From Cypionkella psychrotolerans (GTDB lineage: Bacteria > Pseudomonadota > Alphaproteobacteria > Rhodobacterales > Rhodobacteraceae): DNA of 64,000 nucleotides. The stretch is from NCBI RefSeq assembly GCF_001294535.1, contig NZ_LGIC01000006.1, positions 1 through 64,000 of the forward strand, in the 5' to 3' direction. Numbering within the stretch: the first letter of the stretch is position 1; each line of letters begins with the position of its first letter. Shown here piece by piece: positions 1 through 64,000 of this stretch. The translations under genes were made by a program, and so were the position numbers. The notes under the pieces are model-generated. The model did not search any database. It saw only the letters and a list, made by a program, of their open reading frames with translations, and was not told the origin of the DNA.

Positions 1-640
1 ACCTAGGATTGCAGCAGAAAATTGACCGCTGTTACCTGCGGTTGCAACGCGGACAGGCACCACAATGATGCCGTTATTTCGCCGGGTTCCTGTCCGCAGT
101 TACTGCAAATTGACCGTTTTGCCGGGCTAGCGCTGCTGCTTGAAAGCCTTGGTTTCTAACCTTTCGTGGGTTGGGATCGAGGCTTTCATTTGTCGAGTCT
201 TGTCTGTTCTTGGGTCAGCCCGCTCAGTCTTCCGTGCAGATCAGGCGCTGATCTTGTTGCTTTCTGGCGTCAGGGCGGCGTCGGAAGTTGCTTCACTTTG
301 TACCAGTAAAGCCCTGATTGTATCATCAGACGCGGGGTTTCGAGATTGAAAACAGTGGGCATCTTGAAAAACGCAGGCTTATCAGGCGTTAGGATCCGAA
401 AGTTGCGACGCTTCGTCGCCCGCAAGCCGCTCCGCTGTTTCCAGAACGGAAACCAGCCAAAACTCCTATACTACCTTAACCATCAGAGAGATTATTTGCC
501 ATTCTTTCACCACAATCTCCAAACGCTGTTGCCGAGACGGCGTCAATTCTGCGGTTTGGCGGGAACTGTTCAGGATGACGCTAGGTCAACCGGGGCGATC
601 CTGCGAATCGGCTGCTGATTTTCGCCAGTAAGATGCTCAA
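1..640. other. Left-edge region without a recognisable gene
   Basis: Two short plus-strand frames are open here (69 and 90 codons), but neither shows a family motif or a good ribosome site, so I do not call them genes. The sequence does carry structure. AAATTGACCG occurs at 19-28 and again at 107-116. GCGGACAGG at 49-57 is the inverse of CCTGTCCGC at 89-97. Small hairpins lie at 405-419 and 437-453. Base composition looks less GC-rich than the genes to the right. It lies on the 3' side of the tRNA-Leu gene, where islands often insert, but I see no duplicated tRNA end or integrase. Confidence 0.4.
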
Positions 641-762
641 AATTAACTATAAAACCGGGTGAACTGCGGGGTGATTCTTGATGTTAACGATGAATCGCCC
701 TAGCTTTGCCACAATCTGAGCGTGCGCAGGGTGGCGATGGCTATTTATAAAGGGAAGTTTGA

Positions 763-846
763 TGGTACGGGCGGCCGGACTCGAACCGGCACTCCTTGCG
801 AAAACAGATTTTGAGTCTGTCGCGTCTACCATTCCGCCACGCCCGC
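763..846 (-). tRNA. tRNA-Leu (anticodon CAA)
   Basis: On the minus strand the sequence folds as a class II tRNA. The acceptor arm is GCGGGCG paired with CGCCCGT (G1-U72 wobble). The anticodon stem ACAGA/TCTGT encloses the loop CTCAAAA, giving anticodon CAA for UUG codons. A short variable arm follows, then the T arm with GGTTCGAGTCC. The CCA tail is encoded in the DNA. The total of 84 nt and the long variable region fit tRNA-Leu. Confidence 0.95.
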
Positions 847-914
847 ACAGTTCACACTTCTTGGTAGGGGCCGCAGAGCGATCCGAAGTGTCAGGACCAG
901 TGCTTCACTGATCC

Positions 915-937
915 GAGGCGCGGTTTAGCCGCGCCTC
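915..937 (-). terminator. Hairpin downstream of the ypfJ-like gene
   Basis: Nine-base perfect arms (GAGGCGCGG at 915-923 and its complement at 929-937) enclose a five-base loop, about 40 nt after the stop of the minus-strand peptidase gene. No T-tract follows on the minus strand, so it may be a processing or barrier stem rather than a classic intrinsic terminator. Confidence 0.35.
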
Positions 938-975
938 TTGTCCGCGTCAACAGGATTTGCGCAAGCAAATCATCG

Positions 976-1836
976 CTAAAGGTTATTCGTTCTGAACGTG
1001 TCACACGCGCTCAGCTGGCCAGAGTTCAGCCCGGTGATAAACCATTTCGAGCGTTGCGCTGAGGTGCCGTGCGTGAAGCTTTCCGGCATCGGCACCTGTC
1101 CCGCGTTGCGCTGCAGGGTGTCGTCGCCAATCTGCTTGGCAGCGTTGACGGCTTCTTCAAAATCGCCCTTCTCGATGGTGCCATAAGTCTGCTGCACTTC
1201 ACGCGCCCAAATCCCGGCCAGACAATCCGCCTGCAATTCGATCCGCACCGAAATCTCATTGCTGTCAGCCTCGGAAGATTGCGCACGAACTTCATTGGCT
1301 TTGCTAAGAATCCCCAACTCGTCTTGCACATGATGGCCGATTTCATGCGCCACCACATAGGCCATCGCAAAATCGCCGCCCGCGCCCAACTGGCGCGACA
1401 TCGTGGTGAAAAAATCTGTGTCTAGGTAGACCTTCTTGTCACCGGGGCAATAAAACGGCCCCGTCGCCCCCGAAGCATCACCGCAGGGCGAGTTTGTCAC
1501 ACCCTTAAAAAGCACCAGCTTGGCAGGCACATAAGTCTCTCCCAACTGCTGCTTGAACACCGTCGCCCAAATATCTTCCGTATCTGCCAGCACCACCGAG
1601 ACGAATTGTCCGGCCTGCTTGTCGGCATCGCTCATCTCAGCCGGAGCGCCCGTCTGCTGCGTTTGCGTCTGGTTGTCGTTGAGCAGCGGGGTCAGATCGA
1701 AGCCCAGAAAATAGCCGATCACCACCACCGCGATCACACCGATCCCGCCCGCACCACCGATGCTGGCCCCACGCGTGCCCCGGACGCCGCGCCGGTCTTC
1801 GATATTGCCGCTGCCTCTGCGTCCACGCCATTCCAT
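976..1836 (-). CDS. Neutral zinc metallopeptidase, YpfJ family
   Basis: The 286-aa protein has a hydrophilic start (MEWRGRRGSGNIEDRRG), one transmembrane segment near residues 25-50 (IGVIAVVVIGYFLGF) and a large domain probably outside the cytoplasm. That domain contains the zinc-protease motif HEIGHHVQ, a downstream acidic motif ELQADCLAGIW that likely supplies the third ligand, and the family signature GPFYCPGDKKVYLD. The size matches the YpfJ/KPN_02809 family. The reading frame stays open another 161 codons upstream, but that stretch has no similarity to the family and overlaps the divergent gene, so I start at the ATG before EWRGRR. The substrate is unknown. Confidence 0.88.
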   Translation of the reverse strand: MEWRGRRGSGNIEDRRGVRGTRGASIGGAGGIGVIAVVVIGYFLGFDLTPLLNDNQTQTQQTGAPAEMSDADKQAGQFVSVVLADTEDIWATVFKQQLGETYVPAKLVLFKGVTNSPCGDASGATGPFYCPGDKKVYLDTDFFTTMSRQLGAGGDFAMAYVVAHEIGHHVQDELGILSKANEVRAQSSEADSNEISVRIELQADCLAGIWAREVQQTYGTIEKGDFEEAVNAAKQIGDDTLQRNAGQVPMPESFTHGTSAQRSKWFITGLNSGQLSACDTFRTNNL

Positions 1837-1965
1837 GACTTCACTCCACCCTGTTTTGGTCAATCTAACTCTCAACGCGTGAAGTGCAATCGGGTTGCGC
1901 CGATCCGCCCTCTTGACCCCGAGCCCCGCGCGTGGCCATTGGGCGCAAAAGCGCGGAGAGCCTTG

Positions 1966-2550
1966 ATGTTTCGCAAGCTGTATAATTGGACGCTGCACTG
2001 GGCAGGCTCGCGCTATGCCGAACCTGCGATGGGGGCGGTGTCCTTTGTGGAAAGCTCGGTGTTTCCGATCCCGGCGGATGTGCTGTTCATTCCGATGTGC
2101 CTGGCGCGGCCGGATCGAGTGTGGCGTTACGCGTTGATCGCCACGATCACCTCGGTTCTGGGCGGCATCTTTGGCTGGATGATTGGGCATTATGCCTTCG
2201 ATCTTCTCGCCCGCCCGGCGCTGGAATTCTACGGCAAACTTGGCGCGTTTGAGGCGTTGAAGGCGCAGACCGGGGATACCGCCATTTTGGTGATGCTGGT
2301 CACCTCCGGGCTGTCGCATTTGCCGCCGATGAAGGTGGTCACGATTCTGTCAGGTGTGGTGTCATTCGATCTGAAATGGTTCATCTTGTCGGCGATTGTG
2401 GCGCGGGGGGGGCGGTTTTATCTGCTGGCCTATCTGTTGCAGCGCTACGGGGCGGCAATGGCGGGCTTTATTGAGCGGCGGTTGGCGCTGATTGTGGGCG
2501 GCTTGGTGGTGGTTGGCGGGCTGATCTGGCTTGCGACCCGGATGATGTGA
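1966..2550 (+). CDS. YqaA-type membrane protein (DedA/SNARE-associated family)
   Basis: The 194-aa protein has several hydrophobic helices. It contains features of the YqaA branch of the DedA superfamily: an early acidic FVESSVFPIPADVLFIPM segment and the later SGLSHLPPMKVVTILSGV with ARGGRFYLLAYLL, matching the conserved Arg/Gly-rich motif of DedA proteins. DedA proteins act in membrane homeostasis, some as lipid flippases; no substrate can be assigned here. The ATG at 1966 is chosen because the upstream in-frame extension is low-complexity and antisense to the peptidase gene. Four codons' worth of spacer or less separates it from dsbB, suggesting one transcript. Confidence 0.85.
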   Translation: MFRKLYNWTLHWAGSRYAEPAMGAVSFVESSVFPIPADVLFIPMCLARPDRVWRYALIATITSVLGGIFGWMIGHYAFDLLARPALEFYGKLGAFEALKAQTGDTAILVMLVTSGLSHLPPMKVVTILSGVVSFDLKWFILSAIVARGGRFYLLAYLLQRYGAAMAGFIERRLALIVGGLVVVGGLIWLATRMM

Positions 2551-2557
2551 GGCTTTG

Positions 2558-3019
2558 ATGACGCGGACTTCTTTGATCTGGATTGCCACGCTGGGCTCGG
2601 TGGGTTTGCTGGGCGGGGCGTTTGCGTTCCAGTATTTCGGCGGGTTGATCCCCTGCGTGCTGTGTATCTATCAGCGTTGGCCGCATGGGGTGGCGATCTT
2701 GATCGGGCTGCTGGCGCTGCGGGGTCGAGGGGGGGCGCTGCCACTGCTCGGGATGGTTGCCCTGCTGGTCACGGCAGGGATCGGGTTTTATCATGCCGGG
2801 GTCGAGCTGGGCTGGTTCGCGGGGCTGGCGACCTGCACGGTCGATACTTTGCAGGGGATCGGCGGCGGCGATCTTTTGAACATGGATATTTCGGTCGGAA
2901 AACCGGTGCGTTGCGATGCGGTGCCGTGGGCGATGCTGGGGATCTCGATGGCAGGGTGGAACGCGATTATTTCCGCTGGACTGGCGGGGGTCTGGGGCCT
3001 GGCTGCGCGGAAAAGCTGA
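2558..3019 (+). CDS. dsbB: Disulfide bond formation protein B (DsbB)
   Basis: About 153 aa with four predicted membrane helices. The first periplasmic loop carries the CVLC pair in PCVLCIYQRWPH; the second loop carries the other two cysteines (ATCTVDT and VRCDAVPW), the standard DsbB layout. The protein reoxidises periplasmic DsbA and passes electrons to ubiquinone. A TTG lies one codon before the chosen ATG; the ATG is preferred. The start is only 7 nt after the YqaA-type gene, so the two are probably co-transcribed. No dsbA is visible in the window. Confidence 0.92.
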   Translation: MTRTSLIWIATLGSVGLLGGAFAFQYFGGLIPCVLCIYQRWPHGVAILIGLLALRGRGGALPLLGMVALLVTAGIGFYHAGVELGWFAGLATCTVDTLQGIGGGDLLNMDISVGKPVRCDAVPWAMLGISMAGWNAIISAGLAGVWGLAARKS

Positions 3020-3022
3020 GTG

Positions 3023-3091
3023 TCCACGCGCGGACAGGGTTTGCGTGACGTGAAATCAATGACTTACAGATGCCTATTCAGGATTTGTTAA
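3023..3091 (+). repeat. Dispersed 69-nt intergenic element, copy A
   Basis: This stretch aligns without any gap to 29074-29142; by hand count 44 of 69 positions match. The matches cluster in blocks: CCACGCG(C/T)GGACAG at the left, AAATCAA plus CTT in the middle, and ATTCAGG(A/C)TTTGTTAA at the right. The left block contains a GTCC..GGAC palindrome. This copy sits 28 nt before the ankyrin-protein start. The fixed spacing suggests a protein-binding or promoter element rather than a decayed transposon. Confidence 0.6.
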
Positions 3092-3119
3092 GTTTTGATA
3101 CGCGTGGCAAGGTGTGATC

Positions 3120-3782
3120 ATGCCTGAACATCCGCCCTCATTTTCTGCCCGATTCCGCGCTTGGCGGGCCCGTTTGGGCTTTTTCGCGCGGCTGGCTTGG
3201 CGGATTGCTGGGCGGGCTTTGGCCCTGCTATCACGGCGGAAAGCCCCTGCCCCTGTGACGGCTGATGCGGCGGTGGTCGCGGACTACGATCAGATTATTG
3301 AGGCGCTGCAAACCGGGAATACCGGATTTTTGGCGCGGTTGGGGCCGGGATTTGCCGCGAGTTCAGACAGATTTGTCGGCCAGTCTTGGTTGTTCAATGC
3401 GGTTGATCTGGGCAATCTCGCTAGCCTGCGCTGGTTTCTGGTGCAGGGCGTGGCGCTGGACGGCACCGACAAGGACGGACGATCCGTGTTGCAGGCGGCG
3501 GTCGAGCGTGCCGCTGTACTGGATGAATATGACGATACGCCCGAAGACCCGCTGCCGCTGATTGTGGCTTTGCTTGATGCTGGGGCTGCAATCAACGCGC
3601 CATCGGCCCAAGGACTGACGCCGCTGCATGTGGCGGCGGCTTTGGGGTTGGGCGAGGTCGTAGAGGTGCTGCTGTCGCGTGGGGCAGATGCGACTTTGCG
3701 CGATGAAGGTTTTGCCCATGCCACGCCGCTTAATTACGCGGTGCAGGCGGGACATCAGGCGGTTGCAGACCTGCTGCGGTAG
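3120..3782 (+). CDS. Ankyrin-repeat protein
   Basis: The 220-aa protein has a basic, hydrophobic N-terminus (ARLGFFARLAWRIAG near residues 18-32) that may anchor it at the membrane. Ankyrin-like repeats follow: a degenerate one around WLFNAVDLGNLASLRWFL, then two clear ones, GLTPLHVAAALGLGEVVEVL and ATPLNYAVQAGHQAVADLL, with the usual LLxxGAD turn. Ankyrin repeats bind partner proteins, so the function depends on an unknown partner. ATG at 3120 is preferred over the GTG two codons upstream because AAGG lies at a suitable distance. It follows repeat copy A. Confidence 0.78.
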   Translation: MPEHPPSFSARFRAWRARLGFFARLAWRIAGRALALLSRRKAPAPVTADAAVVADYDQIIEALQTGNTGFLARLGPGFAASSDRFVGQSWLFNAVDLGNLASLRWFLVQGVALDGTDKDGRSVLQAAVERAAVLDEYDDTPEDPLPLIVALLDAGAAINAPSAQGLTPLHVAAALGLGEVVEVLLSRGADATLRDEGFAHATPLNYAVQAGHQAVADLLR

Positions 3783-3811
3783 GATTGGAGCTTTAGCTTT
3801 CACATTGGCTT

Positions 3812-3869
3812 AAATATCCCCGCCGGAGGCATTCGAGGCTGGCCTGAGATGCCTCCGGCGGGGATATTT
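3812..3869. terminator. Bidirectional hairpin between convergent genes
   Basis: The two 21-base arms (3812-3832 and 3849-3869) are exact reverse complements with a 16-base loop. The core is GCCTCCGGCGGGGATATTT, which ends in a short T run on either strand. It lies between the convergent ankyrin and dgt genes, so it can serve both as a terminator. A tail AGCACAGAGGATGA follows. Related copies occur at 9297, 21168, 31329 and 54589. Confidence 0.75.
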
Positions 3870-3897
3870 GAGCACAGAGGATGACCTAAGTGTAGGC

Positions 3898-5061
3898 TTA
3901 GCCCAGCAGTCGTTGCCCCTCTTGTAGGGCGAACCGGTCAGTCATGCCTGCGACGTAATCGGCCACAAGGCGGGCGAGTTCGGTCTCTGTTTGGGCGGCA
4001 GTGATGTCGGTGCGCCATTCCTCGGGCAGCATTTCGGGCTGGGCGAGGTACAGCGGGAACAAGCCGTTGACGACTTCGGTGACTTGTTTGCGCATCACGA
4101 TCACCGAGGGCGCACGATACATCCGGTGGAACAGGAAGCTGCGGATGGCTTTGAGTTCTTGGTAGAGCGGCTTGGAGAACCGGATCACCGTCATTCCAAG
4201 GCCTCGGATGTCTTCGACCGACTTCGGTTGGGCAGCATCGAGGCGGTTTTTGGCGACGGCGATCACGTCTTCGACCATGCGGCCAAACACCCGGCGCAGG
4301 GCTTCGTGGCGGCGACGCATTTTATCAAGTCCGGGGTAAAGCGCATCAACTTCGGCGAAAGCCGGGCCGGTGACGGGGAGTTGCATCAGGTCGTTTTCAT
4401 CGAACAGACCCGAGCGCAACCCGTCGTGCAGATCGTGATGCGAATAGGCGACGTCATCGGCGATGGCGGCGACTTGCGCCTCGGCTGAGGCATGGGTGTG
4501 CAACTCCAGATCCCACTGGGCGTTCACTTCGGCCAAGGCATAGGGCAAGGGGCCGCTGTGTTTCTCATCGGCATTGGGGCCAGTCACCGGGCCGTTGTGC
4601 TTGGCGATGCCTTCGAGGCTCTCCCACGTCAGATTTAACCCATCGAAATCGGCGTAGTGGCGCTCCAGCCGGGTGACGATGCGCAGGGCTTGGGCGTTGT
4701 GATCAAAGCCGCCATAGGGGGCCATCAGCAGGGCGAGAGCGTCTTCGCCGGTATGGCCGAACGGGGTGTGGCCGAGGTCATGCGCCAAAGCGATGGCTTC
4801 GGCGAGATCGGTGTTCAAGCCCAACACACCAGAGATGGTGCGGGCAACTTGTGCGACCTCGATCGAATGGGTCAGCCGGGTGCGGTAATAATCGCCTTCA
4901 TGTTCGACAAAGACTTGGGTTTTGTGTTTCAGACGGCGGAAGGCCGATGAATGAATGATGCGATCGCGGTCGCGTTGGAACGGCGAGCGGAAGCTCGACA
5001 TCCGCTCTTGGTGCAGGCGGCCTCGGGACTGGTCAGGTTGGCAGGCGAAAGGGGCAAGCAT
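3898..5061 (-). CDS. dgt: Deoxyguanosinetriphosphate triphosphohydrolase-like protein
   Basis: The 387-aa HD-superfamily enzyme is the type 2 dGTPase-like branch: cleavage of a dNTP to deoxynucleoside and triphosphate. Visible motifs are the N-terminal SSAFRRLKHKTQVF, the metal-binding histidine in RLTHSIEVAQVAR, and the HD pair in ALAHDLGHTPFGH; a later DDVAYSHHDLHDGL supplies further metal ligands. Its length is typical. It is divergent from the erpA-like gene, with 75 nt between the starts. Alternative start codons downstream would remove only the non-conserved first residues. Confidence 0.92.
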   Translation of the reverse strand: MLAPFACQPDQSRGRLHQERMSSFRSPFQRDRDRIIHSSAFRRLKHKTQVFVEHEGDYYRTRLTHSIEVAQVARTISGVLGLNTDLAEAIALAHDLGHTPFGHTGEDALALLMAPYGGFDHNAQALRIVTRLERHYADFDGLNLTWESLEGIAKHNGPVTGPNADEKHSGPLPYALAEVNAQWDLELHTHASAEAQVAAIADDVAYSHHDLHDGLRSGLFDENDLMQLPVTGPAFAEVDALYPGLDKMRRRHEALRRVFGRMVEDVIAVAKNRLDAAQPKSVEDIRGLGMTVIRFSKPLYQELKAIRSFLFHRMYRAPSVIVMRKQVTEVVNGLFPLYLAQPEMLPEEWRTDITAAQTETELARLVADYVAGMTDRFALQEGQRLLG

Positions 5062-5136
5062 ATGCGGGGCCGTTCTTGTTGTATGCGTTGGGTTCCCCTA
5101 TATTCGGATTCAACCGCCAATGGATAGAGAAATGCC

Positions 5137-5469
5137 ATGGAATTGAACTTGCCCCCTCGTGTCACGCCCCGCGCCTTTGCGCGACTTGCCGAGATTGCCG
5201 AAATGACTGGCGAAAAGAAGGCGTTGCGGGTCGCGGTTGAGGGCGGCGGCTGCTCGGGCTTTCAGTATGATATCAAACTGGACGAGAAGGCGGCCGATGA
5301 TCTGGTGATTGAAGGCGATGGGCAGGTCGTGCTGGTCGATCAGGTCTCGTTGCCGTTTCTGGCCAATGCGGTGATTGATTTCAGCGATGAGATCATCGGC
5401 GCGCGGTTTGTGATTGAAAACCCGAATGTGGCAAGTGCTTGCGGATGCGGTACATCGTTTTCCGTTTAG
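5137..5469 (+). CDS. erpA: Iron-sulfur cluster insertion protein, ErpA/IscA (HesB) family
   Basis: The 110-aa A-type carrier has the three invariant cysteines: one in GGGCSGFQYDI and two in the C-terminal ACGCGTSF. A-type proteins accept Fe-S clusters from scaffold proteins and hand them to targets; ErpA serves, among others, isoprenoid enzymes. Family members differ little, so ErpA rather than IscA or SufA is an inference. An IscU-like scaffold is encoded separately at 47017-47457. The gene is divergent from dgt. Confidence 0.88.
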   Translation: MELNLPPRVTPRAFARLAEIAEMTGEKKALRVAVEGGGCSGFQYDIKLDEKAADDLVIEGDGQVVLVDQVSLPFLANAVIDFSDEIIGARFVIENPNVASACGCGTSFSV

Positions 5470-5523
5470 GGCTGGATTTCATTCTGTGACAATCTAGTTC
5501 ACGCTCCTGATCTGGGAGCAAAA

Positions 5524-6216
5524 ATGACATTTGTGCTGATGCTGGGCTCCGCCCCGATGGCTACCGAGACCGCACATTGGCCGCGCGCCTTTGATGCCCT
5601 TGTGGCGATCAACAATGCGTGGCGCGTGCGCGCTGATTGGGACTTTTCGATCTACCCGTGGGATTTTCCGCCAGACCGGGTCGCGGTGCCGGGTCAGCAT
5701 CAGGCTCTTGTGACCGAAGCGGACTTCGTGCCCGCGCAAAACCGGTACGGCGGCTTCGTTTATGCGGGCGCAACGATGGCTTACACGGCGGCGTATTGGG
5801 CACTGGATGCGCTGAAGCCTCGAGTGTTGGCGGTGTTTGGCTGTGATATGCATTATCCGGCAGGTCAGACGCATTTCTACGGGGTTGGGACGCCAGATCC
5901 TTTGCGTCGCGACATCACGCTGCGCAGTCTGGAAGCGAAGTCAGTGCGGTTGATCGTGCTGGCAGCGCTTCAGGGATGTGCGGTGGTGAATCTGTCAGTG
6001 GGGCCGTCTCGGTTGTTGTGCCCGCGGGCGGCTTTGTCGGATCTGGCTGTGGTTCGCCCGTTGGCGTTTGATGCAGGACGGGTGGCTGCGGCGCAGGCGC
6101 GCGAGGCGGAGTTGGGGTATTTTGCGCCCTCGGGGCGGTATTGGGAGGATCTTTCGGCCTATGATGTGGCTGAAATTGACCGCCTTGATGCGCTTTGGCT
6201 GGCTTGTTTGCCGTAA
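5524..6216 (+). CDS. Conserved hypothetical protein, possibly DUF115/glycosyltransferase-like
   Basis: I do not recognise this 230-aa protein with confidence. It begins with a Rossmann-like strand and glycine turn (FVLMLGSAP), followed by ALVAINNAWRV, and has a central VFGCDMHYPAGQTHFYG segment. The pattern of an N-terminal GSxP, an INNAW-type strand and a GxDxxx..HxYG motif resembles DUF115/sialyltransferase-like folds, but this is only a suggestion. There is no signal peptide or membrane helix. GGGAGC upstream of the ATG is a reasonable ribosome site. It sits between the erpA-like gene and xth on the same strand. Confidence 0.6.
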   Translation: MTFVLMLGSAPMATETAHWPRAFDALVAINNAWRVRADWDFSIYPWDFPPDRVAVPGQHQALVTEADFVPAQNRYGGFVYAGATMAYTAAYWALDALKPRVLAVFGCDMHYPAGQTHFYGVGTPDPLRRDITLRSLEAKSVRLIVLAALQGCAVVNLSVGPSRLLCPRAALSDLAVVRPLAFDAGRVAAAQAREAELGYFAPSGRYWEDLSAYDVAEIDRLDALWLACLP

Positions 6217-6256
6217 GGTGGCGGCTTAAGACTGCGGGGTAACCCGGAGGCTTCCC

Positions 6257-7036
6257 ATGAAAATCGCCACCTTCAACATCAATGGCATCAAGGCGCGGAT
6301 CGAGGCTTTGCCCGCTTGGCTTTCGTCGGCAACCCCCGACGTGGTGTGTTTGCAGGAAATCAAATCGGTGGATGAGGGGTTTCCGCGCGAGATGTTTGAG
6401 GCGATGGGCTACCGGGTGGAAACCCACGGGCAGAAATCGTTCAACGGGGTGGCGATTCTGTCGAAACTGCCGCTGGAGGATGTGACGCGGGGCTTGCCGG
6501 GGGATGCGGACGACGCGCAGGCGCGCTGGATTGAGGCGACGGTGATCGGGGCAAGGGCCGTGCGCGTGTGTGGGCTGTATCTGCCGAATGGGAACCCAGC
6601 GCCGGGGCCGAAATATGACTACAAGCTGGCATGGATGGCGCGGATGCACGCGCGGGTGGAAAGCCTGTTGCCGCTGGAGGAGCCTTTGGTGTTCTGTGGC
6701 GACTATAACGTGATCCCGCAGGCCGAGGATGCCGCCAAACCCGAACTGTGGCTAGAGGACGCGCTTTATTTGCCGCAAAGCCGTGCGGCGCTGCGGCGGC
6801 TGCTGAACCTTGGGCTGACTGAGGCGTTTCGGGCGCGCAACCAATCGCCGGGGCAGTATTCGTTCTGGGATTATCAGGCGGGGGCGTGGGAGCGGAATAA
6901 CGGCATCCGCATTGACCATCTGCTGCTGTCACCGCAAGCGGCGGATCTGCTGCAAGACTGCCAGATCGACAAACAGGTGCGCGCGGGCGACAAGCCGTCG
7001 GATCATGTGCCGGTCTGGATTGAACTTGACGCCTGA
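6257..7036 (+). CDS. xth: Exodeoxyribonuclease III (AP endonuclease)
   Basis: The 259-aa member of the exonuclease III/endonuclease-reverse transcriptase family repairs abasic sites in DNA. Motifs in order: KIATFNINGIKAR at the N-terminus, VCLQEIKS with the metal-binding glutamate, GLYLPNG, the FCGDYNVIP motif, RIDHLLLS and the catalytic SDHVPVW near the C-terminus. Length matches XthA. GGAGGC precedes the ATG. Its stop is 6 nt from the stop of the convergent lipoprotein gene. Confidence 0.95.
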   Translation: MKIATFNINGIKARIEALPAWLSSATPDVVCLQEIKSVDEGFPREMFEAMGYRVETHGQKSFNGVAILSKLPLEDVTRGLPGDADDAQARWIEATVIGARAVRVCGLYLPNGNPAPGPKYDYKLAWMARMHARVESLLPLEEPLVFCGDYNVIPQAEDAAKPELWLEDALYLPQSRAALRRLLNLGLTEAFRARNQSPGQYSFWDYQAGAWERNNGIRIDHLLLSPQAADLLQDCQIDKQVRAGDKPSDHVPVWIELDA

Positions 7037-7042
7037 GCGACT

Positions 7043-7723
7043 TTAGGGTGGGCCAAAGTCGATCACCTGCACGATTTGCGCCACCGGGCCTTTCGCCAGC
7101 CGCTGAGCGCTCCGCGCGGTCGAAAGTGCGGGCAGCGCGCGGCGGATCATGTCGATATGCGCGGGCTTGACCTTGTTTCGGGCACAGGCTCCAACCTCTT
7201 TCCAGCGGGATTTGGCGATGGGACCGGCGACTGCCGAGGCAATCAACTGTGGGGCGACGTCGTTTGGTGCCACGGTGTTGGTGGCGATCAGGGTCTGGAT
7301 CACCTCTGCCGCGACGGTCGCCGATTCCGCGAAGGGCATCTGCGCCAGGGCTGTCTGATCGGGATTGGCGCTGTTGTCGTTGACGCATTTGCGCGCCTCG
7401 AACAGCCAGTCATGCAGGATATAGGCGGGCGCATAGCCCCAAGGCGAAAACCCCTTGAACACCTGCGCCAAAGCCGGGATCGAGCCGCCGTCGGTATACA
7501 TCATCTCGGGTTGAATGGTTTTCAGCGTGGCCGAGGGGTTAGCACGCTCAAACCGCAAAGGCGTGGCGGAGGGGACATAGACGAAACGGCCGTCGCCTTC
7601 ACCCGCTTGGGTTTCGCCCACCCACATCACCAATACGGTGCCGCTCAGCTTGCCGACCGGGGCGTGGTCGTAATCCACGGTGCCGCAGGCCGCCAAAGCG
7701 AGGAAAGCCAGAAACCGCAGCAT
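7043..7723 (-). CDS. Lipoprotein with a DUF1353 domain
   Basis: The 226-aa protein starts with a lipoprotein signal (FLAFLALAACG, lipobox LAAC) and should be anchored to a membrane on its outer face. The central segment TDGGSIPALAQVF...FSPWGYAPAYILHDWLF has the DUF1353 pattern (DGxSIP, then a W-G turn, then HDWL). DUF1353 proteins are of unknown function and many are phage-encoded, but no phage gene is near. It is convergent with xth and divergent from the flavoprotein gene at 7959. Confidence 0.72.
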   Translation of the reverse strand: MLRFLAFLALAACGTVDYDHAPVGKLSGTVLVMWVGETQAGEGDGRFVYVPSATPLRFERANPSATLKTIQPEMMYTDGGSIPALAQVFKGFSPWGYAPAYILHDWLFEARKCVNDNSANPDQTALAQMPFAESATVAAEVIQTLIATNTVAPNDVAPQLIASAVAGPIAKSRWKEVGACARNKVKPAHIDMIRRALPALSTARSAQRLAKGPVAQIVQVIDFGPP

Positions 7724-7958
7724 CGCGTCACCTCTGCGCTAGGGGATCAAAGGGAATTGGGGTTCAAAGCGGAGCGTTGGGCAAAACGCTAGCGCAAGCT
7801 TGCCTGAAAGCAACTGGAAACAGATCACTGCCGTGCCGTGCAACGCGGGCCATCACGCCTGCCATTTTGCCCAAGGCATTGGCATTGTTGCAGCATCAGG
7901 GCCGATTGACACGCACAGGCCAGAGGGCAACAACCTGTGCAACTTGAAGGAACATGCC

Positions 7959-9239
7959 ATGACCCTGCCCTACCCTACGACCTATTACGCGCAAAGCCTG
8001 TCCGAGAGCCGCGCCCGCCCTATGCTGCGCGGGGTTGAGGAGGCCGATGTGATCGTGGTCGGCGGTGGGCTGGCGGGGTTGGTAACGGCGCTGGAACTGG
8101 CGCGGGGCGGGTTGAAGCCGCTGGTGTTGGAGGCTCAGGCGGTGGGCTGGGGCGCGTCGGGGCGCAATGGCGGTATCGTCTCGCCCGCGTTTGCCTGCGG
8201 ATCGGAAGATATTACGGCGCGGGTGGGCGTAGAGGCCGCCCGCGCGCTGCATCGTTTGACGATTGAGGGCGTGGATCGGGTGCGGGGCTATATCCGCGAT
8301 CTGGGTATCACGGGGGCCGATCCGATCTCGGGCCTGTTGAACCTGCGCCGCTTTGACCGTGCCGATGATCTGCACGCTTACGCGGCGGAATTTGCGCAGG
8401 ATTTTGGCTATGAGCTGACCTATCTCGACCGCGCCGCGATCCGCGAGCGGTTGGTGAGTGATCGCTATTTTCATGGGTTGGCGGATGCTCAGGCGTTTCA
8501 CATCCATCCGCTGAACTATCTGCGCGGGCTGGCTGCGGAGTTGGAGCGGCTGGGTGGGCGGATTTATGAAGGCTCCCCCGCCACGCAGGCGCAATTCAAG
8601 GCCGCGACGAAGGTGGTTACGACCGCGCAAGGCGAGGCCCGCGCGCCGCGCGTGGTGTTTGCGACCGGGGGCTATACCGACGGGCTGGTGCCACGGCTGA
8701 AGCGCGCGGTACTGCCGATTGCCACGTATATGATGGTGTCGGAAGTCGCCCCCGATCTGATCGCCAGCGCCATTCGGACCCGCGAGGCCGTGCTGGATGA
8801 TCGCCGCGCGTCGGATTACTACCGGGTGATCGAAGGCGGCAATCGGCTGCTCTGGGGCGGGCGGATCACCACACGGGCGGCCTCGGCCGCAGGTGTGGCG
8901 CAGGAGTTGCGGCGTGAAATGATCGGGGCGTTTCCGCAACTTGCGGGGTTGAAAACCGAGCTCAGTTGGTCGGGGCAGATGGGTTACGCCCGGCATCTGA
9001 TGCCGCAGGTGGGCCTGATGGAGCCGGACACGTGGCATATTACGGCGTTTGGCGGGCATGGGCTGAACACCACGGCGGTGGCTGGCAAGGTGCTGGCCGA
9101 GTCCATCTTGGGCGAAAGCGACCGCTTGGCGATGTTCGCGGGCTTCGGTTTGGACTGGGCGGGCGGGCCTTTGGGCTTGGCTGTGGCGCAGGCGACCTAT
9201 TGGAAATTGCAGGTGCAAGATTGGTGGCGGGAGCGCTAA
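7959..9239 (+). CDS. FAD-dependent oxidoreductase (DAO superfamily, PuuB-like)
   Basis: The 426-aa flavoprotein has the N-terminal ADP-binding motif VIVVGGGLAGLVTALELA and the downstream GWGASGRNGGIVSPAF segment found in gamma-glutamylputrescine oxidases and related amine oxidases. The C-terminal FGGHGLNTTAVAGKVLAESI motif binds the flavin. It probably oxidises a secondary amine or amino acid; the substrate cannot be read from the sequence. The ATG at 7959 has AAGGA at the right distance; the frame is open upstream but without conserved sequence. No puu pathway genes are near. Confidence 0.85.
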   Translation: MTLPYPTTYYAQSLSESRARPMLRGVEEADVIVVGGGLAGLVTALELARGGLKPLVLEAQAVGWGASGRNGGIVSPAFACGSEDITARVGVEAARALHRLTIEGVDRVRGYIRDLGITGADPISGLLNLRRFDRADDLHAYAAEFAQDFGYELTYLDRAAIRERLVSDRYFHGLADAQAFHIHPLNYLRGLAAELERLGGRIYEGSPATQAQFKAATKVVTTAQGEARAPRVVFATGGYTDGLVPRLKRAVLPIATYMMVSEVAPDLIASAIRTREAVLDDRRASDYYRVIEGGNRLLWGGRITTRAASAAGVAQELRREMIGAFPQLAGLKTELSWSGQMGYARHLMPQVGLMEPDTWHITAFGGHGLNTTAVAGKVLAESILGESDRLAMFAGFGLDWAGGPLGLAVAQATYWKLQVQDWWRER

Positions 9240-9242
9240 GCG

Positions 9243-9336
9243 GCTTTCATCTTGGCAAAAATACTCCCGCGCGGCGCGCTCCTTAGGTTGGGAGAGGAAG
9301 CCTCCGGCGGGGATATTTGAGCACAGAGGATGACTT
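9243..9336. terminator. Opposed 3'-end elements between convergent flavoprotein genes
   Basis: The left half reads on the minus strand as GGGAGTATTTTTGCCAAGATGAA. The right half reads on the plus strand as GCCTCCGGCGGGGATATTTG followed by AGCACAGAGGATGA. Both are members of the family of 3'-end sequences seen at 3812, 21168, 31329 and 54589. Here they face each other between two converging genes, which fits a two-way transcription stop, although the stem is less perfect than at 3812. Confidence 0.5.
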
Positions 9337-9341
9337 AAGAG

Positions 9342-10523
9342 TCAGCTTTGCGTCACGTCGTAGTCGTAAAGCCAGTCGAAGCGTTTGAGGGCGAGGTTGG
9401 GGGCGATCAGGCCTCCCAGACGGAGGGCGGTATGGGTGATGCTGCGCTGCAGGCCGGACAGGTGATAGGCTTTGGCGTTGCCATTTGCGGCGGCAACGAT
9501 GCGGGTGCAGCGGAGTTTGCGGGCGATTTGGTAGGCGGTGAGAGCCTCGGCGAGGGGCAGCTTTGCGAGCCGATCCGCCAGCAGCCATGCATCCTCCAGC
9601 GCCATCGAGGCTCCTTGCGCGAGGAAGGGCAGCGTTGGATGGGCGGCGTCGCCGAGGATCACGGCGGCACCTTCGGGCAGGGTTTTGCTCCAGACTTGCG
9701 CGACAGGGTGGCGGAACAGGCCCCAGACATAGACATCTTCTGCGCGGTCGAGCCAGCTTTGCGCGCGGGGGCTGAAGTCCTCGAACGCCAGTTTCATCTC
9801 TAGGGAATCGTCACGCAGCGACCAGCTTTCTTCGACCCAAGCGTTGCGTTCTTCGACCGCGACGATGTTGCGCAGGGTGCCGCCTCGCAAAGGGTAACTG
9901 ACCAGATGGCGGCCTGCGCCCATATGGATCTCGGCCACCGGGGCGGCGTCGGGCTCGGCGGCGATGATGCAGCGCCAAGCGACATGGCGGGTGAAGAAGG
10001 GGGCTACTTTGCCGTTCAGCGCGGCGCGGGTTTTCGAATGCAGGCCATCGGCACCGATCAGCAGGCTTGGCTGGGATTCAGTCCCGAGGGTGGTCGTGAG
10101 GCGGGGGCGGGGGCCAGACAGATCGACGGTTTTAATCTTTTGCAGCAGATGGATTTGCACACCAGCGGCGCGGGCGGCTTTGGCGAGCAGGTCAATCAGA
10201 TCGGCGCGGTGCAGGAAATGGTACCCCTGTTGCGGGCGCAGGCGGGCGAGGTCGAGGCGCAAAACCAGATCGCCGTCGCGACCATCGCGTAATTCCACCG
10301 CTTGCGCACGCATGGAAGCGGCATCAAGGACCGTGCTGAGACCCAATGCGCGCAGCACCGCAGCCCCATTGGGCGAGATTTGCAGGCCCGCACCGATTTC
10401 GCGGATGGCGTCGGCTTGTTCTAGCACGGTGACCTGCGCGCCTTTTTGCGCCAAGGCGAGGGCTGTGGCCAGACCGCCAACCCCTGCCCCCAATATCGTG
10501 ATCGGTTGCCCTGCGATTGCCAT
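9342..10523 (-). CDS. FAD-dependent monooxygenase (salicylate hydroxylase-like)
   Basis: The 393-aa class A flavoprotein monooxygenase has the N-terminal dinucleotide motif ITILGAGVGGLATALALA, the middle GADGLHS motif that binds both FAD and NADPH, and the GDAAHPTLPFLAQGA motif near residue 285. Such enzymes hydroxylate aromatic rings with NAD(P)H and oxygen. The substrate is uncertain; 3-hydroxybenzoate- or salicylate-type compounds are possible, but no aromatic pathway genes are nearby. The ATG at 10523 is chosen over an in-frame TTG four codons upstream. Confidence 0.85.
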   Translation of the reverse strand: MAIAGQPITILGAGVGGLATALALAQKGAQVTVLEQADAIREIGAGLQISPNGAAVLRALGLSTVLDAASMRAQAVELRDGRDGDLVLRLDLARLRPQQGYHFLHRADLIDLLAKAARAAGVQIHLLQKIKTVDLSGPRPRLTTTLGTESQPSLLIGADGLHSKTRAALNGKVAPFFTRHVAWRCIIAAEPDAAPVAEIHMGAGRHLVSYPLRGGTLRNIVAVEERNAWVEESWSLRDDSLEMKLAFEDFSPRAQSWLDRAEDVYVWGLFRHPVAQVWSKTLPEGAAVILGDAAHPTLPFLAQGASMALEDAWLLADRLAKLPLAEALTAYQIARKLRCTRIVAAANGNAKAYHLSGLQRSITHTALRLGGLIAPNLALKRFDWLYDYDVTQS

Positions 10524-10530
10524 GCTATCC

Positions 10531-10564
10531 CCCAAACGAAAACGCCAGACCCTGCGGTCTGGCG
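10531..10564 (-). terminator. Intrinsic terminator of dksA
   Basis: On the minus strand the eight-base stem CGCCAGAC/GTCTGGCG (loop of six) is followed by TTTTCGTTTG. It lies 38 nt after the dksA stop and just before the start of the monooxygenase gene, so it separates the two transcripts. Confidence 0.8.
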
Positions 10565-10601
10565 CTATCTGTTTCGTATTGCCGGGCGGGCCGCAAGCGG
10601 C

Positions 10602-11024
10602 TCAATCGTCGCGGTGGACCTTCTCGCGGCGCTCGTGCTTTTCTTGCGCTTCCAGCGTCATCGTGGCGATCGGGCGGGCGTCGAGGCGTTTCAAGCTGAT
10701 CGGCTCGCCGGTCATTTCGCAATAGCCGAACTCGTTGGCGTCAATCCGGCGCAAAGCGGCGTCGATCTTGGACACCAGCTTGCGCTGACGGTCACGGGTG
10801 CGCAACTCCAGCGCGCGGTCGGTTTCCTCCGAAGCCCGGTCGGCAATGTCGGGCACGTTGCGGCCAGAGTCTTGCAGATTGTCGATGGTCTCGGCGGATT
10901 GGCCCTGCAGCTCTTGCTTCCAAGTCAGCAGCTTGCGGCGGAAATATTCCAGCTGCCGGTCGTTCATGAAAGGCTCATCCTCGGCAGGACGATAATCGTC
11001 TGGCAAGAAGGTTTCGGCTTTCAT
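10602..11024 (-). CDS. dksA: RNA polymerase-binding transcription factor DksA
   Basis: The 140-aa protein has the DksA plan. A long coiled coil carries the tip motif DIADRAS (the DxxDxA tip that reaches the RNA polymerase active site), and a C-terminal globular domain follows. The zinc finger is reduced: of the four cysteines in E. coli DksA only the first is kept (YCEMTGEPI, then IATMTLEAQ), as in other Rhodobacterales DksA. It works with ppGpp in the stringent response. The start is set at MKAETFL, with GGGAGAG upstream. An alternative ATG at 11075 also has GGAG. It is divergent from the MoxR gene. Confidence 0.93.
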   Translation of the reverse strand: MKAETFLPDDYRPAEDEPFMNDRQLEYFRRKLLTWKQELQGQSAETIDNLQDSGRNVPDIADRASEETDRALELRTRDRQRKLVSKIDAALRRIDANEFGYCEMTGEPISLKRLDARPIATMTLEAQEKHERREKVHRDD

Positions 11025-11195
11025 TGCGGCACTCTCCCATTTCTCAGGATGCGCTGCCAGGTGGGCTGTGGTCATGACGCGCTCCTGCATGGGCGTGCAT
11101 CTAAAGGAATCGGAAAGGATTGTCACTAGCGGTTGCGACAAATTCGCGTGGGCTTTAAGGTTTGTCCGACCTTTATGCAGTGGCTTGGAAATCTT

Positions 11196-12035
11196 ATGAA
11201 ATTTGACTCAACCGACCGCTATATTGTTGCCGACGATCTGGCGATTGCGGTCAATGCGGCGGTGACCTTGCAGCGGCCTTTGTTGGTGAAGGGTGAGCCT
11301 GGGACGGGCAAGACCGAACTCGCGCGGCAGGTGGCGCGTGCATTGGAGATGCCGCTGATTGAGTGGCATGTAAAATCCACAACTAAGGCGCAGCAGGGCC
11401 TCTATGAATACGATGCGGTCAGCCGTTTGCGTGACAGCCAGTTGGGCGAAGCGCGGGTGCATGACGTGGCCAACTACATCCGGCGCGGCAAGCTGTGGCA
11501 AGCGTTCACCGCCCCTGCCCGCGTGGTTTTGCTCATTGATGAGATCGACAAGGCCGATATCGAATTTCCCAATGATCTGTTGCAGGAACTCGACCGGATG
11601 GAGTTTCACGTCTACGAGACCGGCGAGACGGTGCAGGCGCTGCATCGCCCGGTGGTGATCATCACCTCAAACAATGAGAAAGAACTGCCGGATGCGTTTT
11701 TGCGCCGCTGCTTCTTTCACTACATCCGCTTTCCCGATGCCGATGTGCTGGCGGCGATTGTGAAGGTGCATTTCCCCGACATTAAGCCTGCGCTGCTGAC
11801 CACCGCGCTGACGCAGTTCTTTGAGATCAGGGAGACGCCGGGGTTGAAGAAGAAGCCCTCGACTTCAGAAGTGCTGGATTGGCTGAAGCTTCTACTGGCG
11901 GAAGATCTTGCGCCCGAGGATCTGAAACGGGATGGCAAGCATTCTCTGCCGAAACTGCACGGCGCTTTGCTGAAGAATGAACAGGACGTGCATCTGTTTG
12001 AACGACTGGCGTTTATGGCGCGCGGTCAACGTTAG
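11196..12035 (+). CDS. MoxR-type AAA+ ATPase (CoxD-like)
   Basis: The 279-aa AAA+ ATPase has Walker A GEPGTGKTEL near residue 34, Walker B VVLLIDEIDKAD, sensor 1 VIITSNNEKELPDAF and an arginine finger in FLRRCFF. MoxR ATPases act as chaperones with a VWA-domain partner, inserting metals or assembling complexes; CoxD/CoxE is the closest-known layout. The expected partner is encoded at 14476-15657. The ATG at 11196 precedes the conserved KFDSTDRYIVADDLA. A large hairpin and about 0.8 kb without a recognisable gene follow. Confidence 0.88.
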   Translation: MKFDSTDRYIVADDLAIAVNAAVTLQRPLLVKGEPGTGKTELARQVARALEMPLIEWHVKSTTKAQQGLYEYDAVSRLRDSQLGEARVHDVANYIRRGKLWQAFTAPARVVLLIDEIDKADIEFPNDLLQELDRMEFHVYETGETVQALHRPVVIITSNNEKELPDAFLRRCFFHYIRFPDADVLAAIVKVHFPDIKPALLTTALTQFFEIRETPGLKKKPSTSEVLDWLKLLLAEDLAPEDLKRDGKHSLPKLHGALLKNEQDVHLFERLAFMARGQR

Positions 12036-12042
12036 AGCGCCG

Positions 12043-12104
12043 CGCGCCGCACCTCCCCCGCCGCCCCGGATCAAGTTCGGGGCGGCGGGGGAGGTGTGGC
12101 GCGC
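12043..12104. repeat. Large GC-rich palindrome containing GGATCAAGTTCG
   Basis: Exact 18-base arms (12051-12068 and 12078-12095) and near-matching outer flanks enclose the loop GATCAAGTT, just after the MoxR gene stop. The same CCGCCCCGGA..TTGATCCGGG theme recurs twice in the palindrome at 26963-27045. It could act as a strong transcription barrier. There is no T-tract. Confidence 0.65.
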
Positions 12105-12879
12105 ACTCTGCACGTACAGGGACAATCCCGGATGGCGTGTCAGATTGTGTAGCAAGAATCGAGAATCTGGCGATTCTGCCGTGCTTTAGCCATAGTCTTG
12201 CCGCAATTAAGTAACGGAAACTGATATTTTTGAAATATATTGAAATATATTGCGAGTGATTTGTGGATAATATGGCGTTTCCGCTTCGGCAACCATCCAT
12301 AGGTAGTTTCGATGATTTTGTGCGGAATCCTAAAGATTGACATGATCATGCCCGAAAACCGACACTGCAAGCCTGTTGTCTCGCCTTTAGAGTGAGCTTC
12401 CTAACTGCAATGAGTTCCAATGACTTACGCCCTGCCTTTGTTCCCTTGCCAAGCTGTCCTGAATGGGCAGCGGGCGTTGGGCAAAGCGGCTGTGGCTTCG
12501 GTGATCTGCCACCGGATGCGCGCGGCGCAGAGCAAAGGTCAGGCCAATCTGCCGCTGCTCGGTGGATTGGCGATCATTGCAGGCAGGAGGCCCATGACGG
12601 AAGGCGGAGGCGCTACGGGACGCGCGTTTTGCTTGCCAAACCGGGCTTTTCTTCCCTCCACAAACGTCGGTCTGCTCCGGCGCGCGTGGCTTGGGATGAG
12701 GAGTGACGGCGCGGGGGATACGCGAGCTTTGAGCCGGTCAGGCAAGGCTTTGGCGGCGGATGCGGGGGCATTTGTCGTCAAAGGTCTGATCAGCGTTTTG
12801 CGCGCGTCCCGCCACGCTTCGCCAACTGAGATGGGGCCGCTGCGGCCCTTGAAACCTTGTATGAATGGTCTGCCAGCCC
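12105..12879. other. Gene-free interval between moxR and the DUF2927 gene
   Basis: I find no convincing gene. The left part, about 12160-12420, is AT-richer than the rest of the window and contains a tandem duplication of TTGAAATATA near 12230-12250. The right part is GC-rich, with overlapping open frames in several phases (the longest runs from 12420 and overlaps the next gene), but none shows a conserved motif or good codon pattern. It may be a decayed or inserted segment within an otherwise compact block. Confidence 0.45.
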
Positions 12880-14253
12880 ATGCGCCTGTTACCCTTGATC
12901 GCCGTTATCGGCCTCTCCGCTTGTATGCCTTCCCAACAAGCGCAGGTGTCGAAAAATTACACTGAAGCCGGGGGCAATGGCCTCGGCCTGCCCGCTTTGC
13001 AAAGCTTTGGCGCGGTAGCCACAACGGCGACCTCCCGCCCCAATGCCGAGATCGCGCGCGATTTCCTTGATCTAGAGTTTCGCATGGAAAGCGGGCGGGC
13101 GATTCCCAGCTTTTCGCGCTTTGAAGGCCCGATCACGGTGCGGCTGATGGGCGATGTGCCCGCCACCGCCAATACCGAAATGTCACGTCTGATCAACCGT
13201 TTCCGCGCCGAAGCTGGACTGCCGATCAGCTATGCCAAGCCGGGTGAAAGCGCCTCGATCACCGTGGAATTCCAGCCGCGCGCCCAAATGGCACGGGTCG
13301 TGCCGATGGCCGCCTGTTTCGTGGTGCCGCGGGTGCAATCCTGGGCGGAATACAAGGCCGAGCGCAATGGTCCGAAGGTGGATTGGACCACGATGACCTC
13401 GCGCGAGCATGTGGCTATTTTCGTGCCCTCGGATGCCGCGCCGCAAGAGATCCGCGACTGTCTGAACGAGGAAACCGCCCAAGCGATGGGGCCGTTGAAC
13501 GACCTCTATCATTTGCCCGACTCGGTGTTCAACGACGACAATTTCAATTCGGTGCTGACCGGGTTTGATATGCTGATGCTGCGGATGCATTACGCCCCCG
13601 CCCTGCGCAACGGCATGAACGAGGCCGAGGCCGCCAAACATGTGCCTGCCCTGCTGGCGCAGATGAATCCGCGTGGTGCAGGCGGTGTGGCTGACATCAA
13701 ATCCATCGCACCGCGGTCGTGGGTGGCGGCGGTCGAAGGCGCGTTTGGCCCACGGGGCGGCAATGTGTCGCGGCTGCGCGCGGCAGAGATGATGCGGTCG
13801 ATTGCGATGGCGCAGGGCTGGCATGATGGCCGTCTGGCGTTCAGCAATTATGCGGTGGGCCGCTCGCTGGCCAGCACCGATCCGGCGCAGGCGGTGGTGG
13901 CGTTGTCGGAAGCCGGGCGGATTTACCGCGGTATTCCGGGCGCGCAGGTGCATGTGGCGCATGTCGATATGCAACTGGCGGCGATTGCGCTGGCGGCAGG
14001 ACAGTCGGATCAGGCGATTGCCTTTGCCGACCGCGCCATGCCGGTGGTGAAGCGGGCCGAGAATGCGTCCTTGCTGGCGACCCTGATGCTGATCAAGGCT
14101 GAGGCGTTGGAGAACGAGGGGCGTGTCGCGGAAGCGCGGGGCTTGCGTCTCGACAGTCTGGGCTGGGCGCGTTATGGCTTCGGCTCGGAACGTCAGGTGC
14201 GCGGGCGGATGGCTGAAATTGCCAATCTGGGCGCGCGCGGGCATCGGGGATAA
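12880..14253 (+). CDS. DUF2927 domain lipoprotein
   Basis: The 457-aa protein begins with a lipoprotein signal (RLLPLIAVIGLSACM, lipobox LSAC), so it should be membrane-anchored outside the cytoplasm. The N-terminal half contains the DUF2927 region (DFLDLEFRMESGRAIP, ITVRLMGD, a central AAC-FVV strand, ETAQAMGPLNDLYHLPDSVFND), which resembles a metal-free metallopeptidase fold. The C-terminal part is alpha-helical and TPR-like. It lies in a block with MoxR, a VWA protein and an M48 protease. An ATG five codons upstream is possible; I prefer the one directly before the signal peptide. Confidence 0.82.
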   Translation: MRLLPLIAVIGLSACMPSQQAQVSKNYTEAGGNGLGLPALQSFGAVATTATSRPNAEIARDFLDLEFRMESGRAIPSFSRFEGPITVRLMGDVPATANTEMSRLINRFRAEAGLPISYAKPGESASITVEFQPRAQMARVVPMAACFVVPRVQSWAEYKAERNGPKVDWTTMTSREHVAIFVPSDAAPQEIRDCLNEETAQAMGPLNDLYHLPDSVFNDDNFNSVLTGFDMLMLRMHYAPALRNGMNEAEAAKHVPALLAQMNPRGAGGVADIKSIAPRSWVAAVEGAFGPRGGNVSRLRAAEMMRSIAMAQGWHDGRLAFSNYAVGRSLASTDPAQAVVALSEAGRIYRGIPGAQVHVAHVDMQLAAIALAAGQSDQAIAFADRAMPVVKRAENASLLATLMLIKAEALENEGRVAEARGLRLDSLGWARYGFGSERQVRGRMAEIANLGARGHRG

Positions 14254-14301
14254 TTTCGGGGCATTGGTCTGTTGCGGCCTGTCCCAGCAAAGGGGCAGGC
14301 C

Positions 14302-14472
14302 GTGATCGTTTTGGCTGGGTTACTGATCGGTGCGATCTATGGCGCTTTCAGTGCCAAACGGCGCGGCGGCCGTGGTTTGGATATGCTGCAATATGGCGCG
14401 GCCTATGCGATCATGCTGGCGCTGATCGGGCTGTTCCTGACGATCTATCTGCACCGGACCTTGGCGGGGTAA
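14302..14472 (+). CDS. Small two-helix membrane protein
   Basis: The 56-aa protein has two hydrophobic helices (VLAGLLIGAIYGAF and YAIMLALIGLFLTIYL) separated by a basic loop AKRRGGRGLDM. It starts at GTG with AAAGGGG upstream. Three bases separate its stop from the start of the VWA gene, so the two are almost certainly co-translated. The function is unknown; position suggests it belongs with the MoxR/VWA pair. The frame is also open upstream of the GTG, without a better start. Confidence 0.72.
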   Translation: MIVLAGLLIGAIYGAFSAKRRGGRGLDMLQYGAAYAIMLALIGLFLTIYLHRTLAG

Positions 14473-14475
14473 GCG

Positions 14476-15657
14476 ATGTTCCTGCCCTTCTTTCAGGCGT
14501 TGCGGAAAGAAGGCGTGCCCGTCAGTTTGCGCGAATATCTGGCGTTTCTCGAAGGGCTTGCGGCGGGTCTGGTGACTTATGATGCGGACGGATTCTATCA
14601 TCTGGGCCGTCTGACCATGGTGAAAGATGAGCGGCACATAGATCGCTATGATCGGGCTTTCGCGAATAGTTTCAGTGGCTTGGATGCTGTTTCTGAAGCG
14701 GAGGTTTTGCAGGCTTTGGATCTGCCAGCGGCTTGGCTGGAAAAGCTGGCGGAAAAGCACCTAACGCCCGAAGAACGCGCTGGCATTGAGGCTTTGGGCG
14801 GCTTTGACAAGCTGATGGAGACGCTGAAGCAACGCCTGGCCGAGCAAAAGGGCCGACATCAGGGCGGCAATAAATGGATCGGCACGGCGGGGACTTCGCC
14901 CTTTGGCGCTTATGGCTATAATCCGGAAGGCGTGCGGATTGGCCAAGCGGAAAGCCGTCACCAGCGCGCGGTGAAGGTCTGGGACAAGCGCGAATTTCGC
15001 AATCTGGACGATCAAGTTGAACTCGGCACCCGCAATATCAAGGTGGCACTGCGCCGGTTGCGGAAATGGGCGCGGACGGGGGCGGCGGAGGAGTTGGATC
15101 TCGACGGCACCATTCGCGCTACGGCGGAACATGGCTGGCTGGATGTGCAGGTGCGGCCCGAGCGAAGAAACGCCGTCAAGGTGTTGATCTTCTTCGATAT
15201 TGGCGGCTCTATGGACCCTTATATCAAGGTGATGGAAGAGTTGTTTTCGGCCGCACGCGCCGAGTTCAAGCATCTGGTGCCGTTCTACTTTCACAACTGC
15301 CTGTATGAAGGCGTGTGGCGCGACAACGCGCGGCGCTGGGATGCGCAGACCTCTACCGCCGAGGTATTGCGGACCTATGGCGCGGATTACAAATGCATTT
15401 TCGTCGGCGATGCCTCGATGAGCCCCTATGAGATTCTGCATCCCGGCGGGGCGAATGAGCATTGGAACGCCGAACCCGGCCAAACATGGCTGCAACGCGC
15501 CTGTGATCGCTGGCCGAACCATTTGTGGATCAACCCGGTGCCCGAGGTGCATTGGGGCTATACCCAGTCGATCCGGCTGATCGGGCAGATTTTTGCGGGA
15601 AAGATGGTGCCGATGACGCTGGACGGGATTGCGCGCGGGATCAAGGAGTTACGCTGA
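14476..15657 (+). CDS. VWA-domain protein, CoxE-like partner of MoxR
   Basis: The 393-aa cytoplasmic protein has an N-terminal helical region and a C-terminal von Willebrand A domain. The metal-ion site reads FFDIGGSMDPYI, a DxGGS variant of the usual DxSxS. A second motif, CIFVGDASMSPYE, provides another likely metal ligand. Proteins of this type pair with MoxR ATPases in complex assembly or metal insertion. The AAA+ partner is at 11196, separated by the DUF2927 gene and a 0.8-kb gap. What the pair acts on is unknown. Confidence 0.88.
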   Translation: MFLPFFQALRKEGVPVSLREYLAFLEGLAAGLVTYDADGFYHLGRLTMVKDERHIDRYDRAFANSFSGLDAVSEAEVLQALDLPAAWLEKLAEKHLTPEERAGIEALGGFDKLMETLKQRLAEQKGRHQGGNKWIGTAGTSPFGAYGYNPEGVRIGQAESRHQRAVKVWDKREFRNLDDQVELGTRNIKVALRRLRKWARTGAAEELDLDGTIRATAEHGWLDVQVRPERRNAVKVLIFFDIGGSMDPYIKVMEELFSAARAEFKHLVPFYFHNCLYEGVWRDNARRWDAQTSTAEVLRTYGADYKCIFVGDASMSPYEILHPGGANEHWNAEPGQTWLQRACDRWPNHLWINPVPEVHWGYTQSIRLIGQIFAGKMVPMTLDGIARGIKELR

Positions 15658-15739
15658 TGTCAACTCGCTGCCGCCGCCCTTCACATGAAATCAATCAAGC
15701 GCGGCTTGCAGCACTGCGCCCCTGCCCCATATTGGGGAC

Positions 15740-16426
15740 ATGTTGAAGTTTCTCCCCTTTCTGCTGGCGATTGGCTATGGCCTGCTGATGATGCGCTTTT
15801 CGGTTTGGCGCACCAAAAAGATGCTGGCCGAGCAAAGCCAGCCTTTGCGCGATCCAGGGCTGTTGGCTTTGGCGCAAAAGATGGCGGTGGCGTTGGAATT
15901 GCCGCAGATCAAGGTCAATGTCTATCAGATTGAAGCGGTGAATGGCCTCGCCGCCCCGGATGGGCAGATTTATCTGACGCAGGGGTTTTTGGACCGTAAG
16001 GCGAAGGGTGAGGTTTCGGATGCCGAGCTTGCCTCGGTGATCGCACACGAGTTGGGGCATGTGGCGTTGGGTCACACACGGCGGCGGATGATTGATTTCA
16101 CCGGACAAAATGCGGTGTTCGTGATGCTGTCGGCGCTGTTGAATAGGTTCCTGCCGGGGATTGGGGTGTGGATCGCTAATATGATTTCGGGCGCGTTGAT
16201 GGCGCATATGTCGCGGCGCGATGAGTTTGAGGCCGATGCCTATGCGGCGGCTTTGCTGGTTAAGGCGGGGATTGGTGTGGGGCCGCAAGTGTCGCTGTTT
16301 CGCAAGCTTTCGGCGCTGACTGGCGCTGCGGGGGCGGGCACCCCGGCTTGGCTTATGAGCCATCCGAAAACCGATGACCGGATCGCCGCGATTGAGGTTT
16401 TGGACGCACGTTGGCGGGAGGCGTAG
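15740..16426 (+). CDS. M48-family metalloprotease
   Basis: The 228-aa protein has an N-terminal hydrophobic segment (LKFLPFLLAIGYGLLMM), the zinc motif HELGHVALGH near residue 108, a second hydrophobic stretch and the downstream glutamate in RRDEFEADAYAAALL. It is shorter than HtpX and resembles minimal membrane-bound M48 enzymes. The conserved SHPKTDDRI tail is present. It follows the VWA gene by 82 nt on the same strand and may act in the same envelope-related process, which is an inference from position only. Confidence 0.88.
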   Translation: MLKFLPFLLAIGYGLLMMRFSVWRTKKMLAEQSQPLRDPGLLALAQKMAVALELPQIKVNVYQIEAVNGLAAPDGQIYLTQGFLDRKAKGEVSDAELASVIAHELGHVALGHTRRRMIDFTGQNAVFVMLSALLNRFLPGIGVWIANMISGALMAHMSRRDEFEADAYAAALLVKAGIGVGPQVSLFRKLSALTGAAGAGTPAWLMSHPKTDDRIAAIEVLDARWREA

Positions 16427-16493
16427 GGTGGGTTTCAACCTACCGTTCCGAAACCCACCATTCCGCAAGGTGGGTTAAAAACCCATCCTACAC
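16427..16493. repeat. GGTGGGTTT palindromic interspersed repeat
   Basis: Between convergent genes the sequence GTAGGGTGGGTTTC ... GGTGGGTT ... ACCCATCCTAC forms nested inverted repeats. The outer pair is GTAGGGTGGGTTT with AAACCCATCCTAC; internal AACCCACC copies sit between. Elements of this GGTGGGTTTTAACCCACC type are repeated in many bacterial genomes. It overlaps the end of the PIN-protein gene by a few bases. Confidence 0.65.
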
Positions 16494-17036
16494 ATCGGCG
16501 AGAATCGCCTTGGCGAGCTTCGGCAGTTGCGCGCGTTTCAACAGGGATTTCAGGGGGATAGCTTCCCCCTTCATTGCTTCGGCGGTGGCGTGGACGTGGG
16601 CTACCACCTCGGCCACGTCACCGGGATGGAACGACCACAGCTGCCAGAGCAAGCCGTCAGGGTCGCGGCGCTCTAGCCCTTCTTCGGACAGCAGATGGCG
16701 CGGGAAATCCTTGGCGTTGAAGGTGACAATGCAATCGGCGTGGCCCGCGATGGCGATGGCCAGCACATGCACATCATTGGGGTCGGGCAATAGCAGGCGG
16801 GATTCGATATTGGGCTGCTCGCGCACGCAACCACGCGGGAAGGCGACACGCAGCAGGGTGGCTTCGGTTTCCGCCAGCGCCTGCGCTTCGGGGCCAAGTT
16901 TGGCGGTGGCGCGGGTCCATTCGCGCAGGATGCGATCAGACCACAGCGCCTCGTACAGCCCCTTCGCCGCCACGCCCAGCAGGATTTCCCGCAGGACGGT
17001 GGGGTATAAGACGCAGGCGTCGAGGACGGCTTTCAT
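16488..17036 (-). CDS. PIN-domain protein
   Basis: The 182-aa protein has the PIN-like nuclease pattern: an N-terminal aspartate in MKAVLDACVLYP, a central acidic segment (LPDPNDVHVLAIAIA) and ADCIVTFNAKDFP. It is longer than toxin-type VapC (about 130 aa) and has an extra C-terminal helical region. There is no antitoxin gene next to it. Its ATG directly follows the stop of the rRNA methyltransferase gene (TAAATG), so the two are coupled, which hints at an RNA-related role. Confidence 0.75.
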   Translation of the reverse strand: MKAVLDACVLYPTVLREILLGVAAKGLYEALWSDRILREWTRATAKLGPEAQALAETEATLLRVAFPRGCVREQPNIESRLLLPDPNDVHVLAIAIAGHADCIVTFNAKDFPRHLLSEEGLERRDPDGLLWQLWSFHPGDVAEVVAHVHATAEAMKGEAIPLKSLLKRAQLPKLAKAILADV

Positions 17037-18302
17037 TTAGTCGAGCCGGAAGAACAGGGCCTTGAGATAGCCGCTTTCCGCCAGTTGCGGCAGCATCGGG
17101 TGGTCTGGTCCGGCAAATCCGGTGTGCAGAAGTTGGCCTCGACGGCCACCGCGCCCGATGCCACGGGCAGAGGCGTTACGGAAGGATGCGAGGTCTGCGG
17201 CATGGCTGCATGAGCAGAGCACCAGATAGCCGCCGGGGGCGACCAAGGGTGCTGCAAGGCGGGCGATACGTTCGTAAGCGCGCAGGCCCGCTTCCAGCGC
17301 AGGCTTGGCCGGGGCAAAGGCGGGTGGGTCGCAGATCACCAGATCGAATTGCGCGCGCTCTGCGCCCAAGCTTTCCAGCACGTCAAAGGCGTCACCTTGG
17401 CGGGTGATGAAGCGGTCGGCAAAGCCCGAAGCCTCGGCACCCTGCCCTGCCAGCGCCAAGGCGGGGGCCGAGGCATCCACCGCCAGCACCGAAGCCGCGC
17501 CATTGGCCAAAGCCGCAAGGCCAAAGCCGCCGACATGGGCGAACATATCCAGCACTTTGGCACCCTTAGCAAAGCCCGCCGCGAAGGCGTGGTTCGGGCG
17601 TTGATCGAAGAACAGCCCGGTTTTCTGGCCTCCGGTGACATCCGCCAGATAGATAGCCCCGTTCATCGGCACTTGGATCGGCGCGGAAACACCCCCCACC
17701 AGCACCAGATTTTCCTCGTTCAAGCCTTCCAGCCCGCGCGAGCGTCCGGTGGCGTTTTTCACCACGGTTTGAACGCCGGTCACCGCCTGCAAGGCCGCGA
17801 CCAGCACGTCCAGATGCGCCTCGGCCCAAGCGGCGTTGGGTTGGATCACCGCCACATCGCCGAAACGGTCGATGACAATGCCGGGCAGGCCATCGGCTTC
17901 GGCATGCACCAAGCGGTAGAACGGCTGGTCATAAAGACGGTCGCGCAAGCTGAAGGCGCGGCTGAGTTTGGCCTCAAACCACGCTTGATCCAATTCCGCC
18001 TCGGGGTTGCGATCCAGCATCCGGGCGATGATTTTGGAGTTGGTATTAACCGTCACCAGACCCAGATCGCGGCGATCTCCATCCACCAAAATCGCCAAAG
18101 CGCCGGGGGCGAGGTTATTGGTGCGGCGGTCCGTCACCAGTTCATCGGCGTAAACCCATGGGAAGCCGTGGCGCAACGCCCGGGCCTCGGCCTTGGGACG
18201 CAGGCGGACGATAGGATAGCGGCGCGAGACGGTCTCAGAACCGGTGTCGGCGGCATCATCGGAGGTGTTCGGGGCGGGGGTATGCGAAATGGGGGAGCTC
18301 AT
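17037..18302 (-). CDS. Class I SAM-dependent rRNA methyltransferase (RlmI-like)
   Basis: The 421-aa protein has an N-terminal PUA-type RNA-binding region (IVRLRPKAEARALRHGFPWVYADE), a central EEHI domain and a C-terminal Rossmann methyltransferase domain. The SAM site reads VLDMFAHVGGFGLAA and the target motif is DLVICDPPAFAP; CSCSH follows. RlmI makes m5C at 23S rRNA position 1962; this protein is the best local match but the exact base is inferred. The first 25 residues are poorly conserved, so the true start could lie slightly downstream. It is coupled to the PIN gene. Confidence 0.85.
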   Translation of the reverse strand: MSSPISHTPAPNTSDDAADTGSETVSRRYPIVRLRPKAEARALRHGFPWVYADELVTDRRTNNLAPGALAILVDGDRRDLGLVTVNTNSKIIARMLDRNPEAELDQAWFEAKLSRAFSLRDRLYDQPFYRLVHAEADGLPGIVIDRFGDVAVIQPNAAWAEAHLDVLVAALQAVTGVQTVVKNATGRSRGLEGLNEENLVLVGGVSAPIQVPMNGAIYLADVTGGQKTGLFFDQRPNHAFAAGFAKGAKVLDMFAHVGGFGLAALANGAASVLAVDASAPALALAGQGAEASGFADRFITRQGDAFDVLESLGAERAQFDLVICDPPAFAPAKPALEAGLRAYERIARLAAPLVAPGGYLVLCSCSHAADLASFRNASARGIGRGGRRGQLLHTGFAGPDHPMLPQLAESGYLKALFFRLD

Positions 18303-18361
18303 GCCCCCCCATACTAAGATATTGCGTCTGTGAAAAGGCCTGCGTTTTTCAGCGCGGCCGG

Positions 18362-19054
18362 TTATTGAAGGCTGGCCAGCTGCGCCGGAGTACCGTCAAA
18401 CCGCGTCACCACCGCATCAGCGGGCAGCACAGCGATCGGCGCGGAAAGCTCACGCCGCAGCACTTCGGTCAGACGGTCGGTCACCACCACCTTTTGCGTG
18501 CGACCCGCTTGTTCTTCGGCCACAGCGCGGTTGCCGCCTGCACCTTTCACATCCGCGACAATCAGGCGCGGGCCCTGCAGCACCACTCCGGTTGCAGCGT
18601 CGCGCACCGTCATCATGAAATGCAGCGAGTGGACGCCACCAACGGTATAGCGGGTTTTCTCGGTCAGGCAGTGAAAGCGTACCACTTCCAGATCAACCAC
18701 GACGGGCTCGCCGGTGTGCATCGTGGCGGTGCTGCGGGCGGCGGCGTCATCGAAAATCGCCTTAACTTGGGCATAGCGGTCGCCCGGCAGATCGCCGCGC
18801 CAGACGATATCAGCGGAGGGATGGAAAGTGTTGGCTTCGGAGACTTTCAGCGTGTGAGGCACCAAGACATTGACGGCCTTCACGTCATATTCGGCTTGCA
18901 GCATCACCGGGCCGCGCGGGCCGGGGGCTTGCGGCAGGCGCGAGGCCTGCGACAGATCCGACGACACTTGGTTTTGCGACGACATGGAGGTGGTTTGCGC
19001 GCAGGCCGAAAGGCCCAAGGCCAGCACCAGAATGGAAATCGAAGTCATCTTCAT
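18362..19054 (-). CDS. Putative lipoprotein of unknown function (possible DUF6778)
   Basis: The 230-aa protein begins with a lipoprotein signal peptide (SILVLALGLSACAQ, lipobox LSAC) and then a serine/glutamine-rich linker. The remainder looks like an alpha/beta domain (VNVLVPHTLKVSEANTFHP, DIVWRGDLPGDRY) with one further cysteine in RFHCLTEKTRY. It resembles lipoproteins common in Rhodobacteraceae, possibly DUF6778, but no activity can be given. GGGTGAAG precedes the ATG. It sits alone, divergent from edd. Confidence 0.7.
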   Translation of the reverse strand: MKMTSISILVLALGLSACAQTTSMSSQNQVSSDLSQASRLPQAPGPRGPVMLQAEYDVKAVNVLVPHTLKVSEANTFHPSADIVWRGDLPGDRYAQVKAIFDDAAARSTATMHTGEPVVVDLEVVRFHCLTEKTRYTVGGVHSLHFMMTVRDAATGVVLQGPRLIVADVKGAGGNRAVAEEQAGRTQKVVVTDRLTEVLRRELSAPIAVLPADAVVTRFDGTPAQLASLQ

Positions 19055-19271
19055 AGCTTCACCCTTTGGTTGCTCCGCCGCCTTTAGACTTATCGGGCGT
19101 TAACCAAACAAAGCCCTGTAAATGTGGCAGGTTTTTGGTGAATATCGCGCCAAATCAAGGTATGATGCGGGTGCATTCACGACTGTGGCCGGATTGCATC
19201 GGACCAAAGAGGTCCGGCCTGCGCCCTACACCTGTGGCCAGAATTTGTTTGCGCCAGCAGCAGAACCGGGT

Positions 19272-19285
19272 TGTTAGCGCTAACA
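19272..19285. promoter_or_regulatory. LacI-family-type operator upstream of edd
   Basis: TGTTAGCGCTAACA is a perfect 14-base palindrome with the central CG typical of LacI/GntR-family sugar repressor sites. It lies 61 bp before the edd start, in the only sizeable spacer in front of the Entner-Doudoroff genes. No repressor gene is present in the window, so the regulator must be encoded elsewhere. Confidence 0.7.
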
Positions 19286-19346
19286 TCATCTGTTACAACT
19301 AAAACACGCCGCTATTGCAGCTTTCTTGCCAAGCCTGAGGTGCCCG

Positions 19347-21152
19347 ATGTCGTTGAACTCTACCATTGACCGCGTGACTGACCGCATCCGCGAGCGGTCG
19401 GCTCAAACACGCGGCGATTATCTGACACGGCTGGCAGCAGCGGCAGCGCAGGGTCCGACGCGCGCGCATCTGTCTTGCGGCAATCAGGCGCATGCCTATG
19501 CGGCGATGGGGGCGGATAAAGACGCTTTGGCGGCAGGCCGGGTGCCGAATATCGGCATCGTCACCGCCTATAACGATATGCTCTCGGCGCATCAGCCCTA
19601 TGAGGACTATCCCAAACTGATCCGCGACGCCGCCCGCAAGGCTGGCGCTACGGCGCAGGTCGCGGGCGGGGTTCCGGCGATGTGTGACGGCGTCACCCAA
19701 GGTCAGGCCGGGATGGAGCTGTCGCTGTTCTCACGCGATGTGATTGCATTGTCGGCGGGCGTAGCCTTGTCGCACAACACCTTCGATGCGGCTTTGTTTC
19801 TGGGAGTGTGCGATAAGATCGTCCCCGGTCTGGTGATGGCGGCGGCGGCTTTCGGCCATATCCCGGCGGTTTTCGTGCCTGCGGGGCCGATGACCTCGGG
19901 TTTGCCGAATGACGAAAAATCCAAGGTGCGCAATGCGTTTGCCACCGGGGCCGTTGGGCGCGAGGAGCTGATGGCGGCTGAAATGGCCTCTTACCATGGC
20001 CCCGGCACCTGCACGTTTTATGGTACCGCCAACACCAATCAGATGCTGATGGAGTTCATGGGCCTGCACCTGCCCGGCGCGTCTTTCGTCAACCCGAACA
20101 CGCCGCTGCGCGAGGCTTTGACCACCTATGCGGTGGAGCGCGCCGTGGCGATCACCGCTTTGGGCAATGATTTCCGCCCTGCTGGGGAAGTGTTGGACGA
20201 GCGCGCCTATGTCAACGGTTTGGTCGGGCTGATGGCGACGGGCGGCTCGACGAATTTGGTGTTGCATCTGCCTGCGATGGCGCGCGCCTCGGGCGTGCTG
20301 CTCGATCTGGCGGATTTCGATGAGATCAGCCAAGCAGTGCCTTTGATGGCAAAGGTCTACCCGAATGGTCTGGCCGACGTGAACCATTTCCACGCGGCGG
20401 GCGGGCTGGGCTATATGATCGGGCAGCTGTTGGATCACGGGCTTTTGCATGGCGATGCCAAGACGGTGGCGGGCGAAGGCTTGCGGCATTACCGGACCGA
20501 GCCGAAGTTGCTCGATGGGCGGCTGACCTGGACGCCGGGTTCGAACCACACGCTGAATGACAAAATACTGCGCCCCGCCTCTGATCCGTTCCAACCGACC
20601 GGGGGGTTGCGTCAACTGTCCGGCAATCTTGGGCGCGGCGTGATTAAGGTGTCTGCTGTGGCACCAGAGCGCCATATCATCGAGGCACCTTGTCGGATTT
20701 TCCACGATCAGAACGATGTGAAAGCGGCGTTCAAGGCTGGCGAGTTCACTTCTGACACCATTGTCGTCGTGCGCTTCCAAGGTCCGCAAGCCAATGGGAT
20801 GCCGGAATTGCACTCGCTGACGCCGATGCTGTCGGTCTGCCAAGATCGCGGGTTGAAGATGGCCTTGGTGACGGATGGCCGGATGTCGGGGGCTTCTGGC
20901 CGCGTGCCTGCGGCGATCCATGTCTCGCCCGAGGCTGCCAAGGGGGGGCCGCTTGCGCGGCTGCGCAATGGCGATATTGTGCGGCTGGATGCGGTGGCGG
21001 GCACTTTGTCGGTGTTGGCCGCCGATTTCGACGCCCGCGAGCCTGTCACCGCTGATCTGTCCGCCAACCGTCACGGCATGGGACGCGAGTTGTTCGAGGC
21101 GTTCCGCCGCAACGTCGGCACCTCGGAAACTGGTGCTGCCGTGGTAATCTAA
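19347..21152 (+). CDS. edd: Phosphogluconate dehydratase
   Basis: The 601-aa IlvD/Edd-family iron-sulfur dehydratase converts 6-phosphogluconate to 2-keto-3-deoxy-6-phosphogluconate in the Entner-Doudoroff pathway. Cluster-binding cysteines appear in [13 protein letters not shown] and in [14 protein letters not shown]; the latter is typical of Edd rather than IlvD. The conserved [15 protein letters not shown] lies near the C-terminus. GAGGTG is well placed before the ATG at 19347; the frame is open 7 codons further upstream. eda follows on the same strand. Confidence 0.95.
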
Positions 21153-21167
21153 GTTTTCGCCTGCCGC

Positions 21168-21230
21168 GCGGGAGTATTTGAGAAACAGCAGGTCATCCTC
21201 TGCGCTCAAATATCCCCGCCGGAGGCATCC
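21168..21230. repeat. Inverted 3'-end element between edd and eda
   Basis: GGAGTATTTGAG at about 21171-21182 and CTCAAATATCCCC at 21205-21217 form an inverted repeat, followed by GCCGGAGGC. This is the same sequence family as at 3812 and 9297, here in the opposite orientation. It sits inside the presumed edd-eda transcript and may reduce eda expression or stabilise the edd end; this is inference. Confidence 0.55.
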
Positions 21231-21271
21231 TCACTTTCAACCTGCCCCGCAAGATGGGGATGGAGACGCCA

Positions 21272-21913
21272 ATGAAACCGAGCAAACAATCCCGCCTTGC
21301 TGCCGAAATATGCGGCCTTGCCCCGGTGGTGCCGGTGCTGGTGATCGACGATATGGCCCATGCCAAACCCCTCGCCGAAGCCTTGGTGAAGGGCGGCCTG
21401 CCCGCCTTGGAAGTCACCCTGCGCACCGCTTGCGCGCTGGATGCGATCCGGGCGATGTCCGAAGTGCCGGGCGGTGTGGTTGGCGCGGGCACCTTGCTGA
21501 CGCCTGCGGATGTGAAAGCGGCCAAAGCGGCGGGGGCGAAATTTGGCGTCTCTCCGGGGGCGACCGAACGGCTGTTGGACGCCTGTGCAGAATATGAATT
21601 GCCGCTGTTGCCGGGGGCTGCGACGGCGTCCGAGATCATGGCGCTGCTGGAACAGGGCTACACGGTGCAGAAATTCTTCCCAGCCGAGCAGGCTGGCGGT
21701 GCGGCTTATCTGAAATCCATCGGCTCCCCCATTCCGCAGGTGTCGTTCTGCCCAACCGGTGGGATCAGTCTGAAAAACGCGCGGGATTACCTTAACTTGA
21801 AGAACATTCTGTGTATCGGCGGCTCGTGGGTTGCCCCGAAAGAGGCGATGGCCAAGGGCGATTGGGCGGCGATCACGGTGCTGGCTGCCGAGGCGGCTGC
21901 TCTGCGTGGTTAG
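21272..21913 (+). CDS. eda: 2-dehydro-3-deoxy-phosphogluconate (KDPG) aldolase
   Basis: The 213-aa class I aldolase splits KDPG to pyruvate and glyceraldehyde-3-phosphate. Motifs: PVLVIDDM, the glutamate-containing LEVTLRTACALDAI, GAGTLL, FGVSPGAT, and the Schiff-base lysine in YTVQKFFPAEQAGG. The substrate phosphate motif CPTGGIS follows. The ATG at 21272 has GGAG about eight bases upstream; two further ATGs lie up to six codons earlier. It completes the Entner-Doudoroff pair with edd. Confidence 0.95.
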   Translation: MKPSKQSRLAAEICGLAPVVPVLVIDDMAHAKPLAEALVKGGLPALEVTLRTACALDAIRAMSEVPGGVVGAGTLLTPADVKAAKAAGAKFGVSPGATERLLDACAEYELPLLPGAATASEIMALLEQGYTVQKFFPAEQAGGAAYLKSIGSPIPQVSFCPTGGISLKNARDYLNLKNILCIGGSWVAPKEAMAKGDWAAITVLAAEAAALRG

Positions 21914-21982
21914 ACAATACGTTTTGACATGCAAAAGTCAGCCTCCTAACCTTGCCATAGAATGTGCGGGTTGGGGGGTGCC

Positions 21983-22781
21983 ATGGCGCAAATTCGCCAG
22001 AATATTTTAGGGCGCGCGCGCGAGATCTGCGCGGCTCTGTTTCTTGCGAATCTCGCTTTGCCAGCAACCGCGCAGGACTTCGGTGGCTTAGGCAAATTCC
22101 TGAAAGAACCGATCAACGCGCCCGGTAGTTACAAAGTGATTGCCGATCCAACCGGCGCAGGCCCTACGGCGAAAGTGCATCGCTTTGTGATCGACGCGGG
22201 GGCGTGTTCTGGCAAAAAATACAGCAACGGCGACAGCGACTGCAGCTTCAATTCTGTGCGCGCAAGCCTGTGAAAACGGCAAAAGGCAGCCAACCGAGGC
22301 GTGATATGGCTGGTGGATCTATCTGGACGCTGGCTTTCCTTTAGGCAAGGCGCAGCAGGCTGGCGGCACCTATTCTTTCGCCTATTGGCACAATGGCGAA
22401 TGTCCCAATCTGGATATTGGTGTGGCAGAGAACTCGACAAAACTGTTCTTGCAAAACAATATTTTCGACGGACCGGGGCAGTGCAACCCGGATCAGCGCA
22501 TTGGCTTGGGGGATGCGGCGGCTTTGCGGGGGGGCTGGCATCGCTTTGAGTCTCATATCAAATGGAGCGCGGGTAGCGACGGGTTGGCGGAGGTGTTTGA
22601 TGATGGACGCAAGGCAGCCGTGCTGCAAGGTCGCAACATTTCGCGCGCGGCACCGAAACCGAATTACTTCAAATTCGGAATTTATCTGCATGGCACGCAA
22701 GGCACCGAATTGATCACGCCCGCCCGCGTCTATTTTGCGGGCTTGGCGCGGTCGGAAACACGCGAAGGCTTGTCGCAATGA
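21983..22781 (+). pseudogene. Broken secreted protein, polysaccharide lyase-like
   Basis: A signal peptide (ICAALFLANLALPATAQ) and a first domain part run in one frame to a stop at 22273. The protein continues in the next frame, where QACENGKRQPTEA is followed by TGA at 22302 and then YGWWIYLDAGFP. So there is a frameshift between about 22240 and 22285 and a nonsense codon where related proteins probably have tryptophan. The rest (FAYWHNGECPNLDIG, HRFESHIKWS, FKFGIYLHG) stays open to 22781. The order of YGWWIYL, the ...W.S block and KFGIY recalls heparin lyase I-type polysaccharide lyases. Family assignment is tentative; the disruption is clear. Confidence 0.68.
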
Positions 22782-22791
22782 AATGGGGCCA

Positions 22792-23268
22792 ATGATGCTT
22801 GATCCAAAACAAGACCCGGAAATCTCAACCTGTCTGTGGTTTGACGATCAGGCCGAGCCGGCGGCGCGGCTCTATTGCAGTCTGTTTGATGACGCCGAGA
22901 TCACCAACATATCCTACAAAGGCCGCGATCCAGCGGCAGGTGCGTTCATGGTCGCCTTCACCTTGATCGGGCAGAAATATTGGGGGCTGAACGGCGGGCC
23001 ACATTGCAAGCTGTCGCCCGCCGCCTCGATCAGCGTCACTGTCGACACGCAGGCCGAGGTGGATCGGCTGTGGGCTGCGCTACTGTCGGGGGGGGGCGTG
23101 GAAAGCCGCTGCGGTTGGTTGACCGACCCGTTTGGTCTGTCGTGGCAGATCATCCCGCGCGCGCTGCCGCGATTGCTGACGGCAGACAGATCAGGCCGAG
23201 TGATGCAGGCGATGATGGGCATGGTCAAGCTAGACATTGCCGCGCTGGAAGCTGCCGCTCGGGGTTAG
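22792..23268 (+). CDS. VOC-family protein (PhnB/3-demethylubiquinone methyltransferase-like)
   Basis: About 158 aa with the PhnB-like fold: ISTCLWFDDQAEPAARLYCSLF at the start, a central GQKYWGLNGGPHCKLSPAASISV and the closing CGWLTDPFGLSWQIIP. Members of this subgroup often bind a metal between two beta-alpha modules; catalytic roles vary and are mostly unknown. Several ATG codons lie close together (22783, 22792, 22795); I take 22792, preceded by GGGG. It directly follows the broken lyase-like gene. Confidence 0.82.
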   Translation: MMLDPKQDPEISTCLWFDDQAEPAARLYCSLFDDAEITNISYKGRDPAAGAFMVAFTLIGQKYWGLNGGPHCKLSPAASISVTVDTQAEVDRLWAALLSGGGVESRCGWLTDPFGLSWQIIPRALPRLLTADRSGRVMQAMMGMVKLDIAALEAAARG

Positions 23269-23275
23269 ATGGGCG

Positions 23276-23566
23276 CTAAGGGTTCGATGGAAACCGCGCC
23301 GCACGACCGCCCCGGCGTTTGGGGTGTTCGGGGGCGGTCAAAGCTTCGGTCAGCACGCGTGTCATGGGGTGGTCGGGGTTGGGGATGCCGTAATGCGCCA
23401 GCAAGGCGCGGATGCAATCGGGCGTGTTGACCACCGCAGGCAGGCTCAGCACCCAGTCGATGAAGATCTGGCCGCACTCACCATAGCTGATGCCCTCGAT
23501 GTTGTAGCTTTCGCGCACCAACCCTTTCGGGTCTGCTTCTGATAGATCCACCGCGCGTCTCCCCAT
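23276..23566 (-). CDS. Conserved hypothetical protein downstream of glnE
   Basis: The 96-aa acidic protein lacks a signal peptide or membrane helix. It starts MGRRAVDLSEADPKGLVRESYNIEG-like (first 20 residues read directly), has a compact helical middle (CGQIFIDWVLSLPAV and CIRALLAHYGI) and ends in a basic tail. I do not recognise a family. The ATG lies 4 nt after the glnE stop, so it is translated from the same message. It could be a small accessory of nitrogen regulation, but only position supports that. Confidence 0.68.
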   Translation of the reverse strand: MGRRAVDLSEADPKGLVRESYNIEGISYGECGQIFIDWVLSLPAVVNTPDCIRALLAHYGIPNPDHPMTRVLTEALTAPEHPKRRGGRAARFPSNP

Positions 23567-23569
23567 GCA

Positions 23570-26371
23570 TCACCCGTTCAGATGGGCCGAAATTACCTGC
23601 TCTGCAAGCGCTGCCCGCCGCACCAGCAGTTCGGTCAGCGCCTCGGTGCTCGTTTCCCCCGCCTCACGCAGCAAAAAAGCCACGCCGCCGAGCCCCAAGG
23701 TTGCGGGATCCAGCGCCTTGTCAGACAAAAGTTTGCTTGCCGCCTGCATTTGCCAGCACAGCCTATAGGCGTCGAGCAGCGCCGACTGATCCGAATGCGA
23801 CAGTTTAGCCAGCGTTCCGCCCGTGATTTTGCCTGCAATCTGGCCTCCAGCCGCGATCTGGCGTTCCACCCCGCGCGCTGGGCTGGCGGTTTGCAGGGCG
23901 ACGGTTTGCGCCAAAAGTTCAATGTCCATCATCCGACCGGGGCCGAATTTCGCATCCCAACCGCCCGCTCCCGGCTTCGCCTCGGCCAGACGGGCGCGCA
24001 TATCCGCTACGTCTTTCAGCACCGTTGCCCCCTGCCCCTTGCTGGCGATGGTTTCCCGGCGAAACGCTTCGACCTCAGCAGCGAGCGTAGGCTCCCCCGC
24101 CAGCACCCGCGCGCGGGTCAGGGCGAGGTGCTCCCATGTCCAAGCCTCATTGCTCTGGTAGTTGCGGAAACTTTCGATTGAGGTCGCAACCGGGCCCTGC
24201 CGTCCCGAAGGACGCAGGCGCACGTCCACCTCGTAAAGCCGCCCTTCGGCCATTTGCGCCGACAAGGCCGTGACCATCGCTTGCGTCAGGCGCGCGTAAT
24301 AGGGCCTAGCTGCGAGGGGGCGTTTGCCGTCGGAACTCTCTACTCCAGCGGCGTCGTAGATCATGATCAGATCAAGGTCGGAGCCTGCATTCAAGCGGCC
24401 AGCGCCCAGGCTGCCCATGCCAAGAACCACCGCGCCTCGCCCCGGAGCCTGCCCATGCTTCGCGGCGAAATCGGTGCAGACCACGGGCCAAATCGCCGCG
24501 ATCACCGCCTCGGCGAGGTCAGCATATTGTTTGCCCGCCTCAAAGCCATCAATCAGCCCGCGCAGATGGTGGACACCGATGCGGAAATGCCATTCCTTCA
24601 TCCAGCGCCGCGCGGCGTCGAGTTTCCGCTCATAGTCTGGGATATCGTCGAGGCGTTTGGACAGTTCGGCGGTGAGGGCAGCGGTTGTGGGCCAAGCCGC
24701 GAAGAACGAGCCGCCGATCACCGCATCCAGCACGCTTGCGTTGCGCGACAGATACCGCGCCAAGGCGGGGGCGGTGCCTGCGATGTCGATGATCAGATCG
24801 ACAAGTTGCGGGTTGGCCTCAAACAGCGAGAAGATTTGCACGCCGGACGGCAGGCCCGCAAGGAAGCCATCCAGCGCAACGAGGGCCTCATCGGGGTTGG
24901 CAGCGCGGGTCAGGCGTTTCAGCAGCACCGGGCGCAGACGCAGGAAGATCGCTTGGGCGCGGTCAGAACGCAGGGCGGGATAACTGCTCCAGCCTTTGAC
25001 GATCTGGGCCGCGTGATCAGAGAGGTCGGGGCCGGATTCCACAGCACTGGGGGCAAAGAAGCCTTCGGTGAGGCGGTCGGTGCGGGCCAAGCGGTCGAGC
25101 AGGTTTCCGCGGAAGTTCGCTTCGTCCTGACCGCAGAAAGCGGCGATGCGGGCGATGCCCTCGGGGGAGGTCGGCAGATTGTGGGTCTGCTCATCATTCA
25201 CCATCTGGATGCGGTGTTCCAACTCGCGGTGTCGGATATAGAGCGTGGAGAGGTCAGTGGCAACTTCGGGCGGCAGCCAGTCTTTCGCCGCGAGGGCCGC
25301 CAAGCCGCCTAAGGTGGTGCGGTCGCGCAGGGCAACATCACGGCCCCCGGCGATCAGTTGGCGGGTTTGGGTGAAAAATTCAATCTCACGGATCCCGCCT
25401 TGACCAAGTTTCATATTGTGGCCTTCGACCGTCACAGCCCCATTCAGGCCCCGGTGTTCGCGGATACGCAGGCGCATGTCATGGGCGTCTTGAATGGCGG
25501 CGAAATCGAGGTGTTTGCGCCAGACAAACGGTGTCAGGGTTTTCAAAAAGCGATTACCCGCCGCAATATCGCCCCCACAGGGGCGGGCTTTGATATAGGC
25601 GGCGCGCTCCCATGTGCGGCCTTGGGCTTCATAATAGGCCTCGGCGGCGGCGATCGAGAGACACACCGGCATCACAGAGGCATCCGGGCGCAGGCGCAGG
25701 TCGGTGCGAAAGACATAGCCTTCCGCCGTAACCTCTGACAGCATCGCGGCCATTTTGCGAGTGACGCGAATGAAGGCGGCCCGGGCGTCTTGCCAATCAT
25801 CGCCGTAGCGGTCCTGATCGAACAGGCAGATCAGATCAATGTCGGAGGAGTAATTCAACTCCCCCGCCCCCATCTTGCCCATCGCCAAGCTGATCATGCC
25901 GCCCGCCGTGGCCACATCGTCGGGGGTGGCGCCGGGCAGCTTGCCGCGGCGGATTTCATCAGCCACCAAGCGCTGCATCGCGAGGTCAACGGCGCGGTCG
26001 GCCAGATCGGTCAGCGCCCCGGTCACCTGCATCAGCGACCACACTCCGCCCAGATCGGCAAGCGCCGTCAGCAAAGCCGCACGGCGCTTGGCTTGGCGCA
26101 GCTCGGTTGGCAGTTGCTCGAGGGCCACGTCGTTCAGCGCCACCAGCACCCCGGCAAAGACGGTTTCCGGCGCGAGGCTAAGGGCGACGCGCAGCCATTG
26201 CGCCTCGCGCAGCATCAGGGCTTTCAGATAGGGGCTGCACCCAGCGGTATTGGCCAGCAGACCGCGCAGATCGGGCGCGAGGTCGGCAAAGCTGGTGGCA
26301 ATATCGGCGGCCTGATCGCGGTCAAAGGCGATGGGCTGGCGGGTCATGCGGGCGGCGAAATTCTGGCTCAT
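23570..26371 (-). CDS. glnE: Bifunctional glutamine synthetase adenylyltransferase/deadenylase
   Basis: The 933-aa protein contains two nucleotidyltransferase domains. The first has GKMGAGELNYSSDIDLICLF near residue 170 and the second has GMGSLGAGRLNAGSDLDLIM near residue 650, each with the paired aspartates needed for catalysis. The N-terminal half removes and the C-terminal half adds AMP on glutamine synthetase under PII control. The length matches the family (about 950). It is divergent from the YbaK-type gene and followed closely by a small gene. Confidence 0.96.
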   Translation of the reverse strand: MSQNFAARMTRQPIAFDRDQAADIATSFADLAPDLRGLLANTAGCSPYLKALMLREAQWLRVALSLAPETVFAGVLVALNDVALEQLPTELRQAKRRAALLTALADLGGVWSLMQVTGALTDLADRAVDLAMQRLVADEIRRGKLPGATPDDVATAGGMISLAMGKMGAGELNYSSDIDLICLFDQDRYGDDWQDARAAFIRVTRKMAAMLSEVTAEGYVFRTDLRLRPDASVMPVCLSIAAAEAYYEAQGRTWERAAYIKARPCGGDIAAGNRFLKTLTPFVWRKHLDFAAIQDAHDMRLRIREHRGLNGAVTVEGHNMKLGQGGIREIEFFTQTRQLIAGGRDVALRDRTTLGGLAALAAKDWLPPEVATDLSTLYIRHRELEHRIQMVNDEQTHNLPTSPEGIARIAAFCGQDEANFRGNLLDRLARTDRLTEGFFAPSAVESGPDLSDHAAQIVKGWSSYPALRSDRAQAIFLRLRPVLLKRLTRAANPDEALVALDGFLAGLPSGVQIFSLFEANPQLVDLIIDIAGTAPALARYLSRNASVLDAVIGGSFFAAWPTTAALTAELSKRLDDIPDYERKLDAARRWMKEWHFRIGVHHLRGLIDGFEAGKQYADLAEAVIAAIWPVVCTDFAAKHGQAPGRGAVVLGMGSLGAGRLNAGSDLDLIMIYDAAGVESSDGKRPLAARPYYARLTQAMVTALSAQMAEGRLYEVDVRLRPSGRQGPVATSIESFRNYQSNEAWTWEHLALTRARVLAGEPTLAAEVEAFRRETIASKGQGATVLKDVADMRARLAEAKPGAGGWDAKFGPGRMMDIELLAQTVALQTASPARGVERQIAAGGQIAGKITGGTLAKLSHSDQSALLDAYRLCWQMQAASKLLSDKALDPATLGLGGVAFLLREAGETSTEALTELLVRRAALAEQVISAHLNG

Positions 26372-26464
26372 GGCGGTAATTTGCGGCGGGTTGCGGGCGG
26401 GGTCAACCGGCAGACTTGCTCTGCAGCGGAGCTTTGTCGATAAAGCCGGAAAACGGAGGCGGTG

Positions 26465-26929
26465 ATGAGCAAAAGTCTAGCGCGGGTGGTGGCTGCCATG
26501 CAGGCGGCGGGGGTCACTGGCACTCCGCTTGAAATGCCGGGAGAAACCCGGACCGCAGCGCAAGCGGCTGCGGCTGCGGGCTGCGCCTTGGATCAGATTG
26601 TGAAGTCGATCATCTTTGGAGGCCAGCGCGGGTTGTATCTGTTTCTGACCGCAGGCGGCAATCAGGTGGATGCTCCCCGCGCCAGCGCTTTGGCGGGCGA
26701 GGGTTTGGGCCGCGCCGATGCCAATCAGGTGCGCGCGGTGACGGGGTTTGCGATTGGCGGGGTGTCGCCCTTGGGGCATCTGACGCCGCTGCCGTTGTGG
26801 ATGGACCCTTGCTTGCTCACCTACGCAACCGTATGGGCCGCGGCGGGAACGCCCCGGCATATTTTCGCGATCCCGCCCGCGCAGTTGCAGCAGATCACCG
26901 GAGCGATTGTGGCGGAGTTCACCGCTTAA
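26465..26929 (+). CDS. YbaK/EbsC-family aminoacyl-tRNA deacylase
   Basis: The 154-aa protein has the YbaK/ProX fold pattern: ETRTAAQAAAAAGCALDQIVKSIIF, a catalytic-type lysine in IVKSIIF, then VTGFAIGGVSPLGH and a C-terminal strand. These proteins hydrolyse mischarged tRNAs such as Ala- or Cys-tRNA(Pro). The exact substrate subgroup cannot be assigned. The ATG at 26465 follows a GTG one codon earlier. It is divergent from glnE. Confidence 0.86.
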   Translation: MSKSLARVVAAMQAAGVTGTPLEMPGETRTAAQAAAAAGCALDQIVKSIIFGGQRGLYLFLTAGGNQVDAPRASALAGEGLGRADANQVRAVTGFAIGGVSPLGHLTPLPLWMDPCLLTYATVWAAAGTPRHIFAIPPAQLQQITGAIVAEFTA

Positions 26930-26962
26930 TGGTCAGGTGGGTTGAACGGTCCCAATACCCCC

Positions 26963-27045
26963 CGCCGCCCCGGACTTGATCCGGGGCCTCTTTTCCTCGT
27001 GTGACCTTCCACTTTGAGGCGCCGGATCAAGTCCGGGCGGCGGCG
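26963..27045. repeat. Compound palindrome with GGACTTGATCCGG
   Basis: CGCCGCCCCGGACTTGATCCGGGG at the left is mirrored by GCGCCGGATCAAGTCCGGGCGGCG at the right, so each half is itself a small palindrome and together they form a larger stem over about 83 bases. It is related to the element at 12043-12104. It follows the YbaK-type gene and could stop transcription. Confidence 0.6.
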
Positions 27046-27093
27046 GCATGGATTAGGCGGGTTTTCGCGTGTTTTTGAAGCTCGAACCGGTCT

Positions 27094-27172
27094 TATGTAA
27101 ATATCATTCACATAGCCCTTGAAAGCGAACCCGACACAGCGCATCTTGGCTCATGTGAAAGGCATTCACATA
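27094..27172. promoter_or_regulatory. Tandem 19-bp palindromes upstream of the DUF2852 gene
   Basis: Two sites share the pattern ATGTRAA-N5-TTCACAT. The first at 27095-27113 is ATGTAAA-TATCA-TTCACAT and the second at 27153-27171 is ATGTGAA-AGGCA-TTCACAT (perfect arms). Both also read TA/CA..TA(G) at the edges. Their centres are 58 bp apart, and the second lies about 45 bp before the DUF2852 start. This looks like a double operator for a dimeric regulator; I cannot name the regulator. Confidence 0.65.
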
Positions 27173-27215
27173 GGGTGATACGCTGACACAACAACCGAAA
27201 CACGGGAGTCCGCCG

Positions 27216-27689
27216 ATGAATACCAGTTCGACCACCGCCCCTTCCTCCGGCGGAATCTTTTCTATCCTGCGCCGCGCCGAGGCCTGGCTTGATGATCGCG
27301 GCAGATTTGCCTGGATCGCCGCCATGGTGCTTGGCTTCATCTTCATCTGGCCCGTGGGCCTGGCCTTTCTGGCCTATATGATCTGGAGCAAACGTATGTT
27401 CAGCCGTTCTTCTTGCGCGGAACGCCGCGCCCGCCACTTTGAGCGTCACGCGCATCACTGGGGCGGCCACCATTCGGCGATGCGCCCCTCGGGCAATGCC
27501 GCTTTTGACGCCTACAAGACCGACATGCTGCGCCGTCTGGAGGATGAGCAGACCGCATTCGAGTCCTTCCTGCAACGTTTGCGCGAAGCTAAGGACAAGT
27601 CGGAATTCGACAGCTTTATGGAAGACCGCGCGCGTGCCGCCTCTGCCCCTGCCGCACCGACCGAAGTGGCACGCCCCGGCGAATACTGA
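27216..27689 (+). CDS. DUF2852 membrane-associated protein
   Basis: The 157-aa protein has one or two membrane helices (WIAAMVLGFIFIWPVGLAFLAYMIW, residues about 33-57), a His/Arg-rich segment (RHFERHAHHWGGHH) that could bind metal, and a C-terminal coiled coil (DMLRRLEDEQTAFESFLQRL). This is the DUF2852 layout, found in alphaproteobacteria with no known function. GGGAG precedes the ATG. It is transcribed alone, between a double operator-like region and a strong terminator, so it is probably individually regulated. Confidence 0.88.
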   Translation: MNTSSTTAPSSGGIFSILRRAEAWLDDRGRFAWIAAMVLGFIFIWPVGLAFLAYMIWSKRMFSRSSCAERRARHFERHAHHWGGHHSAMRPSGNAAFDAYKTDMLRRLEDEQTAFESFLQRLREAKDKSEFDSFMEDRARAASAPAAPTEVARPGEY

Positions 27690-27713
27690 TCCTCGGGCGG
27701 ATCGTCTGACCCC

Positions 27714-27744
27714 AAAGCCCCCCGGTTTGCGCCGGGGGGCTTTT
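27714..27744 (+). terminator. Intrinsic terminator after the DUF2852 gene
   Basis: The stem AAAGCCCCCCGG/CCGGGGGGCTTT of 12 base pairs with a loop of six is followed by TTGTTTG, starting 25 nt after the stop codon. It is a textbook rho-independent terminator. Confidence 0.93.
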
Positions 27745-27858
27745 GTTTGCGCAAGGTTTCCGCTGGCTTGCCCGGCGCGGATCGCGCTTCTGATTGCGCT
27801 TGGCGGCGGCGCTTAGCCTTGCTAGGGTACGCTATCCCTAACCTTGCAGCCCGAGATA

Positions 27859-28698
27859 ATGCGCCACACCGTTCCGATTGCGCCCCAATTCTATGTCACG
27901 GCCCCGCAGCCCTGCCCCTATCTGGAGGGGCGGATGGAGCGGAAATTGTTCACCGCCTTGCAGGGTGATCAGGCGCAACGGTTGAATGACTCGCTGTCGA
28001 AACAGGGCTTCCGGCGCTCGCAGAATGTGCTCTATCGGCCGTCTTGTGCGGAATGTTCGGCTTGTCTGTCGGCGCGGATCAGGGTTGCCGATTTCAAACC
28101 CAGCCGCACCCAGCGCAAGATTATGAAGAACGCCGCGCATCTGCGCCGCAACGCGACCAGCCCTTGGGCGACCGAAGATCAGTTCAGCCTGTTCCGGCGT
28201 TATCTGGATGCCCGCCACGCCGATGGCGGCATGGCCGATATGGATGTGTTTGAATTTGCCGCGATGATCGAGGAAACCCCGATCAAAAGCCGGGTGATTG
28301 AGTATACGCGGGCAGCTGGTCCGGGCGAGCGCGGGCGACCTTTGGCTTGCGTCGCGCTGACCGATGTTTTTGATGACGGGCTGTCGATGGTCTACAGCTT
28401 TTATGACCCCGATATGATTGATCTGTCTTTGGGGACATTCGCGATTTTGGACCATATCGCCATCGCGCGTGAGGCTGGGCTGCCCTATGTCTACCTCGGC
28501 TATTGGGTGCCCGGCAGCCGCAAGATGGGCTACAAGGCCGGCTTCAACGCGCTGGAGATTTTCAAGCACGGCGCTTGGCAGGATATTGGCGATCCTGCCG
28601 ATCACCGGGCCGAGTTGCATCCCCTGTCCGTTGACCCGATTGCCGAGCAAGTCGCCCGCATCACTCTGCCCGAAGCGCGCAGCGTACTGCGGGAATGA
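27859..28698 (+). CDS. bpt: Bacterial aminoacyl-tRNA-protein transferase (arginyl/leucyltransferase)
   Basis: The 279-aa protein is the bacterial Ate/Bpt type, which attaches leucine or arginine to the N-terminus of proteins to mark them for ClpAP. The CPY...F..L and the CAEC-ACLSARI cysteine cluster ([18 protein letters not shown]) are characteristic, as is the C-terminal [18 protein letters not shown]. The ATG at 27859 is used rather than an upstream TTG. The next gene overlaps its end by four bases (ATGA). Confidence 0.94.
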
Positions 28699-29069
28699 TT
28701 GGAGCGCTGGCGCTGGTGGTGCCGGATTATGATCAGGCGATCCGGTTCTTCTGCGACGGCTTGGGGTTTACACTCACCGCCGACATAGATCAGGGCCGCA
28801 AGCGTTGGGTGACGGTGCAGCCTGCGGGTGGCGGCGTGCAACTGGTGCTGGCTCGGGCGACAGGGGCGCGACAAAGTGCTGCAGTGGGGGATCAGGCGGG
28901 CGGGCGGGTCTGGCTGTTCCTGCACACCGATGATTTTGCCCGTGATGCGGCGCGGATTGTCGCGGCGGGTGGGGTGTTTGAGCAAGACCCGCGCGTAGAG
29001 GAATACGGCACGGTGGCGGTCTGGCGCGATCCTTGGGGCAACCGTTGGGATTTGCTGCAACCGATTTAG
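28695..29069 (+). CDS. VOC-family (glyoxalase-like) protein
   Basis: The 124-aa protein has the single-domain glyoxalase/bleomycin-resistance fold: [21 protein letters not shown] at the start and [19 protein letters not shown] at the end. Several such proteins act as lyases or dioxygenases; none can be chosen here. Its start overlaps the bpt stop (ATGA), so it is translationally coupled to bpt. The intergenic repeat copy B follows directly. Confidence 0.85.
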
Positions 29070-29073
29070 CCGC

Positions 29074-29142
29074 GCCACGCGTGGACAGATTTAGGCGCTA
29101 AGAAAATCAAGGGCTTGTGCGCCCCCATTCAGGCTTTGTTAA
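29074..29142 (+). repeat. Dispersed 69-nt intergenic element, copy B
   Basis: Gap-free match of the element at 3023-3091 (44 of 69 positions by hand count), with CCACGCGTGGACAG at the left end and ATTCAGGCTTTGTTAA at the right. The left end is a full CCACGCGTGG palindrome. It begins just after the VOC gene stop. Downstream there is only a doubtful 32-codon frame before the ilv leader, so if the element is a promoter its target here is unclear. Confidence 0.6.
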
Positions 29143-29391
29143 TCTTTGCACCGCTTGATGCGGGGGCCAGGATGTTTCTGCCAAAAATCGGTTTCACGAC
29201 ACGGGTGGTGGCGACTCGGGAGGGGCATCGGGCGGTGCGAGATGCAAAAGTTGCGAAAATTACCCATTGATCCACTAATTTGTAATTAAAGTTCAAAAAA
29301 CTAGCCTCTGGCGACATATTTCATGTCGATTTGCAGTTGACGGCCCTGTCCCGCCGCCCTAGTTTCCCCCTCGAAGCTCAAGGGGTCTGTA

Positions 29392-29439
29392 ATGCTCAGC
29401 ATTCTAGTCGTCGTAAGGATAAAGCGCATGGGCCGGTAA
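29392..29439 (+). CDS. ilv leader peptide (15 aa)
   Basis: The short frame translates MLSILVVVRIKRMGR and ends with TAA. Seven of the first ten residues are Leu, Ile or Val, the end products of the pathway encoded downstream. AAGGGG lies at proper distance before the ATG. It is followed by competing stems and a terminator, then ilvB. The design is that of a transcription attenuator, in which ribosome stalling at Leu/Ile/Val codons prevents termination. Confidence 0.88.
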   Translation: MLSILVVVRIKRMGR

Positions 29440-29495
29440 CGGTTTGACCATCAGGTTTCCCATGCGCCCCCGAGTAATCTCCGGGGGCTTTTTGT
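29427..29495 (+). promoter_or_regulatory. ilvBN transcription attenuator (antiterminator and terminator)
   Basis: GCGCATGGG inside the end of the leader peptide gene can pair exactly with CCCATGCGC at about 29459-29467. This pairing takes up GCGC, the left foot of the next stem. That next stem, GCCCCCG/CGGGGGC at 29466-29488, is followed by TTTTTG and is an intrinsic terminator. A ribosome stalled in the LSILVVV codons leaves GCGCATGGG free, allowing antitermination; one reaching the stop codon covers it, allowing termination. Confidence 0.8.
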
Positions 29496-29564
29496 TGGCC
29501 GCAAGGGCGAATGCCCGAACTTCTATTGACCAAAGGGCCTAAGGCCCAAACGTAGGAAAAGATC

Positions 29565-31319
29565 ATGACGCGTCAGATGACCGGAGCACGAATGGTGGTT
29601 CAAGCCCTGAAGGATCAGGGTGTTGAAGTCGTATTTGGCTATCCGGGTGGCGCTGTCCTACCGATTTACGATGAGATTTTCCAGCAAAACGACATTCGGC
29701 ATATCTTGGTGCGCCATGAACAGGGCGCGATCCATATGGCCGAGGGCTATGCCCGCTCTACCGGCAAGGTGGGCGTGGCTTTGGTCACTTCCGGTCCGGG
29801 CGCCACCAATGCCGTGACCGGGTTGACCGATGCGCTGCTGGATAGCATCCCCTTGGTGGTGCTGACTGGGCAAGTGCCGACCTTTATGATCGGCACCGAT
29901 GCGTTCCAAGAGGCCGATACCATTGGCATCACCCGGCCCTGCACCAAGCATAACTGGCTGGTGAAGGACACCGAGAAGCTGTCGGAAACCATCCATCAGG
30001 CGTTTCACGTCGCCTCGCATGGCCGCCCCGGCCCAGTGTTGATCGACATTCCGAAAGATGTGCAGTTTGCCACCGGCACCTATACGCCGATGGAGAAAAC
30101 CCGGGTGTCGCATTACCAACCGCGCGTGAAGGGCGACCCTGAGGCGATCGCGGCGATGGTTGAGATGATGGAAACCGCTGAGCGTCCGGTGTTCTATACC
30201 GGCGGTGGCGTGATCAATTCGGGCGTGAAGGCCAGTGCTTTGCTGCGTGAGTTTGTGGCGGCGACGGGGTTTCCGATCACCTCGACCCTGATGGGTCTGG
30301 GGGCTTATCCCGCGAGCGGCACCGCTTGGCTGGGGATGCTGGGGATGCATGGGTTGTATGAAGCCAACCTCGCGATGCATGGCTGCGATCTGATGATCAA
30401 CATTGGCGCGCGGTTTGATGACCGCATTACTGGGCGTATCCCGGATTTCAGTCCGCACTCGAAAAAGGTGCATGTCGATATCGACCCATCCTCGATCAAC
30501 AAGGTGATCCGGGTGGATGTGGGCATCGTCGGTGATATTGCGCATGTGCTGGAGGAGGCATTGGCTTTGTGGAAATCGCGCGGGAGCCGTGTGAACAAAG
30601 TCGGCCTTGCGAAGTGGTGGGCGCAGATTGCCACTTGGCGGGCGGTGAAATGTCTGGGCTACAAAGGCTCGACCAAGGTGATCAAGCCGCAATATGCACT
30701 GGAGCGGCTGGAAGCGCTGACCAAAGGCATGGATCGCTACATCACCACCGAAGTCGGCCAGCATCAGATGTGGGCGGCGCAATATCTGGGCTTTGAGGCG
30801 CCGAACCGTTGGATGACTTCGGGCGGTTTGGGGACGATGGGCTATGGTTTGCCCGCGAGCATTGGTGTGCAGATTGCGCATCCTGACAGCTTGGTGATCA
30901 ACGTCGCTGGGGAAGCCTCGTGGCTGATGAACATGCAGGAAATGGGCACCGCGATGCAGTTCCGGGCCCCGGTCAAGCAGTTCATCCTGAACAACGAGCG
31001 GCTGGGGATGGTGCGGCAGTGGCAGGAATTGCTGCATGGCGAGCGCTATTCGCAAAGCTGGTCGGAGTCGTTGCCGGACTTCGTGAAGCTGGCGGAAGCG
31101 TTTGGCTGCAAGGGCGTTCAGGTGACCGACCCCAAGGATCTAGATGATGCGATCATGGAAATGATCCGTTATGACGGGCCGTTCATCTTTGATTGCCGGG
31201 TCGAGAAGCACGAGAATTGCTTCCCGATGATCCCGAGCGGAAAGCCGCATAACGAGATGCTGTTGGGCGATGCGGATACCCAAGGCGTGATCGGTGCCAA
31301 GGGCGCGGTTTTGGTTTGA
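29565..31319 (+). CDS. ilvB: Acetolactate synthase, large (catalytic) subunit
   Basis: The 584-aa thiamine-diphosphate enzyme makes acetolactate and acetohydroxybutyrate, the first shared step of valine, leucine and isoleucine synthesis. Motifs: [16 protein letters not shown], the catalytic glutamate region [30 protein letters not shown], and the C-terminal TPP motif around [14 protein letters not shown] to [13 protein letters not shown]. Note that the usual GDGS of this motif reads GEAS here. GGAAAAG precedes the ATG. Control is by the upstream attenuator. The small-subunit gene follows. Confidence 0.95.
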
Positions 31320-31328
31320 GATGTCGTA

Positions 31329-31385
31329 CCGGGGGGCTCGCCCCCCGGACCCCTGAGGATATTTTTACACAGAGGATGACCAAAG
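31329..31385. repeat. Hairpin and GATATTT element between ilvB and ilvN
   Basis: The eight-base stem CCGGGGGG/CCCCCCGG (31329-31336 and 31341-31348) is followed by GGATATTTTTAC and ACAGAGGATGACC. The tail matches the 3'-end element family at 3812 and 9297. Since it lies inside the operon, it may cause partial termination or protect the ilvB message end, and the GAGGATGACC part also overlaps the ilvN ribosome-binding region. Confidence 0.6.
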
Positions 31386-31946
31386 ATGTCTCCGCTAAAC
31401 ATCAAGAAAAGCGCGTCCAGCCATTCGGCTTATGAGTTGCGCGACCCGAATGCGCCGGTGATTGAGACGCATACTCTGGCGGTGATCGTCGAGAATGAGC
31501 CGGGGGTTTTGGCGCGCGTGATCGGCTTGTTCACCGCGCGCGGCTATAACATCGACAGCCTGACCGTGGCCGAAGTGGATCATACCAGCCATCGCAGCCG
31601 GATTACCGTGGTGACGACGGGGACACCGGAGGTGATCGTGCAGATCAAGGCGCAGCTGGCGCGGATGGTGCCGGTGTATGAGGTGCATGATCTGACGGTC
31701 GAAGGCCCCGCTGTGCAGCGCGAGTTGGCGCTGTTGAAAGTGGCAGGCAAGGGCGAGGCGCGGATTGAGGCTTTGCGTTTGGCCGAGATTTTCCGGGCGC
31801 ATGTGGTGGACAGCACCTTGGAAAGCTTCGTGTTCGAGATGACCGGGACGCCCGAGAAGATTGACTCGTTTGCCGAATTGATGCGGCCTTTGGGGCTGCG
31901 TGAGATGGCGCGCACCGGGGTGGCGGCACTGTCGCGCGGGGTGTAA
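31386..31946 (+). CDS. ilvN: Acetolactate synthase, small (regulatory) subunit
   Basis: The 186-aa protein has an N-terminal ACT domain (THTLAVIVENEPGVLARVIGLF, then RGYNIDSLTVAEVDH) that binds valine for feedback inhibition, and the typical C-terminal domain ending in GLREMARTGVAALSRG. It activates and regulates the large subunit encoded just upstream. The name ilvN versus ilvH is a matter of convention. About 140 nt of spacer with two hairpins follows before ccmF. Confidence 0.95.
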   Translation: MSPLNIKKSASSHSAYELRDPNAPVIETHTLAVIVENEPGVLARVIGLFTARGYNIDSLTVAEVDHTSHRSRITVVTTGTPEVIVQIKAQLARMVPVYEVHDLTVEGPAVQRELALLKVAGKGEARIEALRLAEIFRAHVVDSTLESFVFEMTGTPEKIDSFAELMRPLGLREMARTGVAALSRGV

Positions 31947-31949
31947 CGC

Positions 31950-32030
31950 GGCGTTTTGGCGTCAGTCGGATAAAGCACGCCAAAAGCCCGCATAATGCCC
32001 CTGAACACGCCTGCGCGACATGTTCGCGCA
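31950..32030. terminator. Two hairpins downstream of ilvN
   Basis: The first stem pairs GGCGTTTTGGCGT (about 31950-31962) with ACGCCAAAAGCC (about 31977-31988). The second, CCTGCGCGA/TCGCGCAGG at about 32008-32030, is a perfect nine-base stem. Neither has a long T-tract, but together they separate the ilv operon from ccmF and may end its transcription. Confidence 0.5.
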
Positions 32031-32086
32031 GGCCATTTCCGCCAGCAGCAATCTGGCCTATACCGATAGCCAATCGGGAGGCCGCG

Positions 32087-34060
32087 ATGATCATTGAATT
32101 TGGACATTTCACCTTGGTGCTGGCCTTTGTGGTGGCGCTGGTGCAATCCACCTTGCCGCTTTGGGGGGCGTATCGCGGGGATGCGCGGTTGATGGCGCTG
32201 GGCGATCCGGCGGCGGTGGTGCAGTTCTTGCTGATCGCCACCAGCTTTGCGGCGCTGACCTATGGCTTTGTCACCTCAGACTTTTCGCTGAAACTGGTGG
32301 TGGAGAATTCGCACACTGCCAAGCCGATGCTGTATAAATTCGCAGGCGTCTGGGGCAATCATGAGGGGTCTTTGCTGCTCTGGGTGCTGATCCTGTCGGG
32401 GTTTGGTGCTTGTGCCACTTGGTTTGGCGGCAATCTGCCGATGCGGTTGAAGGCGCGGGTTTTGGCGGTGCAGGGCTCGATTGGCGTGGCGTTCATGGCG
32501 TTCATGCTGTTGACCTCGAACCCATTCGTGCGACTGGAAAACCCACCGATGAATGGCAATGATCTCAATCCGTTGCTGCAAGACCCCGGTTTGGCGTTTC
32601 ATCCGCCGTTTTTGTATCTGGGCTATGTCGGGCTTTCGATGAGCTTTTCCTTCGCCATTGCCGCGCTGCTGGAGGGTCGTGTCGATGCGGCTTGGGGCCG
32701 CTGGGTGCGACCCTGGACGCTGGCGGCATGGATTTTCCTGACCATCGGCATCGCGATGGGGTCGTGGTGGGCCTATTATGAACTCGGCTGGGGCGGGTTT
32801 TGGTTTTGGGACCCGGTGGAGAACGCAAGCTTCATGCCGTGGCTGATCTCGGCGGCCTTGTTGCATTCGGCGATTGTGGTGGAGAAACGTGAAAGCCTGA
32901 AGGCTTGGACGATCCTGCTGGCGATCTTGGCGTTTGGGTTTTCGCTGACGGGGACGTTTATTGTGCGCTCCGGTGTGATCACCTCCGTGCATGCCTTTGC
33001 CAATGATCCGGCGCGGGGGGTGTTTATTCTGGGCATCCTCGGCGTGTTTATGGGCGGATCTCTGACGCTATTCGCGTTCCGCGCCAGCGTGTTAGAGGCC
33101 AAAGGCGTGTTTGCCGTGGTCAGCCGGGAAACCGCGCTGGTGGCGAACAACCTGCTGCTGGCGGTTGCGGCCTTTGTGGTGTTCACCGGCACGATCTGGC
33201 CGCTGATCGCCGAGTTGGTGTTCGCGCGCAAACTGTCGGTGGGACCGCCCTTTTTCGATGCAGCGTTCACGCCGTTCATGGTGGCGCTGGCGGTTATTCT
33301 GCCTGTGGGCGCGATGCTGCCGTGGAAACGCGCGGAAATCCGGCGAGCGATCCGGCCTTTGCGTGGCGCTTTGGTGCTGGCTTTGGCGGTTGGGCTGCTG
33401 GTTTATGCGGTGCAGACCGGCAAATCTGCTTTGGGTCCGGTGGGCGCCGCCTTGGGCGCTTGGGTGGTGATGGGCGCGCTGATTGACCTTTGGCAGCGGC
33501 TGGGGCGGGGTTCGGTTTCCGCGCGGCTGGGCCGTTTGACCCGCCTGCCCCGCGCTGATCTGGGCAAGATGCTGGCGCATTCCGGTATGGGGGTGACGAT
33601 TTTCGCCGTCGCCGCGATGACGGCTTGGGTGACCGAAGATATTCGCACCGTGAAAATCGGCGAAAGCTTTGCCTTGGGCGGCTATGACGTGACCTTGCAG
33701 GCGGTGAACAAGGTCGAGGGGCCGAATTACCACTCGACCATGGCGGATATGATCGTGCGCAAGGCGGGCGTGCAGGTGGCAAGTTTGCATCCCGAAAAGC
33801 GGATGTATCCGGTGGCGGGGATGCCGACGACCGAGGCCGCGATTGATCAAGGGGTGTTTCGTGACCTCTATCTGGTGATCGGCGATGCCCAAGACGACGG
33901 TGGCTATGCGGTGCGCAGTTACATCAAGCCGTTTGCCAATTGGATTTGGGGCGGCGCGTTGCTGATGGCATTGGGCGGGATGCTCAGTCTGTCAGATCGG
34001 CGGTTCAGGGTGGCGGCTGGCGCGCGGCGGTCTGAGGCTATCGCAGTGGCCGCGGAATGA
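32087..34060 (+). CDS. ccmF: Cytochrome c-type biogenesis protein CcmF
   Basis: The 657-aa polytopic membrane protein (about 14-15 helices) is a core part of the System I haem lyase. The WWD haem-handling motif is clear (GWGGFWFWDPVENASFMPWL, residues about 229-248). Conserved histidines occur in GNHEGSLLLW and in nearby periplasmic loops. It ligates haem to apocytochrome c with CcmH. GGGAGGCCGCG lies before the ATG. The usual upstream partner ccmE is not present here. Its last four bases overlap ccmH. Confidence 0.95.
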   Translation: MIIEFGHFTLVLAFVVALVQSTLPLWGAYRGDARLMALGDPAAVVQFLLIATSFAALTYGFVTSDFSLKLVVENSHTAKPMLYKFAGVWGNHEGSLLLWVLILSGFGACATWFGGNLPMRLKARVLAVQGSIGVAFMAFMLLTSNPFVRLENPPMNGNDLNPLLQDPGLAFHPPFLYLGYVGLSMSFSFAIAALLEGRVDAAWGRWVRPWTLAAWIFLTIGIAMGSWWAYYELGWGGFWFWDPVENASFMPWLISAALLHSAIVVEKRESLKAWTILLAILAFGFSLTGTFIVRSGVITSVHAFANDPARGVFILGILGVFMGGSLTLFAFRASVLEAKGVFAVVSRETALVANNLLLAVAAFVVFTGTIWPLIAELVFARKLSVGPPFFDAAFTPFMVALAVILPVGAMLPWKRAEIRRAIRPLRGALVLALAVGLLVYAVQTGKSALGPVGAALGAWVVMGALIDLWQRLGRGSVSARLGRLTRLPRADLGKMLAHSGMGVTIFAVAAMTAWVTEDIRTVKIGESFALGGYDVTLQAVNKVEGPNYHSTMADMIVRKAGVQVASLHPEKRMYPVAGMPTTEAAIDQGVFRDLYLVIGDAQDDGGYAVRSYIKPFANWIWGGALLMALGGMLSLSDRRFRVAAGARRSEAIAVAAE

Positions 34061-34506
34061 TGCGGGCGGTTCTCTTGGCGCTGCTGCTGGTGGCCTCGCC
34101 TGCCTTTGCGGTGCAACCCGATGAAATGCTACAAGATCCGGGGCTAGAGGCGCGGGCGCGCGAGATTTCGCGCAACCTGCGCTGTCCGGTGTGTCAGGGC
34201 GAGGATATCGACGATTCCAACGCCCCGATCAGCCGGGATTTGCGGCTGGCGGTGCGCGAACGCTTGGTGGCGGGCGACAGTGACGCGCAGGTGGTCGATT
34301 ACGTCGTGGCGCGGTACGGCGAGTTTGTGCTGTTCACCCCGCGCGCGGAAGGCTCCAGCTTGATCCTGTGGCTGGCGGGCCCTGCGATGCTGCTGGCCGG
34401 GGCTGGGATTGCTTTGGCGATGAGCCGCCGTCGCGCGGTGGCGGCTGAGGCGGAAGGTTTGACCGAGGCCGACAAGACGCGGCTGGCGGAGCTGCTGGAC
34501 AAGTGA
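34057..34506 (+). CDS. ccmH: Cytochrome c-type biogenesis protein CcmH
   Basis: The 149-aa protein has a signal peptide (AVLLALLLVASPAFA), the redox motif LRCPVCQGE that reduces apocytochrome c, and a C-terminal membrane helix (LILWLAGPAMLLAGAGIAL). It starts within the ccmF stop (ATGA), so the two are coupled. It partners CcmF in haem ligation to the CXXCH site of c-type cytochromes. No ccmI is seen directly downstream. Confidence 0.94.
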   Translation: MMRAVLLALLLVASPAFAVQPDEMLQDPGLEARAREISRNLRCPVCQGEDIDDSNAPISRDLRLAVRERLVAGDSDAQVVDYVVARYGEFVLFTPRAEGSSLILWLAGPAMLLAGAGIALAMSRRRAVAAEAEGLTEADKTRLAELLDK

Positions 34507-34569
34507 CGCTGGGTTTCGCTGGCCCGAGGCCCCTGCCCTGATAGTCTGCGGGCAATCAGGGGGGCTTTG

Positions 34570-35337
34570 ATGTATCAGACGATTTCCTATCAGGTCGAGG
34601 CGGCCGTGGCGGTGATCACGCTCAATCGCCCCGAAGTGATGAACGCTTTATCCTCGCTTTTGCGCGCCGAAATGCTGGCGGCGGTGTTGCGCGCGGGCGC
34701 TGAGGCGCGGGTTTTGGTGATCACCGGGGCCGGGCGGGCGTTTTGCTCGGGGCAGGATTTGGGCGATGCGTCTGGGCCGCTCGATCTGGAGCGGGTGCTG
34801 AACGAGGAATATGTACCGGTGCTGAAGGCGATCACCGATTGCCCGATCCCGACGATTTCTGCAGTGCAGGGGGCGGCTGCGGGGGCTGGGGCGAATCTGG
34901 CGCTAGCGGCGGATGTGGTGATTGCCTGCGAGAGTGCGTCATTCATTCAGGCGTTCACCCGGATTGGTTTGGTGCCGGATGCCGGCGGCAGTTACTGGTT
35001 GCCGCGTCAGATCGGCCTTGCCCGCGCGATGGGGGCGGTTTTGTTTGCCGACAAGATCAGCGCGCGGCAGGCGGCGGATTGGGGCATGATCTATGAATGT
35101 GTGCCGGATCAGGAGTTTAGTGCGCATTGGCAGGCGCGGGCTTTGAGTTTGGCGAATGGGCCGACGCTGGCTTATCGCGGGGTGAAAACCGCATTGCGGG
35201 CGTCGTTTGGCAATGATCTGGATCAGCAACTGGCGCTCGAGGCGCAGTTGCAGGGCGCTTGTGGGGCGACGGAAGATTTCCGCGAAGGCGTCGCGGCGTT
35301 TCTCGAGAAACGTGCGGCGAAGTTTCGCGGAGCTTAG
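34570..35337 (+). CDS. Enoyl-CoA hydratase/isomerase family protein (PaaG-like)
   Basis: The 255-aa crotonase-family protein shows ITLNRPEVMNALSS, the oxyanion segment GRAFCSGQDLG and AAAGAGANLALAADVV, and then GLVPDAGGSYWLPRQIG. The aspartate in LVPDAGG replaces the glutamate of hydratases, which suggests an isomerase like PaaG (2-(1,2-epoxy)phenylacetyl-CoA isomerase). No phenylacetate genes are near, so the pathway is not certain. It follows ccmH by 63 nt. Its stop overlaps the stop of the convergent Lrp gene. Confidence 0.85.
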   Translation: MYQTISYQVEAAVAVITLNRPEVMNALSSLLRAEMLAAVLRAGAEARVLVITGAGRAFCSGQDLGDASGPLDLERVLNEEYVPVLKAITDCPIPTISAVQGAAAGAGANLALAADVVIACESASFIQAFTRIGLVPDAGGSYWLPRQIGLARAMGAVLFADKISARQAADWGMIYECVPDQEFSAHWQARALSLANGPTLAYRGVKTALRASFGNDLDQQLALEAQLQGACGATEDFREGVAAFLEKRAAKFRGA

Positions 35338-35768
35338 CGTCGCCCCGCCTTGCGGGTGGATAACAACAGGTTGGTTTCCGAGGTCAGCACACCGTCGATG
35401 TTGCGGATACGGTTGATCACCTCATCCAGTTCGATCAGAGTCTGCGTAGAAATCTCGGCGATCAGGCTCCATTTGCCATTGGTCGAATGCACCGCCATCA
35501 CCGCAGGGATACCCGCCAGCCGCGCCATCACCTTTTCGCCACCCTTGCCCTCGATGATGATCATCATCAGCCCGCGCACCGGCGCTTCGGCGACATCCGA
35601 GCGGGTCAGCACGGTGAAACCGGCGATCTCTCCCTTGGCAGTCAACCGCTCCATCCGGGTTCGGACGGTGGCGCGCGACAGGCCCAAGCGTTCGGAAAGG
35701 TCGGACAAAGCCGCGCGGCCATCGCGGCGCAACTCGGCAATCAGGCGGGTATCGGTTTCGTCCAACAT
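35334..35768 (-). CDS. Lrp/AsnC-family transcriptional regulator
   Basis: The 144-aa regulator has an N-terminal winged helix-turn-helix (LDETDTRLIAELRRDGRAAL, then LSRATVRTRMERL) and a C-terminal RAM ligand domain (IIIEGKGGEKVMARLAGI, KWSLIAEISTQTLIELD). It is divergent from the arginase operon and probably regulates it in response to arginine or ornithine, as in related catabolic loci. The ATG at 35768 has AGGA upstream; ATG 35786 is an alternative. Confidence 0.9.
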   Translation of the reverse strand: MLDETDTRLIAELRRDGRAALSDLSERLGLSRATVRTRMERLTAKGEIAGFTVLTRSDVAEAPVRGLMMIIIEGKGGEKVMARLAGIPAVMAVHSTNGKWSLIAEISTQTLIELDEVINRIRNIDGVLTSETNLLLSTRKAGRR

Positions 35769-35799
35769 GGTCAATTTTCCTGCCATTATGCGAGGTGGC

Positions 35800-35817
35800 T
35801 TATGCGGATCGCCATAA
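35800..35817. promoter_or_regulatory. Palindrome in the lrp-arginase intergenic region
   Basis: TTATG at 35800-35804 and CATAA at 35813-35817 enclose an eight-base GC-rich centre. Another TTATG lies about 13 bases upstream. It is in the short spacer between the divergent Lrp-type gene and arginase, a natural place for the Lrp regulator to bind. The match to a known Lrp consensus cannot be shown by eye. Confidence 0.4.
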
Positions 35818-35872
35818 ATATCTGTATGATTCGACGCAAGATGGAAAGAGTATCGCGCCAAAGGAGAATCTC

Positions 35873-36796
35873 ATGCCCAACACCATTCTGATCGGTGCGC
35901 CGATTGACGAAGGCCAACGCCGTCCCGGTTGCGTGATGGGGCCGACCGCTTACCGCGTGGCGGGATTGGCGCAAGCCATCCGCGAATTGGGCCATGGCGT
36001 GGAAGATTGGGGCGATATGGTGCTGCCCGCGTTGCAGGCGGTCAGCTGCCCGAACCCGGCGGTACACAGCTTGGCGGAAGTGCTGGGCTGGACCGAAGTG
36101 TTGGCCGACAAGGTCGATGATGCGCTGAGCAGCGGCGGTTTGCCGATCATTCTGGGCGGCGATCATTCGCTGGCTTTGGGCTCGGTTGCCGGGGCTGCAG
36201 CCTATGCCACGCGGCAGGATCGTCCGCTGTTCCTTTTGTGGTTGGATGCCCATTCCGACTTTCACACGCCTTTAACCACGCAAAGCGGCAATTTGCACGG
36301 CACGCCCGTGGCCTATATCGCCGGACGTGAGGGGTTTGAGGCGTTTCCGGCCTTCCCCGCACCGATTCCGGCGTCGCAGATTTGTCTCTATGGCATCCGC
36401 TCGGTGGATCCGGCAGAACATGCCGCACTGCTGAAACATGACATCGCGATCAATGACATGCGGGTGCTGGACGAGCGTGGCATCGTGGCCCCGTTGCGAG
36501 AATTTCTCGATATGGTGCGCGATGCGGGCGGGATGCTGCATGTGTCTTTGGATGTAGATTTCCTCGATCCTTCGATTGCGCCTGCGGTGGGCACCACCGT
36601 TCCGGGCGGCACGACGTTCCGTGAGGCGCATCTGGTGATGGAGCTTTTGCACGAATCCGCACTGGTGACCTCGCTGGATCTGGTCGAGTTGAACCCGTTT
36701 CTCGATGAGCGTGGCCGCACCGCCAAACTGATGGTCGACTTGGTGGGCAGCCTGATGGGTCGCAAAGTCTTCGACCGTCCCACCCGGAGCTTCTGA
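35873..36796 (+). CDS. rocF: Arginase
   Basis: The 307-aa ureohydrolase hydrolyses arginine to ornithine and urea using two manganese ions. Metal motifs are all present: GGDHSLALG, the WLDAHSDFHTP segment (DAHxD) and SLDVDFLDPSIAP (DxDxxDP). Length fits arginase rather than agmatinase. AAGGAGA stands right before the ATG at 35873. It opens an operon with ctlX (one-base overlap) and ornithine cyclodeaminase. Confidence 0.95.
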   Translation: MPNTILIGAPIDEGQRRPGCVMGPTAYRVAGLAQAIRELGHGVEDWGDMVLPALQAVSCPNPAVHSLAEVLGWTEVLADKVDDALSSGGLPIILGGDHSLALGSVAGAAAYATRQDRPLFLLWLDAHSDFHTPLTTQSGNLHGTPVAYIAGREGFEAFPAFPAPIPASQICLYGIRSVDPAEHAALLKHDIAINDMRVLDERGIVAPLREFLDMVRDAGGMLHVSLDVDFLDPSIAPAVGTTVPGGTTFREAHLVMELLHESALVTSLDLVELNPFLDERGRTAKLMVDLVGSLMGRKVFDRPTRSF

Positions 36797-37725
36797 TGCG
36801 CCGCAATCTGCTGCAAGCCCCCGAAGCGGTGGTGATGATCCGCCCGCACGCTTTCCATTCCAACCCCGAAACCGCCGCCGATAATGCGTTTCAGCGTAAG
36901 GGCGACGGGGCGGCCAGCGTCCTTGCGGCTCGCGCTTTGGCCGAGTTTGATCTGTCGGTGAAAACCTTGCGAGATCAAGGTGTTGTGGTGCATGTGTTCG
37001 AGGATGACGGCAGCCGCGACACGCCGGATTCCGTCTTCCCGAACAACTGGTTTTCCACCCATATCGGCGGCCGCATCGCGATCTATCCGATGCACGCGGT
37101 GAACCGTCGTCGTGAGCGCCGCAGCGATGTGATTGAGATGCTGAAGGCGAAATATCGCGTGCAAGATGTGATTGATTACTCGGGGCTGGAGGCGGATGGC
37201 ATCGCGCTGGAAGGCACAGGGGCGATGGTTTTGGATCATGTTGGCCGCATCGCCTATACGGTGAAATCCAACCGCGCCGATCCGGTGGCGCTAGAGCGGT
37301 TTTGCACACATTTTGGCTACGAGCCGATGGTGTTTGACGCGCATGACGAACAGGGCCGCGAAATTTACCACACCAATGTGCTGATGTGCATCGGCACCGA
37401 ACTGGCGATGGTCGGGCTGGCGAGCGTGGTGAATCCGGCACGGCGGGCCGAGATTTCGCAGCGTCTGGCCGAGGGTGGGCGTGAAGTGATTGACCTGTCG
37501 CCCGCCGAAATCGCCGGTTTTGCCGGCAATGCGATTGAGCTTTCCGGCGATCACGGCCGCTTTCTGGCTTTGTCGCGCACGGCTTTTGACAGCCTGACCC
37601 CGGTGAACCGCGACCGCATTGATGCGCTGCTGCCCTTGGTGCCGCTAGAGGTGCCCACTATCGAACTTGCCGGGGGATCGGTGCGCTGCATGATCGCTGG
37701 TATCCATCTGACACCTCGGAGCTAA
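36796..37725 (+). CDS. ctlX: Citrulline utilization hydrolase CtlX (arginine deiminase-related)
   Basis: The 309-aa guanidino-modifying enzyme shows PDSVFPNNWFSTH with the substrate-binding Asp/Asn, IALEGTGAMVLDH, the catalytic histidine in GREIYHTNVLMCIG, and the nucleophile cysteine near the end (GGSVRCMIAGIHL). CtlX turns citrulline to ornithine. With arginase before and ornithine cyclodeaminase after, it feeds the same ornithine pool. Its ATG shares one base with the arginase stop. Confidence 0.9.
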   Translation: MRRNLLQAPEAVVMIRPHAFHSNPETAADNAFQRKGDGAASVLAARALAEFDLSVKTLRDQGVVVHVFEDDGSRDTPDSVFPNNWFSTHIGGRIAIYPMHAVNRRRERRSDVIEMLKAKYRVQDVIDYSGLEADGIALEGTGAMVLDHVGRIAYTVKSNRADPVALERFCTHFGYEPMVFDAHDEQGREIYHTNVLMCIGTELAMVGLASVVNPARRAEISQRLAEGGREVIDLSPAEIAGFAGNAIELSGDHGRFLALSRTAFDSLTPVNRDRIDALLPLVPLEVPTIELAGGSVRCMIAGIHLTPRS

Positions 37726-37734
37726 GGAAGCCCC

Positions 37735-38778
37735 ATGAACACGCCGTCGCATCAGGCCTATGTGCCCTTCGTCTCTGTCGATAACATGCTGAAACTGGTG
37801 CTGCATCTGGGGGTGGAGCGGGTTTTAAGCGACCTTGCCGCCGAGATTGAGGCCGATTTTCACCGCTGGCCGTTGTTTGACAAGACGCCTCGGGTGGCGT
37901 CGCATTCCGATGTCGGCGTGATCGAGTTGATGCCGACCTCGGATGGCGAAACCTATGGCTTTAAGTATGTCAACGGCCACCCCAGCAACATGAAGCAAGG
38001 CTTGCAAACCGTTACAGCCTTTGGACTTTTGGCCGATGTGGCGACGGGTTATCCGGTGCTGTTATCCGAGATGACCATCCTGACGGCTTTGCGCACGGCG
38101 GCAACAAGCGCCATGGCAGCGAAGTGGTTGGCTCCGGCTGGGTCGACGACGATGGCGCTGATTGGCAACGGCGCGCAGTCGGAATTTCAGGCTTTGGGCT
38201 TTAAAGCGATCTGCGGGATTACCGAGGTGCGGTTGTACGACATTGATCCCGCGGCGACGGCGAAATGTGCTTCGAATTTGGCGGGACGTGGTTTGAAGGT
38301 GGTGGCTTGTGCGACGCCGGAAGATGCGATTTTGGGCGCGCAGATCATCACCACGGTGACCGCCGACAAGCAATATGCCACGATTCTGACGGATAACATG
38401 GTGGGTTCCGGCGTGCATATCAACGCAGTTGGCGGCGATTGCCCCGGCAAGACCGAGCTGCACAAGGATATCCTGCTGCGCTCCTCGATCTTCGTCGAAT
38501 ATCCCGAGCAGACCCGGATTGAGGGCGAAATTCAGCAGTTGGACGCCGATCATCCGGTGATTGAGCTGTGGCAGGTGATCAATGGCCAAGCCAAGGGGCG
38601 GACGGACGCGCGCGAGATCACGTTGTTTGACAGCGTTGGCTTTGCGGTCGAGGATTTCAGCGCGTTGCGCTATGTGCGCAGCAAACTGGCGGAAACCGGG
38701 TTGTTCACCCAGTTGGATATGATCGCCGATCCCGATGATCCGCGTGATTTGTTCGGGATGATCTTGCGCGCGGGCTAA
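37735..38778 (+). CDS. ocd: Ornithine cyclodeaminase
   Basis: The 347-aa NAD-dependent enzyme of the mu-crystallin family converts ornithine directly to proline and ammonia. Motifs: KYVNGHPSNMKQGLQTVTAF, an active-site lysine/arginine region, the nucleotide-binding MALIGNGAQSEFQALGFKAI, and the catalytic aspartate in INAVGGDCPGKTEL. Length fits the family. It is the third gene of the operon, nine bases after ctlX. Its stop overlaps the convergent KamA-type gene. Confidence 0.93.
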   Translation: MNTPSHQAYVPFVSVDNMLKLVLHLGVERVLSDLAAEIEADFHRWPLFDKTPRVASHSDVGVIELMPTSDGETYGFKYVNGHPSNMKQGLQTVTAFGLLADVATGYPVLLSEMTILTALRTAATSAMAAKWLAPAGSTTMALIGNGAQSEFQALGFKAICGITEVRLYDIDPAATAKCASNLAGRGLKVVACATPEDAILGAQIITTVTADKQYATILTDNMVGSGVHINAVGGDCPGKTELHKDILLRSSIFVEYPEQTRIEGEIQQLDADHPVIELWQVINGQAKGRTDAREITLFDSVGFAVEDFSALRYVRSKLAETGLFTQLDMIADPDDPRDLFGMILRAG

Positions 38779-39815
38779 GCGGGATCGCTGTAGCGGTGCC
38801 GCCTGCCCTGCCAATCGGTGATTTGGTAGGCGTCGCCTGTGGTCTCCACATAGCCTGGTCCAATTGGCACTTTGCCAAATCCGCCAGGAATATCCAGCAC
38901 ATAGGTCGGCAGGCCAATGCCGGACAGCCTGCCGCGCAAGGCGGCCATGATCGCCTGACCCGCCGCAATCGTGGTGCGGAAATGGCTGGTGCCACGGGCA
39001 AGATCGCAGTGATGCAGGTAATAGGGCGTCACGCGATGGCGCAGCAGGGTGCGGAACAGGCTTTCCAGCGTGGCGGCATCGTCGTTGATGCCTTTCAGCA
39101 AAACGGTTTGGGATAACAGCGGAATCCCGGCATCGGCGAGACGTTTCAGGGCAGCTTCAGCCGCTGGCGTGATTTCCTGCGCGTGGTTGGTGTGCAGCAC
39201 GAGATAAGTGGTGGGGCGGGCGCGCAAAGCTTCGATCATCTCCGCCGTGATCCGTGCGGGGGCAACCACCGGCATGCGGGTGTGAAAGCGGATAATCTCG
39301 ACATGCGGAATGGCGGATAGCCGCTGCATCAGCGCACTCAGGCGGCGCGGCGACAGCACCAAGGGGTCGCCGCCAGTCAAAATCACTTCCCAAATCGCGG
39401 GGGTGGCGGCGATATAGGCCAGCGCCGCTTCCAGATCGGCCTCGGGCAAGGCGCCCTCTTCGCCCACCGCCTCACGGCGGAAGCAGAAGCGACAATAGAC
39501 CTCGCAGGTGTGAGTGGCGGCGAGGATCACGCGATCCGGGTAGCGATGGGTCAGGCCGGGGGTGGGGCTGTAGGTGGTGTCACCGATCGGGTCGTGCAGT
39601 TCCTCGGGGCGGATGGTTAACTCAGCCGTATCGGGCAGGAATTGGCGAGCGATTGGGTCATCGGCACGGATCATAGCTGCCTGCATCTCGGGCGAGACAC
39701 GGATGCGAAAGGCCTCAGCGACCTGCTGCAAGGCATTGGCCTGATCGGCGGGGGCGAGCCCGGCCTCGATAAGATCTTCAACCCGCGTCAGGGCGCGCTG
39801 TGGCAGAATTGTCAT
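38775..39815 (-). CDS. KamA-family radical SAM protein (lysine 2,3-aminomutase-like)
   Basis: The 346-aa radical SAM protein has the cluster motif CEVYCRFCFRRE (CxxxCxxC), the GGDPLVLSPRRL motif and HTNHAQEITP. It is shorter than fermentative lysine 2,3-aminomutases and resembles the EpmB-type proteins that act on elongation factor P lysine; neither efp nor epmA is near, so EpmB versus another aminomutase is open. The start is taken at MTILPQ rather than 19 codons upstream. It is convergent with the ornithine cyclodeaminase gene. Confidence 0.86.
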   Translation of the reverse strand: MTILPQRALTRVEDLIEAGLAPADQANALQQVAEAFRIRVSPEMQAAMIRADDPIARQFLPDTAELTIRPEELHDPIGDTTYSPTPGLTHRYPDRVILAATHTCEVYCRFCFRREAVGEEGALPEADLEAALAYIAATPAIWEVILTGGDPLVLSPRRLSALMQRLSAIPHVEIIRFHTRMPVVAPARITAEMIEALRARPTTYLVLHTNHAQEITPAAEAALKRLADAGIPLLSQTVLLKGINDDAATLESLFRTLLRHRVTPYYLHHCDLARGTSHFRTTIAAGQAIMAALRGRLSGIGLPTYVLDIPGGFGKVPIGPGYVETTGDAYQITDWQGRRHRYSDPA

Positions 39816-39878
39816 TGTGGCCGCCTGCAAAACTCCAGCGGCGCTTATCCGCGCGCCGGGGCGGAATGGCAAGTCCGC

Positions 39879-40148
39879 CTAATGCAGCCGAAATTCGCCT
39901 ACCACATTGCGCCATTCGCCTGGTGCTATCAGTTTGCGATGGGTGAATCGCACCGAATGCAGCGGCCCTTCGATCTGGCTTTGCCAAAACTCGATAAAGC
40001 CGAAAAGCTGCGGATAATCCGGGGCAAGATCATAGTCTTGCCAAGTGAAGCTATTGAGAACATTGCGATAATCTGGCATCCGGTAGTATAACTCTGCTGT
40101 TGTCAGCCCGTAACCTTTCAGCATCAATTCCGTCTCAGTGGCGTGCAT
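39879..40148 (-). CDS. Usg family protein
   Basis: The 89-aa protein matches the small Usg family of alphaproteobacteria: LMLKGYGLTTAELYYRMPD at the start, then FTWQDYDLAPDYPQLFGFIEFW and the C-terminal SVRFTHRKLI. The role is unknown; some copies lie near trp genes, which is not the case here. The ATG follows GGCAGG. A longer reading frame upstream lacks similarity and crosses into the gyrA promoter region. Confidence 0.84.
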   Translation of the reverse strand: MHATETELMLKGYGLTTAELYYRMPDYRNVLNSFTWQDYDLAPDYPQLFGFIEFWQSQIEGPLHSVRFTHRKLIAPGEWRNVVGEFRLH

Positions 40149-40341
40149 GGGTTGCCTGCCTTTCCAAAGCCCACAAGCATATCCTGCGCCATACATATTA
40201 ATTTTCAATAAAAACAGTATGTTATCACTCACACACCCCTGCTGCCAAAGCCATTTACGCACCTGCCTTGCACCCCAAATGCGGGATAGTGTAAGGTAGC
40301 GGCAACCATATCTAGACCCTATACAGGAAGGCGCGGCCCCA

Positions 40342-43056
40342 GTGACCGACACTCCGGAAACCCCTGAAACGGCAGACGAAAAACCGATCCGCATGCACCA
40401 TGACGGGCCGCAGATCGACATCGCCGCCGAGATGAAAACCGCCTATCTCGATTACGCGATGAGCGTGATCGTGTCGCGGGCGATCCCTGACCTGCGCGAT
40501 GGCTTGAAACCGGTGCATCGGCGGATTTTGTTCGCGATGCACGAAACCAACAACGGCCACGACAAGCCTTACCGCAAATCGGCGCGCCCGGTTGGCGATA
40601 CGATGGGCAAATACCACCCGCACGGCGATTCTGCGATTTATGATGCGCTGGTGCGGATGGCGCAGCCGTTCTCGATGAGCCTGCCGCTGCTGGATGGGCA
40701 AGGCAACTTCGGCAGCATGGATGGCGATACCGCGGCGGCGATGCGCTATACTGAAGTGCGGATGGACAAGCCCGCGGCGTTCCTTTTGGCGGATATAGAC
40801 AAAGACACCGTTGATTTCCAAGACAATTATGACGGCAAAGACCGTGAGCCCACCGTTCTGCCGGCACGCTTTCCCAACATGCTGGTCAATGGCGCGGGCG
40901 GTATTGCCGTGGGCATGGCCACCAACATTCCGCCGCATAACTTGGGCGAAGTGATTGACGGCACCTTGGCGATGATCGCCAATCCCGACATCAGCATTGA
41001 GCAGTTGATGGAGATCATCCCTGCCCCGGATTTCCCGACGGGGGCAACTATTTTAGGTAGGGCTGGCGCGCGCAAGGCCTATCTGGAGGGCCGTGGTTCG
41101 GTGATTATCCGCGCCAAAACCCGGATTGAGGAAATTCGGTCTGGCCGCTTTGCGATCATCATCGACGAGGTGCCCTATCAGGTCAACAAGGCCCGGATGA
41201 TTGAGATTATCGCCGAGCAAGTGCGCGAGAAGAAGATCGAAGGCATCGCCCATGTGCAAGACGAATCCGACCGGATCGGCGTGCGGGTGGTGATTGAACT
41301 CAAGCGCGATGCGACGGCGGATGTGGTTTTGAACCAGCTCTATCGCTTCACGCCGATGCAAACCTCGTTCGGCTGCAACATGCTGGCGCTGAATGGCGGG
41401 CGGCCTGAACAGCTGACTTTGGCCGATTTCCTTAGACATTTCATAACCTTCCGCGAGGAAGTTGTGGCGCGCCGCACCGCCTATGAGTTGCGCCGCGCCC
41501 GTGAACGCAGCCATATCCTGTGCGGTCTGGCTGTTGCGGTTTCCAACGTCGATGAGGTCGTGGCAACCATCCGTTCCTCGGCGGACCCTGCGGAAGCGCG
41601 CGAGCGGCTGATGACCCGGCGCTGGCCTGCGGGGGAAATCATCCCCTATATCAAGTTGATTGATGATCCCTCCCACCCGATCAACGACGATGGCACCTAT
41701 AATCTGTCAGAACTACAAGCCCGCGCCATTCTGGATCTGCGCCTGCAACGCCTGACCGCGATGGGTGTGAAAGAGATCACCGACGAGTTGCAAGAACTGG
41801 CGGGTAAGATCAAGGATTACCTTGAGATTCTGGGCTCGCGCGAACGCATCATGGCGATCATCTCGGATGAATTGCGCGAAGTCCGCGCGATGTTTGCGGT
41901 GCCACGTCGCACCGAAATCGTCGACTGGGCCGGCGATATGGAAGACGAAGACCTGATCGAGCGCGAAGATATGGTCGTCACCATCACCTCTGGCGGCTAT
42001 ATCAAGCGCACCCCGCTGATCGAATTCCGCAGCCAGAACCGCGGCGGCAAGGGTTTGTCCTCGATGGCGACCAAAGAAGACGACGTTGTAACGACGCTTT
42101 TCGTCGCCAACACTCATACTAACCTCTTGTTCTTCACCACCGATGGCATGGTCTACAAGCTGAAAACCTGGCGGCTGCCCTTGGCAGGACGGACGGCGAA
42201 GGGTAAGGCGATGGTCAACATTTTGCCGATCACCCAAGGAGTTAGCATTGCGGCTTTGATGCCGGTGGATGCGCCGGAAGCCGAATGGGAAGACCTGCAA
42301 ATCGTGTTTGCCACCAGCGACGGCGATGTGCGGCAGAACGATCTGTCGGATTTCACCAATGTGATGCGCAACGGCAAAATCGCGATGAAACTGCCCGAAG
42401 GCGTGTTCTTGGTGAACGCCGCGATTGCCGATGAGAACGACGATATCATGCTGGTCACCGCCTTGGGCCGCGCGATACGCTTCCCGACCACGGAAATCCG
42501 CGTGTTCAAATCGCGCGGCTCGACGGGTGTGCGCGGAATCCGGGTCGGCGCGGGCGACAAAGTAGTGTCGATGTCGATCATCCGGCATTTTGAGGCCGAT
42601 CCGGCTGAACGCGAGGCTTACCTCAAGCAACGACGCTTGATGGCGGGTGCTGTAGATGAGGTTGAGGCAGATGACGACGAAGCAGCGGTAGAGGTGGGCC
42701 AGCTTTCCACCGAACGCTATGCTGAAATGTCTGCGGCCGAGGACCTGATCCTGACCATCACCACCTCTGGTTCCGGTAAGCTCAGCTCCAGCCATGATTA
42801 TCCGGTGCGCGGGCGGGGCGGTATGGGCGTCAAAGCCATGGACGGTGCGATGCGTGGCGGGCCGCTGGTGGCCTCGTTCCCGGTCGATCTGTCAGACCAA
42901 ATCATGCTTGCAACCTCCACGGGGCAATCCATCCGGGTGCCCGTTGATCAAATCTCATTCCGTTCGCGTTCCGCAGGCGGGGTGAAGGTATTCAACACCG
43001 GAAAAGGTGAAGAAGTGGTTTCCGTCGCACGGGTTGCAGAACAGGGCGATGAATAA
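40342..43056 (+). CDS. gyrA: DNA gyrase subunit A
   Basis: The 904-aa topoisomerase subunit cuts and rejoins DNA. The N-terminal domain has the quinolone-determining segment [19 protein letters not shown] (Ser and Asp retained, so no resistance change at those sites) and the catalytic tyrosine in [10 protein letters not shown]. The C-terminal domain has the GyrA-box QNRGGKG, which identifies GyrA rather than ParC. An acidic insert ([13 protein letters not shown]) lies late in the protein. It starts at GTG; AGGAAGG is upstream. A small gene overlaps its end. Confidence 0.97.
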
Positions 43057-43369
43057 TCTTGAGGCGCGGCTGGCCGAACTGGCCGCGCTTCAGCAGACCA
43101 GCACCTACGGCGCACTGGCGCGCGATCTGGCGATTCCCGGCCCCGGCGCGATTGCCAAACTAACGCAAGCGCTTGAAATCCTGATGGAAACCGATGCCGC
43201 CGCAAACCAACCGTTGCGTGCGGCGCTCTGTGCGGGGCGGTTGGCGCAAGGCTTGCCCGCCCCCGGTTTTTTCGAGAAAGCCGCAAGTCTGGGATATGAT
43301 CTGGGCGATAATCCCGCAGCATTTGTGCAACAGCATCGCCTGAAGCTTTGGGCGCGCCCCAAAAACTGA
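43049..43369 (+). CDS. Small conserved hypothetical protein coupled to gyrA
   Basis: The 106-aa helical protein starts [16 protein letters not shown] and its ATG overlaps the last eight bases of gyrA, so it is read from the gyrA message. It has no membrane segment. The middle ALARDLAIPGPGAIAKLTQALE resembles a small helix-turn-helix and the ALCAGRLAQGLPAPGFFEKA section follows. I do not recognise a named family. A DNA- or ribosome-related role is a guess. Confidence 0.7.
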   Translation: MNNLEARLAELAALQQTSTYGALARDLAIPGPGAIAKLTQALEILMETDAAANQPLRAALCAGRLAQGLPAPGFFEKAASLGYDLGDNPAAFVQQHRLKLWARPKN

Positions 43370-43505
43370 CCGATTCTCTGTGCATCAGCGCAGATCACAA
43401 GCGCGCTGATACCTATTTAATGCATAACTGCTGCAGGTTAAGCCCATTCAAATGCCGAAACCCAATATGGGGCTTGGCCCTAGCAAACGGATATCAGGAT
43501 TAATC

Positions 43506-43883
43506 ATGGATAAACTCTCTCCCTACGCCCCGCTGGTTGCCCGCATCTTGATCGGCGCACTGTTTTTGATCGCTGGTTTTGGCAAACTGAGCGACGTTGC
43601 CGGATTTGCAGGCTATATGGCCTCGGCTGGCCTGCCGACGATCTTGGCTTGGCCTGCGATTATTTTCGAATTGGCCTTGGGTGCGTCGATTGTTCTCGGC
43701 TTCCAGACCCGGATTATGGCGCTGCTGGGCGCTGGGTTCTGCATCGTCGCGGCTATGTTGTATCACAACAACTTCGCGGACCAGAATCAAATGACCCACT
43801 TCTTGAAAAACTTCGCGATTGCAGGTGGTCTTCTGATGCTGTTCGCGCATGGCGCGGGCGCTGTGGCTATCGACAAACGCTAA
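43506..43883 (+). CDS. DoxX-family membrane protein
   Basis: The 125-aa protein has four hydrophobic helices. The features LVARILIGALFLIAGFGKL, FELALGASIVLGF and the ..HNNFADQNQMTHFLKNFAIAGG segment are those of DoxX/YphA-type proteins. DoxX proteins are membrane-integral and often linked to redox or terminal-oxidase functions; the exact role here is unknown. The ATG at 43506 is preferred over a start 18 codons upstream. A terminator follows. Confidence 0.86.
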   Translation: MDKLSPYAPLVARILIGALFLIAGFGKLSDVAGFAGYMASAGLPTILAWPAIIFELALGASIVLGFQTRIMALLGAGFCIVAAMLYHNNFADQNQMTHFLKNFAIAGGLLMLFAHGAGAVAIDKR

Positions 43884-43904
43884 ATTTGGCGAAAATTGGC
43901 GGAT

Positions 43905-43930
43905 GGGCCGGGGGAAACCTCGGCCCTTTT
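43905..43930 (+). terminator. Intrinsic terminator after doxX
   Basis: GGGCCGGGG at 43905-43913 pairs with CCTCGGCCC at 43918-43926 (one G-T pair) and TTTTC follows. It lies about 20 nt after the DoxX stop. Confidence 0.85.
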
Positions 43931-43990
43931 CATGCCGGATTAACGGCTTGGCAAGCAATTGCTGCTTTTCTGATCGCGATCGGAGGCGGC

Positions 43991-44341
43991 ATGAACATCT
44001 ATCATTGCATGATCGAGTTGAAAGACGGCGCCCGCGCTTTGGCCTTTGCGGCGGCTGTTGAGGCTTGGATGAGCTATCTGCAAGCCCAAGGGTTGATCCT
44101 GAACTGGCGGTTGTTGCGGCGAAAATTCCGGCTGGCCTCTGGCACGCATACCGATTTCCTGCTGGAAATTGACGTCGGGGGCTTGGCAGACCTCGATGCG
44201 GCGTTCGCAGCGCTCTCTACCCCCGATGAAGCCGCCGAGCGACGATATGACCATATGCATCAGATGATCGCGCAGATTGAGGTTGGGCTTTATCGCCGCT
44301 TCCCCGACGCGGCACTACGCGAACGCATCGCCTTGATCTAA
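43991..44341 (+). CDS. Conserved hypothetical protein (possible DUF6614)
   Basis: The 116-aa protein begins [19 protein letters not shown] and is predicted to be a small alpha/beta ferredoxin-like domain ([19 protein letters not shown]). It has no signal peptide or membrane segment. It resembles small proteins present across Rhodobacteraceae and possibly listed as DUF6614, function unknown. CGGAGGCGG just before the ATG is a strong ribosome site. It is followed by trmFO on the same strand, 26 nt away. Confidence 0.75.
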
Positions 44342-44367
44342 AGCCCGCACAGGGCTACATCGCCCCT

Positions 44368-45696
44368 ATGACACAAGAATTGCACATCATCGGCGGCGGC
44401 ATGGCCGGATCGGAAGCGGCTTGGCAAGCGGCGGAACAAGGCGTGCGCGTGGTAATCCACGAGATGCGGCCTCAGGTGGGTACTTTCGCGCACCGGACCG
44501 GAAATTTTGCCGAAATGGTCTGCTCAAATTCGTTCCGCTCGGATGATGATGAACGCAATGCAGTCGGGCTTTTGCATTGGGAGATGCGGGCGGCCAATGG
44601 TTTGATCATGGCGATGGCCGAGACGCATCGTTTGCCCGCAGGCGGCGCGCTGGCGGTGGACCGTGACCCGTTTGCCGAGGCTGTCACGGCAAAGCTGAAC
44701 GCGCATCCGCTGATTTCTTCCTCGTTTGAGGAAGTGACCGAACTGCCCGACGAAGGCAGTTGGATCATCGCCACCGGCCCGTTAACCTCAAGCGCGTTAG
44801 CGCAAAGCATTCGTGCCGCGACCGGGGCTGATGCTTTGGCGTTTTTCGATGCCATCGCGCCGATTGTCTATGCCGAGTCGGTGGATATGTCGCTGGCTTG
44901 GATGCAAAGTCGCTACGATAAGGGCGAGACGGTTGAAGAGCAGACCGCCTATATGAATTGCCCGATGACCAAGGACGAATACTACGCCTTCATCGACGCC
45001 CTGCTGGCGGCCGAGAAAACCGAATTCCATGAGGGCGAAACCGCAGGCTACTTCGACGGCTGTCTGCCGATTGAGGTGATGGCGGAACGCGGGCGTGAGA
45101 CGTTGCGGTTTGGGCCGATGAAGCCGGTGGGGCTGACAAACCCGCATAACCCGATGAAGCCCTATGCCGTGGTGCAACTGCGCCGCGACAACAAACTCGG
45201 CACACTTTACAACATCGTCGGCTTTCAAACCAAGATGAAGTACGGCGCGCAAACCGCTGTTTTCAAAATGATTCCCGCGCTGCACAAAGCCAGTTTCGCC
45301 CGGTTGGGCGGCATCCACCGCAACACCTTCATCAACTCTCCCACCTTGCTGGATGATCAGATGCGGCTGAAATCGCGGCCCAATATCCGCTTTGCAGGCC
45401 AGATCACCGGGGTGGAAGGCTATGTCGAATCCTCGGCGATGGGTCTGCTGGCGGGCCGGATGGCCGCCGCCGAATTGCAGGGGCGGGTTTTACCGCCGCC
45501 GCCGCCCGACACTGCAATGGGCGCATTGATCACCCATATCACCGGCGGGGCCGAGGCGAAAACCTTCCAACCGATGAACGTCAACTTCGGGCTGTTTCCG
45601 CCGATTGACGCGCGCGGGGGCCGCAAGGGGCGCAAAGATCGCTACAAAGCCTACACCGACCGCGCGAAAGAATCGTTCACGGCATGGCTTTCGTAA
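44368..45696 (+). CDS. trmFO: tRNA (uracil-5-)-methyltransferase, folate/FAD-dependent
   Basis: The 442-aa enzyme makes m5U54 in tRNA using methylenetetrahydrofolate and FADH2. It shows the N-terminal FAD motif [24 protein letters not shown] with a conserved cysteine, [18 protein letters not shown] with the second catalytic cysteine, and the C-terminal FAD motif [20 protein letters not shown]. Length and layout fit TrmFO. The end overlaps the start of gluQ by 13 bases. Confidence 0.96.
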
Positions 45697-46604
45697 CCCG
45701 CTTCGCCCCCTCGCCCACCGGACCGTTGCATCTGGGCCATGCCTATTCGGCGCTGCTGGCGCATGACATGGCGCGGGCAGAGGGCGGCAAATTTCTACTG
45801 CGGATCGAAGATATCGACCGCAGCCGCTGTCGGCCCGAGTGGGAATGCCAGATTTATGATGATTTGCAGTGGCTTGGCCTACGGTGGGATGCTGTGCCGT
45901 TGCGCCAATCAGATCGCCGCGATACATATCAGAAAGCGTTAGATGAGCTATGGGCGCTTGGTCTGATCTACCCTTGTATTTGCTCCCGCCGCGACATCGA
46001 GACAGCACAAGCTGCACCCCAAGAGGGCGCCAGCTTGCTTTTTGGGCTAGACGGTATGCCCTATCCTAGGACCTGTCGCAGCCGGATGGCCTACGAACGC
46101 CGCTTTCCTGAACAGTATCCAAGACCAACTAATACGACGCTTAGAATTGAACTCGATCGCGTAGCCGATTCGGTTTTTGAACATCGAACCAACAGCGTGG
46201 GCAATGATTGGCAGAGTTATGCCTGCTACCATGAAACGGGAATTGGACCGCAGTTGACTCGTGGTCTTATTGAATTCTCACGAGAAGAACTTGGAGTCTT
46301 TGTCGGCGACTTTGTGATCGCAGGCCGCGATACAAATACATCATATCACCTGTCTGTGGTGCTGGATGATGCAGCACAGGGCGTAACGCATGTGGTACGC
46401 GGAGCTGATTTAACAGAATATACAAAAATACATGCGCTTTTACAACGGCTTCTGGGTCTGCCCACCCCCATCTACCACCACCACCGCCTGATCCGTGATG
46501 ATCAGGGCAAGCGTTTGGCCAAGCGAGACGACGCCCGCGCTTTGTCGAAATACCGGACAGAGGGCGCGACGCCCGCAGATATTCGCCGGATGGTCGGGCT
46601 ATAG
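45684..46604 (+). CDS. gluQ: Glutamyl-Q tRNA(Asp) synthetase
   Basis: The 306-aa enzyme attaches glutamate to queuosine 34 of tRNA(Asp). It has [18 protein letters not shown] (the HIGH-type motif), the zinc-binding pattern CIC...Y...C ([17 protein letters not shown]), and KRLAKRDDA as the KMSKS-type loop. It lacks the anticodon domain of GluRS, as expected. The central third, about 45910-46450, uses codons rare elsewhere in the window (AGA twice, ATA, TTA, ACA, TCA), while both ends look normal. That suggests a recombined segment. Its stop overlaps hisI. Confidence 0.94.
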
Positions 46605-46955
46605 CGGCTCAGAAATCACCACGTCAACGCCATCTCGCACCGCCGTGTAAAAGCAACTGCGCCGATTGGTATGGCAGGCCGGACCCACTTGCGTCACCAG
46701 CGCTAACAGACAATCGCGGTCGCAATCAACCCGCAGCTCCACCAAACGCTGCACATGGCCGGAGGTTTCACCTTTCGCCCAAAAACTGGCTCGCGACCGC
46801 GACCAATAGGTCATCGCCCCCGTTTTCAGGGTGCGGGCCAGCGATTCCGCACTCATCCACGCCATCATCAGCACCTCGCCCGAGGCGTGATCCTGCGCGA
46901 TGCAGGGAATCAGGCCGTTGGCATCGTAAGTCAGCGTTGTGGGGTCGAATTGCAT
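46599..46955 (-). CDS. hisI: Phosphoribosyl-AMP cyclohydrolase
   Basis: The 118-aa enzyme opens the ring of phosphoribosyl-AMP in histidine synthesis. It has MMAWMSAESLARTLKTG, YWSRSRASFWAKGETSGH and the metal-binding cysteines in VDCDRDCLLALV and PACHTNRRSCFY. It is the single-domain HisI form without HisE. AAGGAG precedes the ATG at 46955. Its 3' end overlaps that of gluQ by six bases in the convergent direction, and it is divergent from the scaffold gene. Confidence 0.95.
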   Translation of the reverse strand: MQFDPTTLTYDANGLIPCIAQDHASGEVLMMAWMSAESLARTLKTGAMTYWSRSRASFWAKGETSGHVQRLVELRVDCDRDCLLALVTQVGPACHTNRRSCFYTAVRDGVDVVISEPL

Positions 46956-47016
46956 CGGCTGCTCCTTGGCGAAGGCGTGCTGTCGGCTTATCTTGTGGGT
47001 AAGAAAAGGGGAAGCC

Positions 47017-47457
47017 ATGAGCGACAGCGATCTCGTCAAACTCTACTCGGGGCGGATTTTGGCGCTGGCGGCCGAGATTCCGCATTTGGGCCGCCTGCCC
47101 GCCCCTACGGGAAGCGCGCGCAAACGCTCGCCGCTGTGTGGGTCAACCGTGACGGTTGATGTGGTGATGAAAGCGGGGCGGGTTGCGGATTTCGCCCAGG
47201 ATGTGAAGGCCTGCGCGTTGGGCCAAGCTTCGGCTGCGATTTTAGGCGGGGTGATTCTGGGTCGCAGCCTTGCCGAGCTTATTGCCGCGCGCCAGATGCT
47301 GCTGGCGATGTTGAAAGACAATGGCCCAGTGCCTGCAGCACCGTTTGACGGTTACGAAGTATTAATCCCGGCGCGCGAATATAAGAATCGCCACGCCTCT
47401 ATTCTTTTGGCGCTGGACGCCGCCTGCGAAGCTGCCGCCCAGGCAGAGGCCGCATAA
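47017..47457 (+). CDS. Iron-sulfur cluster assembly scaffold protein (IscU/NifU N-domain-like)
   Basis: The 146-aa protein has the IscU-type pattern with two of three usual cysteines: SPLCGSTVTVDV and VKACALGQASAAI. The third position, which reads C-R-x-x-W in IscU, here reads KNRHASILLALDA with no cysteine, so cluster binding may use another ligand. Such divergent IscU relatives are seen in alphaproteobacteria. AAGGGGAAG is upstream. It lies divergent from hisI and is far from the erpA-like gene at 5137. Confidence 0.82.
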   Translation: MSDSDLVKLYSGRILALAAEIPHLGRLPAPTGSARKRSPLCGSTVTVDVVMKAGRVADFAQDVKACALGQASAAILGGVILGRSLAELIAARQMLLAMLKDNGPVPAAPFDGYEVLIPAREYKNRHASILLALDAACEAAAQAEAA

Positions 47458-47491
47458 AAAAACCGCCGCGCATCCCATCGGATGGCGGCGG
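47456..47491 (-). terminator. Intrinsic terminator of the small SOS-linked gene
   Basis: The arms CCGCCGC-CATCC and GGATG-GCGGCGG form a stem of about 12 pairs, with one bulged base, and the minus strand continues TTTTTTTAT. It faces the minus-strand small gene that ends at 47594, about 100 nt upstream, and supports that gene being transcribed. Confidence 0.82.
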
Positions 47492-47593
47492 AAAGTGGCG
47501 TTCTTTCACCAAGGCAGTGGCAGGGCAGCCACGCGGCGCATCACTTGGGGACAAATGCGCAGGCCCGGTTCAACAAGACCGCAGGCAGAACCT

Positions 47594-47716
47594 TCAAAGC
47601 GTGCCAGACATTCCCAATCCGGCGAAAAGCAGGGCAAACAGCGACACGACGCCAACGGCATCAGCGACAAGGCTGGTGTTGGAGCGTTTCAGGATTTCGA
47701 TAATCTCGGTGAACAT
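47594..47716 (-). CDS. Small single-helix membrane protein, candidate SOS-induced
   Basis: The 40-aa frame begins MFTEIIEILKRSNTSLVADA and continues with a hydrophobic helix VGVVSLFALLFAGLGM before ending in SGTL. GGAGGT lies seven bases before the ATG, one of the best ribosome sites in the window. An intrinsic terminator lies downstream and a LexA-type box (GTTC-N7-GTTC) upstream. The layout, a short amphipathic or charged start followed by one transmembrane helix, is like Caulobacter SidA, an SOS-induced division inhibitor, but there is no visible sequence identity. It is too short for usual gene calling. Expression is inferred, not shown. Confidence 0.75.
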   Translation of the reverse strand: MFTEIIEILKRSNTSLVADAVGVVSLFALLFAGLGMSGTL

Positions 47717-47772
47717 TGCGACCTCCGTTTGCTTGTTGCCATATTGTTCTCACACTCTTTACCACCTGTAAA

Positions 47773-47807
47773 GAACTTTATGGGAACATTTGTGAACTTA
47801 GGAGAAC
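47773..47807 (-). promoter_or_regulatory. LexA-type SOS box and GTTC array
   Basis: On the minus strand GTTC occurs four times in a row, at 47804-47807, 47794-47797, 47784-47787 and 47773-47776, with spacers of 6, 6 and 7 bases. The last pair, GTTC-CCATAAA-GTTC, is an exact alphaproteobacterial LexA site. The array lies about 57 bp before the small membrane-protein start, next to a TTTACA / AACAAT promoter-like pair. Confidence 0.78.
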
Positions 47808-47862
47808 ATAGCCCACGTGCGGTGCTTTGGTTCCCAGACCACAGACACAAGATTGTGAGGTT

Positions 47863-52130
<4,268 letters not shown>

Positions 52131-52841
52131 TCAAGCGCTGGCGGCGAGGCGCGGAGCCAAAGCTGGGCTCGGATCGCGCAGCACATAGCCGCGACCCCAG
52201 ACAGTTTCGATGTAATTGGTGCCACCGGTCGCCTCTGCCAGCTTTTTGCGCAGCTTGCAGATGAAAACGTCGATGATCTTCAATTCAGGCTCGTCCATGC
52301 CGCCATAGAGATGATTGAGAAACATCTCTTTGGTCAGGGTGGTGCCTTTGCGCAACGAAAGCAGCTCCAACATCTGATATTCTTTGCCGGTCAGATGCAC
52401 CGTTGAGCCTTCGACATCCACCGTCTTGGCATCAAGGTTCACATTGACCCGGCCGGTCTTGATCATCGACTGGCTGTGGCCTTTGGAGCGACGAATGATG
52501 GCATGAATGCGCGCCACCAATTCTTCGCGGTGGAACGGTTTGGTGAGGTAGTCATCGGCGCCAAAACCAAAGCCTTTGATCTTGTTCTCGGTATCGTCAG
52601 ACCCCGAGAGAATCAAAATCGGCGTTTCGATTCGCGCAAGGCGGAGTTGCCGCAGCACCTCATGCCCGGACATATCTGGCAGGTTAAGATCCAAAAGAAT
52701 CAGATCGTAATCATAAAGTTTCGCCAAATCGATGCCATCTTCACCCAAATCGGTGCAATAGACATTCAAGTTGGCGTGGGTCAGCATCAATTCGATACTA
52801 CGGGATGTGGTGGGATCGTCCTCAACCAATAAGATTCGCAT
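52131..52841 (-). CDS. ctrA: Cell-cycle response regulator CtrA
   Basis: The 236-aa OmpR-type regulator has a receiver domain with the phospho-acceptor Asp51 ([12 protein letters not shown]) and a winged-helix DNA-binding domain ([28 protein letters not shown]). In Rhodobacterales CtrA controls motility and gene-transfer-agent genes and is usually not essential. The C-terminus ends LAASA, not the AA ending used for ClpXP turnover in Caulobacter. The sciP gene lies upstream. A TTAA-type box precedes the gene. Confidence 0.97.
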
Positions 52842-52895
52842 TCTGGGGGCTCCGGTCACAGGGTCTTGTTCGTTAATGACTTTGGCTGGCAATGG

Positions 52896-52910
52896 TTAAC
52901 TACACGTTAC
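52896..52910 (-). promoter_or_regulatory. CtrA-type binding site upstream of ctrA
   Basis: On the minus strand GTAA-CGTGTAG-TTAA is a one-mismatch match to the CtrA consensus TTAA-N7-TTAA (TTAACTACACGTTAC on the plus strand). It lies about 55-70 bp before the ctrA start, a natural position for autoregulation. Confidence 0.55.
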
Positions 52911-52937
52911 TGTGACCATATGAATCCCAAAAACAAT

Positions 52938-53216
52938 CTAAAGTTGTCGATACTTTTGAAGTGTTGTGACGCGCAGGGCTTTTTCGCCATGGGTTTCAAC
53001 CGCTTGCCGCCAGAGCACGAATTCTTCTTCCGATAAGGCGTAGCGTTCCAAGGCTTCACCCTCAGAAATCAGGCCGTAGATCACGGCCTTGACCACCACG
53101 ACCTTCCGGCTGGCCACCCAACGTTGGGTGTCGGCCGGCGGTAAATCAGCGCGCGACAGGATGCTGCCGTCGGGCAGAGTGACCTGCCGGGGGCCGTCAA
53201 CTTTCTTGAGATACAT
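52938..53216 (-). CDS. sciP: CtrA inhibitor SciP (DUF1153)
   Basis: The 92-aa protein belongs to the DUF1153 family: VDGPRQVTLPDGSILSRADL, then TQRWVASRKVVVVKAV, a helix-turn-helix with YALSEEEFVLWRQAV, and the basic tail LQKYRQL. SciP binds CtrA or its promoter DNA and represses CtrA activation in Caulobacter. Here it is directly upstream of ctrA. GAGGA before the ATG at 53216 favours this start over one six codons upstream. It is divergent from mnmA. Confidence 0.92.
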   Translation of the reverse strand: MYLKKVDGPRQVTLPDGSILSRADLPPADTQRWVASRKVVVVKAVIYGLISEGEALERYALSEEEFVLWRQAVETHGEKALRVTTLQKYRQL

Positions 53217-53354
53217 CTTGGGTTCCTCGTTCATACCAAGCCAGTTTGGCGGAACGGGCTTAAACAAGCGTAAAGCCGGGGGTTGAGAGTAGGTGGCATT
53301 TTCCTATATTGCGATCTAATGGCCTTAATGCCGCCCCATTCCCCGGAATTTTCG

Positions 53355-54488
53355 ATGTTTGATCAGCCGCTGAACTCGCTTGGTTTCGCCAAGCCGCCTT
53401 CTGAAACCCGTGTCGTGGTGGCGATGTCGGGTGGTGTGGACAGTTCGGTTGTGGCCGCACAGTTGGCCGAAGAAGGCTATGACGTGGTCGGCGTGACCTT
53501 GCAGCTGTACGATCATGGAGCGGCGCTGGCGAAAAAGGGCGCGTGCTGTGCGGGGCGCGATATTCACGATGCGGCACGGGTTGCCGAGGTCATGGGGTTT
53601 CCGCATTATGTGTTGGATTACGAAAACACCTTTCGCGAGGCGGTGATCGAGGAGTTTGCCGACGCATATCTTGCGGGGGCGACGCCAGTACCCTGTATTC
53701 GTTGCAATGAGCGGGTGAAATTTAAGGATCTCCTCGCCACCGCGAAGGATCTGAACGCGGATTGTATGGCGACCGGGCATTATATTCAGCGCAAAGTTGG
53801 CGATGGGCCAGAGTTGCACATGGCAACGGATGCGAACCGGGATCAGAGCTATTTCCTGTTCTCAACCACGGCGGAGCAGTTGGATTATCTGCGGTTTCCA
53901 CTGGGGCATCTGGGATCGAAGGCGGAAACGCGGGCTTTGGCTTTGAAGTATGGGTTGTCGGTGGCGGATAAGCCGGACAGTCAGGATATTTGCTTTGTTC
54001 CCAACGGCAATTATGCGGCGGTGATTGAGAAACTGCGGCCCGGCTCGGCTGATCCGGGGGATATTGTGGATCAGGCTGGCCGCGTGCTGGGGCAGCATCG
54101 TGGGGTCATTCATTACACGATCGGGCAGCGTAAAGGCTTGGGGATTGGGGGGCTGGGTGATCCGCTTTATGTGGTCAAGCTGGACCCGGCTTTGCGGCAG
54201 GTGATTGTTGGGCCGAAAGAGGCTTTGTCGACCCGGACGATTCCTTTGCGTGAGATCAACTGGTTGGGGGATGAGGCGTTTGACAGCCGCGGTGAGTGGC
54301 ATTTGAATGTGAAGGTGCGCTCGACGCGGCCACCTCGGCCCGCGGTGGTGCGGCCGATTTCGGCGACCGAGGCGATGGTGGAGTTGCTCGACCCGGAGGA
54401 TGGGGTGTCGCCGGGGCAGGCTTGTGTGTTCTATGCGCCCGAAGGCAGCCGGGTGTTTGGTGGCGGCTGGATTTGGCGGGGGCGGTGA
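53355..54488 (+). CDS. mnmA: tRNA 2-thiouridylase MnmA
   Basis: The 377-aa enzyme adds sulfur to uridine 34 of tRNAs for Lys, Glu and Gln. It has the PP-loop [15 protein letters not shown], the first catalytic cysteine in [12 protein letters not shown], the second in [12 protein letters not shown], and the target-binding [10 protein letters not shown]. It is a little longer than E. coli MnmA. The ATG at 53355 has GGAA upstream; another ATG at 53319 lies just after a TATATT box and would add 12 residues. It is divergent from sciP. Confidence 0.95.
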
Positions 54489-54588
54489 GGGTCCCAACTC
54501 GGGACCATTGATAATATTGGGTTATTTCGGTGACACGGGTTCTTGGTTAACAAAATTTCTCAGTTTTCGCGCCTTTGGCTGGCCTTAG

Positions 54589-54645
54589 CCGGGGGTTTCA
54601 CACCCCCGGACCCCTGTGGGATATTTTCGCCAAGATGAAAGCAAT
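54589..54645. terminator. Hairpin between convergent mnmA and lpxB
   Basis: CCGGGGGT/ACCCCCGG forms an eight-base stem (54589-54596 and 54602-54609), followed by GGATATTTTCGCCAAGATGAAAG. This is the same 3'-end family as at 9243 and 31329. It separates the convergent mnmA and lpxB transcripts. Confidence 0.7.
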
Positions 54646-54661
54646 TTTAGATAAAGTTTAG

Positions 54662-55792
54662 CTACTTTGGCAGCACGGCAAGGACGGATTTTGCGGCCCG
54701 CAGGCCGGGGGGCTCGAAGCCCTGCCCCAAGCGCTGCATGGTGAGATGCATCGCTGCGTCTTGGCTGTGCGGGTTTTCCAGCAGGTTGAGCAGCGCTGGG
54801 GCGATCAGAGCGGCTCTGCAGTTTTCGCCGATGAATTCCGGGACGGTGCGGGTTTCTGAGACGAGGTTGACCAGCGTCACGGTGTCGATCAGCGCGGCGC
54901 GGCGCATCAGCCAGAGCGTGAGCGGATGCATGTCGTAGGCGATCACCATCGGGCAGCTGTTGGCCGCAAGTTCCAGCGAGACGGTGCCAGAGGCGGCAAT
55001 CGCCACGTCTGCCGCAGCGAAGGCGGCGCGTTTCAGGGCGGGGTCGGTGATGATCTGTGGTTGGATCGGCCAAGTGGCGGTCAGGCTGCGGACCAGATCG
55101 GCGACGCCTCGTACGGTGGGCAGGGCGACGCGGGCGTTGGGGTGTTGGGCTTTGATCAGGGCGAGGACCTCGCCGATGACTGGGGCGAGGCGGGTGACTT
55201 CGCCTTTGCGCGAGCCGGGAAGCGTTAGGATCAGCGGGCCCTGGCCTGCGAGTTGGGCGATTTCCGCTGGCGTGGCGAGGGGTTCTGACACCACCGGATG
55301 GCCGACGAAATCGCAGCTCATACCTGCGGCGGTCATATAGGGCGGCTCGAACGGCAACAGGGCCAGAACGTGGTCGATGACTTTGGCCATTTTGGCGGCA
55401 CGTCCCGGGCGCCATGCCCAGACCGAAGGCGCGACGTAATGGATGGTGCGCAGCTTGGGGTTCGCCGCTTTGACGATCTTGGCGACGCGCAGACAGAAGT
55501 CGGGGGAGTCTATGGTGATCAAGGCGGCGGGGCTGGCGGCGAGGGCGGCGGCTGCGGTCTCGCGGATACGGCGTTTGAGGTGGAAGTATTTCGGCAGCAC
55601 TTCCGCGATGCCCATGATCGAGAGTTCTTCCATCGGGAACAGGCTGTTCAGCCCCTCGGCCTGCATCAACGGGCCGCCGACGCCTTGGAAGGACACCTCG
55701 GGATGCAGGGTTTTCAGACCCGCCATCAGCGCCGCCCCCAAGCGATCACCAGAGGGTTCGCCTGCGATCAGGAACAGATTTAGCGTGCCCAT
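54662..55792 (-). CDS. lpxB: Lipid-A-disaccharide synthase LpxB
   Basis: The 376-aa GT19 glycosyltransferase joins two acylated glucosamine units in lipid A synthesis. Typical segments: FLIAGEPSGDRLGAALM at the start, FQGVGGPLMQAEG, IDSPDFCLRVAK, and the donor-binding LILTLPGSRKGEV. The last gene of the minus-strand lpx group; its ATG lies within the 3' end of lpxI. It follows the order lpxA-lpxI-lpxB typical of alphaproteobacteria. Confidence 0.96.
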   Translation of the reverse strand: MGTLNLFLIAGEPSGDRLGAALMAGLKTLHPEVSFQGVGGPLMQAEGLNSLFPMEELSIMGIAEVLPKYFHLKRRIRETAAAALAASPAALITIDSPDFCLRVAKIVKAANPKLRTIHYVAPSVWAWRPGRAAKMAKVIDHVLALLPFEPPYMTAAGMSCDFVGHPVVSEPLATPAEIAQLAGQGPLILTLPGSRKGEVTRLAPVIGEVLALIKAQHPNARVALPTVRGVADLVRSLTATWPIQPQIITDPALKRAAFAAADVAIAASGTVSLELAANSCPMVIAYDMHPLTLWLMRRAALIDTVTLVNLVSETRTVPEFIGENCRAALIAPALLNLLENPHSQDAAMHLTMQRLGQGFEPPGLRAAKSVLAVLPK

Positions 55793-56574
55793 AGCAACAG
55801 GCCGTTTGCCTGCGCTGCCGTGATCATTTGCGGCAAATCAAGGCAGATCACCGAGCCTGCTTGGAAGGCTATGCCAGACAGGCCCGCCTCGGCTGCGAGA
55901 CGGATGGTCTCGACGCCGATGGTGGGCAGATCAATGCGGCGGTCTTGGCCGGGTTTGGCGGCTTTATAGAACAGGCCGCCTTTCGGGCGCAGGCTGGCGG
56001 GGATTTGGCTGAGGCTGGTGAGCATGGCATCAGTGCCGGGCAGCGCCTCAACAGCGAGGCAGAGGCCAAGGGCCACGACGCAGCCTTGGCCTACATCGAC
56101 GGCGCCGAGGGCTGCGGTGATGGTTTCGGCCCGGGCAGCGTCGGATTCGTGCTGCCGGGTGAGGGTTCCGGTGAGCACGCCTGCGGCGGGGAGGAGGGCG
56201 GGGGCGATGGCTTCGACGCCGACCACGTCAAAGCCCGCTTCCTCAAAGATCGCGATAACTGCGCGCAGGGTGGCGTCGTCGCCAGCCTGCATGGCGGCGA
56301 GCAGGCGCGGCACCATTTGCGCGGTTTGCGGATCGAACAGTGACGGGTCGAGGCGGGGACGTTGCACCGCGCCTGCAAAGATCACTTCGGTGATGCCTTG
56401 GTCTTCGAGCAGGCGCAGGAACAGAGCGAGGCGTTCGACGCGGAAGATTTGATCGACCTCTAGGCCCTCGGGCGCAAAACCGTCCAGCGCGCAGATCATC
56501 GGGCGATCCGGTAGGGCTGCGACCAAAGCCGCAGGCAGAGCGCCCTGCCCTGCGATGATCGCAAGTTTGCTCAT
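55780..56574 (-). CDS. lpxI: UDP-2,3-diacylglucosamine pyrophosphatase LpxI
   Basis: The 264-aa protein is the LpxI type (earlier DUF1009), the alphaproteobacterial replacement for LpxH, and yields lipid X. Motifs: LAIIAGQGALPAALVA near the start, VIFAGAVQRPRLDP, and DLPTIGVETIRLAAEAGLSG. It sits between lpxA and lpxB with overlapping ends (lpxA stop overlaps its start, its end overlaps lpxB start), so translation is coupled. Confidence 0.95.
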   Translation of the reverse strand: MSKLAIIAGQGALPAALVAALPDRPMICALDGFAPEGLEVDQIFRVERLALFLRLLEDQGITEVIFAGAVQRPRLDPSLFDPQTAQMVPRLLAAMQAGDDATLRAVIAIFEEAGFDVVGVEAIAPALLPAAGVLTGTLTRQHESDAARAETITAALGAVDVGQGCVVALGLCLAVEALPGTDAMLTSLSQIPASLRPKGGLFYKAAKPGQDRRIDLPTIGVETIRLAAEAGLSGIAFQAGSVICLDLPQMITAAQANGLLLWAR

Positions 56575-57368
56575 TTTGGTGTCAGGAACGAGCGGTCAGT
56601 GGCGGACAGGATGAAATCGGTCATCTCACGCACGTAGTCGCTGTCGGTGTCTTCGGCCAGATGGCGGGCGCGGTCGAGGAAAGAGCCCTCGCCCTGCGCC
56701 AAAGCCTGATAGGCGACGCGCATGGCGGAGATGTCGCTGCGCTCGACACCCCGGCGTTTCAGGCCGACGAGGTTCAGGCCATCGAGCACGCCGCGCGGGC
56801 CTTGCACGAGGCCGTAGGGCAGCACATCATTCGTCACCATCGTGACAGCGCCGATGATGGCACCGCGCCCGATGCGGACCCATTGGTGGATGCCCGACAA
56901 CCCACCGATGATCACATCATCGCCAATCTGGCAGTGCCCGGCGATGGCGACTTGGTTGGCGAGCACGATACGGTTTCCGAGTTGCGCGTCGTGGCCGATG
57001 TGGGAGCCCGTCATCAGCAGGCAATCATCGCCGATGCGGGTGATACCGCCGCCACCCGCCGTGCCGGTGTTCAGGGTAGCGCCTTCGCGGATTTTGCAGC
57101 GTGCGCCGACGATCAGCCGGGTGCGTTCACCGTTGAATTTCAGGTCTTGCGGCACCTCGCCGACGCAGGCGAAGGGGAAAATCGTGGTGTCTTCGCCGAT
57201 CTCCGTCCAGCCGGTGACCACGGCATGGGATTTCACGGTGACGCCTTTGGCCAGAGTGACCTCGGCCCCGATCAGCGCGAAGGGGCCGATGAAGCAATCG
57301 GGGCCAATCGTGGCACCTTCCTCGACAAAGGCCGATGGGTGGACAAGGGCGGTTCCGTGGATGGCCAT
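56571..57368 (-). CDS. lpxA: UDP-N-acetylglucosamine acyltransferase LpxA
   Basis: The 265-aa left-handed beta-helix enzyme puts the first acyl chain on UDP-GlcNAc. The hexapeptide repeats are clear (VEEGATIGPDCFIGPFALIG and onward), with the active-site histidine region GGGGITRIGDDCLLMTGSHI and GHDAQLGNRIVLANQVAIAG. Then the helical C-terminal domain follows. It starts two bases after the end of fabZ and overlaps lpxI by four. Confidence 0.96.
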   Translation of the reverse strand: MAIHGTALVHPSAFVEEGATIGPDCFIGPFALIGAEVTLAKGVTVKSHAVVTGWTEIGEDTTIFPFACVGEVPQDLKFNGERTRLIVGARCKIREGATLNTGTAGGGGITRIGDDCLLMTGSHIGHDAQLGNRIVLANQVAIAGHCQIGDDVIIGGLSGIHQWVRIGRGAIIGAVTMVTNDVLPYGLVQGPRGVLDGLNLVGLKRRGVERSDISAMRVAYQALAQGEGSFLDRARHLAEDTDSDYVREMTDFILSATDRSFLTPK

Positions 57369-57370
57369 GA

Positions 57371-57841
57371 TCAGGCTTTCTTCGGCACGTCAAACATCGC
57401 CATGAATTCGGCCTCGCAGGCGAGTTCACCATCGACCATAGCGCGACCGGCGAATTTCCACACCCGACCGCCGCCGCGCAGGGCGGTGACGTGGAGTTCC
57501 ATCACATCGCCGGGCACGACTTTGCGGCGGAATTTCACCGCGTCGACGCCCATGAAGAACACGGTGGCGTTTTTATCGACCAGGTCCATCGACAGGCCGA
57601 CGAGGATGCCGCTTGTTTGCGCCATCGCCTCGATGATCATCACGCCGGGGAAGATCGGCATGCCGGGGAAATGGCCTTGGAATTGCGGCTCATTAAAGGT
57701 GACGTTCTTGATGCCGACGCAGGATTTGTTGGGGTAAATGTCGCGCACCTTATCGACCAAGAGGAAGGGATAGCGGTGCGGAATGATGCGCTGGATCAGC
57801 GCGAGGTCGGCGGACAGCGGGGCTGCGGGTTGGTCGGTCAT
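57371..57841 (-). CDS. fabZ: 3-hydroxyacyl-ACP dehydratase FabZ
   Basis: The 156-aa hot-dog-fold enzyme dehydrates beta-hydroxyacyl-ACP, and its product competes with lipid A synthesis for the same precursor. It has [12 protein letters not shown] and the catalytic segment [20 protein letters not shown]. The start at MTDQPAA (57841) is taken; the frame is open 12 codons upstream. It stands between the ompH-like gene and lpxA; lpxD, often present at this place, is missing. Confidence 0.95.
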
Positions 57842-57929
57842 GGGATCTCCGAGGGTGCGGCCCTCTTGGCGGGGCATGTGATCTGACTAGCGAAAACCGC
57901 CGGGTAAAACAAGCCTGCGGCCGTAAGGC

Positions 57930-58517
57930 TTAGGGCGCGGGGGCCGGAGGATTGGGTGGCGGGGGATTGGGAGCCGCTGGTTTGCTGCCGTCACCCAGTC
58001 TTGTGTCGATGCGGGCGATCACCTCTTTGGTGATGTCGATCGAACCGAGGCTGACCACGATGGCGGATTTATCCAGGATGGCCACAGCGCCGCGTTCCAC
58101 CATATAATCGCCCAAAATCGGGGCGACGGCCTGAAAGAACGCCTGCCTGTCCGCGTCACGTGACTTGGCAAGATCGGTGGATTTCAGGTCTTGAGCTTTG
58201 CGCAACTCATTGGCTTTATTGTCGAAAGCCTCTGCCAAGGGGCGGAAGTTTTGCGCGGTCATCGTGGCGCGTTTGGTGGTCAGGTCGCGTTCCTCAGCCT
58301 CAAGCGCCGCATCGATTTTGCGGTTTTCCGCGAGCAGAGCGGCGGATTCGGACTCGAATTTGGCCTGCAAAGCGCGGCCATATTGCGTGCCGAGATACAA
58401 CTGATCCTGATCCAGCGTCACGATGGCGGTTTTTTGCACCACACTTTGCGCCGTTGAGGCCTGCGGGAACACGCCAAGCAGCAGCGCCAAAGCCAGCCCT
58501 GCCGCCTGCCGTTTCAT
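57930..58517 (-). CDS. OmpH/Skp-family periplasmic chaperone
   Basis: The 195-aa protein has a signal peptide (GLALALLLGVFPQASTAQS), a long helical region of charged residues (SESAALLAENRKIDAALEAEE) that would form the coiled-coil tentacles of Skp, and a C-terminal Pro-rich tail (PAAPNPPPPNPPAPAP). Skp keeps outer-membrane proteins unfolded on the way to BamA. It starts on the bamA stop (TGATG), so it is coupled to bamA. Confidence 0.9.
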   Translation of the reverse strand: MKRQAAGLALALLLGVFPQASTAQSVVQKTAIVTLDQDQLYLGTQYGRALQAKFESESAALLAENRKIDAALEAEERDLTTKRATMTAQNFRPLAEAFDNKANELRKAQDLKSTDLAKSRDADRQAFFQAVAPILGDYMVERGAVAILDKSAIVVSLGSIDITKEVIARIDTRLGDGSKPAAPNPPPPNPPAPAP

Positions 58518-60841
58518 CAGAATTTCGTCGCGATGGTCAGATCGAAGCTTTGCTCTTCGTCATAGCTTTCTTTCTTGATCGCATTCGAGAAGTTGAACCG
58601 CAGCGGGCCGATTGGCGTGGTCCACAGGATCGAAACACCTACGGCGGCGCGTAGATGGGCGCTGTCGTCTACTGCGTCGGGGTTGTTATCCAAGCCCCAG
58701 ACCGAGCCCATGTCGTAGAACACGCCGCCGGTGATGCCATATTCTTCCGGCAGGCCCAGCGGGAACTCGGCCTCTAGCTTCATCGTGGCGTAGAAATTGC
58801 CGCCCAAGGCGTCGCCTGCCGCCGTGCGCGGGCCGATGCCGTTGGTGTCAAAACCACGCATTTTGCCGTTAGCGAAATAGCGGTCGGTGACGCGGGTGTC
58901 ATAACCACCAAAGCTGTTGACCGCACCACCTTCAAACACCGCACGCAGCGTGACGTCTTCGTTGAAAACCTTGGTTTCAGCCACTGCCAGCGCCGTGGTC
59001 TCAACGTATTTCGCATCGCCGCCCAGACCGACAAAATCCTGCCCGAAGCGGAACAACAGGCTGCTTTTCGGGTTCAGACCGGTGACGCGGTTGTCGAACG
59101 TGTAGCTATAGCCCAGACCAGAGCCGAATTCAGCGCCACGCTCGCCCTCGGCGATCAGCAACGCTGAAGTCGAAGTCACATCCTTCACGGTATCCTGGAA
59201 CGCCTTATACCGCAACTCCAGCCGCGATTGCTCGGACAACGGGAATTCAAGCCCGGTGGTGATCCCAACAGCGCGGGTATCATAGAGCGCGCTAGCGTTG
59301 TTGGTTTCATTATACGAAGCACCCAGTTTCAGCTTCAGATCGCGGCCCAGCAAAGCCGGTTCCACAAACGAGATGCCACTGTTTTTGGTATCCGAAGCGG
59401 TCGAGATATTGACCGCAAAAGCTTGCCCGCGCCCCAAGAAGTTGGTTTCCGAGAAGCCGAGGTTCAGACCAAGACCCGAGCTGGTGCCAAAGCTTGCGCC
59501 AAAGCTGATCGAGCCGGTGGGTTTTTCTTCGACATCGACGTTAACGACGATCTCATCCGGGTTGCTGCCGGGTTTGGCATCGACTTTGGCATCGGTGAAG
59601 AAACCAAGCGCGCGGATGCGCTCGGCGGCCTGACGGATTTCGCGCGGGTTGAAGGGGTCGCCTTCGACGGTGCGGAACTGACGGCGCACCACTTGGTCGA
59701 GGGTTGTGGTATTGCCTTCAATATCAATGCGTTCAACGAAGACCTTCTGACCGCGCTTGATGACGTATTCGACATCCAAAGTCTGGCCACGCTCATTGCG
59801 GATCAGACGCGGCTCGACGCTGACAAAGTTGAGGCCCTTGCGCAGAGCCAGATTTTCCATTCGGGCGATGTTGTTGTCGATGATCGAGGGCGAATAGGTG
59901 ACGCCCGAGCGCATCTTTTGCACAGCGGCAAATTCGGCAGCATCGACGCCTTCAACCTCGGATACCGTGCTGACCTTGCCGATCTTCCAGCTTTGGCCTT
60001 CTTTGACGGTATAGGTCACAAAGGTCGCATCGCGTTCGCGTGATAACTGCCCGGTGGCATCCACCACTTGCACGTCGATATAACCACGCGACATATAGAA
60101 ATCGCGCAGCATCTGCTTGTCGACTTCCAGCCGTTCCGGCACGAAAGTATCGGATTTGATCAACTGACGCAGGAAACCTGCTTGCTTGGTTTGCAGCACT
60201 TGCTTCAGGCGGCGATCGCTGAAAGAGCGGTTGCCGACAAAGGAAATACCTTCGTTTTCGACGACTTTGCCTTCGGTGATCTCGAACACCAGATCGACGC
60301 GGTTGTCCGAGCGGCGGATGATTTTTGGGTCAACCGTGGCGGCCAGACGGCCCTGCACCCGATAGGCTTCCGAGATTTGCGCCGCATCAGCCTCGGCCTG
60401 CGCCGGATTGTAGACCAGCCGCGATTTCGATTTGACCAGTTCGGTCAGCTTTTCGTCTTTGACCAGTTTATTGCCCTGAAAATCGACAACATTCAGCATC
60501 GGCAGCTCTTTGACCTTGATCAACAGGGTGCTGCCCTGTGGCACAAGATCAACAGTTTCAAACAATCCCGAGGCGAAAATCCGTTGGTAGGCGTCATTCA
60601 ACTGCCCGGCTTGCAAAGTCTCACCGCGAGCGATTCCCGCATATTTCAGGATCGTGGCGGCATCGACGCGCGCGTTGCCTTCCACGGTGACGCTGCTGAA
60701 GCTGTAGCTTTCGGCATGGGCAAGCGTGAGGAACGGTTCAGAAACCATTGCGCTGGAAAGCAGAATTGCAACAAGGGTTGGGCGCATGAGGCCTCGGAGC
60801 ATCCCCTTGCGCGTGATACCTGCGCTTGCTGTTTCCCGCAT
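58517..60841 (-). CDS. bamA: Outer-membrane protein assembly factor BamA
   Basis: The 774-aa protein has a signal peptide (residues about 19-44, ending in TLAHA), five POTRA domains (first begins SFSSVTVEGNARVDAATIL) and a C-terminal 16-strand beta-barrel ending in ...DEEQSFDLTIATKF with the terminal Phe. The barrel motif VRG-F-type region reads KMRGFDTNGIGPR. It inserts proteins into the outer membrane. AGGAG lies before the ATG. It follows rseP and a 45-aa gene. Confidence 0.96.
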   Translation of the reverse strand: MRETASAGITRKGMLRGLMRPTLVAILLSSAMVSEPFLTLAHAESYSFSSVTVEGNARVDAATILKYAGIARGETLQAGQLNDAYQRIFASGLFETVDLVPQGSTLLIKVKELPMLNVVDFQGNKLVKDEKLTELVKSKSRLVYNPAQAEADAAQISEAYRVQGRLAATVDPKIIRRSDNRVDLVFEITEGKVVENEGISFVGNRSFSDRRLKQVLQTKQAGFLRQLIKSDTFVPERLEVDKQMLRDFYMSRGYIDVQVVDATGQLSRERDATFVTYTVKEGQSWKIGKVSTVSEVEGVDAAEFAAVQKMRSGVTYSPSIIDNNIARMENLALRKGLNFVSVEPRLIRNERGQTLDVEYVIKRGQKVFVERIDIEGNTTTLDQVVRRQFRTVEGDPFNPREIRQAAERIRALGFFTDAKVDAKPGSNPDEIVVNVDVEEKPTGSISFGASFGTSSGLGLNLGFSETNFLGRGQAFAVNISTASDTKNSGISFVEPALLGRDLKLKLGASYNETNNASALYDTRAVGITTGLEFPLSEQSRLELRYKAFQDTVKDVTSTSALLIAEGERGAEFGSGLGYSYTFDNRVTGLNPKSSLLFRFGQDFVGLGGDAKYVETTALAVAETKVFNEDVTLRAVFEGGAVNSFGGYDTRVTDRYFANGKMRGFDTNGIGPRTAAGDALGGNFYATMKLEAEFPLGLPEEYGITGGVFYDMGSVWGLDNNPDAVDDSAHLRAAVGVSILWTTPIGPLRFNFSNAIKKESYDEEQSFDLTIATKF

Positions 60842-60967
60842 GAGCCGCTCCTGAATGCACTAAATCCTGTGCATCTGACTACCTGTAACCGCAAGCAATG
60901 TCAAAAGGATGGCCGGGAAAATCGTAAGCAATGCGAGGATAATCTGGGCCGCAGTTTTGCGCCAAGA

Positions 60968-61105
60968 TCAGCGGTGAAACAGCGCCGTGCCCAGGAAGGC
61001 ACCTGCCAGCAGACCGACAACCACGGTGCCGACGGTGAACAGGCGGTCCCAGTTCAGCCAGACCAGCAGCGACAGGCCTTTGTAGCTTTTCATGACTGCT
61101 TGCAT
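60968..61105 (-). CDS. Small membrane protein between rseP and bamA
   Basis: The 45-aa frame begins MQAVMKSYKGLSLLVWLNWD and continues RLFTVGTVVVGLLAGAFLG before ending ALFHR. It has one membrane helix with an amphipathic start. AAAGGG precedes the ATG. It is too short for ordinary gene calling. It lies on the same strand between rseP (about 96 bases upstream) and bamA, inside the envelope operon, and may be a small accessory of outer-membrane assembly. The function is not known; position is the only clue. A second ATG lies four codons in. Confidence 0.68.
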   Translation of the reverse strand: MQAVMKSYKGLSLLVWLNWDRLFTVGTVVVGLLAGAFLGTALFHR

Positions 61106-61201
61106 GGTCTTGCCCTTTCCGCATCAGATGATGGGGAAAATCTACGCCGGGAATGTGGCAGTACTGTGGCTGGTGGGGGGGGCGGCGCTCTTTGCCCGGT
61201 C

Positions 61202-62551
61202 TTATTTGCAGGTGAAATCATTGCCCAAAGCGAAGAACATGAAGCTGAGCACCGCGACAAGGCCGATCAGCATCAGGATGTTCATCACGGCAGGTGCCGG
61301 CGGGCGGCGGAACACAGCTTCATAGGCGAAGAACACCAGATGGCCGCCGTCCAGCACCGGGATCGGGAACAGATTGAGCAGGCCAATGCCCAGCGACATC
61401 ATGCCGAGATAGCCGACGAACTGCTCTAGCCCTTGGCGGGCGGCGTCGCCCATCACCTCGGCCATACCGACCGGACCAGAGAGGTTGCAGGTGCTGATCT
61501 GGCCGGTGACGATGTGCCACAGCCCGGAAAGCGAGGATTTCGCAGTGAAATAAGCCTGATCGACGGCAAGGGTGACAGTTTCCCAAGGCCCCGGCTGGCG
61601 GGTTTGCGGCTGGAACAACATCCCACCCGACAGGCCGATCATCCAACGGGTTTCAAAGCCGCCGCCGTCTTTCGGCAGATCGCGGCGGTTGGGGGACAGG
61701 GTAATGTCGATGATCTGGCCCCCCGCCTCACCATTGCGCCAGATTTTCAGCGCGATGGGTTGGCCTGCACTGGCTTCAACCAAAGCGGGAAGCTGGCTGA
61801 AGGCGGTCACATCTTGGCCAGCGGCTTGGATGATCACATCGCCAACTTGAATACCAGCATCGCCGCCCGCGTTGCGCGGCATCACCGCACCGACCATTGG
61901 CAGGAATGGATGCGCGCCTTGCACGTCGAGCGTTTTGCCGTCGCGTTCAATGCTGTAGGTGACGGCAGCTGCGGGGGGCAGCGCGTTGGCGGTATTGGCG
62001 AAGGTTTCGATATCGGGGGTGGCGGTACCGTTCAGCGCCAGAATTTTATCGCCGGGTTGGATGGTCTCCCCGACAAAGGGCGAGGCATTGACGTGGCCCA
62101 CCACGGGGACTTCGGTGGCAACCCCAGTGTAGGTGATCAGGCCGATGAACACGATCAGGGCGAGGATGAAGTTGAAGACCGGGCCTGCGGCGACGGTCGC
62201 GGCGCGGGCCCAAAGCGGTGCGCCGAACATGGTGTGGCGTTTTTCTTCCGGCGTGAGACCCCCCAAAGCCGCCTGATCGGGGGCAGAGGCTGCGTCTTTG
62301 TCGCCGAGGAATTTCACATAGCCGCCAATCGGCAGCGCCGCGATCTGCCATCTGGTGCCGCGTTTATCGACCCGAGAATACACCACCGGGCCGAAGCCTA
62401 ACGAGAACACCTCGGCATGGATGCCAGACCAGCGCCCGACGATGTAATGGCCGTATTCATGCACCGCGACGATCACCGCCACCGCGACGATGAAGAACAG
62501 GCCCGACCAAACCGCACCGCCAAATGACGCCGCAAAGCTGCTGAAATCCAC
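61202..62551 (-). CDS. rseP: RIP metalloprotease RseP (site-2 protease)
   Basis: The 449-aa intramembrane zinc protease cleaves anti-sigma factors and signal peptides inside the membrane. The zinc motif HEYGHYIVGRW is near residue 31, the third ligand motif NLFPIPVLDGGHL lies near the C-terminus, and a PDZ domain is in between (GGDAGIQVGDVIIQAAG). Four membrane helices are predicted. It follows dxr by one base on the same strand and is part of the cdsA-dxr-rseP-bamA series. Confidence 0.95.
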   Translation of the reverse strand: MDFSSFAASFGGAVWSGLFFIVAVAVIVAVHEYGHYIVGRWSGIHAEVFSLGFGPVVYSRVDKRGTRWQIAALPIGGYVKFLGDKDAASAPDQAALGGLTPEEKRHTMFGAPLWARAATVAAGPVFNFILALIVFIGLITYTGVATEVPVVGHVNASPFVGETIQPGDKILALNGTATPDIETFANTANALPPAAAVTYSIERDGKTLDVQGAHPFLPMVGAVMPRNAGGDAGIQVGDVIIQAAGQDVTAFSQLPALVEASAGQPIALKIWRNGEAGGQIIDITLSPNRRDLPKDGGGFETRWMIGLSGGMLFQPQTRQPGPWETVTLAVDQAYFTAKSSLSGLWHIVTGQISTCNLSGPVGMAEVMGDAARQGLEQFVGYLGMMSLGIGLLNLFPIPVLDGGHLVFFAYEAVFRRPPAPAVMNILMLIGLVAVLSFMFFALGNDFTCK

Positions 62552-62552
62552 G

Positions 62553-63734
62553 CTAGCTGCCCTTTACCATTTTCACCGCCTCGGCGGCCCTGATCCGTGC
62601 CAGATGATCCATTTGCAGCACATCCTCAAGGGTGAGGGCGGCGATTCCAAGGCTGCAATCTGACGAAACACGGTTAAGTGTAGCCTCAACTACGGCAGCC
62701 ATCTGCATGAAGCCAAGCCCGCCTGCGATGAAATGATCCAAGGCGATCTCTTTGGCGGCGTTGAAGGCAGCGCCAGCAAGGCCACGGATCGTCATCACGT
62801 CGCGCGCCAAACGCAGCGCGGGAAAGCGGGTCTCATCGGGGGCGCGGAAGGTCAGACCGCCCAAAGCGGCAAGGTCAAGACGCGCCACGGGCAGGGTTTG
62901 GCGGTGGGGCCAGTGCAAGGCATAGCCGATGGGATGGCGCATATCGGGCGCACCTAGGTGGGCCATCACCGCGCCATCGCGGAAACCGACGAGGGAATGA
63001 ATGATGGATTCGGGGTGAATGATCACCTCGATCTGCGCGGGATCAACCCCGAAAAACTCACGAGTTTCAATAACTTCCAGGGCTTTGTTAAACATCGAAG
63101 CCGAATCGATGGTGATGCGTGCGCCCATGCTCCAGTTCGGATGCGCCAAAGCTTCGGTCACGGTGGCATCGCAGAGGCGCTCCAGCGGCCAATCGCGCAA
63201 CGCGCCACCCGAGGCGGTCAGGATGATGCGTTCTACCGCCGCCAGATCTTCGCCGACCAGCGCCTGAAAGATCGCGGAGTGCTCAGAATCCACCGGCAGC
63301 ACCGTGGCTTCATTGGCCGCCGCCGTCGCCATCAGCAACTGACCAGCCGTCACCAAGCTTTCCTTATTCGCCAGCGCCAGCTTGCCGCCGTGACGCAAGG
63401 CGCGCATCCCCGGCACCAGACCAGCAGCACCCACAATCGCGCTCATCACCCAATCGGCGGGGCGGTCGGCGGCGTCATGCACGGCTTGGGTGCCAGCAGC
63501 GACGGCAATGCCAGTGCCTGCCAGAGCCTCACGCAGCGGGGCCAAGCAATCGTCAAAGGCCGTCACCGCGACTTCGGCGCGCAGGGCAATCGCCATCTGC
63601 GCCAGTCGCGCCACATTGCGCCCCCCTGTCAAAGCGACCGTGCGGTAGGCTTCCGCCCCGCCTTCGCGCATCAGCAGATCAAATGTGCTTTCCCCCACCG
63701 ATCCGGTGGCACCAAAGACCGAAATCGAGCGCAT
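62553..63734 (-). CDS. dxr: 1-deoxy-D-xylulose 5-phosphate reductoisomerase
   Basis: The 393-aa enzyme makes methylerythritol phosphate, the first committed step of the non-mevalonate isoprenoid pathway. It has the N-terminal NADPH motif VFGATGSVGESTFD, LALANKESLVTAG, the substrate motif PVDSEHSAIFQ, TASGGALRDWP and the later IIHPESIIHSLV. It abuts cdsA and rseP on the same strand, so the three are almost certainly one message. Confidence 0.96.
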   Translation of the reverse strand: MRSISVFGATGSVGESTFDLLMREGGAEAYRTVALTGGRNVARLAQMAIALRAEVAVTAFDDCLAPLREALAGTGIAVAAGTQAVHDAADRPADWVMSAIVGAAGLVPGMRALRHGGKLALANKESLVTAGQLLMATAAANEATVLPVDSEHSAIFQALVGEDLAAVERIILTASGGALRDWPLERLCDATVTEALAHPNWSMGARITIDSASMFNKALEVIETREFFGVDPAQIEVIIHPESIIHSLVGFRDGAVMAHLGAPDMRHPIGYALHWPHRQTLPVARLDLAALGGLTFRAPDETRFPALRLARDVMTIRGLAGAAFNAAKEIALDHFIAGGLGFMQMAAVVEATLNRVSSDCSLGIAALTLEDVLQMDHLARIRAAEAVKMVKGS

Positions 63735-64000
63735 CTAGCCCCCAATCGGCAGATCAAAGAAACGATTGCTGGTGAGGATCATCACCAGCACCATTGCCCC
63801 GGTCAACGCGTCAAAACGATCCAGCACGCCACCATGGCCGGGGATCAGGGCAGAGCTGTCCTTCGCGCCGACCCGGCGTTTCAGCCAGCTTTCCACAATA
63901 TCCCCCATCTGGCCTGCGAAGGAAACAAAGGGAGACAACACAATCAGCCAGACGCTGCCGTGCCCGGCCAGAACGAAGCAAGCGCCCAAAACCGCAGCCC
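63735..64000 (-). CDS. cdsA: Phosphatidate cytidylyltransferase CdsA (C-terminal part, runs off the window)
   Basis: Only the last 88 or so codons are inside the window and the frame continues open past the right edge, so the start is not visible. The CDP-alcohol motif is clear: [20 protein letters not shown] followed by [18 protein letters not shown]-terminal membrane helix follows. The enzyme makes CDP-diacylglycerol for phospholipids. It is the first visible gene of the minus-strand envelope operon. Confidence 0.94.

Follow-up and report, generated by a model that had tools for sequence, protein, structure and literature searches.

A small membrane protein gene with a LexA-type operator and a conserved structured 3′ RNA beside recG in the Rhodobacteraceae

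We describe a chromosomal locus of the Rhodobacteraceae in which a very short gene, here called smORF, adjoins recG, follows an array of LexA-type half-sites and precedes a conserved structured RNA that ends at a terminator. Comparison of homologous loci establishes, at the level of sequence, the gene with its half-site array and promoter layout, its linkage to recG and the structure of the RNA. We read the locus as an SOS-induced dual-function transcription unit of the family that would produce a membrane protein together with a regulatory RNA, an interpretation that we consider to have an even chance of being correct as a whole.

A conserved small gene beside recG

The window (the whole 64,000-nucleotide stretch of Cypionkella psychrotolerans DNA analyzed here) carries smORF on its minus strand. 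On one side lies recG, whose stop is at 47863, and on the other a convergent NifU/SufU-like gene of the plus strand (46939-47457). An earlier reading of the DNA letters (the sequence-only reading) had proposed a 40-codon minus-strand gene with a GGAGG ribosome-binding site and a single membrane helix; the ORF, starting with ATG, was found at 47594-47716, GGAGG at 47726-47722 and one hydrophobic segment in the product. The gene and its control region are laid out as follows.

47594..47716, minus strand: smORF, gene of the predicted 40-aa small membrane protein, stop codon included (ORF list, homologues, profile)
47722..47726, minus strand: GGAGG ribosome-binding site (sequence)
47743..47772, minus strand: promoter-like TTTACA - 18 - AACAAT (promoter scan; layout aligned across loci)
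47746..47751, minus strand: GAGAAC, inverted half-site that overlaps the -10 (220 of 296 genomes have the rigid pattern)
47773..47787, minus strand: GTTC-N7-GTTC, LexA-type operator adjoining the -35 (in 104 of 105 loci and 78 of 80 named loci)
47784..47797, minus strand: additional GTTC half-site, N6 spacing (three-unit array in 92 of 105 loci and 69 of 80 named loci)
47794..47807, minus strand: fourth GTTC half-site at N6 spacing (only 30 of 105 loci have the exact four-unit array)

The convergent neighbor gave a NifU_N/SufU-like Pfam match of 22.1 bits against a cut-off of 22 and an NCBIfam match below cut-off, and its stop codon falls at the edge of the smORF transcript's terminator. Beyond recG lie genes that we take to be ligA and ctrA, names drawn from their translations without a family search.

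Conservation of the frame in relatives had been set as one test of the sequence-only reading, and homologues proved to be widespread. The smORF protein itself matched 22 of 61 genomes, namely all 15 of the genus (the own genome included), 7 of 22 in the rest of the family and none of 24 in the rest of the class. A 15-row profile found matches in 253 of 296 family genomes (252 of 295 genera), as a single copy in all except five of the 253. A 43-row profile run against a class sample of 337 genomes gave five matches, every one in the window's family. This conservation of homologues makes the 40-aa smORF almost certainly a real gene. In 10 of the 15 genus loci its pN/pS was 0.30 and its JC dN/dS about 0.21.

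We read 105 loci in detail, with longer stretches of the same places substituted for L023, L027, L028 and L029 in the tables and L031 omitted. Every ORF begins with ATG, and 92 of the products are 40 aa long. Residue 19 is Asp or Glu and both Gly-22 and Leu-34 are invariant in all 105; the last 18 residues are uncharged in 104, and the first 18 carry on average 2.6 Lys/Arg and 1.7 Asp/Glu residues. From its sequence the product is predicted to span the membrane once as a helix, N-terminus inside. No family in Pfam or PADLOC matched the smORF protein, and an NCBIfam match to another smORF member (E 0.13) and a PHROGs match (E 0.31) were discarded as chance hits.

The adjacency to recG noted in the window extends across the family. 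A recG match lay upstream on the same strand at 102 of the 105 loci, 83-247 bases from the match end in 101 and 623 bases in one, and was absent at L014, L141 and L204. It was also upstream at all 80 loci taken from named records, which are the best 80 of 112 relatives and of which 12 repeat loci of the 105. These records come from Rhodovulum, Ruegeria, Phaeobacter, Leisingera, Sulfitobacter, Roseobacter, Shimia and others, and by them the scope of the smORF family was judged to be the Rhodobacteraceae as defined in GTDB.

The operator array and its regulator

The window's box, GTTCCCATAAAGTTC at 47787-47773, is of the type GTTCN7GTTC, which is the Caulobacter LexA box (PMC12700426). It adjoins the -35 of the sole promoter-like pair (TTTACA/AACAAT) that a scan found in 47400-47900, where shuffled sequences gave a mean of 0.3.

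The sequence-only reading had pointed to this box and proposed a genome scan for the motif. Sites were found before lexA and recA, but the motif is not enriched in the own genome (104 sites versus 195 for the reversed pattern), so a single box, being at chance level, was ruled out as evidence and the weight comes from conservation. The box occurs within 220 bases upstream of smORF in 104 of the 105 loci. The longer form GTTC-N7-GTTCTT was present in 102, with GAAC another 15-24 bases on in 101. Among the 80 named loci the counts were 78 for the box, 78 for GTTC-N7-GTTCTT, 77 with GAGAAC and 69 for the three-unit array, compared with no box in any of the 80 when a downstream control stretch was examined; without the 12 repeats (n = 68) they were 66 for the box, 65 for the full pattern and 59 for the three-unit array. 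Of 296 family genomes, 220 contain the rigid pattern GTTC-N7-GTTCTT-N14-20-GAGAAC, most of them a single time; its reversed control occurs in one genome.

Minus-strand GTTC units start at 47807, 47797, 47787 and 47776 in the window, in the steps of 10, 10 and 11 bases that had been described. The exact four-unit form recurs in only 30 of the 105 loci, and it is a three-unit N6-N7 array that is general (92 of 105). The four-site array is a part of the earlier interpretation that had to be narrowed; the conserved single-helix protein, the LexA-type operator and the recG neighbor stood.

LexA is the likeliest regulator, because the same type of box precedes lexA (by 31 bases) and recA (by 151 bases) in the own genome, both genes having been located by Pfam; on these sequence grounds LexA very probably controls the smORF promoter. 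In a survey of 94 regions, standing for 100 listed of the 104 own-genome sites, other sites precede what we take to be a uvrD-like gene, two dinB/umuC-like genes and a radical-SAM splB-like gene, and one overlaps the start of a presumed photolyase gene. The recA promoter carried GAAC-N7-GAAC in 10 of 12 LexA-positive relatives. A further layout, TGTTC...CTCATA...GAAC-N7-GAAC, is common to many recA promoters of the family (L229-L248) and resembles parts of the smORF operator.

That some regulator other than LexA binds here, placing the unit outside the SOS response, is improbable in our judgment. This alternative draws on the N6 steps, which differ from known LexA spacing, on the base before the second GTTC, which is A rather than T in most of the 105 loci, and on one genome, G175, that keeps the array with no detectable LexA; against it stand the boxes of the same type at lexA and recA and the distribution of LexA itself. 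A LexA match was found in at least 287 of 296 family genomes (up to 20 candidates per genome scored). When the nine LexA-negative genomes were searched again with the own genome's LexA, the match in G095 was weak and confined to the C-terminal part. In G066, G095 and G188 the LexA match, recA box, smORF match and array are all absent together. G181, G182 and G308 have no LexA match yet carry the recA box, smORF and array, and G215 has the recA box with neither a LexA nor a smORF match. Since these four genomes keep their recA boxes, the missing LexA there looks like, and probably is, an assembly gap, and we rejected LexA absence as proof of another regulator. In G147 smORF and the array were found with only a partial recA and no LexA match, and G104 gave a weak LexA match and no recA. 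G175 (a 3-contig assembly; loci L250 and L236) leaves some room for another regulator: no LexA was found, smORF and array are kept, and the recA box is degenerate (GAAC-N7-GAAT). It offers a natural test of which regulator binds the array.

Two other kinds of locus in the own genome were encountered. A 43-aa smORF-like protein is encoded at 3046-3177 of L108 (contig C82, about 6695-6826, plus strand; E 0.0013, or 1.1e-4 with the 43-row profile), in a setting read as a Mu-like prophage early region with a neighbor matching phrog_7669. A GTTC-N7-GTTC site lies 1.85 kb from this ORF, with a DinB-like gene on the far side. As a second SOS copy the C82 match (L031) was rejected on account of the Mu-like prophage setting and the lack of an array upstream. 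Phage records gave no match to the C82 43-aa protein or to the window's smORF protein. Separately, GTTC-N7-GTTC sites at L083 (C62, about 7740) and L123 (C86, about 315029) are accompanied by similar protein starts, MEASTFTLSATPRQIAYARSLA and MEDTTFAIAATERQLSYARSLA, which are possibly an unrecognized SOS family.

The structured RNA of the 3′ UTR

The conserved structured RNA downstream of the ORF is the most distinctive part of the unit and was overlooked in the sequence-only reading. The features in the window are the following.

47467..47590, minus strand: 3′ UTR RNA element, match to covariance model R1 (26.8 bits, E 0.0122)
47575..47582, minus strand: P1 long-range stem, 5′ arm, GCG-n-TCTT (compared with the L010, L011 and L015 folds)
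47498..47505, minus strand: P1 long-range stem, 3′ arm, AAGA-n-CGC (compared with the same folds)
47536..47560, minus strand: hairpin P2, GCGCAT ... ATGCGC around TGTCCCC (folds; family covariation)
47517..47532, minus strand: hairpin GTGG-CTGCCCTG-CCAC with a C-rich loop (folds)
47456..47491, minus strand: terminator hairpin and seven T (fold)

The downstream terminator that had been predicted is visible in the fold at 47491-47456 as a hairpin with a bulged stem and seven T, which a simple terminator scan of 47400-47900 did not list. By a script criterion a terminator follows smORF in 100 of the 105 loci, in 95 of them 100-219 nt past the stop codon, and in these 100 the ORF and the conserved RNA structure precede the one terminator, a feature of dual-function mRNA/sRNAs. 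Across loci the sequence between the stop codon and the terminator keeps a common pattern. Over the 100 UTRs with a terminator, CTGCCTG occurs in 122 copies versus 3.4 expected and CTGTCCC in 104 versus 4.1, the expectations being from mononucleotide shuffles. A pairing survey of 95 of these UTRs (95-225 nt) found CUGCCU to be unpaired at a fraction of 0.79 and UGUCCC at 0.74, while other C-rich hexamers stood at 0.38; 92 of the 95 UTRs contained two or more UGYCY copies. An ungapped stem search, which found a stem of 6 or more in 90 of 95 UTRs, had no control and was discounted.

The architecture consists of a long-range stem, P1, around a hairpin, P2 (of GCAUC-CUGUCCCAA-GAUGC type), with further hairpins. 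It was captured in R1, a covariance model of 8 loci and 19 pairs in which P1 and P2 were placed by hand. Of the 97 loci that had not entered the model, 61 gave an R1 match at E<=0.01, in a test that was not blind, as L166, L176, L180 and L212 (among the 61) had been viewed while the pairs were being placed and many UTRs had been read before the model was built; the other 36 include several from the window's genus. Of the named loci 66 of 80 matched, or 56 of 68 without the 12 repeats. In the 61 matched loci 94.4% of cells were paired and both sides had changed in all 19 pairs; in the 66 named loci the values were 93.9% and 18 of 19. Covariation was 0.423 in the 61 loci, versus 0.164 shuffled and 0.045-0.084 slid, and 0.460 in the 66 named loci, versus 0.181 shuffled and 0.047-0.082 slid. 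Both alignments, fitted to R1, are biased in its favor, and the shuffle test is inflated by relatedness, which makes the slid controls the fairer comparison. This covariation points to selection acting on the RNA, and we consider it highly likely that the 3′ UTR structure is under such selection.

When 12 UTRs, four from model members, were folded singly (z -0.9 to -5.3), the long-range stem appeared in 11, all except the window's. The window's copy is a short form. It is the best R1 place in its own genome, at 26.8 bits, the next-best giving 14.1 bits and E 9.6 among the 150 scored of 908 candidates. It folds no better than shuffles (z -0.71, and -0.90 in a second fold test), and P1 does not form in its minimum-energy fold; its kin L010, L011 and L015 take the P1 form, with z of -1.1, -2.3 and -1.7. 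RNAalifold on MAFFT alignments, which misalign P1, recovered the terminator and at most P2. Rfam gave no match at E<=1 in 46900-48200 of the window and six matches in ten other loci, all far below gathering scores; one sub-threshold match, sX13 (24.2 bits versus a gathering score of 50), falls on the RNA.

The sequence-only reading took the locus as a possible counterpart of SidA, the SOS-controlled 29-aa inner-membrane protein of Caulobacter that interacts with FtsW (PMC4211646). A plain counterpart, with an RNA of no function, would account for the size, the single helix and the LexA-type box, all of which agree; the covariation of the 3′ UTR, however, argues for selection on the RNA, and we find this version unlikely. 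SidA and smORF share a very short single-helix protein (40 aa in 92 of 105 loci) and a LexA-type box, with function assigned by analogy, and they differ in length (29 versus 40 aa) and in the conserved structured 3′ RNA found here. Among the 337 class genomes smORF had no match outside its own family. Its likeness to SidA as considered here is one of size, helix and operator.

The repeated, mostly unpaired C-rich motifs recall LhrC and other UCCC-motif sRNAs, whose redundant single-stranded C-rich motifs bind the G-rich ribosome-binding region (PMC4132741). LhrC is multicopy in Listeria, whereas this RNA follows an ORF and has one match in its own genome among the 150 scored of 908 candidates. 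We put action in trans at even odds. The structure could instead serve purely in cis, for mRNA stability or for tuning translation of the ORF, leaving the protein as the sole acting product; we regard this as rather unlikely. The RNA always lies downstream of the ORF in the loci seen, as a cis role would have it, but repeated unpaired C-rich motifs exceed what a stabilizing hairpin needs. A further argument for cis, 5′-3′ pairing, comes from a comparison of 173 loci (11 without the start-site motif and 4 of another type). Where the motif (47734-47741 of the window, minus strand) is of TCAAC type, GACCTGCC occurs in the 3′ UTR of 25 of 40 loci, and where it is of GCAAC type in only 5 of 118. 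The two motifs could possibly reflect such pairing, though their correlation follows clades, which speaks against the cis reading. The correlation of 5′ GGTCA with 3′ TGACC, being clade-bound, was dropped as a claim.

A candidate dual-function SOS unit

The mechanism that we infer, from LexA binding and induction through a single transcript to the membrane topology and target of the protein and the targets of the RNA, would run as follows. LexA would sit on the GTTC array abutting the -35, holding the promoter shut, and would probably also occupy the inverted GAGAAC at the -10. DNA damage would lead to cleavage of LexA and release a short mRNA, of about 280 nt in the window. Its 5′ half would be translated into a 40-aa inner-membrane protein with the N-terminus inside, most likely a checkpoint effector acting through contact of its helix with a membrane partner, for example the FtsW/FtsI/FtsN complex. 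Its 3′ half would form a branched RNA displaying several single-stranded CUGCCU/UGUCCC motifs, which would most likely pair with the G-rich ribosome-binding sites of other mRNAs. In its fullest form, a LexA-driven bifunctional RNA at a core chromosomal locus that encodes a checkpoint peptide and acts as a C-rich-loop sRNA silencing several mRNAs in trans, we advance the proposal only tentatively.

For the protein, a SidA-like block of division is plausible by analogy, although we rate the chance that the 40-aa protein does block division as somewhat short of even. It might otherwise be an SOS peptide like TisB or DinQ that depolarizes the membrane and slows the cell without inhibiting the divisome. 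DinQ of E. coli is a single-TM peptide controlled by LexA, whose two operators lie at the promoter, and it is also controlled at the RNA level (PMC3567139), and LexA-type control of a single-TM peptide is common to both; but the strict conservation of Asp/Glu-19, Gly-22 and Leu-34 in all 105 loci suggests a specific partner, and we doubt this alternative. The RNAs also differ, that of DinQ being the antisense agrB and that of smORF a same-strand element of the 3′ UTR. A precedent for a unit of this make-up is the dicBF operon of the E. coli Qin prophage, where one mRNA yields a small protein and an sRNA that both act on cell division (PMC10448788). Here too a small protein and an RNA would come from one unit, presuming a single transcript; dicBF is prophage-borne and repressed by DicA, whereas the smORF unit adjoins recG and has a LexA-type operator. 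SidA, LhrC and dicBF are invoked as analogies, not as groups to which the locus belongs.

The combination of a LexA-type promoter, a small-protein mRNA and a conserved structured 3′ RNA was not found in the literature searched, mostly open papers without supplements. The main text of a LexA-site study in D. shibae (PMC6473078) never names recG, and the main texts of sRNA surveys in Ruegeria pomeroyi (PMC4809877) and Paracoccus denitrificans (PMC5107571) name neither recG nor LexA. Taken singly, both halves of the unit belong to known kinds; joined, and across a whole family, they appear to be new.

The unit appears to belong to the core of a large, mostly marine family that includes the roseobacters, and the family libraries searched (Rfam, Pfam and NCBIfam) cover neither its protein nor its RNA. 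Homologues in Ruegeria, Phaeobacter and Sulfitobacter place it in culturable hosts. It is a candidate for the membrane side of the DNA-damage response in the Rhodobacteraceae. If the proposal is true, one SOS promoter would yield a structured regulatory RNA along with a coding mRNA, and DNA damage would act on division or the cell cycle at the level of protein and of RNA at once.
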